NCBI GenBank assembly: GCA_019695185.1
Contig: JAIBAN010000006.1
Location: 1-64,000, forward strand
DNA: 64,000 bases
Origin: Blastocatellia bacterium
GTDB taxonomy: Bacteria > Acidobacteriota > Blastocatellia > Chloracidobacteriales > Chloracidobacteriaceae
Reading direction: 5' to 3'
The notes beneath the pieces were generated by a model. It was not told the origin of the DNA. It made no database searches and saw nothing but the letters and a program-made list of their open reading frames with translations. Within the stretch, counting starts at the first letter, position 1. Each line of letters starts with the position of its first letter. The position numbers and the translations under genes were made by a program. Shown here piece by piece: positions 1 to 64,000 of this stretch.

Positions 1-86
1 GTTGGAATTTCAAACGTACTTTGACATCTAGTCTGAGTTCCGGGTTGGACAAGAATCGTGTCCAACTCGGAATTGCCAGTCAACAA

Positions 87-128
87 GAAAAGAGCCGCCT
101 GGAAACTAGTTTCCAGGCGGCTCTTTTC
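87..128 (-). terminator. Rho-independent terminator of the FecR-domain gene
   Basis: A perfect 42-bp palindrome centred on ACTAGT. Read on the minus strand it lies about 20 bases after the stop of the FecR-domain gene, and the GC-rich stem (GCCGCCTGG) ends in a TTTTC run. Its symmetry means it could also stop transcription from the other side. Confidence 0.8.
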
Positions 129-149
129 AGATGAGCAAAAGATTGGCTC

Positions 150-1472
150 TTATTGTCCCCGGTTATTTCCGCCGCCGCGATTGGAAACACTTGGTGAACC
201 ACCCATGTCACGGGTTTGCACGGAGCCACCAATGGGGGCGCTCACAGGCGAGGATTTGGAAAATCCGCCGCTGTTGGTGGTTGCTGCCGAGCCATCATAA
301 CTGTTCCCAAAGCCTGCTGCGGCACGGGATTCCTGAATGACCCGGACTTGTTCAATAGTGGTTGGGAAGGACTTGGGTGCTTTGCGGTCCCGCCCGTCAA
401 TTTCCCTGGGGAATGTCTTTCCACCATTGTTGGAGACAGTGGTATCCCCGCCTTTTTGGCCAATCGGGTTGGGATCGAACTTATGCCGGGGGTTTTTATC
501 TATACCAGTCGGATTCTGTGCCACAGTGCCACCCGTGCTGGTTGGAATGGTTTGAGGGAATGGGCGATAGTACCACCAGGGCAACCCGAAGTTTTGATAG
601 TACCAGTAGCCGTAAGGTGAATACCACCCGTCATAAAAGGGGCAGAACACATAGCTTTGGAGCAGTGAACTCCAGGACCAGATACCAAAAAACGGGGCAT
701 ATCCAAAACCATAAGCACCTGAGTTCTGATACCAGGAGAACGCACTGGCAACCATGCCTTGCGGTAAGCGATTGTTGGCTTCGGCCAGAGCCTGCCCGCG
801 TTTTTGGCTCCAGCGGTCAAATTCATCCAGGTCTTTTGAGTCAACTTTGGTCACAACCGGAGTATCCCCGGTTACCAAAATCCGTTTTTTGTCTTTGACC
901 TGTTCCACAAAGCCATCCCCATAGCGGGCGCGACCTTTCCGGATAATCAGTTCGCTGGTGCCGTTATCCAACACGTTCAGGCGATAGATGCCTTCCCGTA
1001 CCATGAGGAACTTATTTTTCGGGGTGGTGACCTGTAAAGCCACATCGTTGCCGTCAGAAAGGCCGGTGACCTCAAAAATTGCATATCCATGCATGAGTTT
1101 GAGGCGCAGTGAGGTAATTGAGGCGTCAGTCATTTCAAACTCGGATGGTCCAGCCACCCGTGCATAGGAACCCGGATTGAGAAGAAGCTCAATGACGCCA
1201 CCTTCGGGAACCCGAACCAGTTGACCCGTGTCAATGGTATCCCGGTCAGTGACCGGCACCCAATTGGTGGCACCTTCGCGTTTAATTGTGACATTGCCGT
1301 GGAGGAAGTTGACTGTCCCGGCTTTGGCGGAAATAAAATATTGTTGTTGAGAGGTTTGTTTGGCCGGATCGGGTAGTGCCGAAGCGGCGGTTTGCGCTGC
1401 CGCCCTTGAGGTACATCCGAAAACGACACCCAAGAAAAGCAAAAGACTAAAGGTTCGTAACCACATTTTCAT
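150..1472 (-). CDS. Secreted FecR-domain protein with aromatic-rich segment
   Basis: A 440-residue exported protein of unknown role. I start it at the internal Met of MKMWLRTF: this begins a clean signal peptide or lipoprotein-like leader (LLLFLGVVFGCTSRAAAQ), and a GGGAG ribosome site lies about 7 bases upstream. The longer frame, open to 1562, adds 30 unlikely residues. Residues about 50-150 look like a FecR (PF04773) beta domain, with GxVxxxREG, LxxGxxVRVPEGG and a FEV segment; in this family such domains often sense or bind envelope polymers. Residues about 240-320 are extremely rich in Tyr, Trp, Phe and Gly. The C-terminal 120 residues are low-complexity Gly/Asn/Ser/Lys. A perfect-palindrome terminator follows. 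The FecR call is good; the function is unknown. It is not next to a sigma factor or TonB receptor, so it is not a classical FecR iron regulator. Confidence 0.75.
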   Translation of the reverse strand: MKMWLRTFSLLLFLGVVFGCTSRAAAQTAASALPDPAKQTSQQQYFISAKAGTVNFLHGNVTIKREGATNWVPVTDRDTIDTGQLVRVPEGGVIELLLNPGSYARVAGPSEFEMTDASITSLRLKLMHGYAIFEVTGLSDGNDVALQVTTPKNKFLMVREGIYRLNVLDNGTSELIIRKGRARYGDGFVEQVKDKKRILVTGDTPVVTKVDSKDLDEFDRWSQKRGQALAEANNRLPQGMVASAFSWYQNSGAYGFGYAPFFGIWSWSSLLQSYVFCPFYDGWYSPYGYWYYQNFGLPWWYYRPFPQTIPTSTGGTVAQNPTGIDKNPRHKFDPNPIGQKGGDTTVSNNGGKTFPREIDGRDRKAPKSFPTTIEQVRVIQESRAAAGFGNSYDGSAATTNSGGFSKSSPVSAPIGGSVQTRDMGGSPSVSNRGGGNNRGQ

Positions 1473-2290
1473 ACTGCCACTCCCTTTTGAAAACCCTGAG
1501 TTTGGCTTGGCTGGAGGTAGGCAACGGTGCTGGAAAGGCACGCCGCACTGAGATTGGAACATGACTATACACGTTCAAATCAGGTAAATGAAACCAAATC
1601 TCACGGGTTGTTAATGTTTTTTGAGATGGAACTTGCTTCAGATTTGCACGGGTGGAAACTGGTAAATCTGGAGTCTTCAATCAAATTGCGTGCCAATCAG
1701 ATCAGGCATTTTGCAGGAAAGGGGCAACCTGTTTTCAGTAAGTTAGTAAGTGCTTACATCGCAGGCTGAATGATGCTTGTACGAAATGGGATAAAGGCTA
1801 CACGAAATGGTATAATAAAAGTTGTACCTGTGCCGAACTGCAAAGCCTGCATTTGAGGGTTTGACGGGTTTAAGGGGCTTTATCCCGGCATAATTTGTTT
1901 TCTAATCAGGACTTCGCTTCGCAGATTAACGTGCAGACGGCATTCCATTTTGCTAAGTTCCTTTTCAAACCGAAGTATTTTTAGGGGTTTGGAAAAAAAG
2001 AAACAACTGGCATTTTTCAAGTATCGGCTAACGGGTTCGGGTTTGATCACGTGCTGAAGTTGTGGTGAAAGATTTCTCGCCGGCCCTGTTTCTCACAATT
2101 TTCAAACCCCATACTTGCTCCCCGAACATGGCAGTGTCTTTTTACACTCTTGAAGATACCGAGGTTGTGATGCACTCGCGGTCGGTATTTAAAATCTGTC
2201 AAAAAGGAGCTTGAAAAGGACAGGGGCCAAGCTGCGAAAATGATTTGGAATAACTGTTTGCGTGGTGGCTGACTGTCAATGTGATTGTTT
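1473..2290. other. Intergenic stretch without a convincing gene
   Basis: About 800 bp between the FecR-domain gene and a small plus-strand ORF. Short ORFs here have poor composition and no ribosome site. TATAAT occurs near 1811 but has no well-spaced -35 box. A weak stem (ATACCGA/TCGGTAT, 2156-2188) is followed by TTTAAAA. I see nothing I can name. Confidence 0.4.
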
Positions 2291-2521
2291 ATGCAAATTC
2301 ATGATCGCATCCCGTTGGGAAAAGAGGCGGGAATTTTGGGGTCGCGCTATGTGACGCAGACGGATGATGACCTCGTGAGCTACCGGATGATGACAACTTG
2401 TGGAGCCACCCTGTTGTTTGAGGTGCGCGATGGCGAGGTGTACCTGGTGGCAAGCGAAGGAACCGAAGAGGAAATAGAGAATTATGCCCAACAGTTGGCA
2501 GAAAAATGGGATGGCGGATGA
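2291..2521 (+). CDS. Small acidic hypothetical protein
   Basis: A 76-residue ORF starting at the ATG of MQIHDRIPLGKEAG. A TTG start six bases upstream is also possible. No clear ribosome site is visible. The protein is soluble and acidic, ends in a likely helix (EGTEEEIENYAQQLAEKW), and has no signal peptide, membrane segment or cysteine motif. I do not recognise the family. Its composition is more protein-like than the antisense ORF over the same bases. Convergent with ung. Confidence 0.45.
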   Translation: MQIHDRIPLGKEAGILGSRYVTQTDDDLVSYRMMTTCGATLLFEVRDGEVYLVASEGTEEEIENYAQQLAEKWDGG

Positions 2522-2611
2522 ACCAATCCAGAGGCGTTGGGACCTGCCCAGGACAAAGCCTGGGATAAAATTCAACCGTGAGCCGGTTTTCACAAACGCT
2601 GGAAACAGAAA

Positions 2612-2644
2612 AGGGCAGAACCGATTACCGGATTCATCTGCCCT
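2612..2644 (-). terminator. Probable terminator after ung
   Basis: The 8-bp stem AGGGCAGA/TCTGCCCT encloses a 17-base loop with a further short CCG/CGG pairing. Read on the minus strand it is followed by TTTTC. It sits about 45 bases past the ung stop, between two convergent genes. Confidence 0.6.
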
Positions 2645-2687
2645 GTAGATAAGAAACTGCAGCCTGGGATGGGAGGGGGCAGGTCGA

Positions 2688-3368
2688 TTAGGGATTGAGT
2701 GGCAACTGCCAATCTATCTCGGACTTCCCGGCTTGCCGCAAGGCTTCGTTGATTCGTGAGAAAGGCTTGCTCCCAAAGAAGCCGTTGCGGGCGGAAAGTG
2801 GTGAGGGGTGGGCGGTCTGGATGACCACATGGCGGTTGGTATCAATCAGTTTGACTTTCTTTTGGGCATAACCGCCCCACAAAATAAAGACCACCTGGCT
2901 GGATTTGTCGTTCACTTTGCGAATGACAGCATCGGTAAACTGTTCCCATCCTTTGTCTTTATGGGAATTGGGTTGATGAGCCCGCACGGTCAGTACAGCA
3001 TTCAGCATGAGCATACCTTGCTGTGCCCAGTGGATCAGATACCCATGTTTGGGAATTTGAAATCCAACATCACTCTGAAGTTCTTTGTACATATTGACCA
3101 AGGATGGCGGAGGCTTGATGCCAGGGCGCACCGAAAAACAGAGGCCATGTGCCTGATTGTCATCGTGGTAAGGATCCTGACCGAGCAGAAACACCTTGAC
3201 CGATTCATAAGGCGTCAAGGCAAAAGCGGAAAAGACATCCGTTTCAGGGGGGAAAATCGTGTGCGCGGCCCGTTCAGCCGCCAGGAACGCTTCCAGTTGG
3301 TGAAAATAGGGTTTTTCAAATTCTTCGGCTAAAACAGGATGCCATGATGGATGAAGGTGCTGAAGCAT
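2688..3368 (-). CDS. ung: Uracil-DNA glycosylase, family 1
   Basis: Removes uracil from DNA by cleaving the N-glycosidic bond, the first step of base-excision repair, in the cytoplasm. The 226-residue length fits family 1 UDG. The water-activating loop GQDPYH is at residues 63-68, with the catalytic Asp. LxFSV follows shortly after it (uracil-pocket Phe). A conserved WG segment and the DNA-intercalation loop HPSPLSA with catalytic His lie near residue 188. The start at MLQHLHPSWHPVL fits the family; no strong ribosome site is seen. It is a single gene: upstream is a GT2 gene with its own terminator, downstream a convergent small ORF. Confidence 0.95.
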   Translation of the reverse strand: MLQHLHPSWHPVLAEEFEKPYFHQLEAFLAAERAAHTIFPPETDVFSAFALTPYESVKVFLLGQDPYHDDNQAHGLCFSVRPGIKPPPSLVNMYKELQSDVGFQIPKHGYLIHWAQQGMLMLNAVLTVRAHQPNSHKDKGWEQFTDAVIRKVNDKSSQVVFILWGGYAQKKVKLIDTNRHVVIQTAHPSPLSARNGFFGSKPFSRINEALRQAGKSEIDWQLPLNP

Positions 3369-3424
3369 AGAGTGAAGGTGGGTTTTCTGGTTAATCGAAA
3401 AATGTCAGATCAACAAACTGTCTG

Positions 3425-3483
3425 AAAAAAGAAGGAAGGGCAACGGTACTCTGGGAAATGTCTGTCAGATACCGATTACCCTT
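3425..3483 (-). terminator. Probable terminator after the GT2 gene
   Basis: Imperfect inverted repeat (3437-3452 against 3467-3483, core AGGG/CCCT and ACGGTA/TACCGA). On the minus strand it is followed after a short spacer by a run of six T at 3425-3430. It lies about 15 bases after the GT2 stop. Confidence 0.5.
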
Positions 3484-3496
3484 TCAACTTGTGCTC

Positions 3497-5008
3497 TCAG
3501 GCCGCCGCTTCCAGTTCCTGCTCCACATCGCTCCGTTTTTTGAGGCTGAATCCGGCACTCTGCATAAAGGACAGGATGCCTACATAGCCATACCCCAAGG
3601 CAAAAATGGACAGAAACGGCACCACACCAAAAATGTGGCTGTAGACAGCATAGACCATGGTAATGACAAAATAGGCCGCCATCACAAGTTCCAGCACCGG
3701 CAGCCAGCCGATTTTCCGGCGGTATTTCTTTTTCTGCCAGCTATCCTGTTTGTTTTCAATGGCATATTTGGGAGTCCGGACAAAACTGGTTTGAATCCCA
3801 AACACTGCTTCCATGACAGCTTTGGCATTACTCAGAGACAAGCCAACACCGGTGGCCATCACCAGGTAAATCATTGAAAAGGTCCCTTTTCGCTTGCCAT
3901 GCAGTTCTTTTTGGGAAAGAAAATAGAACGATGTTACCGAAAAGGTGGAAAGAAACAGAAACGGAATATCAAGCAGCAACAAATGGAAGAAGCCCTGGTT
4001 GTAGCGGACGATGAGAATCGGGAAATGCAGCAAATTGAAAAGAATCATCAACGGGTAGGATAAATTGCTGGTGAGGTGAAAAAACATCTCAACTTTCACA
4101 TGCCAGGGCAGGTTTGAATTGAGGGTGCGTTTGAGCATTTTGAACGCCACCTGGGTCAACCCTTTGGCCCACCGCCGCTGTTGGGCTTTGAAGGCGTTAA
4201 TATCCACCGGGAGTTCCGCCGGAACGTCTTCGTCCAGGACATAAACGAATTTCCAGCCCATCATCTGGGCGCGGTAACTCAAATCGGTATCTTCGGTCAG
4301 GGTATCGTGCTGCCAACCGCCCGACCATTCAATCGCTTCGCGCCGCCACATTCCAGCGGTTCCGTTGAAGTTGAAAAAACCGCCCGAGCGATGGCGTGAG
4401 GTATGTTCAATGACGAAATGCCCATCGAGCAGCACGCTCTGGATTTTCGTCAAAAGGTTATAATCCTCATTGATATGGCTCCAGCGGAATTGAACCACCC
4501 CTACCCGTTCCTCGGTGAAATAATGAACCATTTTCCGGATACAATCGGGGCGGGGGCGGAAATCGGCATCAAAAATCGCCACTAGTTGACCAGACGCCAC
4601 CTTGAGCCCGGCTTCCAGCGCACCGGCTTTGAACCCTTCCCGGTTGTCACGGTGGATATACACAATATTGTGACCGGCTGCCTTATGGCGGGCAACTGCC
4701 GCGCTGGCGATTTCCCTGGTTTCGTCGGTTGAATCATCCAGGACCTGGATTTCAAGCCTGTCTTTCGGATAGTCCAACTGACAGACGGATTCGAGCAGCC
4801 GCTCCACCACATACATTTCATTAAAGAGCGGGAGCTGAACCGTGACCTTGGGGAGTTCGGCCTCGCTATACAAGCGGGGGGGAGCTGGCTTGTAATCACG
4901 ATACCTCCAGAACAGGTAGGTCATGCGAATCCGATAAATTCCATAGATCGAAAGTATTCCCAACATGCCGAAGTACATCAGGATGATGGTCCAGTCAAAG
5001 GCATCCAT
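3497..5008 (-). CDS. Processive family 2 glycosyltransferase (cellulose-synthase-like), membrane
   Basis: Likely an inner-membrane enzyme that transfers sugars from a nucleotide sugar to a growing polysaccharide or glycolipid. From the chosen start (503 residues), an N-terminal membrane helix (about 6-28) precedes the GT-A domain. Its motifs are DDSTD (91-95), DADF (147-150), NGTAG (near 215), TED (238-240, catalytic base) and QQRRW (276-280), which marks processive GT2 enzymes. At least four hydrophobic helices follow. The frame stays open upstream to 5185; Met at 5134 has AGGA upstream and would add a 42-residue leader. I prefer 5008 because MDAFDWTIILMYF begins directly at the first helix, as in related proteins. 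Product sugar cannot be told: no bcs subunits are nearby. Confidence 0.85.
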   Translation of the reverse strand: MDAFDWTIILMYFGMLGILSIYGIYRIRMTYLFWRYRDYKPAPPRLYSEAELPKVTVQLPLFNEMYVVERLLESVCQLDYPKDRLEIQVLDDSTDETREIASAAVARHKAAGHNIVYIHRDNREGFKAGALEAGLKVASGQLVAIFDADFRPRPDCIRKMVHYFTEERVGVVQFRWSHINEDYNLLTKIQSVLLDGHFVIEHTSRHRSGGFFNFNGTAGMWRREAIEWSGGWQHDTLTEDTDLSYRAQMMGWKFVYVLDEDVPAELPVDINAFKAQQRRWAKGLTQVAFKMLKRTLNSNLPWHVKVEMFFHLTSNLSYPLMILFNLLHFPILIVRYNQGFFHLLLLDIPFLFLSTFSVTSFYFLSQKELHGKRKGTFSMIYLVMATGVGLSLSNAKAVMEAVFGIQTSFVRTPKYAIENKQDSWQKKKYRRKIGWLPVLELVMAAYFVITMVYAVYSHIFGVVPFLSIFALGYGYVGILSFMQSAGFSLKKRSDVEQELEAAA

Positions 5009-5262
5009 TGTATAGAGATAGCTGATGTTGTTGGACTTGGCGAATTTTTCCAGACCGGGCAGGAAATTGTGAGGAAGAAACAAAAAGACCAGGGAAAGCG
5101 CCCTGGTCCAACCTAAACTGACAAAAGAAAGCATAGCCGGTAATCCTAAACGACACCGCCCAAAACCTGAGCGGAAAGGAAACACTTAAAAAGAAAGACG
5201 AAAAAGACAACCAGCTAGTATAAGCAAGGATTTGTGTTGGTCAAGCTGTTTGAAAAGTGCTG

Positions 5263-7356
5263 TTACGGTCCTGGTGAAATGGCCTTTGAGCGTTCATCGG
5301 CCAGGGTGCGGGCAATGGTCGTGGCTGTCAACGACAAATTGGAATCCAGTGGGAACTCCCTGGCAAAGAGCATTTTATTTTCAGGAGTAACCAGAAGTAC
5401 CTGCACCATTGGTTGTTCATTGCGTTTTTTCCAGGTGCATTTCACCAGCGCGTCGGCTTGGCTTTCCTGGAGCGTGAGGGCAAAGTTCTGGTGTCCCAAC
5501 TGGAACATCAGGGCAGAAGCCAGCAGTTGGGCTGAATCGTCCGTATCAATTCTGGCAACACATAAAACCTTGATTTTTCCCCACACAGCTTTTTCTGAGG
5601 GAGCCAGCGCAAACGGAGCCTGTGGCGAAGCCTCAGAGTCTTGGGAATTCGGACTGGTTTCCCATCGGCTGACCTGTGTGGCCGGTTGGGTTCGTGCTTC
5701 TCGATACAAGAGCAGCCCGCTTGCCAGCAGCAGCAGCGCAAATCCACAAACAACCAGAGCCGGAGCCGGTTTCCAGGTATCCAGCAAGTGCCAGATTTTG
5801 AGCTCAGCCAGACATCGGTCAAGCCAAGATGGAGAGGTTGGGGGTTGTACCGTGAGGGTCAGATTGAATCGGTTTTCCATTGTTTCAGAAACCGAAACCT
5901 CAAACAGCAGTTCGTGTGCGTCGGCCAGGGCGACGCTAAAAATCCCGGCTTGGGTCAGCCACAGGCTGCCCACCAAGATCAACCCATCCGGGTGGTGGGC
6001 CATGACCTTGATAAGTCGGGCCTGGTCATCAATTGAAATCCGGGTTGATTGAAGCTGATTGGGGTTCAGCTCGCCGCATTTTTTCCCATCAACAAAAATG
6101 AGGAGTTGGCTGCTTTGTCCGGTACCTTCCGAAAACCGCGCTGCTTCCTGTTCCAAAGCTGGGCGGAATTGTTTCCGCACTTCGGCTGGCCGGGGCGGCA
6201 AGGGAGCCGGGCCGGTTCCCGGCGGCTGGTCTCCGCGTGATAACTTCGGCACCTGAAATGAAGGCAGGGAAAGCCGGGCGTCAGGTTTGGGTTTGGGGAG
6301 AGAGGAGGACTGATTCACCATGACACTTTCCATCCGGAGTGCATGATAACAGGTCGGGCACAAGACAGTATGAACACAGGTTGCCTCCTTTTGGTCCCCA
6401 TCCGGAATGTCCTCAAGAATCTGAAAGAGTTGATCCACAAACGACAGCGAGCCGGTTTTTTTCCTGACCAGGCTCGGACAACTGGTTTTCCAGGGAATGA
6501 ATTTTTGGAACCATGACAGCGTTGTGGTACGCCATTTGGTCTCAGCTTCAGGTGCAGGGGTGAAACGTTGAAATGTATCACCACCAGTCCAGGTCAAAAA
6601 ATAGCGGAAACGTTCTTTGACCCGGCGGAGAATTTTGGCACGTAATCCGTAAAGGTACTGACCTCCAGTGGCTTTGGGGCTGAGCAGGGCGCACACATCA
6701 GCGACGAATGAGAGGCCATCATCATAAACCAAATGACCAACTGCCAGAGCTGTGTGGGTGGCATGAGTGGCAGATGCTTCCTGCAACAGCAATTCCAGGT
6801 AGCGCACAACCAAATCCGCTTCCTGAAAATTCATGGCGGTCAACCGGGGCACCAGCCGGGCAAGATGCGGATGATAGTGAATCTCATTGGCTTCCAGCTC
6901 ATTTTCAAGAACCCGGAGCGGGAGGGGGCTGGCCACTTCGGATGCTTGATCTGCCTGGGCAACCTGCACCAGATAATCGGTTTCCTGGTAGCGCTCCCAT
7001 TTTTGAGCTTCGCACCAGACCATCTGTTGAAACAACTGGACCCGGTTCAACAGAATTTTGGTTTTCTTTTCACCCAAAGCATAACGCCGGTAATGTTCTT
7101 TTTTTTGTGCCTGCCGACGGACATTGAGTGCTGCATCAAGCGTAATTTGAAAAGCCAGTTGTTCGTCAGGAAACAATGCGAAGGCCAGTTCCATGGCTTG
7201 AGGACTGTAGGTGACCAGTTCTTTATCCACTTCCCCCAAGCGGGCAAATGCGCTCAGGGTGGTGGCCATGGCCCCTTCCAGATTTTTCATTCCTTGCGAA
7301 TCGGGCTCTGCCTCACGCCGAAAAAAAGGTAATTCGATCAGGTTGCCAAGATTCAT
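5263..7356 (-). CDS. Unrecognised 697-residue protein with one C-terminal membrane helix
   Basis: I do not recognise this family. The N-terminal 350 residues are mostly helical and soluble, with a CxxCY pair (VLCPTCYHAL) near 335 that could be a small metal or redox site. Residues about 365-430 are Pro-rich. About 430-530 appears beta-rich (FVDGKKCGELN, ILVGSLWLTQAGIF). One strong transmembrane helix (VVCGFALLLLASGLLLY) lies near 555. The final 130 residues form a small domain with a KIKVLCVARIDTDDS start and an ADALVKCTW segment. The ATG has AAGG nearby. The GT2 gene follows in the same direction after about 250 bp, so the two may be co-transcribed. An antisense ORF over its 3' part is rejected. 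Confidence 0.75.
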   Translation of the reverse strand: MNLGNLIELPFFRREAEPDSQGMKNLEGAMATTLSAFARLGEVDKELVTYSPQAMELAFALFPDEQLAFQITLDAALNVRRQAQKKEHYRRYALGEKKTKILLNRVQLFQQMVWCEAQKWERYQETDYLVQVAQADQASEVASPLPLRVLENELEANEIHYHPHLARLVPRLTAMNFQEADLVVRYLELLLQEASATHATHTALAVGHLVYDDGLSFVADVCALLSPKATGGQYLYGLRAKILRRVKERFRYFLTWTGGDTFQRFTPAPEAETKWRTTTLSWFQKFIPWKTSCPSLVRKKTGSLSFVDQLFQILEDIPDGDQKEATCVHTVLCPTCYHALRMESVMVNQSSSLPKPKPDARLSLPSFQVPKLSRGDQPPGTGPAPLPPRPAEVRKQFRPALEQEAARFSEGTGQSSQLLIFVDGKKCGELNPNQLQSTRISIDDQARLIKVMAHHPDGLILVGSLWLTQAGIFSVALADAHELLFEVSVSETMENRFNLTLTVQPPTSPSWLDRCLAELKIWHLLDTWKPAPALVVCGFALLLLASGLLLYREARTQPATQVSRWETSPNSQDSEASPQAPFALAPSEKAVWGKIKVLCVARIDTDDSAQLLASALMFQLGHQNFALTLQESQADALVKCTWKKRNEQPMVQVLLVTPENKMLFAREFPLDSNLSLTATTIARTLADERSKAISPGP

Positions 7357-7512
7357 ACGTGCCTTACAAAACCGTGTGGAGTAGGGAAAAGGGGTTTGGC
7401 GAGGTACGCGCGAAAAAGCGTGGATGGATGTCTGGTGAAAGGAAGGATTTTACCGGAGGGGAATCGTGCTGTATTGGTTTTTTCGACAGATTTTTTTATG
7501 GAAAAGCGGAAA

Positions 7513-7688
7513 GAATTGAGAATTGAGAATTGAGAATTACGTTGTTACATGACTTAAATTGGTTTTTCTTCAGCTATTTATAAGAAAAGGTGCGTTTGTT
7601 CGTTTGGGAATTTCTCACCCCTGCAACCTATTTCAAAACCAGCAGTCCATTGTGCAACAATGAAATTCTCAATTCTCAATTCTCAATT
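7513..7688. repeat. Inverted heptamer array (GAATTGA unit) beside lysC
   Basis: Left arm 7514-7538 has three and a half copies of GAATTGA; right arm 7664-7688 is its exact reverse complement over 25 bp. The loop is 125 bp. The right arm overlaps the TAA stop (7687-7689) of aspartate kinase. The rest of the 330-bp gap holds no gene. The arms could pair in RNA or as a cruciform. Confidence 0.9.
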
Positions 7689-9096
7689 ATTCAGCTCGGC
7701 CTAAATTGAATCGTTCGTGCATGGCCGCCACTGCCTGTGCAATGTCTTTTTCGCCAATCACAAAAGAAATATTCAGCTCCGAGGAGCCCTGGGCAATGGC
7801 AATCACATTGACCCCGGCTTCGGCCACAGCAGAAAACACCCGCGCCGCAATTCCAGGGACACCCTTCATCTTTTCCCCTACAGCAGCAATGATGGCAATC
7901 CCATCCTGGGCGACAATATGCTCGATGTGGCGGTGGTGGAATTCAACCTCCAGTGCCTTGCGCAGGGCGGTTTTGGTGCGTTCAGCTTCAGGGGTATTGA
8001 CGATGAAACACAGATTGTTTTCCGAGGAGGATTGCGAAATCATCAGTACATTGATGTTTTGGGTTGCCACTGCGGAAAAAGTCTTTGCGGCAATTCCGGG
8101 CACACCCATCATGCCGCTTCCACTGATGGTCACCAGGCTGATGTTTTTGATCGAAGTAATGGCTTTCAGGTCAGCGTCCCACTCACCGCTTTGGGAGGAA
8201 ATCCGCGTGCCGGGATGGTCGGGCTGAAAGCTGTTTTTAATATAGAGTGGGATTTTGGCTGGAGCCAATGGCAGCAAGGTTTTGGGGTGCAGCACTTTAG
8301 CCCCATAGTAAGAAAGCTCTGCTGCCTCACTGTAACTGATTTCCGGAATGGTTCGGGCGTTTTTGACCGTATTGGGATCGGCTGTCATAAAACCATTGAC
8401 ATCGGTCCAGATAATCACTTGGTCAGCCATGAGGGCAGCCCCAAAGATACCACCTGAATAATCCGAGCCCCCACGGCCCAGTGTGGTCATCACTCCATCT
8501 TTTGTGGCTCCGATATAGCCGGTCACGACCGGCACCACTCCTTCTTTCAGAAGCGGCATGAGGCGGGCTTTGACATTGAGCGTGGTCTCAATCATGTCAG
8601 GTGTGGCATCACCGAAATTGTCATCCGTCACCACTAGTTCAGTTGCATCGATGGCTCTGGAACGCAACCCCTGGGCTCGCAATGTGGCCGCCACAATCCG
8701 GGCTGAAAGCCGCTCACCGCTGCCGGCGATGGCATCCAGGGCACGAATCGGGACTTCGCCCAGAATGTGCATCCCGTAGCACAATTTGCCAAAGTGATCG
8801 AGCAACGAATCAATCTCCGCAAAAAGCTTTTCCTGTTCCGAAACATCAGGGACGAGAGTTGTAATGGCTGTCCGGTGTTTGTCTGCCAACGCTGCACGAG
8901 CGGCAATCGCTGTGTCCATTTTTCCTTTTGCTGCATCATGGGCGCTGGCTAGCAACTGATTGGTGACTCCACTCATGGCGGAAACCACCACCGCAATCTG
9001 CTTGTCTGTTGTATAGGCTTCTTTAACAATGCGGGCCAGTTCCGCAATCCGTTCAGCATTTCCAACCGAAGTTCCGCCAAACTTCATTACCTGCAT
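7687..9096 (-). CDS. lysC: Aspartate kinase
   Basis: Phosphorylates aspartate, the first step towards lysine, threonine, methionine and diaminopimelate. The 469-residue protein starts at MQVMKFGGTSV, with GAGGAG 9 bases upstream; the frame's upstream extension is non-coding. The kinase domain carries KFGGTSVGNAERI at the N-terminus, GSGERLSA, and the catalytic GRGGSDYSGG near residue 205. Two C-terminal ACT domains (GVPGIAAKTFSAVA and GVPGIAARVFSAVA, each followed by a QSSSE/QGSSE ligand loop) indicate allosteric control by an end-product amino acid. It is a stand-alone kinase, not fused to homoserine dehydrogenase. The stop codon is inside a heptamer array. thrC of the same pathway lies elsewhere in the window, at 35-37 kb. 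Confidence 0.95.
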   Translation of the reverse strand: MQVMKFGGTSVGNAERIAELARIVKEAYTTDKQIAVVVSAMSGVTNQLLASAHDAAKGKMDTAIAARAALADKHRTAITTLVPDVSEQEKLFAEIDSLLDHFGKLCYGMHILGEVPIRALDAIAGSGERLSARIVAATLRAQGLRSRAIDATELVVTDDNFGDATPDMIETTLNVKARLMPLLKEGVVPVVTGYIGATKDGVMTTLGRGGSDYSGGIFGAALMADQVIIWTDVNGFMTADPNTVKNARTIPEISYSEAAELSYYGAKVLHPKTLLPLAPAKIPLYIKNSFQPDHPGTRISSQSGEWDADLKAITSIKNISLVTISGSGMMGVPGIAAKTFSAVATQNINVLMISQSSSENNLCFIVNTPEAERTKTALRKALEVEFHHRHIEHIVAQDGIAIIAAVGEKMKGVPGIAARVFSAVAEAGVNVIAIAQGSSELNISFVIGEKDIAQAVAAMHERFNLGRAE

Positions 9097-9116
9097 GACA
9101 ACAATCTCCTCTGGTA

Positions 9117-9287
9117 AACAATTGAGAATTGAAAGGCTTGAATTGGGAATTGAAAGACCAACCCCCCGAAGTGGAAGTTTTGCATGATTCGATCGGTGCA
9201 AGGAACTTCCGTAAAGCCGGAGCAGGGCGTCCGGCGCTTCAGTTTGAACAGCCTTTCGCAACCCTCAATTCGAACTTCTCAATACAA
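9117..9287. repeat. Degenerate inverted AATTGA-type arrays between lysC and a regulator gene
   Basis: 9119-9157 has irregular copies of the GAATTGA unit; 9261-9287 has degenerate reverse-complement copies (CTCAATTC, TTCTCAAT). It lies in the 400-bp divergent region that must hold promoters for lysC and the response regulator. The rest, to 9495, shows only an AT-rich TATATATTTC stretch near 9458 as a possible -10 for the plus-strand gene. No lysine riboswitch fold is evident. Confidence 0.5.
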
Positions 9288-9495
9288 AAAACGAACCGTG
9301 CAAAAAAGCACATGGCCTTTTGCTTTGACAAGGCCGGAAAAACGATTTGATTCAAAAGGTTGGGAATTGACAGGGCTTGTCCGGTTGTGGTGCAATGCGG
9401 GCCGTACTCAAAAGTCCTTGGCGCTACCGTCCTCCGGGGCGCTTCTCCCCTGCCTGTATATATTTCGAAGTCCTTATTTTAAGGAACGTCTCCGT

Positions 9496-9918
9496 ATGGG
9501 AAAAAAAATTCTGGTCGTTGACGACGACGATGCAATTCGTGAGTTATTTGACGGGTTATTGACCGAAGCCGGTTATGAAGTGGCATTGGCTGAAGATGGA
9601 TTGGCCGCAGTGGCCTATTTGAAAAAAGAAGTTCCGGACCTGGTCATTCTGGATGTGATGATGCCGGTAATCAACGGCCCCCGGTTGATGGAGCTGATTC
9701 GTTCATCAGACCGGCCCGAAATGTGGCAGGTTCCGATTTTGATTTGTTCGGCTGCTTCGGTTCTGGAGGATGTAACTCACTCTAAAGAGTTTAACGTTTC
9801 CATTGACGATTGCATTTCCAAACCTTTTGAAGTCAAACTGTTGTTGAAAATGATTCAGAAAAAACTTTCTGACGAACCGCTTCCACCCCCAGAGGATGGC
9901 ATTGGGGACAATGCCTGA
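9496..9918 (+). CDS. Stand-alone CheY-like response regulator
   Basis: A 140-residue single receiver domain. It starts at MGKKILVVDDDD with AAGGAACG about 8 bases upstream; the longer open frame upstream has no coding character. Visible residues are the acidic cluster VVDDDD (7-12), the phospho-acceptor Asp of LVILDVMMPV near 53, a Ser/Ala switch region (ICSAASVLED) and the conserved Lys of SKPF near 114. There is no output domain, so it probably acts by protein interaction or as a phosphorelay element. No kinase is adjacent; kinase genes occur at 24.3, 41.6 and 63.9 kb. The next gene begins 42 bases downstream on the same strand. Confidence 0.85.
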   Translation: MGKKILVVDDDDAIRELFDGLLTEAGYEVALAEDGLAAVAYLKKEVPDLVILDVMMPVINGPRLMELIRSSDRPEMWQVPILICSAASVLEDVTHSKEFNVSIDDCISKPFEVKLLLKMIQKKLSDEPLPPPEDGIGDNA

Positions 9919-9960
9919 GCCTACACCTGGCTGGGTTTGAGAACTGGAGGACCATCCGTC

Positions 9961-10551
9961 ATGCCAAAAACGTTACAAATGCTTACGGTTTTGGGTATGT
10001 TGGGGATGTCCTCCATTTGTTTTGCGCAGCAACCGCCGTCCTCCTCCGCACCGCCGCCGAAATCTACGGAGCCCGCGACTACCCGCCCTCGTCCCAGGGT
10101 TCTGACCAATGACGATTTCCCCTCCGGTTCCAACGGGAAAACCGAGGCACGTCCATCTGAACCCCTGTCTCAACTCAACCACTCATTGCCCACGACCGAA
10201 TCTGGTTCAAAACAGGCAGCCCTCAAGAAACGGGCACGCGACCTCCACGAAAGAATGCAGTTGCACGCCGCCCAGATGGAAGTCATCAAAGTCCGGCTGG
10301 ATACAGTCCAAAAAGAGAACAAACCGGTTTTTGCCAGTGAAACCAAACCTGGTCGAACTTATATGACTGTAGGTGGTGCAGGAGGCCTGGTTTTGTATCT
10401 ACCTGTCAAAACGGATGAGGAACAACGGCTCACTGAACAACTCAAAAACCTCGAAGTAGATGCCCAAAAGGCTGCCCTGGAGTGGGAGTTGCTGCTGGAC
10501 GAGTTACGGCGGGCAGGCTTGACGGAAAAAAGAGCTTTGGAAGATGACTAG
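9961..10551 (+). CDS. Small exported hypothetical protein
   Basis: 196 residues from the ATG of MPKTLQML, with GGAGG about 10 bases upstream. An upstream in-frame ATG at 9937 is less likely. The signal peptide (MLTVLGMLGMSSICFAQQ) is followed by a Pro/Ser/Thr-rich stretch. The rest is charged and helical, with a likely coiled coil (HERMQLHAAQMEVIKVRL) and a second helix rich in Glu/Lys at the C-terminus. No family recognised. Probably periplasmic. Close spacing suggests co-transcription with the upstream receiver gene. Confidence 0.6.
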   Translation: MPKTLQMLTVLGMLGMSSICFAQQPPSSSAPPPKSTEPATTRPRPRVLTNDDFPSGSNGKTEARPSEPLSQLNHSLPTTESGSKQAALKKRARDLHERMQLHAAQMEVIKVRLDTVQKENKPVFASETKPGRTYMTVGGAGGLVLYLPVKTDEEQRLTEQLKNLEVDAQKAALEWELLLDELRRAGLTEKRALEDD

Positions 10552-10686
10552 CTGACAGGTTGGAGGCCGGAATGTCTTCCTGTGGGGCAGAGCGGACAGC
10601 GCACCTTGTTTTGCGCTTCATCACTGTAGTAGTCTGAGCAACACACCTTGAATTACCCCCGTTTTACAAACCCCTAGGAGGTTTTT

Positions 10687-11418
10687 GTGACCCCAGATTT
10701 GGAAAAGCTCCTGGCACTGCATGACTTGGACCAAAAATTCGTTGAATCACGGTCAAAAGTGGCAGCGCTGGCCAAGGATTGCGAAAAAATCGAAGCTGAT
10801 TACCAGGAATTTGCCGCCGGATATCTCACCGCCAAAGAAAAAGTGACAGCCGCTCAAAAGCGGTTGCGCCAGCTTGAGGAAGACTTGGCTGAAACCCAAC
10901 AACGGCATGAAAAATACACAGCCGATCTCATGAAAGTCCGCAACCAAAAGGAATACGGAGTGGCTTTACATGAAATTGATGTTGCCAAAAAGGCAATTGG
11001 CCAGTTTGAAACTCAAATCCTTGAAGCCATGGAAGAGGTGAAAATGCTCGAAACCGAGTTGAGCAGGTTTTCTCCTGATATTGAAAACAAGCGGCAGGAA
11101 GCGGATGCCTCCATTGCCGTCTGTCGTGAGCAACAAGCAGATTTGGAAGCTGAATTGGAAACTTACCGTTCCAAACGTAGTGAAATCGAAGCTGTGGTGA
11201 CCAAACCGTGGTTGGACCGTTACAACCGGGTAGCCAAGCTTCGGGCTGGTTCAGCAATGGCTGAGGCCCGCAATGGAGCCTGTTCTGCCTGTCGCATGAC
11301 GCTCCGTCCGCAGGTTTGGGTTGAAGTCCGCCAAGGCGAAATTATTTATGTGTGCGATCATTGCAGCCGGATTTTATACCACCGTCCGGAGGCCAAAGTG
11401 GAAACCATGGAAGCCTGA
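10687..11418 (+). CDS. Coiled-coil protein with C-terminal C4 zinc ribbon (DUF164/CT398-like)
   Basis: 243 residues, GTG start preceded by an excellent AGGAGG site 5 bases upstream. Residues 1-185 are a long helical hairpin or coiled coil. Residues about 197-225 are a zinc ribbon, CSACRMTLRP followed by CDHCSRILY, i.e. CxxC...CxxC. This is the layout of the CT398/DUF164 family, cytosolic proteins of poorly defined role that have been linked to flagellar or nucleic-acid functions in some species. It has no obvious partner here. A TTTTGAG array starts three bases after the stop. Confidence 0.8.
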   Translation: MTPDLEKLLALHDLDQKFVESRSKVAALAKDCEKIEADYQEFAAGYLTAKEKVTAAQKRLRQLEEDLAETQQRHEKYTADLMKVRNQKEYGVALHEIDVAKKAIGQFETQILEAMEEVKMLETELSRFSPDIENKRQEADASIAVCREQQADLEAELETYRSKRSEIEAVVTKPWLDRYNRVAKLRAGSAMAEARNGACSACRMTLRPQVWVEVRQGEIIYVCDHCSRILYHRPEAKVETMEA

Positions 11419-11422
11419 TAGA

Positions 11423-11540
11423 TTTGAGTTTTGAGGTTTGAGGTTTGAATTGTAAAGGCGGGCTTTAGGGTTCATTCCATTTCCAGCACTCTGTCATTTA
11501 AGGTAAGTGCCGGAACTCAAAACTTAAAACTCAAAACTTT
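11423..11540. repeat. Inverted TTTTGAG-type heptamer arrays between convergent genes
   Basis: Left arm 11423-11450 (TTTTGAG and GTTTGAG units) and right arm 11514-11540 (ACTCAAA units) face each other across 63 bp, between the zinc-ribbon gene and alr. The TGA stop of alr (11531-11533) is inside the right arm. Confidence 0.8.
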
Positions 11541-12691
11541 CGGTATCGTCGTGGTACCCGGTACGACAAGCTGGTGGTGGCTTCCAGTCCGATTGTCCCA
11601 CCGGAGCGGGCATATTCCTCTGCCGAAATCTCCTCAGTTGCCTGCTGGCCAATCAAGGTGACTTGATCGCCGCAGGTGGCTCCCTCAACTTCCGTCACAT
11701 CAATCAACGTCAGGTCCATGCTGATTCGACCCACAACGGGGACCCGACGACCATGCACCAGGACTTCGCCCCGATTGCTATGGGTCCGGCTCACTCCATC
11801 AGCATAACCAATGGGAATGGTTGCAATCTGACTGGTTCGCGTGGTGATAAAGGTACAGCCATAACCGAGTGAACTGCCTGCGTCTACGGTTTTGACCAGA
11901 ATAATTTGTGAATGCAGCGCTAAAACCGGCTTGACCGGCAGCATGGGAATCACTGGGGACGTCATGTCATGTGCTGTGCCGTACAGGAGTCCGCCAATGC
12001 GCACCAGGTTTCCATGGGCAGCCCGATGGGCATGGGTCCCGGCGCTGTTGGCCAAATGATGGAACCGTGGCTGAATGCCGGAGCGCTGGAACCGGTTCAG
12101 AATATCCTGATAACGCTCGATTTGCAGAGCTGTAAATTCATTTTTTGCCGGATCATCAGCAGCGGCAAAGTGGGTGAGAATTCCCTCGACTCTTAGGTGA
12201 GGGCTGTGAGCCAGCATTGCCAAGCAGTGCTCCGTTTCACCTGGTTGAAAACCAAGCCTTCCCATCCCAGTGTCAAATTTGAGATGAACCGGCACCGTGG
12301 CACCGGTTTCAGCCGCTGCCTGGTGCAGAGTTGCAAGCATATCCAGCCGAAAAACAGTGGGGGTGATGTGATGGTGCAGGAGTGCCTGTTCCTGACCATG
12401 CCAAAAACCTCCCAAACACAGGATGGGGGCATCAATCCCGGCTTCCCGGAGTTCGATTCCTTCTTCAATTGTGGCAACCCCAAACCAGTCAGCCTGGCAG
12501 GCTTGCTCCAAATGCCGGGCACACGTCACTGCGCCGTGGCCGTAGGCATTGGCTTTGACCATGGCCATGACCTGGACAGTCGGGCCGACATACTGCCGAA
12601 GGCATTGATAATTATGGGCAAGATAATCAAGTCGGATTTCAGCCCAGGTGGGACGGCCGGAAAAAATTTCAGAAGGATGTTCAGCGTTCAT
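11531..12691 (-). CDS. alr: Alanine racemase
   Basis: Interconverts L- and D-alanine with PLP, supplying D-Ala for peptidoglycan. 386 residues, the usual length. The PLP lysine is K46 in MVKANAYGHG. The second catalytic base (Tyr of the SYG motif) matches GYGCTF near 275, followed by IPIGYADGVSR, which is typical of the family. The C-terminal beta domain carries VGRISMDLTLIDV. No clear ribosome site precedes the ATG. The last codons and the stop are built from the adjacent TTTTGAG array. Divergent from the VWFA gene. Confidence 0.95.
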   Translation of the reverse strand: MNAEHPSEIFSGRPTWAEIRLDYLAHNYQCLRQYVGPTVQVMAMVKANAYGHGAVTCARHLEQACQADWFGVATIEEGIELREAGIDAPILCLGGFWHGQEQALLHHHITPTVFRLDMLATLHQAAAETGATVPVHLKFDTGMGRLGFQPGETEHCLAMLAHSPHLRVEGILTHFAAADDPAKNEFTALQIERYQDILNRFQRSGIQPRFHHLANSAGTHAHRAAHGNLVRIGGLLYGTAHDMTSPVIPMLPVKPVLALHSQIILVKTVDAGSSLGYGCTFITTRTSQIATIPIGYADGVSRTHSNRGEVLVHGRRVPVVGRISMDLTLIDVTEVEGATCGDQVTLIGQQATEEISAEEYARSGGTIGLEATTSLSYRVPRRYRKF

Positions 12692-12851
12692 GCACAGCGG
12701 GCTTTCAAAAAAATATACCTCCGAAGGACACGAAGAAACGCAATACTTCCTATATTTGACCCGAATGGGGCAGGGAAGGCTTCAAAACGGCTTCCGCCGC
12801 TTGGCGTTTTTCCGATCCTTGCTGGATAAAGAACGAAGTGGCTCTTTATCA

Positions 12852-12882
12852 TTGCAGTTTCCCTAAAGGCAAATGGTAGAAT
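12852..12882 (+). promoter_or_regulatory. Possible promoter of the VWFA gene
   Basis: TTGCAG, 19 bases, TAGAAT; 44 bases before the start codon. The spacing is long, so support is weak. Just upstream, GATAAAGAA (12825-12833) and CTCTTTATC (12842-12850) form an 8-bp inverted repeat that could be an operator in this divergent region. Confidence 0.3.
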
Positions 12883-12925
12883 GCACTTCATTCCGGACAA
12901 TTTTTCAGCAAGAGGTTGTGGGTCA

Positions 12926-13840
12926 ATGCGAATGCGAGTTTGGTTGGTCTGTTTTTTGGTTTTTCTGTTTCCTTTGGTTCAGATTGGAGCCCAGTCAGGG
13001 CGCTCTACCGAGTCCGGAGCCCGTCACTATTCCTTGAATGCCATTGTTCAGGCCACGGGTGAAAGCCTGATTCCACTTTCGGGTGATGTGAATATCACGC
13101 GCAATCAGGTTGCTCTGTATGAGGCTGGGATCGAACAGGATATCAACGGATTTCGGCCCGATTTGACGGCGGCTCGAATTGTGGTTGTGGTTGACAATTC
13201 CAAAGGCATTCCCGCTGACATTGGAGAAATGGAAAAAGCCACCCGTGCCCTGATTGGGGAACTGTTTGTGGGGGACCGCACGATGCTGGTTGGTTTTAAT
13301 GACTCACCGGAGATGCTGATGGACTTTACCGAGGATGGGAAAAAACTGGCCGAAGCCTGTAAACTGTTCACCAAAAAGCAGAACGCACATTTGTATGACG
13401 CCTTGGCTGCGGTTGCGGAAGATGCACTGCGCCCGCAGATCGGAATTGCCAAACGGGTTATCATCTTGATTTCAGATGGTTACGACGGAGGGTCACAGTT
13501 TGAATATGAACGGGTATTAAGCTTGCTCCAGCGGGAAAACATTGTCGTGTATGGCTTGCAGATTCCAGACCGGACTTTTGGAGCTCCTCGTGCCAAAAAG
13601 CTGGGACCCAAGCCGGTGGACGCCTTTCATGGATTGGTTGAGGGGACCGGAGGGCGGGTCTTTAAGCTTGATGATGCCGCCAAAGCTGCCAAAATCATGA
13701 CCGATGAAATTCGCAATCGCTGGTATCTGATTGATTATGTTCCCAAAGGCACAAACACCACGATTGCCCGCCGACTGCTGGTTTCACTCAATGACGATAA
13801 ACTGCAAATGCGGGTGAAGAGGCAACAACCAGCCAATTAG
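12926..13840 (+). CDS. Secreted VWFA-domain protein
   Basis: 304 residues from MRMRVWLVCF, which starts a clear signal peptide ending near QIGAQS. Residues about 40-70 resemble the beta region that precedes the VWA fold in the acidobacterial VWFA-related family (TIGR03436-like). The VWA domain follows, with VVVVDNSKG (a MIDAS-like DxSxx; Asn replaces the usual Ser after Asp) and VIILISDGYDGG as the second metal-site loop. C-terminal residues have KGTNTTIARRLLVSL. It probably acts as a periplasmic or surface metal-dependent adhesion module; the partner is unknown. It is alone between alr and the tRNA. Confidence 0.8.
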   Translation: MRMRVWLVCFLVFLFPLVQIGAQSGRSTESGARHYSLNAIVQATGESLIPLSGDVNITRNQVALYEAGIEQDINGFRPDLTAARIVVVVDNSKGIPADIGEMEKATRALIGELFVGDRTMLVGFNDSPEMLMDFTEDGKKLAEACKLFTKKQNAHLYDALAAVAEDALRPQIGIAKRVIILISDGYDGGSQFEYERVLSLLQRENIVVYGLQIPDRTFGAPRAKKLGPKPVDAFHGLVEGTGGRVFKLDDAAKAAKIMTDEIRNRWYLIDYVPKGTNTTIARRLLVSLNDDKLQMRVKRQQPAN

Positions 13841-14014
13841 CCCTGTGTGTTGTGCCGTCGCCTCTTTGTGGCAGGTTCAGCCTGGTTTGGCAGACTCTGA
13901 CGACAATGGTGACATTGCGGGGCGTGGTTTGGACTCACAATGGTTACCATTTTGGGTGGCCGAGTTCACTTTGGAACTCAGGCAGCCCTTAGTGGAATCA
14001 TTTTTTGAACATGC

Positions 14015-14050
14015 AAAAAGCCGTTGACCTTGAACGTCAACGGCTTTTTT
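14015..14050 (-). terminator. Terminator downstream of tRNA-Leu
   Basis: A 14-15 bp stem (AAAAAGCCGTTGAC/GTCAACGGCTTTTT) with a 7-base loop, ending in a T run on either strand. It lies 6 bases past the CCA end of the minus-strand tRNA and would also stop plus-strand transcription from the VWFA gene. Confidence 0.85.
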
Positions 14051-14055
14051 CGTTT

Positions 14056-14140
<85 letters not shown>

Positions 14141-14165
14141 AAACAGGACTCGAATCAAAGCTTAC

Positions 14166-14684
14166 TTACTGCTTGGCTTTTTTGACTGAGTCTTTGTTTT
14201 CTACAGGTTTCTTAGCGTCTTTGGTATCTTTTCCGTCTTTCTTGGTATCTGCTTCAGTCGCCTTTTTGTCATCTGCCTTCTTTTCGTCGGCTTTTTTCTC
14301 ATCGGCTTTCTTGGCATCCGCAGGTTTGGCTGCATCGCCTGCCGGAGCTGGCGTTGTGGCCGGAGCCGGAGTCGGAGCCGGGGTTGCCGGTGGCGGCACT
14401 GCCGGGGCATTGAGCGGCTTATCTTCAATTCCCAACGAGGCCGGGCGCGGCGAAGTGATTCCCGGAATTGAAAAAACAAAAGCCAGAATCATGAAGAGGG
14501 AGGCTGCGATCAACGTAACCCGCTCCAATGGCTTTTGGGCTCCACGCGGACCAAAGGCTGTTTGGGTCCCACCACCAAAAGCGGCTGCCGCATCACCTTT
14601 GCCGGGTTGTAACAGAACCACCCCAACCAAAATCAGACAGGAAAGAATGAAAAAGAAATAAAGGATGTATCCGTACCAAGGCAT
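14166..14684 (-). CDS. secG: Protein translocase subunit SecG with long charged tail
   Basis: Auxiliary membrane subunit of SecYEG. The first 80 residues are typical: helix 1 ([20 protein letters not shown]), the conserved LLQPGKGD and a Gly-rich [11 protein letters not shown] loop, then helix 2 ([16 protein letters not shown]). The remaining 90 residues are unusual: a Pro/Ala stretch, then Lys/Asp/Ala repeats of the [10 protein letters not shown] type. Ordinary SecG is 75-110 residues, so this 172-residue form has a large tail that may be cytosolic. tpiA lies 49 bases upstream, the tRNA downstream; the tpiA-secG-tRNA order is common in bacteria. Confidence 0.9.
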
Positions 14685-14733
14685 AAAAAAGCAAACTCAA
14701 CTCAAACGTCTTACAAACCGTTGGTCTTTTGGC

Positions 14734-15501
14734 TCAGTTTTGATTGTGAAAAAACACAATCTTGGAAAAAGTCTCGGCATCAAGACTGGCTCCGCCGACA
14801 AGCGCGCCGTCAATATCTGCTTCGTTCATAAACGATGCGATGTTGTCGGGTTTGACGCTCCCTCCGTAGAGGATACGGAGTTGTTGAGCTGCTTCGCTGC
14901 CGAATTTTTCCTGTACGACCGAGCGGATGAGGCGATGCATTGATTGAGCAATTTCCGGTGTCGCTGCACGCCCGGTGCCGATAGCCCAGACCGGTTCGTA
15001 GGCGGCGACTATACGGAAAAGGTCTGGGGCTGTCAAGCTTCTTGTTCCTTCCAGAACCTGACTGGTAACCACGGCTTCAGCCTGTCCGGCATCTCGTTCG
15101 GCAAGTGTTTCGCCAACACAAAGAATCGGAATCAGTCCGGCAGTCAGGGCCCGCACCAGCTTTTTTGCCACTAAGGCGTTGGTTTCATTGTAATATTGCC
15201 GTCGCTCTGAGTGACCGATGATGACATGGGTACAACCGGCATCAGCCAGCATTTCCGCACTGATTTCACCGGTGAAGGCTCCTTCGGCAGCCTCAGCCGC
15301 ACAATTTTGCCCGGCAATCCGAATCTGGCTGCCTTCCAGGCGGTCGGCAACGGTTTTCAGCGCGGTAAAAACGGGTGCAATGAGCACCTCGCAGTGGTTG
15401 GCGTTATAGGTCCGCGATTTCAAATCCAGTGCCGTTGTGACGGATTGGGCAACCGTTTTGAACATCTTCCAGTTTCCGGCAATGATAGGTTTGCGTTTCA
15501 T
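14734..15501 (-). CDS. tpiA: Triosephosphate isomerase
   Basis: Interconverts dihydroxyacetone phosphate and glyceraldehyde 3-phosphate in glycolysis. 255 residues. Active-site residues are all present: N10 and K12 in AGNWKM, H97 in GHSERR, E170 in [11 protein letters not shown], and the phosphate loop YGGSVKPDN plus GALVGGASL. The ATG has no ribosome site: its leader is a TTCAGGG/CCCTGAA heptamer array ending 4 bases upstream. Likely co-transcribed with secG. Confidence 0.97.
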
Positions 15502-15505
15502 AAAA

Positions 15506-15639
15506 TCAGGGTTCAGGGTTCAGGGTTCAGGGTTCAGGGTTTGTAGGGCAAGTCAGGTTCACAGGTAAAGGCTCGAATGGTCAGAAAAAGTGCAAAAATC
15601 TCATCAGACAAGACCCTGAACCCTGAACCCTGAACCCTG
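15506..15639. repeat. Inverted TTCAGGG heptamer arrays in the tpiA leader
   Basis: Left arm 15506-15541 has five copies of the unit; right arm 15612-15639 has four copies in reverse complement; the loop is 70 bp. The left arm ends 4 bases from the tpiA start codon, and the right arm lies 3 bases from the stop of the upstream ATPase gene (15643-15645), so the structure spans the whole intergenic gap. Confidence 0.9.
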
Positions 15640-15642
15640 GTC

Positions 15643-18600
15643 TTACTCTTCCAGGATTTCATTCAAGGTTCGAATGACTTCATCGTTGAGACGTGGCATG
15701 TCACCGCTTTCCAAAATGGCAGCGATGATACGAATGGTGTCGGCCTTGCGCTCCTTGCGGGCTTTGAGCTTGTCACGCAGTTCGGCTCGGCGGGCACGGA
15801 GCATGTCACGGTGAATTTCAATGCCGCGTTTAACATAGCGCCGGGTCCGTTCGGCGGCTACGCTCAAGCGGTTGGCATCGTCAGGATGGAATCCACAAAT
15901 ACAAATCGGATGTTTGGCCAGACGGTCCGGCACGTCCTCCGTGCAAATCATTTGATAGATCATGGAAATCTGATTGATGGCATCAACATGAAAATCCTGA
16001 CGGCTGATGGTCAGTTGTGAAATCATCTCAAGATTGTTCCATTCCTCGCCGGAAACGATTTCCTGGCACAAGGGTTCAATCACAGCCGGGTCACTGGCTT
16101 CCTGATGCAAGCGGACGTAAAAATCGATGTAAAGCGGCTGGTAGGTGACAAAGTGGAGGTCAAAGCGGTGCCGGACCTGGGGGTCAAAAAACTGCCAGAG
16201 CGCGCCTTGCTGAGAGAGCATTTCGTATTTCAGCTTTTCCATGAAAAGGTCGCTGGTGGGCACGCTGGCTTTGACATATTCGATTTTGGTTTCATATTCA
16301 GCCGCAATGGAGTTGAAGTCGTAAATCCGCTCCATCATCTCGCGGGCCTGCCAGAAATTATCAGGGTCACTGTCAAAGAGGTACATCACCTCTTCGAATT
16401 CCTCATTAAGTGATTTTTGGGCAATCGCATGGCGCACGTGGAAGGCGGTTTTTTCAAACAGGCGCTCGGCAGCCAGACACCGTTGGACGTCTGTCGCTGT
16501 GGGTGGTGCCTTGCGCAGTTTTTCCATAACCCGTGAAACATCCCGCCGCTGCCAGTTCTGGAAGTAGCCGGCCAACCCGCCCAGCGCCTCCCCAAGGCTT
16601 GTGGGTCTGAAATCTGCTGCCTGGGTTTGGGTGGGAGCCAGCAGGTAGCTGACCCATTCAACCGTCTCAGGCAGTAATTCGTCGGCTGGAATTTCATCTT
16701 CCGGAATGACGGGTGAGGTCAAGGGCAGGAGCCAGGTATTCAACGACCAGGGCATTTCCCCTTGCGGCACCGGCACCCGCCCACTGGCTCCGTCCCGGAA
16801 CTGAAACTCACCTCGTTCCAGATAGTTGCGGCGAAAAATCCGTTCGACTTCGGTCCGCAGCCTGTGTTCGATTTTGGCTGCTTCATCACTGAGCGTGGTC
16901 TGATGACGGGTCAAACTTCGCAATACTACCAGTTGTTTGATGGTCCAGATATCTTCCAGGTCAAGAATGCTGGGGACCCAACGGACAAAAATTGAGCCGG
17001 GCGAGGGACGCTGGCTGTCGGGCATGTCAAACGTTTTGGGTTCTTTGGAAACCACCGGAAAGTCGATTGAAATGGAAAAAATCGGTGATTGGCGCAGTGG
17101 CATGGTGGTTTCGGGCTGGGCCGGCTGCACAATAAATCCGGTGGTATCCTGTTTGGCAATATGCCAGATATGAGTGTAACGTGGCTGCCAGACCACTTCA
17201 CCTTTGACTGCGACTTCAATCGGCCAGTCTTCAAAGAAACCGGCCCCGCACAGGAGGACGGTGATGCCAATACTGGTGTCGGTATTAGGCAGGTCACGGG
17301 CCAGGGCGGCAATTCGTTCTTCCAGGACCTGGCCTTCATGCAGCGGAAACCGGTATTGACATTCCAGTTCTTCGCCTTCGGCTTCGACGGATTTGGACAG
17401 GCTGCGGATTTGTTTGAGGACCGCCGCCGCCAAGGCATAGCTCTGGTTTTTACCAGTCAAATCATAAAACAGAATGCTGTTGGTCAAATCCCGGACCGTG
17501 GCCGGTTGTCCGGCCAGTGTGTGCATAAGGATGGCTTTGATGAGCATCCGGGTATGCAGTCGCTGATTTTGACTGACACGGGGCAGCACCGCCTCAATCG
17601 TCCGGTCATAGGCTTTGAAGGCATAAGCCAGTTGCGGATTGGACCGGAGCCCCGCCTCCAGTAAATCGTGCATTTCATCAACCGTGTACAGGCTTTCCGC
17701 CGGGCGGTTTTTGATTTTATCCGCAGCTTTGGTCGCAAAGGCCGGAAAAGAAAACGATTCAAGATAGGGACGCAGGCGGGAGCCGATTTTCCAAACTGCC
17801 GGATGGAGCGGGTACAGGTTGATGAGTTCCTGCTCGTCCAGCTTCAGTTCGGGCAGACTGACCAGCAGTTGCTCCCGAACCTTGCTGATGAGAGTCCGCT
17901 GCCGTGCATTTTTGCTGACCAAGTGGACGCCAATCAATGCCGGAATGGCATTGCCGGAAAGATATTCCAAATGACAGGAGCCCATCATCTGCATGACCTG
18001 CTCGCCCGTCAGCCAATCATAATTGACTGAATCAAGGGCACGGTCATTGATGTTGGTCAAAAGGGCCAATGGGAATTTCTGAGAAGCGGCACTGAGAACC
18101 CGCAACAGGTTGACAATCCGTTGACCCCGCTGGAAATCACGTGACTTGAGCCAGCTTTCCAGGCTGTCAATCACCACGAGCAGAGTGGTGTCACCAGGCA
18201 GACTCTTGAATGCAGTTCCAATTTCGTCAACGGCGGCCTGCAGGTTGAGTGCTTCGTTCGTATTCGCAGTGGTGGCCAGATGGCGCAGATAATGTTTGAT
18301 GTATTCCAGTCCGGGTTGTGAAACCGTGACGGCTTCGGCAGTTTGCTGCGACAGTTCCAATGTGAGGAAGGTCCGGCGGGCAATCAGAGCATGGAGCTCC
18401 TTAAGCCGGTTATGGGCCTGGGGCAAGGGGTGCCCCCCTTGCGTCAGCAGTGCCTGCAACAGTTTGGTGGTATAGGTCTTGCCGCTGCCGGGCGGACCTA
18501 CCAAAATGACTGCATGCTGGTTGTGGGAAGTAGAGGTAATATACTCGAAGAGACGCTGGAGGACATCCCCCAATTCATACGTCATAAGCGCTTCAGGCAA

Positions 18601-18684
18601 TAAGCGCGATTCCCAGCCATGTTCTGAAAAATCAATCGGTTGATAGGGGGCAATGGAGATACACTCCCGGATTCGGTTGGCCAT
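15643..18684 (-). CDS. Large P-loop ATPase, possibly BrxC/DUF6079-like
   Basis: 1013 residues from MANRIRECISIAPYQP (an upstream GTG/Met at 18732 is possible). Walker A GPPGSGKT is at 63-70. The Walker B-like strand TLLVVIDSLES has Asp at 173, and ALLTNIND looks like a sensor segment. NLYPLHPAVWKIG, a YPLHP box, lies near residue 300. Large, multi-domain ATPases of this build with an LHP box include BrxC/PglY of BREX phage defence and related DUF499/DUF6079 proteins. The C-terminal third is helical, with CICGFHP near 935 and a very basic helix (RARRAELRDKLKARKERK). No PglZ, PglX, BrxA or BrxB is nearby: neighbours are tpiA and xdhA. Treat the BREX link as tentative. It may be a stand-alone stress or replication-linked ATPase. 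Confidence 0.6.
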   Translation of the reverse strand: MANRIRECISIAPYQPIDFSEHGWESRLLPEALMTYELGDVLQRLFEYITSTSHNQHAVILVGPPGSGKTYTTKLLQALLTQGGHPLPQAHNRLKELHALIARRTFLTLELSQQTAEAVTVSQPGLEYIKHYLRHLATTANTNEALNLQAAVDEIGTAFKSLPGDTTLLVVIDSLESWLKSRDFQRGQRIVNLLRVLSAASQKFPLALLTNINDRALDSVNYDWLTGEQVMQMMGSCHLEYLSGNAIPALIGVHLVSKNARQRTLISKVREQLLVSLPELKLDEQELINLYPLHPAVWKIGSRLRPYLESFSFPAFATKAADKIKNRPAESLYTVDEMHDLLEAGLRSNPQLAYAFKAYDRTIEAVLPRVSQNQRLHTRMLIKAILMHTLAGQPATVRDLTNSILFYDLTGKNQSYALAAAVLKQIRSLSKSVEAEGEELECQYRFPLHEGQVLEERIAALARDLPNTDTSIGITVLLCGAGFFEDWPIEVAVKGEVVWQPRYTHIWHIAKQDTTGFIVQPAQPETTMPLRQSPIFSISIDFPVVSKEPKTFDMPDSQRPSPGSIFVRWVPSILDLEDIWTIKQLVVLRSLTRHQTTLSDEAAKIEHRLRTEVERIFRRNYLERGEFQFRDGASGRVPVPQGEMPWSLNTWLLPLTSPVIPEDEIPADELLPETVEWVSYLLAPTQTQAADFRPTSLGEALGGLAGYFQNWQRRDVSRVMEKLRKAPPTATDVQRCLAAERLFEKTAFHVRHAIAQKSLNEEFEEVMYLFDSDPDNFWQAREMMERIYDFNSIAAEYETKIEYVKASVPTSDLFMEKLKYEMLSQQGALWQFFDPQVRHRFDLHFVTYQPLYIDFYVRLHQEASDPAVIEPLCQEIVSGEEWNNLEMISQLTISRQDFHVDAINQISMIYQMICTEDVPDRLAKHPICICGFHPDDANRLSVAAERTRRYVKRGIEIHRDMLRARRAELRDKLKARKERKADTIRIIAAILESGDMPRLNDEVIRTLNEILEE

Positions 18685-18862
18685 AACCCTTGTTCGAAAG
18701 TCGAAATTGTTTTGATTTACAACCACATGCAATGGGGTGAAGCTTCCGTCTTTTGCGTGACGCTTGCATCATATACCAGGAAACGGTTGGAAATGAAATT
18801 ACCTGGAGCAAAAAAGACTTGGCTTGAATCTGAAAATGTTCGGGGGTAAGCTGCGTTTTCAA

Positions 18863-18993
18863 CCAGGGTTCAGGGTTCAGGGTTCAGGGTTCAGGGTTTT
18901 CAATCCTGGGTTCCGGCCCTTCCCACCAAAGCCCGTTCACGCAACTCGCAAGTTTTCTCAATTCTGAATCCTGAACCCTCAATCTGGACCCTG
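18863..18993. repeat. TTCAGGG heptamer array upstream of xdhA
   Basis: 18863-18898 has five exact or near-exact TTCAGGG units. 18970-18993 has degenerate reverse-complement units, ending 5 bases before the xdhA start. It occupies the 314-bp divergent gap between the ATPase gene and xdhA. No separate promoter is clear. Confidence 0.8.
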
Positions 18994-18998
18994 CACCT

Positions 18999-20411
18999 AT
19001 GCGCGACTTCATTCATTTTTACCTCAATGGAAAACCTGTCACTCTTTCCGGAAGCGCCGTGTTTCAAACGCTTTCAGACTTTCTCCGCTATGAACGGGGC
19101 GCAACCGGAACCAAAGTTGTTTGCGCCGAGGGGGATTGCGGAGCCTGTACGGTGCTGCTGGGCAAGGTCGAGGCCGGAGCTCTGGCCTACCGGGCGGTCA
19201 ATTCCTGTATTCAATCCCTCTATCAACTTGACTGCACTCATGTCATCACGGTTGAAGGTGTCAAACTCAACGGAACGCTCTGCGCTGTGCAGGAGGCCAT
19301 GACTGCCAACCATGCGGCGCAATGCGGGTACTGCACGCCTGGTTTTGTGGTTTCCATGTGTGGTCTCTTTGATGCACAGACCTCTGTCACTGAGCAGGAC
19401 ATCAAGGACGCTCTGACCGGAAACCTTTGCCGGTGCACCGGTTATGAACCGATTATCAAATCGGGGCTGGCGGTTGAAACCGACCGGGTGGTGAAATTCA
19501 GCCAGATGTATCCGCAGGCCGAAATGCTGGAATCCTTCCGGAAACTGGCTGACCAGCCGATTTATATTCAAGCCGGCAACCAAACCTTTGGCAGCCCAAC
19601 CGAGACCGCCGGGGCCATCAAATTCAAAGCCGGGCATGAAAAAACCGTCGTGGTGCAGGGAGCGACTGATGTCGGGGTATGGTGTAACAAACGAAACTTT
19701 GTTCCACCTGCCGTGTTGAGCCTTTCCAAGATTGAGGAACTGAAAGACCTGACCATCGCAGGGGATGTGGTGCGGGTTGGGGCACGGGTGACCTTGAGCG
19801 AGTTGGAAGCGTTCATCAAGGATGTGGTGCCGGAATTTTACGCCATTCTGAACATTTTCGGCGCACCTCAGATAAAAAATGCCGGAACCCTGGCCGGTAA
19901 TATCGCAAACGGTTCGCCAATCGCCGATACGCTCCCGTTTCTGTTTGTGATGGAAGCCGAACTGGAACTGGCCGGTGGGCAGGGAAGTCGGCGGGTGGGC
20001 ATCCGCGAGTTTTATAAAGGCTATAAAACATTTGACTTGGCTGCGGATGAAATCATTGTGCGGGTGCATATTCCGCTGCCGCAACCGGGTGAAACGCTCA
20101 AATTGTACAAAGTCTCCAAACGCAAAGACCTGGATATTTCAACTTTCACGGCAGCCATTCGCCTGACCGTGGAACAAGGCATGGTGGGAAATGTGCGGAT
20201 TGCCTACGGCGGAGTTGGACCGGTGGTCCTGCGGTTGCCTCGGACGGAAGCCTTTTTGAGCGGCAAGACCCACACCCTAGAAACCTACGAAGCCGCCGGT
20301 TTGCTCGCCCGCGAGGAAATCACGCCGATTTCCGATGTGCGCGGGTCAAGTGAGTTCCGGTTTCAGTTGGCGGAAAATATTTTGCAGAAGTTCTTTTACG
20401 AAACCTGCTGA
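18999..20411 (+). CDS. xdhA: Xanthine dehydrogenase, iron-sulfur/FAD subunit
   Basis: Electron-transfer subunit that carries electrons from the molybdenum site to NAD+. 470 residues. The N-terminal plant-ferredoxin-type [2Fe-2S] domain has VCAEGDCGACTV (C42, C47, C50) and a partner Cys near 72 (NSCIQSL). The second helical [2Fe-2S] domain has CGYCTPGF and CRCTGYEP near 111-147. The FAD-binding domain spans about 190-360, and the CO-dehydrogenase-flavoprotein C-terminal domain follows. It is followed after a 163-bp repeat-filled gap by the catalytic subunit and then xdhC, the standard operon order for bacterial purine oxidation. There is almost no ribosome site: the leader is array sequence. 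Confidence 0.93.
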   Translation: MRDFIHFYLNGKPVTLSGSAVFQTLSDFLRYERGATGTKVVCAEGDCGACTVLLGKVEAGALAYRAVNSCIQSLYQLDCTHVITVEGVKLNGTLCAVQEAMTANHAAQCGYCTPGFVVSMCGLFDAQTSVTEQDIKDALTGNLCRCTGYEPIIKSGLAVETDRVVKFSQMYPQAEMLESFRKLADQPIYIQAGNQTFGSPTETAGAIKFKAGHEKTVVVQGATDVGVWCNKRNFVPPAVLSLSKIEELKDLTIAGDVVRVGARVTLSELEAFIKDVVPEFYAILNIFGAPQIKNAGTLAGNIANGSPIADTLPFLFVMEAELELAGGQGSRRVGIREFYKGYKTFDLAADEIIVRVHIPLPQPGETLKLYKVSKRKDLDISTFTAAIRLTVEQGMVGNVRIAYGGVGPVVLRLPRTEAFLSGKTHTLETYEAAGLLAREEITPISDVRGSSEFRFQLAENILQKFFYETC

Positions 20412-20560
20412 AAGTTTTGAGTTCCGTCTTCAGGCGGCGGTTCGCCGGGCAGCCTTGGGGCTGCCACAGGAAAAACAAAAAAATGAGTGTGTTTTTCTTG
20501 AGAAAGGCCGCCTGAAGGCGGAACTCAAAACTGCCGCCTGAAGGCGGAACTCAAAACTTT
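20411..20560. repeat. TTTTGAG/CCGCCTTCAGGCGG repeat element between xdhA and xdhB
   Basis: Left copy 20411-20438; right copies 20507-20532 and 20533-20560 in reverse complement. Each unit joins TTTTGAGTT to a small hairpin, CCGCC-TTCA-GGCGG. The same composite unit recurs at 44999-45050 and 45117-45145. It sits within an operon. The last copy runs into TTTTGAGG, which provides the likely ribosome site of xdhB. Confidence 0.85.
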
Positions 20561-20574
20561 TGAGGTATTTGACT

Positions 20575-22926
20575 ATGCCCGTCGTTGGAAAAAACATCCC
20601 CCACGATTCGGCTCGCGGACATGTTTCCGGCGAGTCCCTCTATATTGACGACATGCCGTTTGCCCGCAATGAATTACTGGTGGATTTCGTGGGGAGTCCG
20701 TTTGCACATGGGAAGCTGATTGACATTGATCTTTCGGAGGCGCAACGGATTCCGGGCGTGGTTGGGCTCTATACGGCCAAGGATTTGGCCTGCAACCTGT
20801 TTGGTCCGATTCTCAAAGACGAAGTGCTGCTGGTGGAAGATGTCGCCTGGTTCCTGGGGGAACCCATCGTCGTGATTGCCGCCGAAACCCGTGACGCCAT
20901 GCGGCAGGCAAAAGCAGCCGTTCGCATCACGATGGAGGAACTGCCGCCAGTCTTTACGATTTCCGAAGCGATTGCCAAACAACAGTTTCTGGCTCCGGAA
21001 CGGTTCATCCGCCGGGGTGACCTCGCCGCCGGGTTTGCGGCTGCCGACCATCTGCTGGAAGGCGTTTTCACCAACGGCGGACAGGACCATTTCTATCTGG
21101 AATCACAGGCCGCGTTGGTTTATCCGGGTGAAAACAACACGCTCACGGTACATTCCTCAACCCAGCACCCCACCGAAGTGCAGGAAATCGTCGCCAAACT
21201 GCTGGGCCTGCAAAACAATCAGGTGGTGTGTATCACCAAACGGATGGGCGGCGGATTTGGCGGGAAGGAATCGCAGGCAACGCATCCGGCAGTGATGGCC
21301 GGTCTGGTAGCTCTGCGGCATAAACGCCCGGCGCGGATTGTATTTACCAAAGATGATGACATGAAGGTGACCGGCAAACGGCATCCGTTTGAAAACCGCT
21401 ACAAGGTTGGTTTTACCAACGATGGCGTGATTACGGCTTTCCAGGTCGAACTGTATTCGAACGGTGGAGCCTATGCCGACCTCTCAACGGCGGTCATGGC
21501 GCGGGCCATGACCCATGCGGATAATGCCTACTTTCTGCCAAACGTTGAAATCAAAGGGGTTTGCTGTCGAACAAACCTGCCGCCCAACACGGCCTTCCGG
21601 GGTTTTGGCGGCCCGCAGGGAACCGTCACGATTGAAAACATCATGGAGGAAATCGCCTTTCTGCTCAAAAAAGACCCGTTGGAGGTGCGCCGGGCCAACC
21701 TGTATGGCGAAACGGAACGGAATGTTACACCCTATGGCGAAATCGTGATGAACAATATGCTGCCCCGGCTGGCAGCGGAGCAGTTCCGGCGTTCGGATTA
21801 TGAAAACCGGAGGGAGGCCGTCCGGCGGTTTAACGCCGAATCCAAAACCCATCTCAAAGGGCTTTCCTGTACCTTTGTCAAATTCGGGATTTCGTTCAAC
21901 ACCAAGTTTCTGAATCAGGCCAGCGCCCTGGTCAATATTTACCTGGACGGCACGGTGCAGGTTTCAACCGGTGCGACCGAAATGGGGCAGGGCGTCAACA
22001 CCAAAATCCGGCAAGTGGTGGCTGACCAGTTTGCCATCGAACCTGAAGCCGTCATCCTCATGCCGACTTCGACCGAAAAGAGCAACAACGCCTCGGCAAC
22101 GGCGGCTTCAAGCGGCGCTGATTTGAATGGAAGTGCTGCCGTGGATGCCTGTCAGCGGTTGCGGACCCGGCTGGCTGAAGCGGCTGCCAAATTCATTGCT
22201 TCGAAAGAAGCCGATATTGAGGCTTCGCCCTCCAATATTTTGTTTGAAGATGGTTATGTTTTTGACAACCGGCGTCCCGCCCGGCGCATGTCGTTCAAGG
22301 AACTGGTCAAATATGCCTACCATCAGCGTATCAGCCTGGGCGAACGGGGTTTTTATGCTACCCAGGGAATTGACTGGAACTGGGAAACCGGTTCAGGGAA
22401 TCCGTTTTTGTATTACACCATGGGTTGTTCGGTGGCGGAGGTTTTGCTTGACCGTTTCACCGGTGCGTTGAAAGTGCTGCGCAGTGACGTGTTGATGGAC
22501 ATCGGTAAATCCATCAATCCGGGAATTGACCGGGGGCAGTTGACTGGAGCTTATATCCAGGGAATGGGCTGGGTCACCACTGAAGAACTGAAGTATGCGG
22601 CGAACGGTGACTTGCTTTCGCATTCACCGACCACCTACAAGATTCCCAACATTCAGGACCTTCCGGAAGTCTTTAACGTGGACTGGATTGAGAACGACAC
22701 CAACGAGGTGAACCTGCTCCGCAGCAAAGCCGTGGGGGAACCACCGCTCCTGATGGCGATTGCCGTCTGGACGGCTGTCAAGGATGCCCTTTCCGCTGTT
22801 TCCGGAGATGAAATCCCCCGGTTGCACTTACCAGCCACAAACGAGGAAATTCTCATGCGGTTGACGCATTATCGCAAAACAGCGGCTTCTTCTGTAACGG
22901 AAACTGTTGAAACTGCACGGGTTTGA
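20575..22926 (+). CDS. xdhB: Xanthine dehydrogenase, molybdopterin-binding subunit
   Basis: Catalytic subunit, oxidising hypoxanthine and xanthine to urate at a Mo-cofactor. 783 residues from the ATG of MPVVGKNIPHD, with TGAGG 9 bases upstream; the TTG at 20560 is less likely. The N-terminal a/b hammerhead domain spans about 15-130. Mo-cofactor motifs follow: GGGFGGKES near 225, AFRGFGGPQG near 340, a QG-containing EMGQGVNTK near 465, and the catalytic Glu in SKAVGEPPLLM near 725. Comparable to Rhodobacter XdhB (about 780 residues). Confidence 0.95.
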   Translation: MPVVGKNIPHDSARGHVSGESLYIDDMPFARNELLVDFVGSPFAHGKLIDIDLSEAQRIPGVVGLYTAKDLACNLFGPILKDEVLLVEDVAWFLGEPIVVIAAETRDAMRQAKAAVRITMEELPPVFTISEAIAKQQFLAPERFIRRGDLAAGFAAADHLLEGVFTNGGQDHFYLESQAALVYPGENNTLTVHSSTQHPTEVQEIVAKLLGLQNNQVVCITKRMGGGFGGKESQATHPAVMAGLVALRHKRPARIVFTKDDDMKVTGKRHPFENRYKVGFTNDGVITAFQVELYSNGGAYADLSTAVMARAMTHADNAYFLPNVEIKGVCCRTNLPPNTAFRGFGGPQGTVTIENIMEEIAFLLKKDPLEVRRANLYGETERNVTPYGEIVMNNMLPRLAAEQFRRSDYENRREAVRRFNAESKTHLKGLSCTFVKFGISFNTKFLNQASALVNIYLDGTVQVSTGATEMGQGVNTKIRQVVADQFAIEPEAVILMPTSTEKSNNASATAASSGADLNGSAAVDACQRLRTRLAEAAAKFIASKEADIEASPSNILFEDGYVFDNRRPARRMSFKELVKYAYHQRISLGERGFYATQGIDWNWETGSGNPFLYYTMGCSVAEVLLDRFTGALKVLRSDVLMDIGKSINPGIDRGQLTGAYIQGMGWVTTEELKYAANGDLLSHSPTTYKIPNIQDLPEVFNVDWIENDTNEVNLLRSKAVGEPPLLMAIAVWTAVKDALSAVSGDEIPRLHLPATNEEILMRLTHYRKTAASSVTETVETARV

Positions 22927-22954
22927 AGAGGTTGCCGGGCACACCTGAGCATGT

Positions 22955-23731
22955 ATGACTGACTTTTTCGCCAAGCTTCAGCAGTTGATTGAAAACCGGG
23001 TGCCCTGTGTTGCTGTGACAGTGGTGGATACAGTCGGGAGCGTGCCCCAGGATTGCGGCGCGAAAATGATTGTGACGGCGGAGGGGCGCTCCTCCGGCAC
23101 GATTGGCGGCGGTAAAATCGAAGCCCGTGCCATCGAAGAAGCCCGGAACCTGCTTTCAGACCATTCCACCACAAAAACCCGTTTCGTCAATTGGAGCCTG
23201 AACAAAGACATCGGCATGACCTGCGGTGGTTCGGTCAAGCTCTATTTCGAAGCCTTTCAGGCCAAAGTATGGAATATCGTCCTTTTCGGGGCCGGCCATG
23301 TTGCCCAGGCTCTGGTTCCGCTTCTTTTGCCACTGGATTGTCAGGTGACCTGCATTGACCCGCGGGTGGAATGGCTGGACCGGTTACCGCATTCGGCCAA
23401 ACTGACAAAGATTCAGTCCGGGGAAATGACAGGTGAAGTTGCCCGGATTCCAGAAGGTTCATTTGTGGCTTTGATGACAATGGGGCACACTACGGACAAG
23501 CCGATCTTACTTGAAATCCTGCGCACCCGGACGTTTCCCTATCTGGGTGTGATTGGCAGTGACGCCAAGGCAAAACGACTCAGGGAAGACATTCACGAAG
23601 CTGGCTTACCGGAAAATCTGTGCCATGCGTTCTTTTGTCCCATTGGGTTGGATTTTGGAACCAATCACCCGCACGAAATCGCTCTCAGCATTGTTGCACA
23701 ACTGATTCAAGAGCGGGACCGGAGGAATTAG
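22955..23731 (+). CDS. xdhC: Xanthine dehydrogenase accessory protein XdhC
   Basis: Binds the molybdenum cofactor, helps its sulfuration and inserts it into the XdhB subunit. 258 residues. The N-terminal XdhC/CoxI domain has VDTVGSVPQDCGAKMIV and MTCGGSVKLYFE. The C-terminal Rossmann-type domain begins NIVLFGAGHVAQAL and ends with CPIGLDFGTNHPHEIALSI, both family signatures. It lies 28 bases after xdhB. Its stop codon is directly followed by a heptamer array. Confidence 0.93.
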   Translation: MTDFFAKLQQLIENRVPCVAVTVVDTVGSVPQDCGAKMIVTAEGRSSGTIGGGKIEARAIEEARNLLSDHSTTKTRFVNWSLNKDIGMTCGGSVKLYFEAFQAKVWNIVLFGAGHVAQALVPLLLPLDCQVTCIDPRVEWLDRLPHSAKLTKIQSGEMTGEVARIPEGSFVALMTMGHTTDKPILLEILRTRTFPYLGVIGSDAKAKRLREDIHEAGLPENLCHAFFCPIGLDFGTNHPHEIALSIVAQLIQERDRRN

Positions 23732-23732
23732 G

Positions 23733-24333
23733 CCAGGGTTCAGGGTTCAGGGTTCAGAGTTCAGGGTTTTCGAATGCCGAAAATTTGAGAGGCTATTCCA
23801 AGTTTCAAAACTCAGAACTCAAAACTCAAAATTCAGAACTCAACAAAAAGACCCTGAACCCTGAACCCTTGACTGGGGATTGCTTTTTTTCAGCGGGTCT
23901 CGACTGAACCTGAAAGAACGAGTCAGGACCGCCTGCGGCAACCTTGTCTTTCGTCATCAGAAGTTCATTGACCGGCACGGCACGCCTTCCACGCATTCCG
24001 GAGGAATGCCACCTGCTCCGGCAGGAGCAGATTCAGATAGCCAGGGTGTGGAGCGGAGCGCAACCCCTGGAAAACAGTTCCAGCCTGATTCCGCGCTCCG
24101 GCCGGAGCGCCAGCTCTCCGTGGGAAACGCACTCCTGCCGGAGTGCGGGTGGATTGGGCATCCCAGTCCAGGGGTTGCGCTCCGCTTCACACCCTGGCTA
24201 CCAGATGGCCTTCCTCCGGAAGACTCCAAGGTATGGTCAAGCCGGTTCGAGTTCAATTGCTGGTTGGCCGAAAAAAGCAATCCCCAGTCAACCCTGAACC
24301 CTGAACCCTGAACCCTGAACCCTGAACCCTGAA
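23733..24333. repeat. Cluster of heptamer arrays between xdhC and a kinase gene
   Basis: TTCAGGG units lie at 23733-23769, AACTCAAA-type units at 23804-23843, CCCTGAA units at 23850-23868, and six CCCTGAA units at 24291-24333. The last array ends 5 bases before the kinase start codon, which has no ribosome site. The first array starts one base after the xdhC stop codon. Confidence 0.9.
23869..24291. repeat. Nested inverted-repeat element with five CCGG-core hairpins
   Basis: The outer arms are 21 bp, perfect (23869-23889 and 24271-24291, core GACTGGGGATTGC). The inner arms are 33 bp with one mismatch (24038-24070 and 24168-24200, core GGAGCGCAACCCC). Small hairpins of similar design lie inside and beside them: 23993-24009, 24013-24030, 24093-24110, 24129-24146 and 24210-24222, each with stem ending TCC and starting GGA around a GG/CC core. 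No ORF here is convincing. It resembles a REP/MITE-like or structured-RNA element. Confidence 0.8.
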
Positions 24334-24338
24334 ATCCT

Positions 24339-26627
24339 ATGCCCAACGACCCTGCCTTCTCCTCAACCCGATTGGCGGTTCTGGTCGCCGAAGACGACGA
24401 CACGTTGCGGCGTGTCATGCGCCGGGCGCTGGAAAACAGCGGGTATGAGGTTTTTGAAGCCGGAACCGGAAAAAAAGTGCTGGCCATGTTTGAACAAGTG
24501 CATCCGGCAGCCGTGTTGCTGGATGCCGTCATGCCTGAAATCAACGGGTTTGAGACCTGCGAGCGGTTGCGCAAACTTCCTGGAGGTGCGTACTTACCCA
24601 TTTTGATGATTACCTCGCTGGATGACGAGCGTTCGATTGCCAAGGCGTTTGCTGTTGGTGCCACCGATTACCTGACCAAGCCGGTCCGACTGACGGTTTT
24701 ATGTCAACGGATTCGCCGGTTGATTCAAGCCAGTCAGGCCGAAGCACAACTGGCGATGACCAACGCCTATCTGCAATCGTTGGTAAGTAAAGTTCCGGAT
24801 GGGATTGTGACTTTTGATGAACGAGGCTTGATTGAATCTTTCAATCCGGCTGCCGAACGGATTTTTGGTTGTTCGGCCACCCAGGCAGTGGGAAAACCCG
24901 TCAGCAAATTTGCCGGCATTCCTCTGCCGGAGGGGGGAATGGTTTCCGGCAGCTTCTTTGATTCCATTGAATATGGCCGGGACAGTGCCGGGGCTTCCGC
25001 CCTGGAAATTTCCCTGAACGAATTCGAAGTTGGCGGCAGCAAACGGTATCTGGCGATTATGCGGGATGTGACCGAACGCAAACGAGCCGAGGCTGCTGTG
25101 CGAAAATCGAAACAGCAGTATGAGGCCCTGGTCAATTCAATTGACAGTATCGTTTTTGAATTTAAGGTGCCCGAAGAGGTCTTCACCTTTGTCAGTCAAC
25201 AGGCCGAGCGTTTGTTGGGGTACCCGCTTCGTCAATGGTTTGAAGAACCACAGTTTTGGGAAAACCATATTCATCCGGAGGACCGCGAGGCAGCCACCAC
25301 AACCTGCAAGCGTGCCACCGCCAATTTGCTGGACCATGAATTTACCTACCGAATGCTAGCCGCAGACGGGAGGGAAGTCTGGCTGCGGGATATTGTGACA
25401 GTGATTATTGAGAATAACCAACCGGTCGCCCTCCGTGGTGTCATGATTGATGTGACCCAACAACGCCGGACAGAAGAAGCGTTGCATCGTTCCCAAAAAA
25501 TGGAGGCGGTGGGCCGACTGGCGGGTGGTGTTGCCCACGATTTCAACAACCTTCTGACGGTCATCAAGGGATACACCCAATTGTTGCTCAAAAAGCAGCC
25601 TCAGGATACGGTGCAATACCGCTATATTGAGGAAATCAAAAAAAGTGCGGACCGTTCCAGCGCTTTAATTCGACAATTGCTGGCGTTTAGTCGCCGCCAG
25701 ATTTTGCAACCGCAGGTCATTGACTTAAACGCCCTGTTGACTGATATCAAGGAAATGATGCACCGGCTGATTGGCGAAGATATTGAACTGGTGGTTGCCT
25801 CGAATGTGGATTTGGGGCGGGTTCGGGCTGACCTCAGCCAGATTGAACAGGTGATTGTAAACCTGGTGGTCAATGCCCGTGATGCTATGCCCGACGGCGG
25901 AACGCTCACGGTTACCACCGATAACATTGTGTTTGCCGATGAAACCCAGGTTCCTCACCCTGGGGTCAAACCGGGAGCCTATGTTTCATTTTCGGTCAGT
26001 GACACTGGCGTGGGCATGGATGAACAAACCAAGTCGCGCATTTATGAGCCATTTTTTACCACTAAAGCCGAAAAGGGGACCGGCCTGGGGTTGGCCATGG
26101 TGTATGGTATCATCACGCAAAGCAATGGATTCATTGATGTTGAGTCTTCACCTGGGCAGGGAACGACATTTACCGTCTGCCTGCCCAGAGTGACGGAACC
26201 TTCACTTCCAGCCGAAGTTTATGTTTCAGTGGAGCGGGATTTGCGCGGGACGGAAACCATTCTGCTGGTTGAAGATGAAGAACAATTGCGTGAGTTGATG
26301 GGGGAAGCTTTACGCCGACAAGGGTACCAAGTGCTGGAAGCCACCAACGGCGAAGGGGCACTGGTCATATTTCAGCAGCAGGGCGAAACCATCGAGTTAC
26401 TGGTTACGGACGTTGTCATGCCCAAAATGAGCGGTCCGGAACTTGCCAAATACATTCACAAAGCTCGCCCGGATTTGCGCGTGGTGTTTATGTCCGGCTA
26501 CTCGCGGGAGCTTTCTGCCACCTCCAATGGCAACAGCGACGGCCTTCCTTTTTTGTGGAAACCCTTTGAACCAGATGAATTAATCCGGAAAGTCCGCGAG
26601 GTCTTGGATAACCGGAAAAGGGGCTGA
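24339..26627 (+). CDS. Hybrid histidine kinase REC-PAS-PAS-HisKA-HATPase-REC
   Basis: A 762-residue soluble phosphorelay protein with no membrane helices. The order is: receiver (10-125, EDDDT and VLLDAVMPE, TKPV Lys); PAS (about 145-250, VPDGIVTFDERGLIESFNPAAERIFG); PAS/PAC (about 265-385); HisKA with GGVAHDFNN (phospho-His near 400); HATPase with NLVVNARDAMPDG, DTGVGMDE and GTGLGLAM (to about 615); and a C-terminal receiver (640-760, LLVEDEEQL, LLVTDVVMP, WKPFEP). It likely integrates a cytosolic signal through PAS and passes phosphate internally. The cognate output is unknown; no regulator is adjacent. The start follows an array without a ribosome site. Confidence 0.9.
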   Translation: MPNDPAFSSTRLAVLVAEDDDTLRRVMRRALENSGYEVFEAGTGKKVLAMFEQVHPAAVLLDAVMPEINGFETCERLRKLPGGAYLPILMITSLDDERSIAKAFAVGATDYLTKPVRLTVLCQRIRRLIQASQAEAQLAMTNAYLQSLVSKVPDGIVTFDERGLIESFNPAAERIFGCSATQAVGKPVSKFAGIPLPEGGMVSGSFFDSIEYGRDSAGASALEISLNEFEVGGSKRYLAIMRDVTERKRAEAAVRKSKQQYEALVNSIDSIVFEFKVPEEVFTFVSQQAERLLGYPLRQWFEEPQFWENHIHPEDREAATTTCKRATANLLDHEFTYRMLAADGREVWLRDIVTVIIENNQPVALRGVMIDVTQQRRTEEALHRSQKMEAVGRLAGGVAHDFNNLLTVIKGYTQLLLKKQPQDTVQYRYIEEIKKSADRSSALIRQLLAFSRRQILQPQVIDLNALLTDIKEMMHRLIGEDIELVVASNVDLGRVRADLSQIEQVIVNLVVNARDAMPDGGTLTVTTDNIVFADETQVPHPGVKPGAYVSFSVSDTGVGMDEQTKSRIYEPFFTTKAEKGTGLGLAMVYGIITQSNGFIDVESSPGQGTTFTVCLPRVTEPSLPAEVYVSVERDLRGTETILLVEDEEQLRELMGEALRRQGYQVLEATNGEGALVIFQQQGETIELLVTDVVMPKMSGPELAKYIHKARPDLRVVFMSGYSRELSATSNGNSDGLPFLWKPFEPDELIRKVREVLDNRKRG

Positions 26628-26637
26628 AATCAGAGCG

Positions 26638-26748
26638 TCTTGGGAGTCAAACCCAAGTGACAAGTGACAGGTGAACAGAAAAAGTCCTGTCACTGGTTGC
26701 GTTCTCAAACTTCCGAGCCTCCCGAGCTTCCCGAGCCTCCCCCGCCCG
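26638..26748. repeat. Mixed short repeats between kinase and cysS
   Basis: A CTTGGG/CCCAAG hairpin (26638-26656) leads into GTGACAA-type heptamers (to about 26672), with an inverted CCTGTCACTGG copy at 26686-26696. A CCCGAGCCT-type repeat follows (26713-26748). The same unit types recur at 28236-28389. Confidence 0.6.
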
Positions 26749-26756
26749 TTCTTCCG

Positions 26757-26786
26757 TTGACAGTCTTTTCTCCCGTTCGCTAGCAT
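26757..26786 (+). promoter_or_regulatory. Candidate sigma70-type promoter of cysS
   Basis: TTGACA, 18 bases, TAGCAT; 55 bases upstream of the cysS start codon. The -35 box is perfect and the -10 matches four of six. Confidence 0.5.
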
Positions 26787-26840
26787 CTGCGGACAAACGT
26801 TTGCTCTCCATAACCCACAACTTGGAGCTTTTTATCTATC

Positions 26841-28235
26841 ATGCTCAAATTTCATAATACGCTCACCGGGCAGGTCGAGAAATTCGTCCCCCTTACCGAT
26901 AAGGTTGTGCGCTTTTATGCCTGTGGTCCGACTGTGCATAACTTTGCCCATATCGGTAATTTCCGGACGTTTACTTTTGTTGATTTGCTGCGCCGCTATT
27001 TGAAATATCGTGGGTATCAGGTTGAGCACGTGATGAACCTGACCGACATCGAAGACAAAATCATTCGCAAAGCGAATGAGGCCGGGCAGGATATTCGGAC
27101 CTTTACTGAAACCTATATCAGATATTTTCTGGAGGACATGGAAACCCTTGACCTGGAACAGCCTGAAAAATTGGTGCGGGCAACGGACCATATCCCCGAA
27201 ATGATTGGCTTGGTGCAGCAACTGTTGGATAACGGTTTGGCCTATGAAAGCGACGGTTCCGTGTACTTCAAAATCAGCCGGTTTCCTGCTTATGGCTGTT
27301 TGTCGCACATGAACTTCGCCGGAAACCTGGCTGGTGCGCGCGTTGACGTTGACGAGTATGAAAAAGCCGATGCACGGGACTTCGTGTTATGGAAAGGTTC
27401 CCGTGAGAACGAACCAAGCTGGGAAGCCGGGTTCGGGGCAGGGCGTCCGGGATGGCATCTCGAATGCTCGGCCATGGCCATGAAATACCTCGGCGAAACG
27501 TTTGATATTCATTGTGGCGGCGTTGATTTGATTTTCCCCCACCACGAAAATGAAATCGCCCAATCGGAAGGCGCAACCGGAAAACCATTTGTCAAATACT
27601 GGCTGCACGCCGAGCATTTGATGGTTGATAAAGACAAAATGGCGAAAAGCCTGGGGAATTTTCATACCCTGCGGGATTTGGTCAGTCAGGGATTCAAGCC
27701 CCGTGCCATTCGCTATTTGCTCCTTTCCGTGCCGTATCGGAAACAATTGAACTTTACCATCGAGGGATTGCAGGGAATTGAACGGCGACTGGAACGGTTG
27801 ACTGATTTTTCCAAGCGGTTGCGCGAGGCAGTTCCGGCAGCAGCTCCTGATGCGGAGTTGCTGGCTGACATTGCCAAGGCGCAGGCGGATTTTGAGACAG
27901 CTCTGGATGACGACTTGAACACGGCTGAAGCCATGGCGGCGGTCTCATTTTTGGAAAACACAGTGAATCGAGCGATGGCGGAAAGCCGCCTGACTGAAAC
28001 TGCCAAAGCTGCTGCAATCGCCGTTCTTGACAAGATGGACAGCGTCTTCGCTTTCTTTGACAAAAAGAGCGAGGAACTGCTGGATGAGGAAGTTCAAGCC
28101 TTGCTTGACGAACGGTTGGCCGCCCGCAAAGCCAGGAATTTTGCCCGCTCGGATGAAATCCGCGCGCTGCTTGCAGAACGGGGCATCATTCTTGAAGACA
28201 CCCGCGATGGTGGTTCGCGGTGGAGACGGAAATAG
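26841..28235 (+). CDS. cysS: Cysteinyl-tRNA synthetase
   Basis: Charges tRNA-Cys. 464 residues, standard length. Zinc and substrate site Cys28 is in YACGPTVHN; the class I HIGH motif reads HIGN (37-40). CGGVDLIFPHHENE supplies further zinc ligands, and the KMSKS motif reads KMAKSLGN near 265. The C-terminal DALR helical domain ends with FARSDEIRALL and GIILEDT. Preceded by a good promoter candidate; a 9-mer array starts at its stop codon. Confidence 0.96.
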   Translation: MLKFHNTLTGQVEKFVPLTDKVVRFYACGPTVHNFAHIGNFRTFTFVDLLRRYLKYRGYQVEHVMNLTDIEDKIIRKANEAGQDIRTFTETYIRYFLEDMETLDLEQPEKLVRATDHIPEMIGLVQQLLDNGLAYESDGSVYFKISRFPAYGCLSHMNFAGNLAGARVDVDEYEKADARDFVLWKGSRENEPSWEAGFGAGRPGWHLECSAMAMKYLGETFDIHCGGVDLIFPHHENEIAQSEGATGKPFVKYWLHAEHLMVDKDKMAKSLGNFHTLRDLVSQGFKPRAIRYLLLSVPYRKQLNFTIEGLQGIERRLERLTDFSKRLREAVPAAAPDAELLADIAKAQADFETALDDDLNTAEAMAAVSFLENTVNRAMAESRLTETAKAAAIAVLDKMDSVFAFFDKKSEELLDEEVQALLDERLAARKARNFARSDEIRALLAERGIILEDTRDGGSRWRRK

Positions 28236-28389
28236 AGTCTTGGGAGTCTTGGGGGGGCTTGGGAGTCAACACCTAGTGACAAGTGACAAGTGACAAGTGA
28301 CAAGAATCAATCCTGTCATGGTTTATCTGTCAATGGTTCATTTCTTCAGACTCCCAAGACTCCCAAGACCCCCCAAGACTCCCAAGACT
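28236..28389. repeat. Inverted 9-mer arrays (GTCTTGGGA) enclosing a GTGACAA heptamer array
   Basis: Left arm 28236-28267 and the facing part of right arm 28349-28389 pair over 32 bp with one mismatch. Between them, 28275-28304 holds four GTGACAA units. The left arm begins directly after the cysS stop; the right arm ends 18 bases before the next start codon. Confidence 0.9.
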
Positions 28390-28406
28390 TCCGAGAGGAG
28401 TTGGTT

Positions 28407-29714
28407 ATGAGTTCCGATGTGTGGCAGGTCATGATCAATGAGCAAGTATACGAGGCCGATGTCGATACCTTGAAAAGCTGGGTTGCTGACGGATACGTCC
28501 AACCAACTGACAAAATCCGCAAAGGAAACCTGAGTTGGACTGAGGCGCGGAACGTTCCCATCTTACGCAATCTGTTTCAGGGAGGAGCACCGGTTCAGGC
28601 CGGACAGGCCCAGGCTGCCCCCAGTGCCGGACAACAAATGTATGGCGGACAGGCTGGTGTTTCCGGGCAATACGCGGCTCAACCGCAGGCGTATTCGAGC
28701 GGAACCCCGCAAGGCTATGGCGGTTCCGGTACCCACCAGGCTCCTGGTGGTTACAATGCCCCGACGTACGGTCAATATGTAGACCCTTCAACTGCTGCCC
28801 AGCATTTACCCCATGCCGATTACATGTGCCGTGATTGCAGCGGCCTGTTTATGAAAGACGCCGTGAAGTTTGTTGGTTCTGTCGGGATTTGCCCCTCCTG
28901 TGGAGGGATGTGCGTCAAATATGCGGAAGTCAAACAGCAAACTTCCCGTGTCATGGCTCAAAATTCGGATTTTGGTGGTGATGATATGGCCGGGGCCTTT
29001 ACCTTTCCACTCAAAGACCCGATTGCCTTGACTGCTGCCTGTATTTTGTATGGCTTTCTTGGAATGGGGGGCTTCATTGGCTGGGTGGTGGCCAACGGGA
29101 TTTTGTTTGGGGCTATTTCACGAGTCATCCGTCGGGTTTCGGATGGTCACACTGATGGTCAGTGGATGCCGGAAATGAGTTCATTTTGGGATGATTTTGT
29201 TCATCCGGCTTTACTGGGATTGGGGGTTTCCATCATCTCATTTGGCCCAATGCTGGTGGGGATTACCATTGTCCTCGGCGGGATTGGGTCTGTCTTTATG
29301 GGAAAAGCCACCCCAGGCAACATTTTTGCCACGGCCGGTGCCTTGGCGGTGGTGGTTTTAATCGGATTGTTGTGGGCTGTTTTTTACTATCCAATGGCGT
29401 TGCTGGTCGCCGGCTTTACCCAGAATTTCGGAGCTGTTCTCAATCCGCTGGTTGGGTTTGACACCATGAAGCGGATGGGGCGAAATTATTTCATGGCATT
29501 TGGTGTCTGCCTTGTGGTTTTGCTGGTGGGCGGCGTGATTCAGTTCATTCTGAACAGCGTTTTGAATGCCACCGGGTTGGTTTTTGTCCCGCTCTTTGGC
29601 AAATTGGCTTCCAATATTGTTGAAGCCGTAATCTCTTTTTACACCAACCTTGTGATTGCCTATTTACTTGGCCGGGCACTCTTTAAGTCTGCCGCAAATC
29701 TTGGAATCGAGTAA
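28407..29714 (+). CDS. GYF-like / zinc-ribbon / multi-helix membrane protein
   Basis: 435 residues from MSSDVWQVMI, with GAGAGGAG 9 bases upstream (the frame opens earlier through repeat sequence). Residues 5-55 resemble a GYF_2 domain (WQVMINEQVYEADVDTLKSW, ending in LSWTEARNVPIL), which typically binds peptides. A Gln/Gly/Ala/Tyr-rich linker follows to about 130. Then a rubredoxin-like CRDCSG...CPSCGGMC zinc ribbon lies at about 145-175. Residues 190-435 have five or six membrane helices, with FVHPALLGLGVSIISFGP and a C-terminal YLLGRAL. The membrane part resembles DUF4013/Yip1-like proteins. Function unknown. Confidence 0.7.
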   Translation: MSSDVWQVMINEQVYEADVDTLKSWVADGYVQPTDKIRKGNLSWTEARNVPILRNLFQGGAPVQAGQAQAAPSAGQQMYGGQAGVSGQYAAQPQAYSSGTPQGYGGSGTHQAPGGYNAPTYGQYVDPSTAAQHLPHADYMCRDCSGLFMKDAVKFVGSVGICPSCGGMCVKYAEVKQQTSRVMAQNSDFGGDDMAGAFTFPLKDPIALTAACILYGFLGMGGFIGWVVANGILFGAISRVIRRVSDGHTDGQWMPEMSSFWDDFVHPALLGLGVSIISFGPMLVGITIVLGGIGSVFMGKATPGNIFATAGALAVVVLIGLLWAVFYYPMALLVAGFTQNFGAVLNPLVGFDTMKRMGRNYFMAFGVCLVVLLVGGVIQFILNSVLNATGLVFVPLFGKLASNIVEAVISFYTNLVIAYLLGRALFKSAANLGIE

Positions 29715-29775
29715 GTGCTTTCGAGTTTTGGGTTTTGAGGTTTGAATTTGTTCGTGGGCTTCAGGTTCAATTCTC

Positions 29776-30730
29776 AATGCGAATCAAGAGTAAAAGTGCA
29801 AACCCAACCGATGTTGTAAAGTTGGGTTATGGAAATAGAAACACAACTGATTCAACTCTATCTGTGGGTTTGCGCGATGTACGATAAGCACCCGACACTC
29901 AAATATCAACGCTGGAGCAATAATCCGACCGAGCCACGGCTGAGTGACCCGGAACTGATTACGATGTATGTGTTCGGGCATCTGCAAGAGCGGTTCACCC
30001 GCCGGACCATGTATCGGTATTTCAAGCAGCACTGGGGTGGGTGGTTTCCGGACCTGCCAAGTTATCAAGCCTTTTGCCGACGGCTCAATCAGCTTGAGGA
30101 AGTGTGGCCCGTCCTGCTGGGTGAATTGTTGCTGAGGCTGAAAAACCCCGGCACAACCGACCTTGCCGATCAAGTTTTGGACTCACTGCCCATCATGTTA
30201 GCGGTGCGGGGGCGTTCGAGTCACGCCAAAGTGGCGCACGACCAAGCGGACAAAGGGTACTGTGATGCCAAAAAGATTTGGTATCACGGGGTCAAGCTCC
30301 ATCTTTTAGGGGCGCGCCAATACCACCACCTTCCACTTCCGCTGAGTCTGTGTCTGACTGAAGCCTCACGGCACGATTTGCCGCTGTTGAAACAGCAGGT
30401 GGTGGTTCCGCTGCCGGGGGTTGTGTTTGCCGACAAAGCTTACCAGGATCACACCACTCGGGACCTGCTTGCCACGCACGGAACCATCATCTGTACGCCC
30501 GACAAAAAAGAGAAAGGGCAAACCACTTATCAGGTCGGGCAAAGTGGCGTGTGGTCCCGTTTTGTTTCAGCCATGCGGCAGCCGATTGAGTCGATTTTTA
30601 ATTGGCTCATTGAGAAAACCGATATTCAGAATGCAGCGAAGGTTCGTTCGAGTGCCGGGTTACACCTGCACTGTTACGGAAAATTGACCGCTGCCTTCTA
30701 TTTACTCTGTTTTTACCCTTGATTCGCATT
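29776..30730 (+). mobile_element. Insertion sequence, IS982-like, about 0.95 kb
   Basis: Terminal inverted repeats AATGCGAATCAAGAGTAAAA (left) and its reverse complement at the right end match in 19 of 20 bases. Flanks give a possible CTC direct repeat. Alternatively, if the ends are GCGAATC (29779-30727), the flanks are ATTCTCAAT and ATTCTCATT, a 9-bp repeat with one mismatch. One intact transposase ORF fills the element. Confidence 0.8.
29829..30722 (+). CDS. IS982-like DDE transposase
   Basis: 297 residues, apparently intact. The N-terminal helical DNA-binding region contains LSDPELITMYVFGHLQERF, a segment seen in IS982-type enzymes. The DDE core can be traced: D in VLDSLPIML near 118, GVKLHLL, D in VVFADKAYQD near 200 and a Glu in MRQPIESIFNWL near 255. 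IS5-type relatives share this order, so the family call rests on overall pattern. A short inverted repeat (AACCCAAC/GTTGGGTT) surrounds the region just before the start. Confidence 0.8.
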   Translation: MEIETQLIQLYLWVCAMYDKHPTLKYQRWSNNPTEPRLSDPELITMYVFGHLQERFTRRTMYRYFKQHWGGWFPDLPSYQAFCRRLNQLEEVWPVLLGELLLRLKNPGTTDLADQVLDSLPIMLAVRGRSSHAKVAHDQADKGYCDAKKIWYHGVKLHLLGARQYHHLPLPLSLCLTEASRHDLPLLKQQVVVPLPGVVFADKAYQDHTTRDLLATHGTIICTPDKKEKGQTTYQVGQSGVWSRFVSAMRQPIESIFNWLIEKTDIQNAAKVRSSAGLHLHCYGKLTAAFYLLCFYP

Positions 30731-30794
30731 CTCATTGTTTCGGCAGGAACTCAACCTCAAACAACCCAAGACCCAAAACTCAAAACCCAAAATC

Positions 30795-32207
30795 GTGGAT
30801 TATCGTCAACAGGAACAGTTTTTAACGAAATATGCCCGCATTGGAATCGGGCTTTTGGCTTTTTGTGTGGCCGGGACCGGAATGCTCATCCGCTTGACCC
30901 CTGGCGAGTTATCGGTGGCACGGGGCACTGGTTACGGCCTTTTGACACTCGCTTTGGCCGTTGCAGTGTATTACGTTCCCAAATACCTCAATCTGACGAT
31001 TGAAACCACCAAACGGATTTCATGGACTATTCGAATCCGCTGGATTTTAACAGCGATTTTGTGTTTGGCTGGCTTGCTGATAGTTCGTTCGGTCCTTCCG
31101 GCGGTATGGCTGGCGGGGGCGATTGTCTCTCTGCTGACTACGAATTTTTTTGTGCGCCGCCGTTGGAAGACAATAGCCGCCGAAGCTGCTCAAACTGAAT
31201 TCCACACCCTCATTCCGGTGGTTTATGCTGCTGGTGACAGTGTTGCCGTGGTGATGCTGTTAAAGGGGGGCATCGTTTCGTCTGAAGTTGCAGTCCTGCT
31301 GGCAGCTTTGGCGCTGCACCTGTTGATTCTGCTCTTTACCGAACGGCAAATGACCTTTATTCCGCTGGTTTTTGCCGGAGCCGGAGCCGTCCTGTGGCCA
31401 GCAGGAATCCGTGGACCCCATCTGGGGATTTTGGCACTCTGGATGACGGCCTCACTCGCCCTCTGTTGGATTGCGCGTGACCATCATCGGCGCAGTCTTG
31501 AGGAAACATTGGCCTCGCTGATTAACTTTACCGGTGAAGCCCCTGAGGAAGTGGAGCATCTACTCCTGACCAGTACCGGAACCCTGGCAGCCAATTGGTA
31601 TGCTGCTCCGCCTAAAAACATGGAGGAACTGGAAAACTGGTATCGGGAGAATGCCGGGTATTACCTCTATGACCTTTCGCAGTTCCATCTTGCTTATAAA
31701 CACATTCTTTTTTCACTGGATGTACTGGCCCTGGCACGGGGCCGGGTGCTTGATTATGGTGCGGGAATCGGCGATTTAACCCTTGAACTGGCTGCGCGTG
31801 AAGGATTTGAAACCACCTATTTTGATGTGGATGGCGAGAGTCAGCGGTATGCCCGCTGGCGGGCACGGGAACGTGGGTTACGGGTGAAATTTGTGTCGGA
31901 CAGAAATGAACTGGAGGGGCCTTACGATACCATCATCCTCCTGGACGTTTTGGAGCATGTGGCCGACCCCGAAGAAACCTTGGATTTTTTGACTGCCCGT
32001 TTGATGCCCGGAGGCCGTCTGATTGCCTCAGTTGCCTTTGGCGCAACCAAGGCTCATCCAATGCACTTTGACCATAAACTGAATGTGCCGACTTGGCTTG
32101 AGGCACATGGACTTTATGATGCCAAAGACTGGAAAATCCGCCTTTTCGGCTCTGAATCCATGCGCAAAAAAGGCGTCATCGTCTATCAGAAAAAATGGAC
32201 AGCCTAA
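30795..32207 (+). CDS. Membrane-anchored class I SAM-dependent methyltransferase
   Basis: 470 residues from GTG (VDYRQQEQFLTKYARIG). The frame opens at a TTG at 30735 through array sequence, which I reject. No ribosome site is clear. Residues about 15-260 form seven or so membrane helices. The C-terminal cytosolic domain (about 290-470) has the SAM-binding VLDYGAGIGDLTLELA, the acidic YFDVDGESQ, and IILLDVLEHVADPEE, as in Methyltransf_11/23 enzymes. The substrate is unknown; membrane anchoring suggests a lipid, quinone or glycan precursor. The gene starts directly after the IS-split array and ends in a 9-mer array. Confidence 0.8.
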   Translation: MDYRQQEQFLTKYARIGIGLLAFCVAGTGMLIRLTPGELSVARGTGYGLLTLALAVAVYYVPKYLNLTIETTKRISWTIRIRWILTAILCLAGLLIVRSVLPAVWLAGAIVSLLTTNFFVRRRWKTIAAEAAQTEFHTLIPVVYAAGDSVAVVMLLKGGIVSSEVAVLLAALALHLLILLFTERQMTFIPLVFAGAGAVLWPAGIRGPHLGILALWMTASLALCWIARDHHRRSLEETLASLINFTGEAPEEVEHLLLTSTGTLAANWYAAPPKNMEELENWYRENAGYYLYDLSQFHLAYKHILFSLDVLALARGRVLDYGAGIGDLTLELAAREGFETTYFDVDGESQRYARWRARERGLRVKFVSDRNELEGPYDTIILLDVLEHVADPEETLDFLTARLMPGGRLIASVAFGATKAHPMHFDHKLNVPTWLEAHGLYDAKDWKIRLFGSESMRKKGVIVYQKKWTA

Positions 32208-32210
32208 GAA

Positions 32211-32260
32211 GTCTTGGGAGTCTTGGGAGTCTTGGGAGTCTTGGGAGTCTTGGGAGTCTT
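32211..32260. repeat. Single-arm 9-mer array (GTCTTGGGA)
   Basis: Five exact GTCTTGGGA units plus a partial one, starting three bases after the methyltransferase stop. It has no inverted partner within the 110-bp convergent gap, unlike the same unit at 28.2 kb. Confidence 0.9.
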
Positions 32261-32318
32261 TTATCACTCTGTCATCTTAGTCACCTTGTCAGGTTCTGAC
32301 TCCCCAGCCTTTCAGGAC

Positions 32319-33434
32319 TTATTTCCCGATTTTCAATTCATACACGCTGTTTTGGACCCGTTGGTTTTCTCCGATTCCTCCAATCAGAAAAAGTGAGTTT
32401 CCCAAAGACGCCAACCCCCGATGGTCCATGGTTGGAACCGGGCTGGAGGGCAGCGTCTCCCATTGATTGGTGCGGGTATTGAAGGCAAATGTCTCTCCGG
32501 TTGGTTGTGCCGGCTGCCCGTTGTAACCAATCCCGTTATAATTGTAGGGGTTTTCCGTTCCTCCGGTGAAATAGACCCGTTCCGCATCGGTTTTACGGTT
32601 GGCCAGCACGCCTGCTGCCATTCGGTAACGGGGTTTTCCCGGATGTTCTGCAATGCGCGTCCAGGTAATGCGCTGGAAAGATTGCGGGTCAATTTTACCC
32701 ACGTAACAGCTTCCTTCCATCACATATTTGGGTTTGTCGGTTTGGGTTTTGACCCCATCGGCAATCACAATCGTGTCGCCCACGATGGCTCCGGCATGAC
32801 CAAACCGTCCGGGGGCCGGAAGCGGTGTGGCTGGATACCACGTATCCTTTTGCGTGTCATATATTTGTACATTAGTCACATTATCTTTTTGCGACCACCC
32901 TGAAATCAGAAAAATATAGCGGTCCCGCCAAACTCCGGAAACCGCATCATCCACTGGAACCGGGATATCTTCACCCAGGCTGTAGGAATCCGTCGCCGGG
33001 TCATAAATATTGACCTTGGCCAAGCTGACCTCCTGCCCTTTTTCATCAACCGTGTAGCCGCCAAAGAGATAGATTTTTCCTTTAACTCCCTGGGCTGTGG
33101 CTGCCAGTCGCCCAAAAATTCCCGGCACGGGCCGAATGGCCCTCCAGGTCTGCGCGGCCATTTCAAAAGAATAGGCCCGCCGGGTAATTCCGGTATGGGT
33201 AAGGGAAGGGTCAATTCCAAGAAAACTGAAGAGATATTGCCGCCCATTGTTTTCACAGGCCGCCACCGCATTGTTGGTCAGCGCAACCGGCAGGGAAGGA
33301 AGTTTACTCCAACCAGCCGAAGGCGGGGCTGGCAGCACAGCCTGGGTTCCGGCCAGCACCAGCAGCAATCCAAAAACCAATCCTGCCAAGGTGGCATTGG
33401 GGACATTTGCGATTTGCCATTTGCGATTTGCCAT
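32319..33434 (-). CDS. Exported Kelch-repeat protein
   Basis: 371 residues. A signal peptide (LAGLVFGLLLVLAGTQAV) is followed by a beta-propeller of about six Kelch blades. Blade features are GKIYLFGGYT, RYIFLISGWS, GDTIVIADGV, ERVYFTGGTE and NSLFLIGGIG, each with the paired Gly and a downstream aromatic. It is probably periplasmic or secreted, a binding scaffold; sialidase-like or galactose-oxidase-like activity cannot be claimed. The first eleven residues (MANRKWQIANV) are encoded by a GCAAATC/GCAAATG array, and the start codon itself is part of that array. No ribosome site precedes it. Confidence 0.85.
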   Translation of the reverse strand: MANRKWQIANVPNATLAGLVFGLLLVLAGTQAVLPAPPSAGWSKLPSLPVALTNNAVAACENNGRQYLFSFLGIDPSLTHTGITRRAYSFEMAAQTWRAIRPVPGIFGRLAATAQGVKGKIYLFGGYTVDEKGQEVSLAKVNIYDPATDSYSLGEDIPVPVDDAVSGVWRDRYIFLISGWSQKDNVTNVQIYDTQKDTWYPATPLPAPGRFGHAGAIVGDTIVIADGVKTQTDKPKYVMEGSCYVGKIDPQSFQRITWTRIAEHPGKPRYRMAAGVLANRKTDAERVYFTGGTENPYNYNGIGYNGQPAQPTGETFAFNTRTNQWETLPSSPVPTMDHRGLASLGNSLFLIGGIGENQRVQNSVYELKIGK

Positions 33435-33542
33435 TGGGTTTATGTGGCCTCACACGACTGTATCAATTTGAGAAATCCGGGGGTGCAGGTTCTTCAAATG
33501 GCAAATGGCAAATGGCAAATGGCAAATGGCAAATCGCAAATG
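33404..33542. repeat. Inverted GGCAAAT-type heptamer arrays at the Kelch start and tatC stop
   Basis: Left arm 33404-33434 (units GATTTGC and CATTTGC) encodes the Kelch protein N-terminus. Right arm 33495-33542 has five GGCAAAT units plus GCAAATC/GCAAATG, and ends one base before the tatC stop codon. The loop is 60 bp. Confidence 0.9.
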
Positions 33543-33543
33543 T

Positions 33544-34599
33544 TCAGGCTTCCGCTTCCGCATCGGTTTGCCGGTCCCGCCCGAAGAAATATGCCAAACC
33601 CACGCTGAAATAGTAGAGCAGAATCATCGGAATGGCGAAAACCATCATATTGGGAATGTCTGATGTTGGGGAAAGGACGGCTGCCAGCACAAAAATCACC
33701 AGGATGGCGACTCTCCAGGCTTTCAGCAGGAATCCTGCCGTGACCAGCCCAATCCGGGCCAATAACAAAACCAAGGTGGGGATTTCAAAGACGAGCCCCA
33801 ATCCCAGGACAATCGTGATAATCAGGTCAAAATATTCGTTGACCTCAATGTAAGGCTGAAAGTTTTCGGCTTCACCAATCAAAAACTGGCAGGCGCGGGG
33901 AAATGCGATGTAGTAGCCAAAAGCCGCCCCCAGCAGGAAAAAGACGGTGGCCATAATCAGCACCGGCCACACGTAGGAGCGTTCATGGGCATACAGTCCC
34001 GGTGCCACAAAAGCATAGATTTGAAAGAGGATATAGGGAATGGAAAAGAAAATTGCGCCGTAGAAGGCAACTTTCACATACAGGTTGAACGCCCCCTGCA
34101 CCGTATGAACCACGAGCAGGCTGTTGGGGTCGCGTTGCGCCACCATGACATTGCTGGACGGGATGATGAACCCCTCAGGAATCACCCGGCCACCGGTAAT
34201 GATGGTTTGCGTGGTGGACAAAACCCGTTGCCCCTGTTCGTCTTTGGTGATTTTGGTGTTCACTGCAGTTCCGGCTGGAATAACCGTTTTGTTGATTGTC
34301 ACAGCAGTGTCAAAGATATAGGTGACCGAGGTGCCTTCCGGAATTGAGCCAGGGTCCAGTAGCTTGGCATTTTTCCCGATTTCCTTGAGCCGGGTGATTT
34401 GCAGGGCTTCGGAAACCGGTTTGGACAGAAAGTTATATAATGGTTTGGAAAATCCCCAGCAGACGATAAAAGTTACAAAGACAAAGATGGCAACATTGAA
34501 AATGCGCTTCCGAAGTTCGTCCAGATGGTCCAGAAACCCCATGGTTCCAGGTTCTTCGGTTTCAGTTTCGGGCGTATTGAGCAGTACGGTTTCGGGCAT
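33544..34599 (-). CDS. tatC: Sec-independent translocase TatC with extra periplasmic domain
   Basis: Core of the twin-arginine translocase, which recognises RR signal peptides of folded proteins. 351 residues, against about 250 usually. MGFLDHLDELRKRIF is the conserved cytosolic start of helix 1. Helix 2 onwards is normal (YVKVAFYGAIFFSIPYILFQIYAFVAPGLYAHER). Between them, residues about 66-160 are an added beta-rich domain with three IPxG turns (SIPEGT, VIPAGT, VIPEGF), which must lie in the first periplasmic loop. A tatA-like gene lies upstream with the same direction, so the pair forms a tat operon. Confidence 0.93.
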   Translation of the reverse strand: MPETVLLNTPETETEEPGTMGFLDHLDELRKRIFNVAIFVFVTFIVCWGFSKPLYNFLSKPVSEALQITRLKEIGKNAKLLDPGSIPEGTSVTYIFDTAVTINKTVIPAGTAVNTKITKDEQGQRVLSTTQTIITGGRVIPEGFIIPSSNVMVAQRDPNSLLVVHTVQGAFNLYVKVAFYGAIFFSIPYILFQIYAFVAPGLYAHERSYVWPVLIMATVFFLLGAAFGYYIAFPRACQFLIGEAENFQPYIEVNEYFDLIITIVLGLGLVFEIPTLVLLLARIGLVTAGFLLKAWRVAILVIFVLAAVLSPTSDIPNMMVFAIPMILLYYFSVGLAYFFGRDRQTDAEAEA

Positions 34600-34684
34600 A
34601 GCGAAATAAATCTAAAGCTCTGATTTTTAAGTTGGTTGCTTCGTCTGCAACGTGGGTAAATTCTGGTTGAGCATTCTTGAGAAG

Positions 34685-34705
34685 CAAAACTCAAAACTCA
34701 AAATT
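34685..34705. repeat. Short ACTCAAA array between tatA-like gene and tatC
   Basis: Three CAAAACT units directly after the tatA/B stop. No clear inverted partner within the 113-bp gap. Confidence 0.65.
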
Positions 34706-34712
34706 GCCTGGA

Positions 34713-35219
34713 CTAGCCTTCATATCCCTCAAGGGTCGGGCCGGCAATGGTCGCCGCCCGTTGATAGGCTGGAACGGGTGGAGGCGAAAAGGCTGGTCTT
34801 TCGGATTGAGGTTGAGGAGCAGGGGCTTGAGCTGCCAAGTCCGCCTCGGCTGCGAGTTCAGCTTCAGCCAGTGAATCACTGTAATACGAAGGTCTTTTGG
34901 AAAAAGGGATGGTTTCAGGCGGAGTCATATCCGGGATTTCCGCGTCATGCGTCACCGGAGTTTTAGGTGCCGGGGAGGATTCAGCCACCGGTTTGGTTTC
35001 ATGCCCCATGATGGTGTTTTTCATCTCCCGCAGTTCCCGCAATTCCTTTTCAACATCCACTTCATTTTCCCAGGCTTGCCGGAAATCAGCCGAAGCCTTC
35101 CGGAATTGGGCCATGAATTTGCCGACCGTGCGGCCAATCTCCGGCAATTTACGGGGCCCGAAGATAACCAGTGCTGCCCCAAAAATAAAAATCAATTCGG
35201 GCATTCCCATTCCAAACAT
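34713..35219 (-). CDS. TatA/TatB-family translocase protein
   Basis: 168 residues from MFGMGMPELIF; AAGGAG lies 7 bases upstream, which decides the start over an upstream TTG. It has the short N-terminal membrane helix (LIFIFGAALVIFGPRKLPEIGRTVG), the FGPRKLP hinge, and an amphipathic helix (KFMAQFRKASADFRQAW). A Pro/Ala/Glu-rich tail of about 100 residues follows. The Glu after MP (MPELI) and the tail length favour a TatB-like or bifunctional role, but TatA and TatB are hard to separate by eye. It forms the tat operon with tatC. Confidence 0.85.
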   Translation of the reverse strand: MFGMGMPELIFIFGAALVIFGPRKLPEIGRTVGKFMAQFRKASADFRQAWENEVDVEKELRELREMKNTIMGHETKPVAESSPAPKTPVTHDAEIPDMTPPETIPFSKRPSYYSDSLAEAELAAEADLAAQAPAPQPQSERPAFSPPPVPAYQRAATIAGPTLEGYEG

Positions 35220-35242
35220 ACAAAACTCCTTGCAAGGGTGAA

Positions 35243-35338
35243 AGTTAAGAACTAAGGACTGAGCATTGTTTCTCAAATCAAATGGACAAAGCTTCTATGT
35301 GGTTTGGGTCCTCGGTCCTCGGTCCTCAGTCCTTTAAT
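35243..35338. repeat. Inverted ACTGAGG-type arrays between thrC and the tatA-like gene
   Basis: 35243-35265 has AACTAAGGACTGAG units; 35306-35338 has three to four GGTCCTC/CAGTCCT units in reverse complement, and contains the TGA stop of thrC (35326-35328). Loop 40 bp. Confidence 0.8.
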
Positions 35339-36708
35339 AATTGCTCCAGCACATCCAGAATCGCGGCCTTTTCGGCGCGGACCTGAATCGGTCGGTTGGC
35401 GAAAGGAGAGTCGAGCAACCCCTCTCCCGTCATCAGTTCCATTCGACGTTCGGCATGCTGATAAAGTTCTCCCAAGTGGTAATTGATGGTGTAATCCGGG
35501 TCTTTCAGACCGTTTCCAGTAAGAATGGCGACAATGTCCTCGTCGGGGTGAATGTCGCCGGTTGCCACCATTTTTTTGATGCCAGCGACCGTGGTTGCCG
35601 AAGCCGGTTCGCACCCCACACCGTCCCTTCCGATGATGGCTTTGGCATCGGCGATTTCCTGCTCACTGACCGAAATGCAGGAGCCATCAGTCCATTCCAG
35701 CGCCCGAATGGCTTTTTTCCACGAAACCGGCTGTCCGATTTTGATGGCGGTTGCCAGTGTAAAGGCTTTTTCCACCGGACGAAATCCGGCGGTCCGGTCC
35801 CCTTGCCAATACGCAGCCAACGGGCTGGCCCCTTCAGCCTGAATAACCGTCAGTTTGGGCATCCGGTCAATCAAACCGAGGTCAAACAGTTCGCGGAACC
35901 CTTTGCCGATGGCTGAACTGTTGCCCAGGTTGCCACCCGGCAGCACCACCCGGTCGGGTACCCGCCAGTCAAGCTGCTGCACCATTTCAAAGGCGATGGT
36001 TTTTTGACCTTCGAGCCGAAACGGATTGATTGAGTTCAACAAATAAATATCCGTTTCAGCAGCCAGTTCCTGCACAATGCGCATGGCATCGTCAAAGTCT
36101 CCCTGAATCTGGAGGGTCACCGCCCCGTAATCCATACTTTGCGAGAGTTTTCCAAAGGCAATCTGGCCGCCTGGGATGAAGACGATACCGCGCATTCCGG
36201 CGCGGGCCGCGTAGGCAGCCATGGAAGCCGAGGTGTTACCGGTACTGGCACAGGCAACAGCTCTCGCTCCTAATTTATTGGCTTGTGTGGCTCCCGTAGT
36301 CATCCCATTGTCTTTGAAGGAACCCGTTGGGTTGAGTCCCTGGTGTTTGACCGCAAGCCGGGTGACCCCGGCGTAACTGGCCGAACGAGGCGCGGAAAAA
36401 ATGGTGGTATTGCCTTCCGGCAGGGTCACAATCGCGTCTTCCGAACCATAGAAGGGAAGCAGTTCCCGAAACCGCCAGACACCGCTGACATCAATCGGAC
36501 GATTTGACATGCGCCGTTGGTCAAACAGACCCTTCCAGTTTGAAACGGCTGCTGTGTCCCACTCATACTTCACATCAAGCAAATCCTGACAGCGTGGACA
36601 GCGGTAGATTTTCTCGCTGGCTTCAAAAGTGGCTTGGCAGGTTGTGGAGATGCACTGGAGATACGTGCGGGTGCTGGAACCCGGTTTTCCAAATGAAGGC
36701 TGTGTCAT
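35326..36708 (-). CDS. thrC: Threonine synthase
   Basis: PLP enzyme that makes threonine from O-phosphohomoserine. 460 residues from MTQPSFGKPG; the longer frame to 36789 is unlikely. An N-terminal small zinc-ribbon-like region, CISTTCQ...CPRCQDLLD, is followed by the fold-type II core. Its PLP lysine is in GSFKDNGMT near residue 130. ASTGNTSASMAAYAARAG binds phosphate, and VVLPGGNLGNSSAIGKGF is the second phosphate loop. The C-terminal AILTGNGLKDP is typical of the class. The last codons and TGA are part of an ACTGAGG array. Divergent from the 37.1 kb gene. Confidence 0.93.
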   Translation of the reverse strand: MTQPSFGKPGSSTRTYLQCISTTCQATFEASEKIYRCPRCQDLLDVKYEWDTAAVSNWKGLFDQRRMSNRPIDVSGVWRFRELLPFYGSEDAIVTLPEGNTTIFSAPRSASYAGVTRLAVKHQGLNPTGSFKDNGMTTGATQANKLGARAVACASTGNTSASMAAYAARAGMRGIVFIPGGQIAFGKLSQSMDYGAVTLQIQGDFDDAMRIVQELAAETDIYLLNSINPFRLEGQKTIAFEMVQQLDWRVPDRVVLPGGNLGNSSAIGKGFRELFDLGLIDRMPKLTVIQAEGASPLAAYWQGDRTAGFRPVEKAFTLATAIKIGQPVSWKKAIRALEWTDGSCISVSEQEIADAKAIIGRDGVGCEPASATTVAGIKKMVATGDIHPDEDIVAILTGNGLKDPDYTINYHLGELYQHAERRMELMTGEGLLDSPFANRPIQVRAEKAAILDVLEQLLKD

Positions 36709-37088
36709 AAAACTGTGTGGTAAAGTCCGGAACCCGGCCATCCACGCGGCTCCGTTGCCGAGAGAGAAAAACAACAACGAAGGTCGCATGCTGGCATTTT
36801 CGTTTAAATAACTTCTGGACCTTCTTTATTCCTTTGGCGTGTTTGGTTTTGGGTTGTAAATTGACGATGCCGGGTCGGATTTGGCTGGTTTTCCGGGAAC
36901 CTGACAACCACCAAATCGTGAAACGCATATCAATGATGATGAACCGGTTACTTTGTTGATTCTTTTTCCTGGACGCAAGTGAAATGTGGCAAACTTTTTG
37001 CAGAGTGCTTCCAAAATCAATATTTCTGAGTACAATGATGGACTTACATTTTTTTCGGAGAATACCTGATTTACCCCCGTTTGCTCCC
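36709..37088. promoter_or_regulatory. Divergent intergenic region, one candidate plus-strand promoter
   Basis: 380 bp with no convincing gene; minus-strand ORFs here lack coding character. TTCCAA (37009-37014), 16 bases, TACAAT (37031-37036) is a possible promoter, 53 bases before the plus-strand gene. No promoter for thrC stands out. Confidence 0.35.
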
Positions 37089-37640
37089 ATGAAAGCATTT
37101 ATTCTTTGTTGTTTTCTTTTTTTCTCACCTCTTTGTGCGGCGGAAACAAACGCCAGCCAATGTCGCCTGCGGGTCATGGATGCCCGTGAATTGACTGTGC
37201 AGGCTGACCTCATTGCCCGTGTCCGGGTCAAAAAAGCCAAAGACATCCGTGACCCGCTCTACGGTCAGATTGCCACCCTGGAAGTTGTCGAAGTTATCAA
37301 AGGGGATCCGCGCCTGAAGGAAGTAACGGTCTGGGCAATGACCAAAATCTATTGTGCCACGGATGCCTATGTGCGGGGACAGGAGTTTCTGGTCTTTTTG
37401 GCCCACGAACAAACGCTCTATCGCACGCTTAATTTTCAATACGGCCAGTTTTTGATTGGCGGCCCAACAATTAAAGGATGGCGCACTCCCAACCCGGATG
37501 CGAGCGCCGCGCCTGAAAAGACCTACGAGCAAATCAAGAACGAAATCCAAATCTATTTGGAACCGCTTCGCCCACAAGGGGAGACGCCGGTTCCACCGCA
37601 AACAGGCATTCCTTTGGTTCCCAAGCCGGAAACAGAATGA
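37089..37640 (+). CDS. Exported hypothetical protein, beta-rich
   Basis: 183 residues from MKAFILCCFLF, which starts the signal peptide (ending near CAAETNA). The mature protein has a pattern seen in many secreted OB-like proteins: ADLIARVRVKKAKD, IATLEVVEVIKGDPRLKEVTVWA, then GQEFLVFLAHEQTLYRTLNFQYGQF. A Cys pair (about 20 and 87) may form a disulfide. The last 45 residues are Pro-rich. I cannot name the family. Its TGA stop lies in the array shared with the convergent gpx gene. Confidence 0.6.
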   Translation: MKAFILCCFLFFSPLCAAETNASQCRLRVMDARELTVQADLIARVRVKKAKDIRDPLYGQIATLEVVEVIKGDPRLKEVTVWAMTKIYCATDAYVRGQEFLVFLAHEQTLYRTLNFQYGQFLIGGPTIKGWRTPNPDASAAPEKTYEQIKNEIQIYLEPLRPQGETPVPPQTGIPLVPKPETE

Positions 37641-37698
37641 ATTGAGAATTGAACCGGCAATCCCCCGCCAGGAATTCTCAATTCTCAATTCTCAATTA
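37635..37698. repeat. Inverted TTGAGAA arrays shared by two convergent stop codons
   Basis: Left arm 37635-37652 contains the TGA of the plus-strand gene. Right arm 37673-37698 (three and a half units) contains the TAA of gpx. The loop is only 20 bp, so this pair could be a hairpin terminator for both. Confidence 0.9.
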
Positions 37699-38289
37699 CT
37701 TCAGTTGGGCTTCGATGGCAGAGGTAATCTCGGCTGCCATCGGTTCGGTTCGGGGTGAAAAAACCGCTACCAGTTTCCCGTTCCGGTCAATGAGGTATTT
37801 TTGGAAATTCCACTTCACTTCACCAGCCAGTTTCGCATCCCCGCCGCCAGCCGTTAAAAATTTGTACAAGGGATTCATTTCATTGCCCTTAACCGTGATT
37901 TTTCCGAACATGTCAAAGCTGACTTTGTATTTGGTGGTACAAAATTGTTTGATTTCGGATTCGGTGCCGGGTTCCTGTCCCAAAAAGTCATTGGCTGGAA
38001 AGCCCAGAATCCGGAGTCCCTGGCTTCGATATTTCTGGTTGAGGGCTTCAAGTCCTTCATATTGAGGGGTCAACCCGCATTTTGAAGCCACATTCACGAT
38101 TAAGACAACGTTTCCTTTGTATGAGCAGAGGTCAACGCTTTTTCCATCAATGTTTTTCATTTTGAAATTGAGCGCATCGGGGCAACTGCTGGCTTGAGTC
38201 TTCATGACCGGAACACCTCCGCCAGTGAGCGAAAAACTGGCTACGGTAAACAGGCCAAGGAGTGCAGTCAGCAAAAAACGACGAGACAT
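37696..38289 (-). CDS. Glutathione peroxidase-family thiol peroxidase, exported
   Basis: 197 residues from MSRRFLLTALL, with GGAGG 9 bases upstream and a signal peptide. The mature part is a GPx domain: NVASKCGLTPQYEGLE (peroxidatic Cys in place of selenocysteine), FPANDFLGQEPG (catalytic Gln) and VKWNFQKYLID (Trp and Asn of the tetrad). Bacterial Cys-GPx usually reduces peroxides with thioredoxin. A resolving Cys candidate is in IKQFCTTKY. Probably periplasmic, unlike most bacterial GPx. Confidence 0.9.
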   Translation of the reverse strand: MSRRFLLTALLGLFTVASFSLTGGGVPVMKTQASSCPDALNFKMKNIDGKSVDLCSYKGNVVLIVNVASKCGLTPQYEGLEALNQKYRSQGLRILGFPANDFLGQEPGTESEIKQFCTTKYKVSFDMFGKITVKGNEMNPLYKFLTAGGGDAKLAGEVKWNFQKYLIDRNGKLVAVFSPRTEPMAAEITSAIEAQLK

Positions 38290-38321
38290 GGGGAATCCTC
38301 CAAAATTCAGGGTTGAGGGGC

Positions 38322-38419
38322 GGTTTTGAGTTTTAGGTTTTGAGTTTTGCACCAGTTGATTTGAGTGAACCCAAATAACATGCCGTTTCGATATGGTTTT
38401 AACTCAAAACTCAAAACTA
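38322..38419. repeat. Inverted TTTTGAG arrays upstream of gpx
   Basis: Left arm 38322-38349 (four TTTTGAG/TTTTAGG units) and right arm 38396-38419 (three ACTCAAA units), loop 46 bp. It fills the gap between the MauE-like gene stop and the gpx start, upstream of the gpx ribosome site. Confidence 0.85.
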
Positions 38420-38429
38420 TGTTTCGGCC

Positions 38430-39410
38430 CTATTTTGTATTTCGGACCTTCTGCAATTCATCAAGTGTGGGCGGTGTGGTATCCCATGTTTTGATGACTT
38501 TACCGGACCGTAAGTACACAATGTGTGGAGTATCGCCGGTTGAACCGAGAATCCGGTCAAAGTCGGCTTGGGAAATCTGGCCGAGCGGAAATTTGGCTTT
38601 GAAGCGTTCGGCAAAGAACTTTCGTTTCCACTCTTCCTGCACACAAACAGCCACAAAAGAAAACGGATTTTTGCCTTCCAGATAGGAATTGAAGGTCGGC
38701 ACACTGGCTTGGCAATGTTCACATTCGGTTGAAATGACTGCCAGCAGATGCTCACCTTTCTGCAAATCAACCGAAAGGCCGGTGATTTTGACCGTCTGGA
38801 AAATATTTTCCGATTGAGTTGCCGCCAGTTTGGCCGGGTCGGCCAGGATTCCGTAAAACACCGGAACCACCAATCCGACACAGGCAAAGCCGGAAACCAC
38901 GGAAAGCCGCCAGGGTTCCTTCCAGTTGTGCCAGGTTTGTTGACGAGCCAGCCACCAGGCCGCCAGGCCGCCGGCCAACAATGCCGCATCTTCAGCAAAT
39001 GCCTGTCCCGGCGTCCGTTTGACCCAGGACCCAAAACAACCGCAATCGGCAGTCGCACCACTCATCCAGGCCCACCCGACTGCACCCAGAAAAATCACGA
39101 ACAAAACACATGCAATGGTCAACATAAGGCGTAACCGATACCCGACCAGGAGGGCTGCTCCCAGAGCGGCTTCAATTCCGAGCATAGCCCAGGCCACCAT
39201 CAGATGAGTTTGGGGCCAGGGCAGGATTTTGTAGTCGGCAATTTGTTTAATGAATGCCTGTGGTTCAACCGCTTTGACAAGTCCGGCAAAGAGCAGCACC
39301 CCGCCCAGCAGGGCAGCCAGTGCCCAGGCGATTTTGACACCCAGTGGTAAAATGGCTGCACCTTGCGGGGCAGCCATTTCCAGTTTTGCGGAGTTTGCAG
39401 AAATTTCCAT
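38430..39410 (-). CDS. MauE/DoxX-like membrane protein fused to a thioredoxin-like domain
   Basis: 326 residues. The first 200 form about five membrane helices with LLFAGLVKAVEPQAF and the DCGCFGSWVKRTPG signature of MauE/DoxX-type proteins, which are linked to disulfide handling. From about 225 a thioredoxin-like domain faces the periplasm: LLAVISTECEHCQASVPTF (CxxC, CEHC) and TPHIVYLRSGKV with the cis-Pro position. It probably shuttles reducing equivalents or disulfides across the membrane. It lies 5 bases after the metallophosphatase-like gene, clearly the same operon. Confidence 0.75.
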   Translation of the reverse strand: MEISANSAKLEMAAPQGAAILPLGVKIAWALAALLGGVLLFAGLVKAVEPQAFIKQIADYKILPWPQTHLMVAWAMLGIEAALGAALLVGYRLRLMLTIACVLFVIFLGAVGWAWMSGATADCGCFGSWVKRTPGQAFAEDAALLAGGLAAWWLARQQTWHNWKEPWRLSVVSGFACVGLVVPVFYGILADPAKLAATQSENIFQTVKITGLSVDLQKGEHLLAVISTECEHCQASVPTFNSYLEGKNPFSFVAVCVQEEWKRKFFAERFKAKFPLGQISQADFDRILGSTGDTPHIVYLRSGKVIKTWDTTPPTLDELQKVRNTK

Positions 39411-39415
39411 AGCCG

Positions 39416-40582
39416 TTAATTTGTGCCCGGAAGTTTTGGAACCCCAGCCGGATTGTTACTGGTCGGACCAGCCGGAATCACACCTTGAGTGCCGCTTTGG
39501 GCCCGTTGGGCGGCTTCGACGGAATCTTTGGCATCTTTGACCATCTGGGCGTAGGTTTCATGCTTGGGAAACTCTTTATCCAAGGCAGCAAAATGGTTTT
39601 TGAATTCCTTCACTTTGCCGTCCGGAGTGAGGTACACCCGCAAATCACCCAATTGTTTGGTTTGCTGGAAGGTATAGACCAGGGTGGTATTGCCGATTTT
39701 TTTGGTTTCCATGCCGCCTTGCCCATTTTGCGCCCCAATGACGATGTCCACGCCTGGAATGGCGGCCACTTTCTCGGCATCGGGCGGCAGGCTATACGCC
39801 ATGACAACCACAATATCAGCTTTGGTGCGCATTTCCGGCACCAGTTGTTTGAGTGATTCAACCGGGTCAGCCAGGGTGAGGCCGGTACTGGTCGGAATCG
39901 TTCCACCTGAGGTCACCCCGGTAAAGGCAACCCGCACGGTTTTTCCAGCCCGTTTGGCGTTGACTTCCTCGACCAGATAGGTTTTGGGGGCCATCAAATC
40001 CGGGGCGCTGGTGCGGACGTTGGCCGAAACCATCCGTTCCAGGAACGGGAATTCCTTGACGCGGCTGGGGTAGTCGTTTTTCCGAAGCAGTTCGCTGATA
40101 TAGGGCGCTTCGCGGAAACTGATGTTGGCAACCGTGAAGTGCGCTTTGTCATAGCCCTTCAAAATCCACTTGTTGCGCTCGACCGAATCGGGAAACAGCA
40201 TGGAATTGCCGTCCATGGTGTCGGCAAAGACATGCCCGGCATCAACCTGGAGCGCCGGAACGTCACTGTGCATTGAGGAAAAAGCGTCAACATAACTCAT
40301 CCGCCAAGCCAATCCACCCATTGGGTGGGCGTGGCAGCCGCAATCGTCAAGGCTGCCGCCCAGGTCGGCTCCGTACATGAGCGCAAAGGCGTAACCGTCA
40401 TCCGGTCCCAGCGCGGTCTTCATGGCCGGCGTGAGTTCCATTTTTTTCGCGGTAGTGTCGCTGCTGGTTCCGCTGGTGCATCCGTTTGAAACCAGAGCCG
40501 TCAGACTGAGCGCGCAGGCCAGCCCGATTTTTGAGAGTTTCCGTACCTGAGCATTCAGGGAAAATGCTGTCTTTCGTGCCAT
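39416..40582 (-). CDS. 5'-nucleotidase-like metallophosphatase, probable lipoprotein
   Basis: 388 residues. The leader has hydrophobic LACALSLTALVSNGC; the Cys could be lipidated, though the lipobox is weak. DLGGSLDDCGCHAHPMGGLAWR is the GCGC/GGL-type signature of UshA-like proteins found near redox and cytochrome genes. VDAGHVFADT, VANISFREA, FTGVTSGGT and ADIVVVMAYSLPPDAE fit the UshA order, but the usual DxHG and NHD metal motifs are altered, so activity may be lost or different. The pairing with a MauE-thioredoxin protein suggests a redox partner role for the CGC motif. Confidence 0.65.
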   Translation of the reverse strand: MARKTAFSLNAQVRKLSKIGLACALSLTALVSNGCTSGTSSDTTAKKMELTPAMKTALGPDDGYAFALMYGADLGGSLDDCGCHAHPMGGLAWRMSYVDAFSSMHSDVPALQVDAGHVFADTMDGNSMLFPDSVERNKWILKGYDKAHFTVANISFREAPYISELLRKNDYPSRVKEFPFLERMVSANVRTSAPDLMAPKTYLVEEVNAKRAGKTVRVAFTGVTSGGTIPTSTGLTLADPVESLKQLVPEMRTKADIVVVMAYSLPPDAEKVAAIPGVDIVIGAQNGQGGMETKKIGNTTLVYTFQQTKQLGDLRVYLTPDGKVKEFKNHFAALDKEFPKHETYAQMVKDAKDSVEAAQRAQSGTQGVIPAGPTSNNPAGVPKLPGTN

Positions 40583-40715
40583 AGAAACTTCCTTACAACA
40601 ATTTTGATGAGAGAAAAAAGGTATGCGTGTGTGCCGAAAAAGTAGCCCTCAAACCCCAACTCGTCAAGCCATCCCAACCCCGATTGCCGCCAAATTCAGG
40701 ACTGGGGAAGAAATC

Positions 40716-40825
40716 AGGACTAAGGACTGAGGGCTGAGTTAAGAACTGAGGCAGAGTATCTCCAATTCATTCAATCAAAGGAGGCATAACGGCCGGTTTT
40801 TCCTCAGTCCTCAGTCCTCAGCCCT
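40716..40825. repeat. Inverted ACTGAGG arrays
   Basis: Left arm 40716-40752 (GGACTAA, GGACTGA, GGGCTGA units) and right arm 40801-40825 (three TCCTCAG units), loop about 48 bp. The right arm ends 4 bases from the stop of the LytTR regulator gene. It lies in the gap between that gene and the start of the metallophosphatase-like gene. Confidence 0.85.
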
Positions 40826-40828
40826 GCT

Positions 40829-41584
40829 TCACAGGTCAAGCACCTGTCGCAACTCTTTAATGTGATTGCGGCTGACCAGCACCTGTGCCCCGCACGTGAG
40901 CGTCAGTTGGAAGGTATTGTCCAAATTGGCCACTTCGCGGATATGGTTGAGATTGACAATATGCTGGCGATGGACCCGGAGAAACAGACGGGGGTCCAGT
41001 TGGTCTTCCAGTTGGCCGAACGAGGCGTATTTGGTCCAAAACTCGCCTTCCTGGGAAGTGACGAAAACCAGCCCCTGGTCAATGCGAAAGGAGGTGATTT
41101 GGTCAATTCCCAAAATCAAAATCCGTTTCTGGGTCCGGACCGGCAGCCGTTGGAGATACGTCCTGGGCGGCTGGCTGAGATGAGGCAGGGCAGTTGCCAG
41201 CCGACCGGCTTCCGCCGTCGGTGCCCCCAGTTTCCGCCGTACTTTATCGAGGGTTTGCAGGAGTCGGGTGTGACGCACGGGTTTCAGCACATAATCAATG
41301 GCATTGACCTCAAAGGCATCCACCGCATACTGGTCGAAAGCCGTGATAAAGACGACCAGCGGCAATTGCTCCACTCGGAGCATTTCCAGCACCGCAAAGC
41401 CATCCATATCAGGCAGGTGAATATCAAGCAGTACCAAATCCGCCGGCGTGGTTTCAATCAGCAGCACCGCTTCGGCTCCGGTTTCGGCTTCGCCCGTGAT
41501 TTCAATGTCGGTTTGGTCCGCCAGGAGCTTACGCAGGCGGCTGCGGGCCAGTGGTTCGTCATCAACCAACAGGGTGCGAATCAT
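40829..41584 (-). CDS. LytTR-family response regulator
   Basis: 251 residues from MIRTLLVDDEP. The receiver domain spans 1-120, with VDDEP, phospho-acceptor Asp in LVLLDIHLPDMDG near 55 and YVLKPVR Lys. The LytTR DNA-binding domain is at about 150-250, with FLRVHRQHIVNLNHIREV and VLVSRNHIKELRQVL. It overlaps the kinase stop by ATGA (4 bases), indicating coupled translation. It most likely controls the ABC transporter genes upstream or envelope genes. Confidence 0.93.
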   Translation of the reverse strand: MIRTLLVDDEPLARSRLRKLLADQTDIEITGEAETGAEAVLLIETTPADLVLLDIHLPDMDGFAVLEMLRVEQLPLVVFITAFDQYAVDAFEVNAIDYVLKPVRHTRLLQTLDKVRRKLGAPTAEAGRLATALPHLSQPPRTYLQRLPVRTQKRILILGIDQITSFRIDQGLVFVTSQEGEFWTKYASFGQLEDQLDPRLFLRVHRQHIVNLNHIREVANLDNTFQLTLTCGAQVLVSRNHIKELRQVLDL

Positions 41585-44121
41585 GCGTTGACTCCTTCCG
41601 GGATGGGGGTGATTGGTTCCGCCGTCGGTGGGACGGTAAATGAAACCGTCGTCCCCTCGCCAGGGCGACTGTCCACCCGGAGTCCGGCTTGCGGGCCAAA
41701 AAGCCCTTGCAGCCGTCGGTTGACGTTTGACAACCCGACCCCACGGGTGAGGACATCGTTTAATTCGGAAGCGGACATCCCGCATCCGGTATCAGCCACA
41801 AAGATTTCCAGTTGGTCACCCAATTGAGCCACCGAGAGCGTAACCATCCCGCCTTGGGCAATCTTTCCAATGCCATGCTTGACGGCGTTTTCAATCAGCG
41901 GCTGGATGGACAGGGCCGGAATCCGCCAGGAGGTGAGGGCCTCCGGTACCACAAGGCGGACATGCAGTCGTTTGCCCAATCGGACTTTCTCAATTTTCAG
42001 ATAAGCTTCCACCAGCTCCAGTTCCTCGCGCAGTGAATGCCACGCCCGGCTTTCATGAAAGGCATGGCGGAAAAAATCGGCTACATCAGCCAGCAGTTCC
42101 TCGGCCTGTTGTGGGTCGTCGCCAATCAAAGCTGCCACGGAATTGAGTGCATTAAAAAAGAAATGTGGATTGATTTGAGCCCGCAAGGCCCGCAATTCGG
42201 CCTCGGAAATCAAATTACGCAAGGCTTCCTGGGCGGTGCGCTCGCGGCGCTGGTTTTCATGCAACCGCAGGTTTTCCAACGCCCGTCCAGCTTCGACCGC
42301 CATGACCCGAAGCAGGTTTTGCTCCTCGCTTAGATAGCCCAGGCCCAGCGTGCGAGGCCCCAAGGTCACGATGCCTGCCGGACCCGTTCCGGCCTGAACC
42401 AGCAGCACCAGCCGGACGGATTTCCGCTGCAAGTCTTCAAACAGCCTGTCATCCACCACTGTGTCCGTTTCCAGCACCAGTAGCTGATGACTGGTGCATT
42501 CCGCCACCAGTTTCTGCGTGCGTTCATCTTCCGCAAGCCAGACCTGTACGGAATCGGTGGAAAAGGCTTCGCCCAGGGTTTCGCTCAGGATTTGGGAAAA
42601 TTCGGTTTCGTCCGTCACATTGCGGAGCCGGTCACCAAACCATTCCAACAATTGTTCAGGGTTACGCCGTTTGAAGACCAACCGGTCCACGGCCCGGTTG
42701 ACCCAGCGGTTGAGCGGGACAAACAAAGCCATGACCCCCATTGGCAACAAGGTAAAAACAATTGCCCGCAAGGACGGATTGGAAAGCCGCAACACGGTGG
42801 CCTGGGCAACTGCGCCCGAAATTTTGCTGTAACTGATGGCCAGGATAGCCAGGACCAGAACGGCGGCTCCCCGTTTGAGCAGCCAGTCCATAAACGTGGC
42901 TTTATAAATGGCGTAGGCAACGGCAAATCCAACCGGTATCGGCAACAGTGCCAGCAGTAGAGCGGGACCCTGCTGAAAGTGGGAAAAAAATGACTGCAGG
43001 CGGCCCAAATTGGTCAGACCAAAGGCTCCGGCTCCCAGGGCGAGCAGATTGGCCAGACTCCAGAGCCAGACCAGTAAAGCCGCCGAAAAAGCCAATGTCA
43101 TTGTCCACTGATGCCGCTGCCGGGCCTGCCGGTCACGGCCAATCCGGAGGGCAACCACCCCAAAGACCCCAAACCCTAGCAGAAATCCAATAAAAGCAAT
43201 GGTTTCCCCGGTTGTGACCGATTCATTGGCCGGCGGCGCAAGCGATTGCAGCCGATAGCGGGCGGAAAGAGCCTGGGGTGAATCCGGGGGAAACCGCTCC
43301 AGCACCCGTTTCCATTCGGCGGCGGCGGCCTCCGGTTCGTCCATTTTAAGATAGGTGTCACCCAGGGTCAGGCGACATTCGGCTTCGTCCTCCGAACGGG
43401 CGGGACGGTTTTCCAGTCGGTGCAGAATAAACTGGAAATCCTCCACGGCTTTGGTATCCCGGCCAAAAAAGGAAGGCGTGAAAAACGATGAATACGCCCG
43501 CAAGTACCGCAGCTCCAGGTCCTGCGAGTCCCTTTGAATGGCTTCATCCATCTCATTCAAGCCGCACCGCAACTGTTCGCTGATGTGCTCGTTGGGAACC
43601 AGGTGCATGCCGATTTTGTAGACCCGGATGGCCCCCGTATAGCCCAGGCCCAAGGGGTGGGTCGGATTTTGCCGGACCACCTCGGCAAAAATCCGCTCGG
43701 CCTCGAAGGTGGCAGTTTTATCCCGTTCGATGGCCAGCCCATAGAGCGCCCGGCCATACTCGATTTTGCGTTCCAGGTTCGTGGGGTCGTTTTGGAGCTG
43801 CTGCCGGATATGTTCGACATATTCCCGGTGCAGTTTGCGGGTGGGATGCAAATCAAAATCGGATGAATCGGGAAGAGGTTGGCTCAACGCTGTGCCGTGG
43901 GTGAACAATACCAACCCCAGCAGAAGGAAAATGGAAGGGAAGGGACAAACACCAACAGGGAAACAGTGGGCAGCCTTGTTCTTGTTTTCATCACACTCTG
44001 TGGTAAAGAATAAAACAAAAGGAATCACAGGGGTTTGTCCGGTTTGGTTTGAAAATTGGACAAAGGTTGATTGCTCCAAAGTAAAGGAATGCAGTCTGTG
44101 CGACAAGTCACCGTCTGCCAA
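41581..44121 (-). CDS. LytS/YehU-type sensor histidine kinase with periplasmic TPR domain
   Basis: 846 residues if translated from TTG at 44121, three bases after the permease stop. The true start may be nearer the signal-like helix (IFLLLGLVLFTHGTALS, residues about 63-80), where no ATG is present. Residues about 90-300 are helical TPR-like repeats, expected outside the membrane. Five to six membrane helices follow (about 310-470). A GAF-like region follows (about 500-625). The His_kinase domain contains HFFFNALNSVAALIGD (phospho-His), and the HATPase contains IQPLIENAVKHG, DTGCGMS and GVGLSNVNRRL. It senses an envelope signal through the TPR part and phosphorylates the LytTR regulator. Confidence 0.85.
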   Translation of the reverse strand: MADGDLSHRLHSFTLEQSTFVQFSNQTGQTPVIPFVLFFTTECDENKNKAAHCFPVGVCPFPSIFLLLGLVLFTHGTALSQPLPDSSDFDLHPTRKLHREYVEHIRQQLQNDPTNLERKIEYGRALYGLAIERDKTATFEAERIFAEVVRQNPTHPLGLGYTGAIRVYKIGMHLVPNEHISEQLRCGLNEMDEAIQRDSQDLELRYLRAYSSFFTPSFFGRDTKAVEDFQFILHRLENRPARSEDEAECRLTLGDTYLKMDEPEAAAAEWKRVLERFPPDSPQALSARYRLQSLAPPANESVTTGETIAFIGFLLGFGVFGVVALRIGRDRQARQRHQWTMTLAFSAALLVWLWSLANLLALGAGAFGLTNLGRLQSFFSHFQQGPALLLALLPIPVGFAVAYAIYKATFMDWLLKRGAAVLVLAILAISYSKISGAVAQATVLRLSNPSLRAIVFTLLPMGVMALFVPLNRWVNRAVDRLVFKRRNPEQLLEWFGDRLRNVTDETEFSQILSETLGEAFSTDSVQVWLAEDERTQKLVAECTSHQLLVLETDTVVDDRLFEDLQRKSVRLVLLVQAGTGPAGIVTLGPRTLGLGYLSEEQNLLRVMAVEAGRALENLRLHENQRRERTAQEALRNLISEAELRALRAQINPHFFFNALNSVAALIGDDPQQAEELLADVADFFRHAFHESRAWHSLREELELVEAYLKIEKVRLGKRLHVRLVVPEALTSWRIPALSIQPLIENAVKHGIGKIAQGGMVTLSVAQLGDQLEIFVADTGCGMSASELNDVLTRGVGLSNVNRRLQGLFGPQAGLRVDSRPGEGTTVSFTVPPTAEPITPIPEGVNA

Positions 44122-44124
44122 AAT

Positions 44125-44937
44125 TTAACGGATGAACAAGGCCGCCGCCACAAAAATGGCCACCACTGACAGCGCCCACAGTTTCTTTTCCAGCGGCATT
44201 GGCTCCTGGGCATTCCAGCGAAAGAGTTTGGCGGCCACAAAAATCGCACAGCCGCAGGTGGTGAGCAGGACCGTCAGATTGGTCAGGTTCTGACTCAATC
44301 CCTGTCCATCAACAATCACCCGTTTAAGGGCATCCACCACATAACTGGAGGGCAGAATTTCCGCGAGCCGCTGAAACGACTTGGGCAACATGTCTTTGGG
44401 AAAGGCAGCTCCTCCCAGAAACATGAGTGGGAAAAAGAGCATGTTGCCAATCACCTGGGCAATCTTGGCATTGTCGGCGACACTGGCAATCAAAAAACCG
44501 AGGCTGAGAAAGGCCAGGGTGCCGGCTCCGACCATCAGTCCCAGCACGAGCGGGTTTCCGGCAATCGTTACCCGATAGATGACTTTGGCTGCTGTCAATT
44601 GTACTCCCAGTGCCAGCCCGGCAATCACAAAACTGGTTGCGATTTCACTGCTGATGAGCATCCAGGCAGGAAAGGGCGTCAGTTGGTAGCGGCGCAAAAT
44701 CCCTCGCTCGCGGGCAGTCACCAGTCCGATGCTGAACCCGAAAAAACCGGCGGACATCATATTGATGCACAACAATCCGGGCAGCAGGTAACTGACCACT
44801 TCCGGTTTTCCACGGGCGAAAACAGAGCTGAATATAAAGAGAAAAAAGAGCGGAAACGCAAAATTCCAGAACATGGTCTGCTTTTCGCGGAATTCCAGTC
44901 GAATGCTGTTGAGGGTATTGTTCCACCAGGCGTTCAT
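44125..44937 (-). CDS. ABC-2 type transporter permease
   Basis: 270 residues, six membrane helices: FWNFAFPLFFLFIFSSV, LLCINMMSAGFFGFSIGL, FVIAGLALGVQLTAAK, LAFLSLGFLIASVA, MLFFPLMFLGGAAFP and the last LWALSVVAIFVAAALF. LFFPLMFLGGAAFPKDMLP is a good ABC2_membrane signature, close to drug and antibiotic exporters of the DrrB type. Follows its ATPase gene across a repeat element. Confidence 0.88.
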   Translation of the reverse strand: MNAWWNNTLNSIRLEFREKQTMFWNFAFPLFFLFIFSSVFARGKPEVVSYLLPGLLCINMMSAGFFGFSIGLVTARERGILRRYQLTPFPAWMLISSEIATSFVIAGLALGVQLTAAKVIYRVTIAGNPLVLGLMVGAGTLAFLSLGFLIASVADNAKIAQVIGNMLFFPLMFLGGAAFPKDMLPKSFQRLAEILPSSYVVDALKRVIVDGQGLSQNLTNLTVLLTTCGCAIFVAAKLFRWNAQEPMPLEKKLWALSVVAIFVAAALFIR

Positions 44938-44942
44938 AAGCA

Positions 44943-45145
44943 GTTGTTCGTTTTGAGTTGTTCGTTTTGAGTTGTTCGTTTTGAGTTGTTCGTTCTGAGT
45001 TCCGCCTTCAGGCGGCTGTTTTGAGTTCCGCCTTCAGGCGGCTGTTTTGAATTCCGCGTTGACGCGGCGGTTTTTTATTTTTTTGACCAAAAGCAGCCTC
45101 AAGGCTACCCGGCAAACAGCCGCCTGAAGGCGGAACTCGAAACTC
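44943..45145. repeat. 14-mer array plus CCGCCTTCAGGCGG hairpin units inside an ABC operon
   Basis: Four GTTGTTCGTTTTGA units (44943-44998), then two 26-bp units carrying CCGCC-TTCA-GGCGG (44999-45050), then a variant with GCGTTGACGC (45051-45070). A reverse-complement unit lies at 45117-45145. The hairpin unit is the same as at 20411-20560. The element fills the gap between the ATPase and permease genes. Confidence 0.85.
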
Positions 45146-45169
45146 CCAACGAAGAATTCAAACGTGCTT

Positions 45170-46150
45170 TCATTCCCGCAACTTGCGGCCTGTCAGTTCG
45201 ATAAAGACATCTTCCAGCGTTGGGCGGGTGACATGCAGGTCAAGCAGTTCGACCCGGTTCAGTTCCAGCCATTTCACCAGTTCAATCAACGTCTGTGGGG
45301 CGTTGGCTGATTGCAGCACGGTACCGCCGGCCTCCTGGGCAATCCCAGCCACAAACGGAATTTGCCGCAGTTCACCGGTTGCCACCGGCTGTGCCGTGCG
45401 AAAAGCAATCCGGGCATGGGTGCGGGAGGTCGCCACCAATTGCGCCGGACTGTCGAGTGCAACAATGACGCCCCGGTCAATGACAGCCACTCGGTCACAG
45501 AGCTTTTCGGCTTCCTCAATGTAGTGAGTCGTCAGCAGGACCGTTTTGTTTTGGGAGCACAGTTGCTCAATCAGATTGTAGAGTTCACGACGGGTCTGCG
45601 GGTCAAGCCCGGTTGTGGGTTCGTCCAGAACAATCACTTCGGGGTCATTGACCAGAGCCAGGGCAATCGCCAGACGCTGTTGCTGGCCACCTGAAAGCGT
45701 ATCGTAGGTTGCCTCAGCCTTTTCCCCCAGTGCGACAAAATCCATCAACTTCCTGGCTTCCAGTCGTTTGCGGTAAAAACTGCCAAACAGTTGCAGTGCT
45801 TCCCGAACCTTGATTTTGTCAGGCAGGGCTGATGACTGAAGGGTGACACCCAGCCGTTGCTTGACCTCATTGGGCTCGGTGACCGGATTGAATCCACAGA
45901 CTGAGATTTCGCCATGGTCAGGTCGACGCAATCCTTCAATCATTTCGACGGTTGAGGTTTTGCCTGCTCCGTTGGGGCCGAGCAAACCAAACACTTCACC
46001 CCGCCGGACGCTGAAACTGATATCGTTGACGGCTCGCAGGTCGCCGTATTTTTTGGCCAGCCGCCGCACGACAACCGGAAATTCCTCCGGTGTTTGGGAA
46101 TTGCGGGCGGCAGGCTGTGCGCTGAGTGGTTGGGCAAAGGTGGTGGTCAT
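45170..46150 (-). CDS. ABC transporter ATP-binding protein
   Basis: 326 residues, DrrA/CcmA-like. Walker A is [10 protein letters not shown] near residue 60; the signature [13 protein letters not shown] is near 150; Walker B is [12 protein letters not shown], followed by [12 protein letters not shown] (H-loop). The C-terminal region (about 235-326) resembles the DUF4162 regulatory extension of such exporters, ending [16 protein letters not shown]. First gene of the ATPase-permease-kinase-regulator operon. No strong ribosome site. Confidence 0.93.
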
Positions 46151-46180
46151 GGCTTTTCTTGAATTGAAAATTGAGAACGG

Positions 46181-46276
46181 GAGAATTGAGAATTGAGAAA
46201 GTTGCTTGAGGTTTCACATTTCAGGTTTCACAAGTTTCAATTGAAAGCACCAGGCAATTCTCAATTCTCAATTCAC
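46181..46276. repeat. Inverted TTGAGAA arrays upstream of the ABC operon
   Basis: Left arm 46181-46200 and right arm 46255-46276, loop 54 bp, in the gap between the haem-TPR gene and the ABC ATPase gene. The TGA stop of the haem gene (46273-46275) is inside the right arm. Confidence 0.85.
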
Positions 46277-47043
46277 TTCACATGGCATCCGGTGCAGGAC
46301 ATTCTTTCAACCGGTTTGTTTTCCAGTCGGGCCTGGGCCCGTTCAATGTATTTGAACTTCGGGTCGTCAACTTCGCGTTTAATCCGGTCGGCGTAGGCTT
46401 GGGCTTTGGTTGTCTCACCCAACCGTTGCCAGCCTTCGACCAGTCCGACCAGTAATTCGCCGCGCGCATGGGTGGAAAGTTTGTCAAAGTAGGCTGTTTG
46501 CAACCTCAACACGTTCTCATAGTCATCCACGGCAGTCTGCAACAGTTTTTTGGCAGTAACAGGGTTCGGGTCAAACCTGCTGGCATTCAGCAACGTCGCA
46601 CCGCGCGGAATCAAAACCGCAACGTTGTTGGGTTCGATGGTGCCGGCCTCGTTCATTTCGTCTATGCCCCGTTGCCACATGGATGTACCGGTTTGAAAAT
46701 CGCCTTTTTGAAAAAATTTGCCGCTGCGGAAAACCAGTCCGCCACCGTGCCAGACGAGTGCCTCGGCATGTTTGGGCTGTTTGGCCAGTTTGGTTTCGCA
46801 GGCTTTCATCGCCCGGTCAAAGGCTTCCTGGTCACCGGCCATTCCGGCAAAAAAATCAGCCCGCACCACATAGTCAAACCGTTCGGCCTGTTGGGTTGAC
46901 TTCACAAAACCCGGCTTGGCAACCTGTGCCGGTTTGGTTTGGGCAATCAAAGCCGGTTGTGCCAGCCAGCCGACATAGGCTGCGATGGCAACCAGAAGAA
47001 TCCATTGGCTCAAACGACGATTGGAAGGGAAGTGGGGTTTCAT
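46273..47043 (-). CDS. Exported TPR protein with C-terminal single-haem site
   Basis: 256 residues from MKPHFPSNRR, with GAGGAG 9 bases upstream. N-terminal signal anchor (WILLVAIAAYVGWLAQPAL). Helical TPR-like repeats lie at about 60-235 (EALVWHGGGLVFRSGKFFQKGDF, NVAVLIPRGATLLNAS). The last residues read CTGCHVK, a CxxCH c-type haem motif. No distal Met ligand follows, so it may bind haem in an unusual way or need a partner. Upstream the longer frame is non-coding. Confidence 0.7.
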   Translation of the reverse strand: MKPHFPSNRRLSQWILLVAIAAYVGWLAQPALIAQTKPAQVAKPGFVKSTQQAERFDYVVRADFFAGMAGDQEAFDRAMKACETKLAKQPKHAEALVWHGGGLVFRSGKFFQKGDFQTGTSMWQRGIDEMNEAGTIEPNNVAVLIPRGATLLNASRFDPNPVTAKKLLQTAVDDYENVLRLQTAYFDKLSTHARGELLVGLVEGWQRLGETTKAQAYADRIKREVDDPKFKYIERAQARLENKPVERMSCTGCHVK

Positions 47044-47205
47044 GCGAGTGCTCCTCAAAATTTCAATTGATGGCGGGTGATTCCGCTGGTGAAGAGGATT
47101 AGACTCACTGCATGAAAAGGATTCAATCACACTCACGGGAGTGGTAGAAAATTTGCCGGGAACGGTCAAAATTACCCGGTGAGCCTGATTTCGAGCCGGA
47201 GTCGG

Positions 47206-49020
47206 TTACAACACTTTGATTTGAAAATTGGCGTCGCTGGCATCACGCCCAAGGTTGCCCGCCAGGTCGCGGGCAATAACTTCAATCCGCCCTTTTTTCG
47301 TTTTCAGGCGCGGAACTGTCACGGTCACAGCTTGCGCGGTTCCGGCCAAACCCGTAGCCAACTGAGTTGGAAATGAGACACCGCCATCGGTTGAGAGCCG
47401 GATTTCATGGGAAACGATTTCCCGGTTGCCGGTTGACAGCCAGCGCAAAGCAGCAGTGGTTCCGATTTTCAGTTTTTCACCGCCGTTGGGAGCCAGAACC
47501 GTCACCTGCGGGGGACCCTGAGCAGAATTTTCATGGGCTCCGATATCCCAGCCGGTTCCGCTCGGACGAGGATTTTGGTTAATGTCCCAGCGTTGGTCGG
47601 TGGCTCCCGGTTTCCAATTCGGGTGACTTGGCTGGGCCACGGCATTCAGCCCTGCATCCAGCACGGGTGAGGTTCCGCCAGGCTGAAACCCGTTTCTGAT
47701 TTCGGCCAACCGTTGCAGGTTGGGATTGGTCAGAACCGGAATGGATGGCGAGACAAGCAACGGATTGGTGCTGAAGAGGGAATTGCTCTCGCTGGCCAGC
47801 GTCAGGTCTGAAGCGGATATATTGTTGAAATACAGGTTGTTGCCGCGAAAAAGCGCGGTTGGAAGGCCGTTTTCGCGCACCCAATACAGGACTGCTCCAT
47901 TTTGGGAAGGCCGGTTTTCAGCAAACAGGTTGTTAAAGAGAAACGTGCTGCCCACCGTGCGGCTGTTTCCGCGCAATTCGATGACGGCGTGGAGGGTATC
48001 ACCGCTGTTGCCAAAAAACGTGTTGTTATAGACCCAGGTATCGTTTGCGTTTTTGATACCCAGGGCGGCATCGCCACGGCAACCCACAAAGATGTTGTTC
48101 CGGACAATCGAATGCTGCACCACAAAAGCCGCCGGGTCAGGTTCGCCGGGCTCGCTGGTTCCAATGCCAACTGCCACATTTCCGCATCCGTTTCCCCCAG
48201 AAGGACCAAAAATATTGTTTTCGTACAGCACGTTTTCGCAATTGATTTTACTGTAAAGCAGATAATCGCCGCCCTGTTCCGGAGTGGCAAACAGCCAGCA
48301 TCCGCGCACAATCAGGTCGTTGACGGGAGGTGGTTGGCCGGGTTCGCCGCTGCCGTAAAAATCAATTATTTCCTGAAACCAGGGAGCCCCTGCGGTGCAG
48401 GGGTTGGGCGGGTTACGGCGTCCGGGATTGTACGCCACCGTATTTTCAATCAACACGCCGGTCACTTTGCCCGACACTTTAACCACATCGGCATCATGCG
48501 GTGCATCGTGCAGCAGGCAGTTCCGCACGGTGACCTGGGCTGCATCCAAAATCCGCACCAACCCATCGCCATCCGGCCCCTGGTCATAGTCAGCAGAAAC
48601 CTCAAACCCGTCAATCATGACATTGGTCACGTCAACCAAACGTAAAGCACTGCCGGAACCGGAAAAAATCCGGGCTGCCAGCGGTCCGTCCGCTGATTTC
48701 AAGGTCAGATTGCTTTTCAGTTCGAGGAATCGTTCTTCATAACGCCCGGCTCGCACCTGAATGACATTTCCCGACCCGGCCCGCTGGATACCCTGCCGAA
48801 TCGTTCGGCAGGGGGCGTCGGGTGTTCCACAGCTATTGGAGTCTGTGCCGGTGGGGGCTACGAAAATATTGGCAGCTTGAGTTTGGGCGTTTGGGGCTGG
48901 TAGCGCAGCAGGCAAGGCTGAAAAAGCCCAAACCACTGCCGTCAGGGTGGCGGTCAGCAATGGCCGCCATGCGTTGAAGCAAAGGCATGCTTGAGCATTC
49001 CGGCGGCTGGATGTGGGCAT
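47206..49020 (-). CDS. Secreted right-handed beta-helix protein
   Basis: 604 residues from MPTSSRRNAQA, with AGGGAA 5 bases upstream. A signal peptide ends near LPAALPAPNA. The DUF1565-like opening (IFVAPTGTDSNSCGTPDAPCRTIRQGIQRA) is followed by many parallel beta-helix coils to about 490, e.g. VTVRNCLLHDAPHDAD, IIDFYGSG, VQHSIVRNNIFVGCRGD. The C-terminal 90 residues are an Ig-like domain (VTVLAPNGGEKLKIGTTAALRW). Probably a polysaccharide-binding or -degrading surface protein; catalytic residues are not evident. Starts 27 bases after the amidase stop, same direction. Confidence 0.8.
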   Translation of the reverse strand: MPTSSRRNAQACLCFNAWRPLLTATLTAVVWAFSALPAALPAPNAQTQAANIFVAPTGTDSNSCGTPDAPCRTIRQGIQRAGSGNVIQVRAGRYEERFLELKSNLTLKSADGPLAARIFSGSGSALRLVDVTNVMIDGFEVSADYDQGPDGDGLVRILDAAQVTVRNCLLHDAPHDADVVKVSGKVTGVLIENTVAYNPGRRNPPNPCTAGAPWFQEIIDFYGSGEPGQPPPVNDLIVRGCWLFATPEQGGDYLLYSKINCENVLYENNIFGPSGGNGCGNVAVGIGTSEPGEPDPAAFVVQHSIVRNNIFVGCRGDAALGIKNANDTWVYNNTFFGNSGDTLHAVIELRGNSRTVGSTFLFNNLFAENRPSQNGAVLYWVRENGLPTALFRGNNLYFNNISASDLTLASESNSLFSTNPLLVSPSIPVLTNPNLQRLAEIRNGFQPGGTSPVLDAGLNAVAQPSHPNWKPGATDQRWDINQNPRPSGTGWDIGAHENSAQGPPQVTVLAPNGGEKLKIGTTAALRWLSTGNREIVSHEIRLSTDGGVSFPTQLATGLAGTAQAVTVTVPRLKTKKGRIEVIARDLAGNLGRDASDANFQIKVL

Positions 49021-49047
49021 GTTCCCTAAGCAAAACAACTTCAAAAT

Positions 49048-50775
49048 TTATTGGCCGCCCACGAGGGCCGGGCCTTTTGACAGGGTCTGCACATAGTTTT
49101 TAATGCCGTCAAAAAGTGATTCGGCAATTTGCTGCCGGAATTCGGCTGTCCGCAGCGCATCGGCGTCTTTCGGATGACTGATGAAAGACACTTCGGCCAA
49201 AACACTCGGCATATTCGTTCCCAGCAGGACCACAAACGGCGCTTTTTTGACGCCCCGGTCAAATGAGGAACGGGCACTGACTTTGCGCAAACCGTTGACC
49301 ATGCTGCTTTGGACATGCTGCGCAAAATCACGTGATTCACTGACTTTGTTATCGAGCACAATCCGTTGCAGCAGGGATTGCAGTTCTCCGGCATTGCGTG
49401 AAGTCGTGGCGTTTTCACGGGTGGCCACTTCCAGTTCTTCCTTGGTGGCCTCCAGGCTTAAAAAGTAGGTTTCCACACCGCTGGCCAGGTTCGAAGGGCT
49501 GGAATTGGCATGAATCGAAATGAACAGGTCGGCCTGTCTGGTGTTGGCCACGGCGGTTCGTTCTTCAAGCGGAATATAGCGGTCGGTGTCGCGGGTCATG
49601 ATGACTTCGACATCCTTCATCTGCTGTTGGATGGCGGCCCGCAGCCGCAAGCCGATGTCAAGCACGACATCCTTTTCGTAAATCCCGTCCTTGCCCATGG
49701 CTCCCGTATCGGAACCGCCATGACCGGGGTCAATCACAATCCGTTTGACCTTGAGTCCCAGCGCCCGCATCAGGGTAATCGAGCCGTCCACCGTGTGCTG
49801 GGCCCCTTGAACCGTTGGGGTTGACGAGTTGGCAATGATTTCGGCTTCTTCGGCAATTGAGCGGGAACCGCGAATATCAGCCACAATCCGGGGCGGGTTA
49901 TCGAGGGCAAAAATGGCAAAATCCCGAATCTGGGTGCAATCAATCGCCACTTCGACAGATTTGGTGCTGCTGCTCAGGCGCACCTGCTTGAGCATCCCGC
50001 CCGTGCCAGTGGCAATTTGTTTAAGGGGCAACAGGGAAGAGAGTTTTGCCTGCGGAACCCGGACAATCAACGTCGAGCCGTTAAGACTTTTTTCATACGA
50101 CGCCATCACGCTGACATCCAGAATCACCCGCGCATAGTCAGGACCGGAAAAATGCCGGACCTGGCTGACTGTGGCAATGCCATCGGTATCATCCTGCGAG
50201 TGAGCTTCAATCACGTTTAACGGGTCGCGTTCGCCCACTGTGTACCCTAATCGGGCCAGACTGGCCTGGGCTTCGCGGGCGCTGACGGAACTGGGGTACC
50301 GGGTGATGATTTCAGCATAAGCGCGGGCAGCTTCGTTTTTATCCTGCAAATCCTGCTCGTAAATTTGAGCGGTTCCAACCAGGCTGCGCGTGGTATGGGC
50401 ACTCACCGGGTATTGTTGCAGGATGTCTGTGTAGGATTGAATGGCGCTGTAAAAGTAACGCTGCTTTTGAAACTGAACCCCCATCTGCCGATAGGTTTCA
50501 GCCTGTCCGAGCAGCGCCAAATCCCCCAGCGAATGGTCTTCGTCCAGTCGCAGGGCCCGCTGATAAACCCCAATCAAATCAAGATAGTCCGTTTCGGTCC
50601 GGGTTGCGGGGGGGTGATTGGCAATTGAGTTTTTAAGCAGGATGGCCCGTTCCAGCATGCTGTGCGCCGCCGAGAGGCTGCGTGTGGTGGGTGGCTGGGC
50701 ATGATAGTCGTAGTGCAACGGGGCAGCCAGAAACATGAGCATGCCCACGACTGCGACCGTCAACAGACGGACCAT
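49048..50775 (-). CDS. N-acetylmuramoyl-L-alanine amidase (AMIN + Amidase_3) with TPR region
   Basis: Cleaves the amide bond between MurNAc and the peptide stem. 575 residues from MVRLLTVAVVGMLMF, a signal anchor; the frame opens earlier to a GTG at 50871. TPR-like helices lie at about 45-160 (LRLDEDHSLGDLALLGQAETYRQMG). The AMIN domain (about 200-290) has VRHFSGPDYARVILD and PPRIVADIRG, which directs septal binding. The Amidase_3 domain (about 345-560) has zinc ligands IDPGHGGSDTGA (His), EKDVVLDIGLRL (Glu) and SIHANS (His), and the catalytic Glu in SVLAEVSFISHP. The extra TPR is unusual. Confidence 0.92.
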   Translation of the reverse strand: MVRLLTVAVVGMLMFLAAPLHYDYHAQPPTTRSLSAAHSMLERAILLKNSIANHPPATRTETDYLDLIGVYQRALRLDEDHSLGDLALLGQAETYRQMGVQFQKQRYFYSAIQSYTDILQQYPVSAHTTRSLVGTAQIYEQDLQDKNEAARAYAEIITRYPSSVSAREAQASLARLGYTVGERDPLNVIEAHSQDDTDGIATVSQVRHFSGPDYARVILDVSVMASYEKSLNGSTLIVRVPQAKLSSLLPLKQIATGTGGMLKQVRLSSSTKSVEVAIDCTQIRDFAIFALDNPPRIVADIRGSRSIAEEAEIIANSSTPTVQGAQHTVDGSITLMRALGLKVKRIVIDPGHGGSDTGAMGKDGIYEKDVVLDIGLRLRAAIQQQMKDVEVIMTRDTDRYIPLEERTAVANTRQADLFISIHANSSPSNLASGVETYFLSLEATKEELEVATRENATTSRNAGELQSLLQRIVLDNKVSESRDFAQHVQSSMVNGLRKVSARSSFDRGVKKAPFVVLLGTNMPSVLAEVSFISHPKDADALRTAEFRQQIAESLFDGIKNYVQTLSKGPALVGGQ

Positions 50776-50941
50776 AACCTGAACCTGAACCGGTTGCGCT
50801 TCGGTTCCGGAAGTTCGGTGAAGAGTAAAAAATGGCAATTGAGTTGAGCGCTGAAATGAATATCCAAACACGTTTGAGAGACCTCTGGCGCAAAAGCCAA
50901 AAAATTCGCCTGATCCCCTTGATAAGCCGAGTGATTAGTCC

Positions 50942-50971
50942 TTGATGAGTAGTGAAGAGTACGGCTATTTT
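50942..50971 (+). promoter_or_regulatory. Candidate promoter of the S46 peptidase gene
   Basis: TTGATG, 18 bases, TATTTT in the divergent region with the amidase gene; it leaves a leader of about 95 bases. Moderate match only. Confidence 0.35.
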
Positions 50972-51068
50972 AGCACAACAAGGTTTGGCGTCCAGTCCTG
51001 AGACCGATTCTTTTTCAACCGGTTCCAGCCGGACGGCATGCAATCATAGAGAATCCCAAGGAGAATGA

Positions 51069-53291
51069 ATGCGAATTCGAGTGTTAGCGGTTGCTTTGTT
51101 GTTGGTTTCCGTGCTGGCAAATGCTTTGCCGCTCCGTGCCGAAGAAGGCATGTGGCTGCCGGATACCGTGAGTAAACTTCCCCTCGCCAAAATGAGAAAA
51201 ATGGGTTTTGCCCTTAAACCGGAAGACGTTTTCAGCACGACCGGTGTCAGTTTGAAAGATGCCATCGTGATTACCGATGGCGGAACCGGGGAATTTGTTT
51301 CGCCCGATGGCTTGATGCTGACCAACCATCACGTGGCGTTTGACGGCATTGCCTCGGCCAGCTCGCCGGAAAAAGACTATCTGACCAACGGTTTTACAGC
51401 CCGCAGCCGGGGGGAGGAAATCCCCGCCAAAGGCTATGACTGCAAGGTTTTAGTGGAAGCCCGCGAAGTTACCTCCGAAGTGCTTTCGGGTGTCAAAGAC
51501 ACCATGTCCCCCGATGAACGGCTGGCCGCCATTGAAGCCAAACGGAAAGAACTGGTGGAAGCTGCCCAGAAAGCCGGCGGCGTGCAGGCCCAGGTTTCGG
51601 AAATGCTCAACGGTTTGAGCTATTACCTCTATGCTTACGTCGTGTACAAGGATGTCCGGATTGTCTATGCCCCGCCCAAAAACATCGGCTTTTTCGGCGG
51701 TGACGATGACAACTTTGACTGGCCGCGCCATACCGGGGATTTCACTTTTATGCGCGTCTATACCGGGCCGGACGGCAAACCGGCTGAATATTCGGAAAAG
51801 AATATTCCTTATCATCCGAAGAAATTTCTGACGATTTCAACCGCTGGATACAAAGAAGGCGATTTCGTCATGATTATGGGATATCCGGGCCGGACCACCC
51901 GGTACCGCGAAGCCTCGAATATTGCCCTCAGCTACGAAGTCCAGTTGCCGTTTTTGGTGGAAGTGCTCAACGACCAAATCGAATTGCTCCGCGAAGAAAG
52001 CCGCAAGGACAAGAAGACCGAATTGGAACTGGCCTCGCAGATTTTCGGTTTGAGCAACACCTGGAAGAATTTTGAAGGTTCGGTCAAAGGATTGCGCCGC
52101 GCCAAATTGTTGGAAAAACGTCGGGCTGAGGAAGCTGAATTCACCAAATATCTGGAAGCGCATCCGGATATGAAGGCCAAGTACGGTGATGTGATTCCGC
52201 AACTTGATAAAATGAACAACCGGATTCGCAAAAACTTCTACAGTGACCGGTTGATTCAGGCTTTGAGCGGAGTCGGTTTGCCCCAAATTCCGGTGCTTTC
52301 GGTGGCCACGCTGGCGGTGGGAAATGCCCTCGACAAAGGAAAACCGGCGGCGGAACGGTTCCCCCGTTTCTCTGACCCGGCGGTCAATGCCTTCAAAGCA
52401 CAAATCAAAGAACTGGTTGCCGCCCGCAATCCGGAACTGGATGCCAAGGGATTGCGAATGCTTTTCCAGATTGCTTCCCAACTGCCGGAAAGTGAAAAAC
52501 TTCCCTTGTTTGAAAATTTGTTCGGCAAGAAGACCGGGGCTGCCCGCAAGGAAGCCGAGGCAGCTTTTGCCCAGCAGATTGTGAATCATCCGAATCTGAA
52601 ATCGGTGGAAGGGCTGAACCAGCTTTTTGGTTTGAACGCCGACCAACTCCGCACAATGAATGACCCGGTCATCAACATGGTCATGGAAGTGGTCAAGGAA
52701 TTGCCGGAAATCGACCGCCGCACCCAGAACATCACGGCCCAATTAGGGAAGCTGCGCCCGCTCTATATTGAAGGCATGGCCAAATTCCGGAATACCATTC
52801 TGTATCCGGATGCCAATCGGACGCTGCGGTTTACCTATGGCGAAGTGAAGGGCTACAAACCGTTTGACGGTGCCCGTTATGATTATTTCACCACCTTGGG
52901 GGGCGTGCTGGACAAAGACACCGGCAAAGAACCTTTTGATGTGCCGGCGCAACTTAAAGACCTTGCCGCCCGCAAGGATTTTGGAACCTGGGCTGACCCC
53001 AAGAGCAATGAGATGCAGGTTGCTTTCCTTTCCACCACGGATATCACCGGAGGTAACTCCGGCTCTCCGATTCTGAATGGCCGGGGTGAAATGCTGGGAC
53101 TCGCGTTTGACGGGAACTACGAGGGGCTTGGCAGCGACTATGTGTTCAACCCGGAACTTACCCGCACCATCAACGTGGATATCCGGTATGTTTTATTCCT
53201 GGCTGAAAAAATGGGCGGTGCCAGTTATCTGTTCAAGGAATTGCAGTTCGCTGGAAAAGCCGCTGCTGCATCAACAGGTCGGAAAAAATAA
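51069..53291 (+). CDS. S46 family dipeptidyl-peptidase (DPP7/DPP11-like)
   Basis: 740 residues, close to the DPP7/DPP11 length (about 720). A signal peptide (VLAVALLLVSVLANALPLRA) sends it to the periplasm, where this family removes dipeptides from peptide N-termini. The catalytic His lies in LMLTNHHVAFD near 86, the Asp in DDDNFDWPRHTGDF near 218, and the Ser in ITGGNSGSPILNG near 662. The long helical insertion between them is also typical. EGMWLPDT near the N-terminus is a family hallmark. Start at the ATG of MRIRVLAV; an ATG 4 bases earlier is in another frame. Confidence 0.93.
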   Translation: MRIRVLAVALLLVSVLANALPLRAEEGMWLPDTVSKLPLAKMRKMGFALKPEDVFSTTGVSLKDAIVITDGGTGEFVSPDGLMLTNHHVAFDGIASASSPEKDYLTNGFTARSRGEEIPAKGYDCKVLVEAREVTSEVLSGVKDTMSPDERLAAIEAKRKELVEAAQKAGGVQAQVSEMLNGLSYYLYAYVVYKDVRIVYAPPKNIGFFGGDDDNFDWPRHTGDFTFMRVYTGPDGKPAEYSEKNIPYHPKKFLTISTAGYKEGDFVMIMGYPGRTTRYREASNIALSYEVQLPFLVEVLNDQIELLREESRKDKKTELELASQIFGLSNTWKNFEGSVKGLRRAKLLEKRRAEEAEFTKYLEAHPDMKAKYGDVIPQLDKMNNRIRKNFYSDRLIQALSGVGLPQIPVLSVATLAVGNALDKGKPAAERFPRFSDPAVNAFKAQIKELVAARNPELDAKGLRMLFQIASQLPESEKLPLFENLFGKKTGAARKEAEAAFAQQIVNHPNLKSVEGLNQLFGLNADQLRTMNDPVINMVMEVVKELPEIDRRTQNITAQLGKLRPLYIEGMAKFRNTILYPDANRTLRFTYGEVKGYKPFDGARYDYFTTLGGVLDKDTGKEPFDVPAQLKDLAARKDFGTWADPKSNEMQVAFLSTTDITGGNSGSPILNGRGEMLGLAFDGNYEGLGSDYVFNPELTRTINVDIRYVLFLAEKMGGASYLFKELQFAGKAAAASTGRKK

Positions 53292-53365
53292 GGACTCAGA
53301 GCCTAGGGTTTGGGGTTTTTCAGGTTTGGATTGAATTTTGAATTAGGTTTTACATATTCGGAAAT

Positions 53366-53420
53366 CCTGAACCCTCAACCCTCAACCCTCAACCCTGAAC
53401 CCTCAACCCTAGACCCTGAA
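53366..53420. repeat. CCCTCAA/CCCTGAA heptamer array
   Basis: Seven units with alternating Gly-like variants CCCTCAA and CCCTGAA, ending 11 bases before the S55 start codon and leading into the ribosome site GGAGGGG. A degenerate facing arm lies at 53303-53331. Confidence 0.85.
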
Positions 53421-53430
53421 TGGAGGGGCA

Positions 53431-55350
53431 ATGCGTTTGACACATCTTTTGAGCATGATTTTTGTGACAGGTTTGGTTTGTGGTTTAGCCGGAACTGGAA
53501 CGGCTCAAACGAAAGCTTCAGCAGACAAAAAGGCGGTACCAGCCTTGGCCAGTACTGTTTCAGGAACCAGACTGAGCCCGGACGACCCGCGTTTCTTTCC
53601 GTTGAAAGATGTAAAGGTGGGGCTGAAGGGTATTGCCCGAACCATTTTTCAGGGGGATACACCCGAAGAATTTGGGGTCGAGGTGTTGGGCGTCCTGCCC
53701 GGCACCCCGGCACCCAACCAATCCCTGATTATTGTACGGCTTTCAGGAGCCAATGCTGAACGAACCGGAGTTTTTGCCGGAATGAGCGGCAGCCCGGTTT
53801 TTGTCAATGGGAAGCTGTTGGGAGCCATCGCCTACAGTTTTCCATTTTCCAAAGAACCGATTGGCGGTGTCACGCCGATTGAGCAGATGGTGACGGTTTT
53901 TGCTAACAAATCCGAACCGGCAAATCAGCAACAGGTGCGCGGCCCATACAGTTTTCAGGATTTGGTGGCAGGCCGGATGGACCCTCCCTCACTGGCACCC
54001 AATTCACGCCAACCGGCCATGATTGGGACTGCCGCTGCTTCCACTCCAACGCTGGTGCCTTATGTGGGGCAAACACTCATGCCCATCGCAACGCCACTTT
54101 CAGTCAGTGGCATTCCGGCGGATGTGTTGCAGGGCATGACACCACAACTTGAGGCACTTGGTTTTCGGGTGGTGGCCGGAGCCAGCGGGGCTGCTCCGTT
54201 GGGACCGCCGCCGCCAATAACTGATGAAACCCTGACTCCTGGACGCACCGTCTGTGCGCAACTTTCCAAAGGTGATTTTTCCTTCAGTGCTGCCGGGACG
54301 GTCACGTGGCGGGATGGCGACCAGATTTTGGCCTTTGGGCACCCCTTTTTGGGAATTGGGGGAACCGCCCTGCCGATGTCGGAAGGCTCGGTGATTACCG
54401 TGATTCCCAACCTGAATAATTCCTTCAAACTGGTCAATCCGGCACCAACCATTGGCAGTGTGACCGAGGACCGTTCCAGCGGAATCCGGGGACGGCTGGG
54501 CGAATACACACCGTTGGTTGGTATCACCATCAATGTCAACAGTCGCGGGATTCCCAAATCCTATCGCTTCGAAGCCGTGCAGGACCCGCTCATCACGCCG
54601 TTTTTAGTGAATGTGGGTGTGATTGGCGCATTGTCAGCCACCGAGCGGGTGTTAGGTGATTTGACGCTCCAAATGCAGGGGAAAATCGAATTGGACGGCC
54701 AGCCTTCAATTGAATTGAGCAATGCCTATACTTCGCGGTTCAATCCGGCAGTCAACTTAGGGGCGGCTGTGGCCCAGCCCTTGACCGTTTTGCTGGGCAG
54801 TGGTTTTGACAATATCAAGCTCAAGGAAATCACCATCAATATCGTTGCCACCGACAGCCGCAGCAATGCCACGCTTGACCGCCTAAGCGCCAGCCGGACC
54901 GAAGTCCGTCGTGGTGAAACCCTTGAATTGCAAGCCTTTGCCCGCAATGCCAATGGCCAGTCTTTCGTTGAACGGATTCCAATTCAGATTCCGGCAGATG
55001 CCCGTCCGGGTTTGACGGTGGTTACCGTCAGCGACGGCGGCACCCTCGGTCAGACAGAGCGCCGCACCCCGCCCGACCCCAAGGATTTCGGCCAACTGGT
55101 TCGTGCCGTGAACCGGCTGCGCAAAAACAATCGGTTGTATGTCAAACTGCTCCGGTCAGAAAGCGGGGCCGTGGTCAACAATGAGGAAATGCCATCGCTG
55201 CCTCCCTCAATGCTGGCCGTGCTGGGCAGCAATCGTTCCAGCGGTGGGTATCAACCCCTTGCCGTGACAACCATTTACGAAAAGGAATTGCCGCCCTCGC
55301 AGTTGCTTATTACCGGCCAGCAAACGCTGACCATCGAAATTGTGAAATAA
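53431..55350 (+). CDS. SpoIVB/S55-type serine-peptidase-like exported protein
   Basis: 639 residues, GGAGGGG site, signal peptide ending near GTGTAQ. The N-terminal half has VKVGLKGIARTIFQGDTPEEF and a FAGMSGSPVFVNGKLLGAIAY segment with the nucleophilic Ser context of S55 (SpoIVB) peptidases; a PDZ-like module is expected before it. Later blocks read DQILAFGHPFLGIG and TPFLVNVGVIGAL. The remainder is an unclassified C-terminal region of about 250 residues. SpoIVB acts in sporulation in Firmicutes, but there is no sporulation context here, so it is probably a general periplasmic protein. Same strand as the S46 gene, about 140 bp downstream. Confidence 0.75.
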   Translation: MRLTHLLSMIFVTGLVCGLAGTGTAQTKASADKKAVPALASTVSGTRLSPDDPRFFPLKDVKVGLKGIARTIFQGDTPEEFGVEVLGVLPGTPAPNQSLIIVRLSGANAERTGVFAGMSGSPVFVNGKLLGAIAYSFPFSKEPIGGVTPIEQMVTVFANKSEPANQQQVRGPYSFQDLVAGRMDPPSLAPNSRQPAMIGTAAASTPTLVPYVGQTLMPIATPLSVSGIPADVLQGMTPQLEALGFRVVAGASGAAPLGPPPPITDETLTPGRTVCAQLSKGDFSFSAAGTVTWRDGDQILAFGHPFLGIGGTALPMSEGSVITVIPNLNNSFKLVNPAPTIGSVTEDRSSGIRGRLGEYTPLVGITINVNSRGIPKSYRFEAVQDPLITPFLVNVGVIGALSATERVLGDLTLQMQGKIELDGQPSIELSNAYTSRFNPAVNLGAAVAQPLTVLLGSGFDNIKLKEITINIVATDSRSNATLDRLSASRTEVRRGETLELQAFARNANGQSFVERIPIQIPADARPGLTVVTVSDGGTLGQTERRTPPDPKDFGQLVRAVNRLRKNNRLYVKLLRSESGAVVNNEEMPSLPPSMLAVLGSNRSSGGYQPLAVTTIYEKELPPSQLLITGQQTLTIEIVK

Positions 55351-55377
55351 CCGGAAAAGAAAACAGGGCTGAGAACT

Positions 55378-55407
55378 GAGGACCACTCCAGGACTGGAGT
55401 GGTCCTC
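55378..55407. terminator. Strong hairpin between convergent S55 and SDR genes
   Basis: A 13-bp perfect stem (GAGGACCACTCCA/TGGAGTGGTCCTC) with loop GGAC, embedded in ACTGAGG-type heptamers (CTGAGAACTGAGG before it, CCTCAATCC after). There is no T run, so termination is possible but unproven. It may be a grown heptamer palindrome. Confidence 0.6.
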
Positions 55408-55435
55408 AATCCTGAAGAACGTCCGCAGTTCTGTT

Positions 55436-56182
55436 TCAGAGCCCGCCTGATACTTCCAGCACCGAACCGGTTGTGTAAGATGCTTCATCCGAAAGCAGCC
55501 ATAAAATAGCCTGTGCCACTTCTTCGGGTTGCCCGCCCCGGTGCATGGGAATTCTGGTTTTGACTCGTTCAACCCGGTTGGGTTCACCTCCGCTGGCATG
55601 GATTTCGGTGTAAATCACACCGGGGCGGACGGTATTGACCCGAATCCTTTCCTGAACCACTTCTTTTGCCAATCCAATTGTCATTGTTTCAAGCGCAGCC
55701 TTTGAAGCTGCATAATCCACATACTCTTCCGGTGAACCAAGTTTGGCTGCTGCCGAGGAAACGTTGACAATGGCCCCACCCGTTCCTCCGTGACGGGTGG
55801 ACATGCGCAAAACAGCTTCTTTGGCACAAAGGAAGGGACCGATGACGTTGGTTTCAAAGATGCGTTTGAGGCGGGCTGCATCAAATGATTCCAGACGGGA
55901 TTGCCGCTCCAGGATTCCGGCATTGTTGACCAGCCCGGTGATGCAGCCAAACTCACGGTCCACCTGTTCAAAAAAGGCTTTGACTTCGGCTTCCTGGCTG
56001 ACATCGCATTTGAAAGCCTGCGCTTTTCCGCCGGATGCAAGAATTTCATCCACCACGGATTGGGCGGCAGGGCGGTTCCGCAGGTAATTGATACAAACCG
56101 CATATCCTTTTTGAGCAGCAAGTTGTGCGGTGGCAGCTCCGATTCCCCGGCTGCCGCCTGTAATGACAAGGACCTTTCCCAT
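55436..56182 (-). CDS. SDR-family oxidoreductase
   Basis: 248 residues from MGKVLVITGGSRGIG, with AGGAGA upstream. NAD(P)-binding TGGSRGIG (8-15), VNNAGI, and the catalytic YxxxK as YVDYAASKAA (Tyr and Lys present) with Ser before it in NVSSAAAKLG. The Arg/Asn of NYLRNRPAA after strand 2 suggests NADPH. The C-terminus has VRPGVIYTEI and SYTTGSVLEVSGG, typical of FabG-like classical SDRs. Substrate unknown. Transcribed after the YkuD gene (38-base gap). Confidence 0.92.
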   Translation of the reverse strand: MGKVLVITGGSRGIGAATAQLAAQKGYAVCINYLRNRPAAQSVVDEILASGGKAQAFKCDVSQEAEVKAFFEQVDREFGCITGLVNNAGILERQSRLESFDAARLKRIFETNVIGPFLCAKEAVLRMSTRHGGTGGAIVNVSSAAAKLGSPEEYVDYAASKAALETMTIGLAKEVVQERIRVNTVRPGVIYTEIHASGGEPNRVERVKTRIPMHRGGQPEEVAQAILWLLSDEASYTTGSVLEVSGGL

Positions 56183-56220
56183 GCGTTCTCCTGAGTGTTT
56201 GAAGTTAAGTTGCTGAAATA

Positions 56221-57048
56221 TTATTCGTAGACAAAAACCGGTGTGCCAATCTCTGTCAGTTTTCCCACCTCGGGCGATGCAAACAACGGGATGCGGACAC
56301 ATCCGTGACTGGCCGGTTGGGCGGGAACTGATGAATTTCCGTGAATCGCAATTCCATTATGAAAATAACATGGGTCGAAGAGCAGCCCCAGGTCGCTCTT
56401 GCGGCGTCCCTTGATTTTGCGCTCAACCTTGAACTCACCAATGGGCGTAACGGCCCGTTGCCGTTTCCCCTTTTCAATATACCATTTTCCGGAGCCGGTT
56501 GAGACCGGCAGGACCCGGAGCGGTACCCCGCCCATTTCCACCATAAAAAGAACCTGCTGGGCGAGGTCAACTTCAATGTGGGGAAATCCGGTCTGGCGTG
56601 GGGTTGGGGTTTGGGCAGCGTGCAAAACCTGAACTTCCTCTCCTGTTAGCTTGCCGTTGCGTTTACGTCCCTCAATTTTTTGGAAGGCAATCAAAGCGTG
56701 ACGCAGGGAACTGTCAGATTTTGCAACTCCTTCGGTTGTCACCCAATAACCCAGCTCAGAGAGTCGCTTTCGAACTTCCACTTCGTTGATTGGCAGGTCT
56801 TTTGAAACTGGGGGCGGCTGTTTGATTTCAGGTCGGGGGACCGCTGGCGGGGCCGGGCTTGCCGACGGTGCAACTGGCTGAACGGCTTCTTTTTTGGTTG
56901 GTGCTTCAGGTTCGGTCGGTGGCTGGGTGCAGGCACCGAGGTTGATGCTGAAAACACTAATCAAGATAAACAACAGCATGTGCCAAAGACGTTTGACCAG
57001 TCGTTGGCGTGATGCGCGATGGGAAGTGTCAAATAATTGGTTTTTCAT
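56221..57048 (-). CDS. L,D-transpeptidase (YkuD) lipoprotein
   Basis: 275 residues. An inner hydrophobic segment ends in SINLGACTQ, a good lipobox (LGAC), after a basic leader that is unusually long (24 residues). A Pro-rich linker follows. A PG_binding_1-like helix bundle (about 85-140, VRKRLSELGYWV) precedes the YkuD domain (about 150-275), with FKVERK and GIAIHGNSSVPAQPASHGCVRIP. The catalytic Cys and His lie in HGN...SHGCVR. Forms 3-3 crosslinks or links proteins to peptidoglycan. Adjacent to an SDR gene and divergent from the LOG gene. Confidence 0.9.
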   Translation of the reverse strand: MKNQLFDTSHRASRQRLVKRLWHMLLFILISVFSINLGACTQPPTEPEAPTKKEAVQPVAPSASPAPPAVPRPEIKQPPPVSKDLPINEVEVRKRLSELGYWVTTEGVAKSDSSLRHALIAFQKIEGRKRNGKLTGEEVQVLHAAQTPTPRQTGFPHIEVDLAQQVLFMVEMGGVPLRVLPVSTGSGKWYIEKGKRQRAVTPIGEFKVERKIKGRRKSDLGLLFDPCYFHNGIAIHGNSSVPAQPASHGCVRIPLFASPEVGKLTEIGTPVFVYE

Positions 57049-57392
57049 AATGGTGAACGCTATCCCAGTTGATTAACTCTGGCGTTCGTACCATTACTGT
57101 TGAGCAAACAATATGCCAACAGGTCCATTTTGTGGATACGCCAGCCTGGCAGTGCCACAAACCACACCTGAAGGTGTTGAGCCTCCTCAGCCGGTCAAGG
57201 TTGCTTTTTGCAACAAATCAAGTGGGGAGTATTTCCCACATTGCGCAAAAAAATCCGCTTACCACTTTGCTTTCCGGTATCTTTGAGCTACTGGTGAATG
57301 GCAACCGCTAACAGTGACTTCCGGTGGCAGATTTCATACACTTGACCGGGTTTCATTGAGACCCATTCGAAAAAGCACAGGAAAACCAAATT
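57049..57392. other. Divergent intergenic region
   Basis: 344 bp between the YkuD and LOG genes. TTGACC at 57342 has no good -10 partner. No heptamer array is present. The GGGTTTCATTGAGACCC inverted repeat (57348-57364) could be an operator. Nothing else supported. Confidence 0.35.
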
Positions 57393-58157
57393 ATGGAAGT
57401 GGAAAATCCCGGCCCACAGGCTTTGCCCGGCAAGTTGGTCACAGTTTCTGAAGAACAGTATTTTCTCGAAGGCCCGAAATCACGCAGTTCGGAATTCCTG
57501 ATGACCTTGCGTTTGGTATTTGACTTTATTCGGGGCTTTCGGGTGCTGCATTTTGTCGGACCTTGTGTCACCGTCTTTGGCTCCGCCCGGTTTGCCGAGC
57601 GCCACCCTCATTACGAACTGGCACGGGAAGTCGGAAAGGCTGTCAGCCAGCTTGGTTTTACGGTTATGACCGGCGGTGGGCCCGGAATCATGGAGGCTGC
57701 CAATCGAGGGGCACAGGAAGGCGGAGGCAATTCGGTCGGATGCAACATTGTGCTTTCCACCGAGCAGCAACCCAATCCGTACCTCGACCGACAGGTAACC
57801 CTGCGCTATTTTTTTGTCCGAAAGGTACTGCTGCTCAAGTATTCCTATGCTTTTATTGTCATGCCGGGCGGGGTTGGGACGATGGATGAGTTTTTTGAGG
57901 CTCTGACTTTGATTCAGACCCGTAAAATCAAAAATTTTCCAATTGTTTTAATGGGAAAGTCCTATTGGCAGCCGTTGGTGGGTTTATTGGAGAAAATGGC
58001 GGAGGCCAAGGCGATTGACCCTGCGGATATGGACTTGCTGCTTTTCACGGATTCCGTCGAAGAGGCGATGAGGCATTTGCAAACTCATGCGATTGAAAGG
58101 TTTGGGTTGCTTCGGCGGAAGGTTCCCGTAAGACGCTCCTGGTTGTTGGGAGAGTAA
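57393..58157 (+). CDS. LOG-family protein (TIGR00730-like Rossmann fold)
   Basis: 254 residues; family members cleave nucleoside 5'-monophosphates of cytokinin type or related nucleotides, or act in nucleotide salvage. VTVFGSARF opens the Rossmann core; the signatures are MTGGGPGIMEAANRGA and MPGGVGTMDEFFEALT (PGGxGTxxE). C-terminal half continues YWQPLVGLLEKM. The N-terminal 55 residues (FIRGFRVLHFV) are an extra leader seen in the long LOG subfamily. It stands alone, with no adjacent ligand genes. Confidence 0.9.
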   Translation: MEVENPGPQALPGKLVTVSEEQYFLEGPKSRSSEFLMTLRLVFDFIRGFRVLHFVGPCVTVFGSARFAERHPHYELAREVGKAVSQLGFTVMTGGGPGIMEAANRGAQEGGGNSVGCNIVLSTEQQPNPYLDRQVTLRYFFVRKVLLLKYSYAFIVMPGGVGTMDEFFEALTLIQTRKIKNFPIVLMGKSYWQPLVGLLEKMAEAKAIDPADMDLLLFTDSVEEAMRHLQTHAIERFGLLRRKVPVRRSWLLGE

Positions 58158-58213
58158 CAGAACGAAAGAACGCATTCAGTTCTGAACGTGCTCCTTCGTC
58201 GTTTTTTTATCTT

Positions 58214-58591
58214 TTAGCTTGGAATTCGTCCGAAATCATCCTGCAATCGGGTGATGTCATCTTCACCTAGGTAATCGCCCCGTTGGACTTCAATAATAAC
58301 CAACAGCTCATGGCCTGGATTTTCAATGCGGTGAGCCGTGCCAGCCAGGATGTCAATTGCTTCGCCAAGCTGCAGTGTTTTTACAGAACCATCGAGGGTC
58401 ACCTGGGCTGTCCCGCCAACTACAATCCAATGTTCATCCCGGTGGCTGTGTTTTTGATAACTCATCCGTTTGCCGGGCAGGACTTCAATCCTTTTGACCT
58501 TAAATCCTTCACCTTCATCAAGAACCGTGTAGTTTCCCCAAGGGCGCTCTTCGTATTCAACCTCTCTCATTCGTGTGGCAACTTCAAACAT
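58214..58591 (-). CDS. Cupin, mannose-6-phosphate isomerase type II-like
   Basis: 125 residues from MFEVATRMREVEYEERP; AAGGA 8 bases upstream makes this ATG better than the one at 58606. The cupin barrel has RPWGNYTVLDEG, KRMSYQKHSHRDEHWIVVGG (HxHxxEH-like metal site) and GTAHRIENPGHELLVIIEVQRGDYLGEDDI. This is the isolated C-terminal cupin of phosphomannose isomerase/GDP-mannose pyrophosphorylase, without the nucleotidyltransferase part. It may isomerise mannose 6-phosphate or only bind sugar. Convergent with the LOG gene. Confidence 0.9.
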   Translation of the reverse strand: MFEVATRMREVEYEERPWGNYTVLDEGEGFKVKRIEVLPGKRMSYQKHSHRDEHWIVVGGTAQVTLDGSVKTLQLGEAIDILAGTAHRIENPGHELLVIIEVQRGDYLGEDDITRLQDDFGRIPS

Positions 58592-58768
58592 AGGTCGTTC
58601 CTTCATGGTCTAAAAACTGTACGAGACTGATGAATTGAAGAAAATCAGGGTTGTTCTCTGGTGGAGGATTTCTCTGAAACCTCGCAGCAAGCCCTGACAG
58701 TCCCATCAGTGAACACGCACAATCGCCCAAGATACGCCGCCGCCTGCGATTTATGCAAATGGATTTTT

Positions 58769-58851
58769 CATTTGCGATTTGCCCTTTCTTTGAGTTCTGT
58801 CGTCGCCGGCAAAATTCAACAGCCAGTCCTGCACATGGCAAATCGCAATTG
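58769..58851. repeat. Inverted TTTGCGATTTGCC repeat
   Basis: Left 58769-58783 and right 58837-58851 are GCAAATC-type units in reverse complement (12-13 bp), loop 53 bp, in the gap between the transglycosylase stop and the cupin gene. Same unit family as at the Kelch/tatC junction. Confidence 0.7.
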
Positions 58852-58867
58852 AACAAAAGCAAATGGA

Positions 58868-61105
58868 TTATTCGGTTCCAGCCTGGGAACGATTGGCATT
58901 GTTGCCATACAGTCGCCGATAGTGGGCAGCATTGCGCAAAACTCCCTGGACATAGAGCCGGGTTTCTGAAATGGGAATGGCTTCCACCCAGGTGGCAATG
59001 TCTTCGGAAGGAAGGGTTTTGAGCCAGGTGGAAACCCGGCCCGGCCCGCCATTGTAAGCGGCAAAGGCATATTCGTAACGACCAAACTGCCGGTACATGT
59101 CAGCCAGATAAATGGTTCCCAACTGGATGTTGAACCTGGGATTGAACAATTGGTCGGCACTAACCATGCCGGATCCGTTTTTCCGGGCGACCATACGACC
59201 GGTGGAGGGAAGCAATTGCATGAGTCCCATGGCATTGGCCCGCGAAACCGCCCGTGGGTTGAAAACCGATTCCTGCCGAATCAAACCAGCCACAATAAAC
59301 GGGTCGAGTCCATTGACCTTGGCTTCCCGCTGGATGGTTTCCCATTCAACTATGGGAAAGAAAATCTCCCATTCTTCGCGGCTCACTTCATCGCCCTGAT
59401 AGGAAAGATAATCCGGATGGGCGCGCTGCAATGACTGAACGGCTCTTAAATTATCGCCCTGGTCACGGTACACCCGCGCAATCTCACGATTGATTTTGGG
59501 GGAAGTCGGGGCTGTTTTGCGAGCGGCTTCCAGTTCGCCCAAGGCCAGGTCCATCGCACCAATAATTCGCAGGTCCGAGGCCCGTTCCAGACTGGGGTCA
59601 GCCTCTTTGCCAGCCGTTTCAGGCAATGGCCGGGCTGGTTGAATACTGGCAACAGCCCGCCCCAAGTCCGATTTGGGCTCAGGGTTTTCAGGTTTGACTC
59701 CTGGATTGACATCTTTGATGACCCGGATTCGTTCAGAGGCAAGATGGCCGTAGTAGCCGTAGCGATACCGTTTCAGAATGGCCTCGTACAATGTCAGCGC
59801 CCGTGCCGGATTACCCAGCTTTTCCAGGTCACGTGCCGCCCAGAAGGTGCTCATCCCTTTGTAATCGGAACTGGGGAAATTTCCGACATGCTGAATCAAA
59901 AGTGGGATGGCCGCCCCAATGTTGCCGGATTTTTGCAAAGCCCAGGCCCGTTTGTATGAATAACTGTCCGCTGCCTTGGTTTCCGGGTAGTCCCGAATCA
60001 GCCGGGCATAGTAAGCGCCTCCATTCCCTCGTTTTTCCTGGAATTCAGCCAAGTTGGTCAACACCTCGCCGGCGCGTGAATGCTTGGGATACATTACCAA
60101 AAACTCTTCGGCGGTATTCAGATAGGTGCTGATTCCAGCTTTGCGCTCGGCTTCGCTTTGATAATAGAGGGCATCCGGGTGCATCTCCTTGCGGCGACTG
60201 CTGACCTGAATCAGCCAGGAAACCGCTTCTTTGTATTTCTGAGCAAAATACAGGCTGACTCCATATTGATAGCGGGTCTGGTCGTTCCGGAAGGCTTCCG
60301 GGGAGAGTGTGGCCAGTTGGGCGAATGCCTCGGTGGCGCTGACGTACTGTTTATTTTCAAACAGGCGTTCAGCCCGCGTTTGCCATTGTTTGGCCTCGCT
60401 CTGCTGAAGCGAAAGCAACGGTATGCCAAGGGCAGGGAGCTTTGTTTTGGCGGTTTCACACTCAGGCGAGTGGGGTGCTTCGAAATAAATGCGCCGATAG
60501 GTTTGAGCTGCCTCAGTCGCTCGACCAGCTTGTTCCTGCGCAGTGGCTAAAATCAGGAGGGCTGTGCCGTCACCTTGAGCCAGCAGGGATTTCAATTCCT
60601 GTTGGATCCCAGTGAAATCCTGCCGGGCGGCAGCGGCCCGTCCAGCCAGGAGTTGGGCTTCGCGGTTCAGCAGAAAATCCGGATATTGAGTGGGGAGTTG
60701 TCCCAACGTACGCTCCGCCCGTTCATACTGACCTCCGTCAAAGAGGGCTTTCCCCTGAAAATAAAGGGCATAGGCTCCAATTCGACTGAACTCCCGAATT
60801 GCCGGGTCACTCAGCAAATCCGCCGAATTGGCAAACTCCCTTCGGGTATAACTGTCAAACCCACGGCGAAACCGTGCCAGAGCGGCAGCTTCTGATTTCG
60901 GATACCGTTTCTCAAATGCAGCCATGGTGCTGTCAAGTGGGGCGTTGGAGGCTTGCGCGACGGTTTTGCGAAGTTCATCCAGCGCTTTGGTGCGTTCCTG
61001 TGGTGTGGCCGGGGCTACGGCGCAATTGGCCACCAGCAGGCAGCTTGTCATGATGGAAGTGGAGATGAGCGAGAGACTGGTGCAGATTCGAATCAGTCTC
61101 CGCAT
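58868..61105 (-). CDS. Soluble lytic murein transglycosylase (Slt-like) with TPR
   Basis: 745 residues from MRRLIRICTSLSL; the frame also has ATGs at 61150. The leader ends near LVANCAVAPA (possible lipobox VANC). TPR-like helices fill about 30-560 (e.g. LLDEREAQLL-type repeats, AYALYFQGKALFDGGQYERAERTLG). The catalytic SLT domain is at about 600-730: IRQESVFNPRAVSRANAMGLMQLLPSTG with the catalytic Glu, and AAYNGGPGRVSTWL. It cleaves peptidoglycan to 1,6-anhydro-muropeptides. No ribosome site decides between the starts. Confidence 0.9.
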   Translation of the reverse strand: MRRLIRICTSLSLISTSIMTSCLLVANCAVAPATPQERTKALDELRKTVAQASNAPLDSTMAAFEKRYPKSEAAALARFRRGFDSYTRREFANSADLLSDPAIREFSRIGAYALYFQGKALFDGGQYERAERTLGQLPTQYPDFLLNREAQLLAGRAAAARQDFTGIQQELKSLLAQGDGTALLILATAQEQAGRATEAAQTYRRIYFEAPHSPECETAKTKLPALGIPLLSLQQSEAKQWQTRAERLFENKQYVSATEAFAQLATLSPEAFRNDQTRYQYGVSLYFAQKYKEAVSWLIQVSSRRKEMHPDALYYQSEAERKAGISTYLNTAEEFLVMYPKHSRAGEVLTNLAEFQEKRGNGGAYYARLIRDYPETKAADSYSYKRAWALQKSGNIGAAIPLLIQHVGNFPSSDYKGMSTFWAARDLEKLGNPARALTLYEAILKRYRYGYYGHLASERIRVIKDVNPGVKPENPEPKSDLGRAVASIQPARPLPETAGKEADPSLERASDLRIIGAMDLALGELEAARKTAPTSPKINREIARVYRDQGDNLRAVQSLQRAHPDYLSYQGDEVSREEWEIFFPIVEWETIQREAKVNGLDPFIVAGLIRQESVFNPRAVSRANAMGLMQLLPSTGRMVARKNGSGMVSADQLFNPRFNIQLGTIYLADMYRQFGRYEYAFAAYNGGPGRVSTWLKTLPSEDIATWVEAIPISETRLYVQGVLRNAAHYRRLYGNNANRSQAGTE

Positions 61106-61344
61106 TGAAGCAGTCAGGTGAAATTGAGTGAAATCGGGCGGTAACGTCATAACAAGCACGCCTTTCAGGAAAATGATGATTCAATGGGAAGGGTGGAAAT
61201 ACAAAATCAATTGGTTGGGCCGGTGGATTGCAGCCCAGGAAATCCCTTGTGAGAAATGAAAATTGGTAATTGCAAAACGCAAAAGTGTTTGAGATGGAGC
61301 CGGGTGAATTGGTTGTGAAACTCTACGTGACCTTTTTAGAAAAA

Positions 61345-61436
61345 GGAAATGTGGACATCCACATTTTCCAACTTTGCGACCCAAGCCTGAAAATTCCTTT
61401 TATGAAAGGAAAAACCGGAAGCCAGGGCTCCCGGTT
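61345..61436 (-). terminator. Two hairpins after the GAF-like gene
   Basis: 61413-61436 on the minus strand is an 11-bp stem (AACCGGGAGCC/GGCTTCCGGTT, one mismatch) followed by TTTTT: a good terminator 38 bases after the stop. 61345-61369 is a second stem (GGAAAATGTGGA/TCCACATTTCC) without a clear T run. The rest of the 61106-61473 gap shows no gene. Confidence 0.7.
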
Positions 61437-61473
61437 TGGGCCGAACCTGTGACCGCGGCAGCACACCTACAGT

Positions 61474-63507
61474 CTATGTCTGAACCGATGGGCCAGGACA
61501 ATCCCGCCCCAGTTTTTTCGGATCGCCTTCGCCGAGTGTGTTAACCAGCTCGTCATGGAAGTAATCAAACCGGGCTGCGACCATAGGGCTGACCCGTTTG
61601 TCGTACATTTGCCGGGACCGGTCAATATCTTCCTTGAGGCGGTCATACAAATCATGGTTTTTCCGCCCTTCGATGACTTTCGGTTCATTATACAGTTTGA
61701 TTTCCGAAACCAGCAGGCGGGCGAACCGCCGGGCATCATTATGGAGTTTTTGCTCTTCTTCCGTAATATCGCCCAACATGGCTGAAAGCCGGCCTGTTTG
61801 CCCTTTACTGGCCATGGAAACAGGTGCTGGCGGTGGCGGTGGCGGTGCTGGTTGCCAGACTGGCGCTGCTGGTGGTTCCGGAGCCGGAGGCGGAGCCTCA
61901 AACTGGGGCATCGGCGGTGGCGGCGGAGCCGGTTGCCACGCCGGAGGTGGTTCCGGAGCCGGGGGCGGAGCCTCAAATTGGGGCATTGGCGGTGGCGGTG
62001 GCGGTGGGGCCGGTTGCCACGCCGGAGGTGGTTCCGGAGCCGGGGGCGGAGCCTCAAATTGGGGCATTGGCGGTGGCGGTGGAGCCGGTTGCCACGCCGG
62101 AGGTGGCTCATAGGCTGGCGGAGGAGTAAACGCTTGTGCCGGAGGTTGCCACATGGGAACCGGGGTTGGCTCCGGCGTCATGGAAGGTGGTATCTCAAAC
62201 TGCACGGGCGGCGGCGGTGGCGGCGCTGGTTGGAATGCGTAAGAGTCTGGGTTATAAGCTGCAGTCGATACGGCTGGTTCGGTCTGTGCGACCGGGGTTG
62301 CTGCAAACCCAGAGGGTGCCGGGGCAGGCTCTTCTGCGGCGACTTCAGGTTCAACGGTTGGGGGTTCCGCTGCCGGTTCCGGTTGGGGTTCAGGTTCTGG
62401 TTCAGAGATTTCAGCTTGAGGGGCTGGGCTTTCGGGTTGGGGCTCGACGGCTGCCTCTTCCGCGACCACAGCAAACCCGGACGGTTCCGGGGCTGGCGCG
62501 GCGGCCTCTTCTGCCTGTGGTTCCACGGCTGATACCGGGTGAACCGGATCCAACGTCTGGGCGGTTTCAGGTACGGATTCTGCAGGGGGGGCCGCGACGG
62601 GAACAGGTTCTGGCAGAGCCGGTGGGGCCACAATCGGGGCCGGTGCTGGAGGCACCACCGCAACCGATGTTGGTACTGGTACTGGAACAGGAGTTGGTGG
62701 TTCTGGTGCCGCAGCAACCGCAGTTGTTCCACCGATATTGGCGGAACGTCCCCGCACGGAAATCAATTCCACCGTCAACCCGGAAACATTGGTCAGAATT
62801 TCAAGTGGTTCCAAGTTGATGGAATCACCTGGTTGGTCACCTGAATCAAGATAGAGGACTGCGGCTGCTTTTCCCCGGACCAGCAACGGCATGCCGGAGA
62901 TCCGTTCCGGCAGGGCTTCACCCATCCGTTCCAACACCAATTGGTTATCAGCATGGTCAGTGAGTTGTCCGGAGAATGTGGCTTGACGACTGAGAACCGT
63001 CCGGAGAATGGTATCAGCCTGGAGCGAGATACTGAGTCCGCGAATTGCCTGGTCAGCGGGTTCGTCGCCGAACCCACGGCCGGTCCAGCCCACGACGTTG
63101 CCGGCTTTGACAATAAAGAGGGCGACCCGTGGCGCAAAGCGTCCGGCATGCTGAACCAAGCAGGTCAGAACATCAGCTTGGGTTTGTTTGGTCTGAATGT
63201 CGAGCAGGGCTGCCTTGAGGATTGCCATGTCGGCATTGACCGGTGGCGGCTCCAGTAATTCCGACTGAGGGGCACTTGCCATCCCTGCAGCGAAAATTTC
63301 TTCCACCGAGGTTCGGACCGCTTTCGCAAGCGCTGTATCCTGTTGCAGTTGGTGAAGCTGGGTTTCAGACTGCTCTAAAAATCCATTGAATGCCTGCTGC
63401 ATTTGGGACTGAATCTGAATAACCTGCTGCTGCATGAAATCTGCTTGGTTACGGACCAAGTCAAGAATATGTTTGTGTAACTGTGCCTCAAATTCTTGTG
63501 TCGCCAC
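61474..63507 (-). CDS. GAF-like, proline-rich protein with conserved C-terminal helical domain
   Basis: 677 residues, no signal peptide or membrane helix. The first 90 residues are an N-terminal coiled coil (QQQVIQIQSQMQQAF). Residues about 95-255 look like a GAF domain (LFIVKAGNVVGWTGRGFGDE, LLVRGKAAAVLYLDSGDQ). Residues 255-565 are Pro/Ala/Glu/Val-rich, with three tandem units built of PAWQPAPPPPP, MPQFEAPPPAPE. The last 110 residues (EEEQKLHNDARRFARLL, LYDRLKEDIDRSRQMYDKRVS, RFDYFHDELV) form a conserved-looking helical domain. A sensor or scaffold is likely; partner unknown. Terminated by the hairpin at 61413. Confidence 0.7.
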   Translation of the reverse strand: MATQEFEAQLHKHILDLVRNQADFMQQQVIQIQSQMQQAFNGFLEQSETQLHQLQQDTALAKAVRTSVEEIFAAGMASAPQSELLEPPPVNADMAILKAALLDIQTKQTQADVLTCLVQHAGRFAPRVALFIVKAGNVVGWTGRGFGDEPADQAIRGLSISLQADTILRTVLSRQATFSGQLTDHADNQLVLERMGEALPERISGMPLLVRGKAAAVLYLDSGDQPGDSINLEPLEILTNVSGLTVELISVRGRSANIGGTTAVAAAPEPPTPVPVPVPTSVAVVPPAPAPIVAPPALPEPVPVAAPPAESVPETAQTLDPVHPVSAVEPQAEEAAAPAPEPSGFAVVAEEAAVEPQPESPAPQAEISEPEPEPQPEPAAEPPTVEPEVAAEEPAPAPSGFAATPVAQTEPAVSTAAYNPDSYAFQPAPPPPPPVQFEIPPSMTPEPTPVPMWQPPAQAFTPPPAYEPPPAWQPAPPPPPMPQFEAPPPAPEPPPAWQPAPPPPPPPMPQFEAPPPAPEPPPAWQPAPPPPPMPQFEAPPPAPEPPAAPVWQPAPPPPPPAPVSMASKGQTGRLSAMLGDITEEEQKLHNDARRFARLLVSEIKLYNEPKVIEGRKNHDLYDRLKEDIDRSRQMYDKRVSPMVAARFDYFHDELVNTLGEGDPKKLGRDCPGPSVQT
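61866..62110 (-). repeat. In-gene tandem repeat (about 75 bp) encoding a Pro-rich protein unit
   Basis: Three near-identical copies of a GC-rich unit of about 75 bp. Each encodes the PAWQPAPPPPP-MPQFEAPPPAPE segment. Such repeats can expand or contract, giving length variation in the linker. Confidence 0.75.
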
Positions 63508-63734
63508 GTTTTACTCCTCCCGTTTTTGTTTGGACGGTTCGGATTGAAGTCAGCCGGTGAAAGGGCTGAGGTCGGCACGACGTTGACTTGCTGGACGCCG
63601 GAATATGATGTTGGAACGTTGATAAAACTGGATTTGGTTGTGAAGCCTGGTGAAATGGAGTAGCTATTATGGTAATCCGTAAATTTCTTGTCAACTGCTG
63701 AGAAATAAAGCCTTTTTAGGTTCCGGGTTTTTCC

Positions 63735-63860
63735 GAATTGAGAATTGAGCATTGAGAATTGAGTCGATTTTTTACCTCACTTGAAAAAGTAAAATCAGTT
63801 GCGTGTCAATCAGGTTTTCCCTGGTGTTTTCCATAATGCTCAATGCTCAATGCTCAATTA
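63735..63860. repeat. Inverted TTGAGAA/TTGAGCA heptamer arrays
   Basis: Left arm 63735-63764 (four units, one TTGAGCA) and right arm 63835-63860 (four GCTCAAT units), loop 70 bp, in the gap between a kinase stop and the GAF-like gene start. The rest of 63508-63734 holds no clear gene. Confidence 0.85.
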
Positions 63861-63865
63861 TAGAA

Positions 63866-64000
63866 TCAGGGTTCGCCCGGAATCGGAATGGTAATTGTAA
63901 AAGTGGTTCCTTTTTCAAGTTCGCTTTGGCAGGTAATGGTTCCGAAATGTCCTTCGATGATCCGTCGGCAGATTCCCAACCCAAGGCCGGTTCCTTCAGC
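63866..64000 (-). CDS. C-terminal fragment of a histidine kinase (partial)
   Basis: The window ends inside the gene: 44 residues and the TGA stop are seen. AEGTGLGLGICRRIIEGHFG is the G2 box of a HATPase_c domain, followed by the last strands (GTITCQSELEKGTTFTITIPI). The 5' part lies beyond position 64000. Not listed as a complete ORF because the start is outside. Confidence 0.85.
   Translation of the reverse strand, partial: AEGTGLGLGICRRIIEGHFGTITCQSELEKGTTFTITIPIPGEP

What the first reader, a model, noticed from the sequence alone, without database searches (positions are those of the whole stretch)
15643..18684. Stand-alone BrxC/DUF6079-like P-loop ATPase
A 1013-residue ATPase with Walker A, a DS-type Walker B and a YPLHP box looks like the ATPase core of BREX-type systems, yet the neighbours are housekeeping genes. 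It could be an orphan defence or a distinct cellular ATPase.
Basis: inference. Interest (0 to 1): 0.55.

Follow-up and report, generated by a model that had tools for sequence, protein, structure and literature searches.

The report
Chromosomal BrxC-like ATPase, not BREX
This gene encodes a lone relative of the ATPase at the heart of BREX phage-defence systems, but it is found throughout its bacterial family without the other BREX parts, which suggests that this type of protein also does an unknown everyday job in the cell.

Summary
In detail: an intact 1013-aa ATPase gene on the minus strand (15643-18684), with Walker A, a Walker B lacking the catalytic Glu, and LYPLHP. It belongs to the DUF6079/BrxC superfamily (Pfam DUF6079 2.3e-18; PADLOC BrxC 3.7e-13); BrxC is the best structural match of its clade (Z 20.8). 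It is not a BREX gene: orthologues occur in 10 of 10 genomes of its family, while a PglZ search found none in the 9 others. Its tree clade (100/99) excludes all 5 BREX BrxC rows tested, has lost the Walker-B Glu in 28 of 29 rows (8 have Asp), and mostly carries a C-x-C motif that those BREX rows lack; by alignment the window protein also lacks the second winged helix. A longer paralogue is in 62 of 98 relatives, with partly conserved neighbours. tpiA synteny is not conserved. In sister families the gene lies near a class A penicillin-binding-protein gene (13 of 15 genomes that have it; 0 of 18 in the window's own class), and in one family the C-terminal half often survives without its ATPase. 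Best reading: a vertically inherited cellular ATP-binding scaffold with an unknown partner; orphan defence is the main rival. New variant of a known kind; function untested.

The parts
15643..18684 (-). CDS of the 1013-aa stand-alone BrxC/DUF6079-superfamily ATPase (short type, S)
18475..18498 (-). Walker A GPPGSGKT, residues 63-70 (the Lys is present in all 43 rows of the superfamily alignment)
18157..18189 (-). Walker B strand and Asp173-Ser174 (residues 166-176); the Glu of BrxC is replaced, with an acidic residue at 176 in all 11 S rows
17896..17913 (-). Lys258...Arg263; the Lys is in 41 of 43 rows. Correspondence to the arginine-finger residues K326/R330 of BrxC-Aci is inferred (that protein was not in the alignment)
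17800..17817 (-). LYPLHP box, residues 290-295 (Tyr 37, first Pro 43, His 36, second Pro 41 of 43 rows)
16675..16707 (-). Point (about residues 660-670) where two stretches of the long paralogue (L043 629-662 and 673-785, 147 residues), taken as its second winged-helix region, are missing
15646..16647 (-). C-terminal helical half (about residues 680-1013), the part that survives alone in family f34
15889..15945 (-). Cys motif C914-x13-C928-x-C930-G-F (residues 914-932), possible metal site
14734..15501 (-). tpiA, downstream neighbour in this genome only among the short-form loci read
18999..20411 (+). xanthine-dehydrogenase small-subunit-like gene, divergent upstream neighbour, shared with G003

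Best explanation
The gene encodes a stand-alone member of the BrxC/DUF6079 superfamily, most likely inherited vertically and with a cellular, non-BREX role. Shown by sequence and prediction: a BrxC-type AAA+ domain followed by helical, winged-helix and alpha+beta regions, Walker A and the LYPLHP box kept, the Walker-B glutamate lost, the stretch that holds the second winged helix of its long paralogue missing, and a helical C-terminal half with a Cys-x-Cys motif. Inferred: it binds ATP, turns it over slowly or not at all, and uses ATP binding to dimerise or oligomerise, as the E-to-Q mutant of BrxC does; the C-terminal half docks a partner, since in a sister family that half persists without the ATPase. 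The partner and pathway are unknown; an envelope link is hinted at only by the sister families' class A PBP neighbours.
For: Short orthologues in 10 of 10 family-f1 genomes, the window's included (9 full length at 44-100% identity, 1 cut by a contig end). No PglZ match in 9 of 9 other f1 genomes. Long paralogue in 62 of 98 relatives (f1 10/10, f2 4/4, f4 46/55, f6 1/1, f7 1/11, f3/f5/f8/f9 0/17), with M48 peptidase and DUF2520 neighbours recurring. Clade S+L+F at 100/99, apart from BREX, DUF6079-core and TPR-paired rows; S and L subtrees agree on the order of the f1 genomes they share. Walker-B Glu lost in 28 of 29 rows of the clade, kept in 14 of 14 outside it. Purifying selection. No relative found in phage or plasmid records or viral contigs. 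Best PDB match is BrxC for both models. BrxC E269Q lowers hydrolysis and stabilises ATP-driven dimers (PMC13326643, passages).
Against: No partner, phenotype or biochemistry. Short-form neighbours differ between genera (tpiA in the window genome, amt in 6 of 7 g3 loci), so context gives no function. The long form is missing from many genomes of the class (36 of 98 relatives). Window-G003 identity in the alpha+beta region (0.39) is low beside 0.78 in the lid/winged-helix region, which also fits fast-evolving defence proteins. In 8 of the 28 Glu-less rows the residue is Asp, and all S rows have another acid two places on, so hydrolysis may persist. The S model is mediocre (mean pLDDT 74, pTM 0.48). 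Vertical descent was not tested against a species tree.
Confidence: 0.6

Rival explanations
1. An orphan (single-gene) defence protein that became fixed in the family: a BrxC-like ATPase that senses invading DNA and acts without BREX partners.
For: The BrxC and DUF6079 relatives in the paper passages seen are defence proteins. The alpha+beta region is the least conserved between window and G003 (0.39). f2 and f6 genomes carry several divergent copies.
Against: Present in 10 of 10 family genomes rather than patchily, under purifying selection, no match found in phage or plasmid records or viral contigs; flanking genes are housekeeping genes; in sister family f34 C-terminal halves sit by a PBP gene.
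Confidence: 0.22
2. A BREX component or relic working in trans with BREX loci elsewhere in the genome.
For: The window genome has PglZ on two other contigs, one overlapping a full-length BrxC gene (L080) and one beside BrxL (L079).
Against: 9 of 9 other family genomes have the gene but no PglZ match; the tree separates it from BREX BrxC; it lacks the Walker-B Glu and, by alignment, the second winged helix.
Confidence: 0.05
3. A cell-envelope factor: the clade works with class A penicillin-binding proteins, and the Blastocatellia members keep that role from other genomic positions.
For: A PBP gene (transglycosylase plus transpeptidase) lies upstream on the same strand in 4 of 4 f24 genomes and in 9 of 9 f34 genomes that have the gene (8 by PF00912, 1 by a truncated PBP frame; one of the 8 is 2.3 kb away).
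Against: 0 of 2 f40 and 0 of 18 Blastocatellia genomes show this adjacency; 6 of 15 f34 genomes lack the gene; adjacency is not interaction; the f34 row is long-branched.
Confidence: 0.13

Closest known systems
BrxC/PglY ATPase of BREX (PDB 9zll, 9zdx)
   Same: AAA+ ORC/Cdc6-like domain, lid and winged-helix region of the N-terminal module (L model Z 20.8 over 398 residues, next fold 13.2; S model Z 10.7 over 209 residues, next 8.3), the conserved Lys258 and YP of the YPLHP box; profile-profile homology.
   Different: No PglZ in 9 of 9 other family genomes and no BREX model among 10 flanking genes; separate clade; Walker-B Glu lost; Cys-x-Cys motif present; second winged-helix stretch missing in the window protein.
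Pfam DUF6079 core members (rows D)
   Same: Profile match above cut-off; a Cys cluster at the same place, P-x-C-x-x-C, in 4 of 5 D rows.
   Different: D rows keep the Walker-B Glu and lie beside an N4/N6 methyltransferase gene in 4 of 5 loci; tree group 100/100 apart from S.
TPR-paired BrxC-like ATPases of other Acidobacteriota (rows T)
   Same: C-x-C-G-F motif in 4 of 4; superfamily core.
   Different: 1426-1769 aa, Walker-B DE, TPR-protein gene divergent next door in 2 of 4 loci.
ORC/Cdc6 AAA+ ATPases
   Same: AAA+ and winged-helix arrangement; ORC/Cdc6 chains are prominent after BrxC in the structural lists.
   Different: No ORC/Cdc6 family among the window protein's Pfam matches up to E 10; the C-terminal half was not tested against known folds by itself.

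Membership tests
DUF6079 (Pfam PF19557) | Profile score above the curated cut-off | tested here: met
   65.6 bits against cut-off 23; best stretch residues 52-305
DUF6079 (Pfam PF19557) | Match along the whole 1238-position profile | tested here: not met
   two stretches only, the best 56-309 of 1238; core D members match 1-1238
BREX BrxC/PglY | N-terminal AAA+ plus winged-helix module | tested here: met
   BrxC chains 9zll/9zdx are the best matches of both models; the S model itself aligns only over residues 14-251, the L model over 7-431; hhalign of the short-form profile with BrxC covers 167-629
BREX BrxC/PglY | Walker B with catalytic Glu | tested here: not met
   Asp173-Ser174; Glu absent from 11 of 11 S rows, present in 5 of 5 BREX rows
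BREX BrxC/PglY | Second winged helix after the alpha+beta domain | tested here: not met
   by alignment: 147 residues of L043 (629-662, 673-785) are missing from the window protein; they hold a BREX_BrxC_wHTH match at 706-755 that is itself weak (E 0.0027, below cut-off)
BREX BrxC/PglY | PglZ and methyltransferase in the same locus | tested here: not met
   no BREX model among 10 flanking proteins; PglZ in 0 of 9 other f1 genomes and in the window genome only on other contigs
BREX BrxC/PglY | Phylogenetic placement with BREX BrxC | tested here: not met
   S in a clade with L and F at 100/99, BREX rows outside; only 5 BREX rows of two kinds were used and their long branches may attract each other
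BREX BrxC/PglY | ATP-dependent dimerisation and DNA binding | not testable with these tools
   needs purified protein
DUF499 ATPases (BR systems) | Best profile match to DUF499 | tested here: not met
   DUF499 is not among the 18 Pfam matches up to E 10, the best being DUF6079

The most novel reading that the evidence does not exclude
The BrxC-type machine is not only a defence part: an old, vertically inherited branch in Acidobacteriota serves a core cellular process, possibly cell-wall synthesis with class A PBPs, as an ATP-binding (not ATP-burning) scaffold whose C-terminal cysteine module is the essential part, so that BREX and this housekeeping branch are two uses of one machine.
Probability: 0.3. 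Interest if true: 0.78.

Novelty: new variant of a known kind. Interest (0 to 1): 0.5.

Why it matters
BrxC is treated as a defence ATPase, and homologues without a BREX neighbourhood are easily set aside (the 2026 survey discarded a small fraction of hits that it could not assign, which it put down largely to incomplete neighbourhoods; PMC12839542 passage). A clade that spreads over several Acidobacteriota families, has lost the catalytic Glu and lives without PglZ in its family would show what the BrxC core does outside defence, and warns against annotating such genes as BREX. Relatives of genus g3, which I take to be Chloracidobacterium because three of their contig lengths equal those of records with Chloracidobacterium or Blastocatellia titles, carry it; that some of this genus are cultured is recalled, not looked up.

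Tried and rejected
tpiA synteny as evidence of function: rejected, tpiA is next to the gene in this genome only among the short-form loci read. The short form as BREX partner in trans: disfavoured, no PglZ match in the other family genomes. Horizontal or mobile origin: no match in plasmids, phages or viral contigs at the thresholds used; GC of the gene (0.51-0.55) matches its surroundings (0.51-0.56). Sequence search of the PDB with the single protein gave nothing useful; the A3 profile found BrxC. A genome-contig scan found 6 loci, five with Chloracidobacterium or Blastocatellia titles and one titled Actinomycetota whose scaffold name says Acidobacteria and whose contig length equals that of G001:C352; it uses short peptide patterns, and phyla other than Acidobacteriota were not otherwise searched. 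Promoter and terminator scans were at chance level. No structure coordinates were in the Python box, so the geometry of the cysteine site could not be checked. The PDB comparisons say little about the C-terminal half, which was not folded alone. Paper searches for a stand-alone BrxC, for BrxC with PBP and peptidoglycan, and for BREX with Acidobacteri and orphan returned 0 papers each; DUF6079 returned 2; only open-licence papers are searched.

Full report
What is there. The feature at 15643-18684 is an intact minus-strand gene of 1013 codons; the plus strand has 14 stops. It carries Walker A GPPGSGKT (63-70), a Walker B strand ending in Asp173-Ser174, and LYPLHP (290-295). Pfam gives DUF6079 at 2.3e-18, over cut-off but on two stretches only, the best at residues 52-305; PADLOC gives BrxC-PglY at 3.7e-13 over 37-403; NCBIfam has nothing over a cut-off. 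Flanking genes include SecG, triosephosphate isomerase, alanine racemase, a VWA protein and xanthine-dehydrogenase-type genes; of 10 flanking proteins given to PADLOC, 8 had no match and 2 only partial matches of at most 35 bits. The genome is an 8.3-Mb, 222-contig assembly; relatives in a named collection are titled Chloracidobacterium and Blastocatellia MAGs.

Distribution. In 98 genomes, the window's included, the short form (S) is found at full length in 9 of 10 genomes of the family and cut by a contig end in the tenth; two diverged copies (28 and 31%) occur in G017 of family f6. A long form (L, 1147-1269 aa in the rows read, about 25% identical to S) was sought with a 15-row profile: strong matches in f1 10/10, f2 4/4, f4 46/55, f6 1/1, f7 1/11 and 0/17 in f3, f5, f8 and f9 (weak matches of 59 and 45 bits in G028 and G044), in all 62 of 98. 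This is my count from the listed rows, taking 500 bits, or several large pieces, as strong. Eight of the nine f4 genomes without it come from four genera, two of which (g9, g29) lack it in all three genomes sampled; the ninth is G092, 90% complete. A 396-genome phylum search with the 21-row profile A3 added families f24, f34 and f40. In the order of G125 the gene is in 6 of 6 genomes, in family f34 in 9 of 15.

Not BREX. PglZ was found in 0 of 9 other f1 genomes and in the window genome on two other contigs: C35, where a full-length BrxC-PglY (1410 bits) overlaps PglZ, and C191, where PglZ is followed by BrxL. All 5 rows used as BREX BrxC are full-length PADLOC BrxC (1306-2008 bits). The three type-2-like ones lie next to PglZ; for the two type-1-like ones my PglZ queries found none within 4 kb, but BrxA is near both and PglX beside L076. 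In a 43-row tree S is a group at 100/100 and S+L+F24/F40 at 100/99; the type-2-like (3) and type-1-like (2) BrxC, DUF6079-core (5) and TPR-paired (4) rows lie outside, each as its own group. L alone is weakly supported (77/55), deep forks between the outer groups are weak, and the two BrxC kinds are long branches. Profile-profile comparison still shows homology with BREX BrxC (99.6% for A3, 96.0% for A1).

What sets the clade apart. The Walker-B Glu is kept in 14 of 14 rows outside the clade and lost in 28 of 29 inside it (L_G002 keeps it); 8 of the 28 have Asp. All 11 S rows have an acidic residue three places after the Walker-B Asp. A motif C-x13-C-x-C-G-F (914-932 in the window) is present as C-x-C in S 11/11, L 11/15 (lost in the three g3 rows and G010b), F 3/3, T 4/4 and f34 7/7; D rows have C-x-x-C in 4 of 5; BREX rows have no C-x-C, 0 of 5. 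So the motif is shared with T and is not unique to the clade. It could be a metal site; this was not tested. By alignment the window protein lacks 147 residues of the long form, L043 629-662 and 673-785, which include a weak BrxC winged-helix match at 706-755.

Structure. The S model has mean pLDDT 74 and pTM 0.48; its best PDB matches are BrxC 9zll/9zdx (Foldseek 2.7e-5; Z 10.7, rmsd 4.0, 209 residues, next fold 8.3). The L model (pLDDT 84.7, pTM 0.46) matches BrxC over residues 7-431 at Z 20.8, rmsd 5.4, 398 residues, well above the next fold, ORC/Cdc6 at 13.2. The C-terminal halves were not tested separately.

Context. S has no fixed neighbour: tpiA in the window genome, xdh shared only with G003, amt within 0.9 kb in 6 of 7 genus-g3 loci (in the seventh the contig ends about 1 kb from the gene). 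Of the 20 long-form loci read, M48 peptidase is divergent upstream in 10 (f1 2 of 5, f4 8 of 8) and DUF2520 is adjacent in 10 (f4 7 of 8, f2 2, f6 1). In f24 the gene follows a class A PBP gene with a 2-bp gap or an overlap (2 of 2 loci read; 4 of 4 genomes by position); in f34 a PBP gene is upstream on the same strand in 9 of 9 genomes that have the gene, one by a truncated PBP frame and one 2.3 kb away; in f40 0 of 2 and in Blastocatellia 0 of 18. Of 7 f34 proteins read, only G267's keeps Walker A; the other 6 (366-815 aa) lack it, while all 7 keep the C-terminal cysteines. G267's copy also lacks the second winged-helix stretch but groups with F24/F40 (84/97, long branch).

Evolution. dN/dS of six S pairs is 0.067-0.144 and of three L pairs 0.062-0.087 (dS is above 1 in seven of the nine). 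Window-G003 identity is 0.57, 0.78, 0.39, 0.61, 0.70 along five parts and 59% overall, against 64-77% for three neighbouring xdh-type proteins between the same genomes. S and L subtrees give the same order for the f1 genomes they share; no test against a species tree was made.

Mechanism. In BrxC-Aci, Walker-B E269Q lowers hydrolysis and stabilises ATP-driven dimers, and BrxB:PglZ binding centres on the AAA+ domain (PMC13326643, passages only). By analogy a protein with Walker A but no catalytic Glu should bind ATP and assemble. The persistence of the C-terminal half alone in f34 points to that half as the partner-binding part. Both steps are inference.

Known work. The 2026 BREX survey (PMC12839542, passages only) names DUF6079 as the top hit of all BrxC ATPases, describes a seven-component HerA/FtsK system with DUF6079, and discarded a small fraction of unassigned hits; its main text has no 'acidobacteri' or 'orphan'. 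I found no description of this clade in the searches.

Verdict. Real, correctly recognised, not BREX; most likely a cellular ATP-binding scaffold of unknown partner.

Noticed in passing
window 15501-15541, 15612-15645, 18861-18899, 23739-23768, 24290-24333, 53384-53406: Arrays of the heptamer AACCCTG, most of them between genes; between tpiA and the ATPase gene they form a 33-nt inverted pair (94% complementary). The 21-mer of three units occurs at 428 + 376 (overlapping) places in the genome against 0 for the reversed control.
   Followed up: partly
L080 5409-9176 and 3070-5412; L079 6045-8570 and 3943-5994: The window genome has a BrxC-PglY gene overlapping PglZ on contig C35, and PglZ followed by BrxL on contig C191: BREX-type loci apart from the window gene.
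   Followed up: partly
L072 3482-8920; L075 4665-10071: A BrxC-like ATPase of over 1400 aa divergent from a TPR-protein gene, a possible two-gene system in other Acidobacteriota.
   Followed up: partly
L084 7781-9544; L085 6746-8035; L086 777-2504; L087 7941-9110; L088 7178-8278; L089 6417-8864: C-terminal halves of the family without Walker A, near a class A PBP gene; L089 keeps what looks like a decayed N-terminal part.
   Followed up: partly
L063-L067: Core DUF6079 genes beside an N4/N6 DNA methyltransferase gene in 4 of 5 loci, RM-like.
   Followed up: no
L052 7098-13259; L053 7540-11742: Enlarged divergent copies of the long form (2053 and 1400 aa) in one f2 genome, G011.
   Followed up: no
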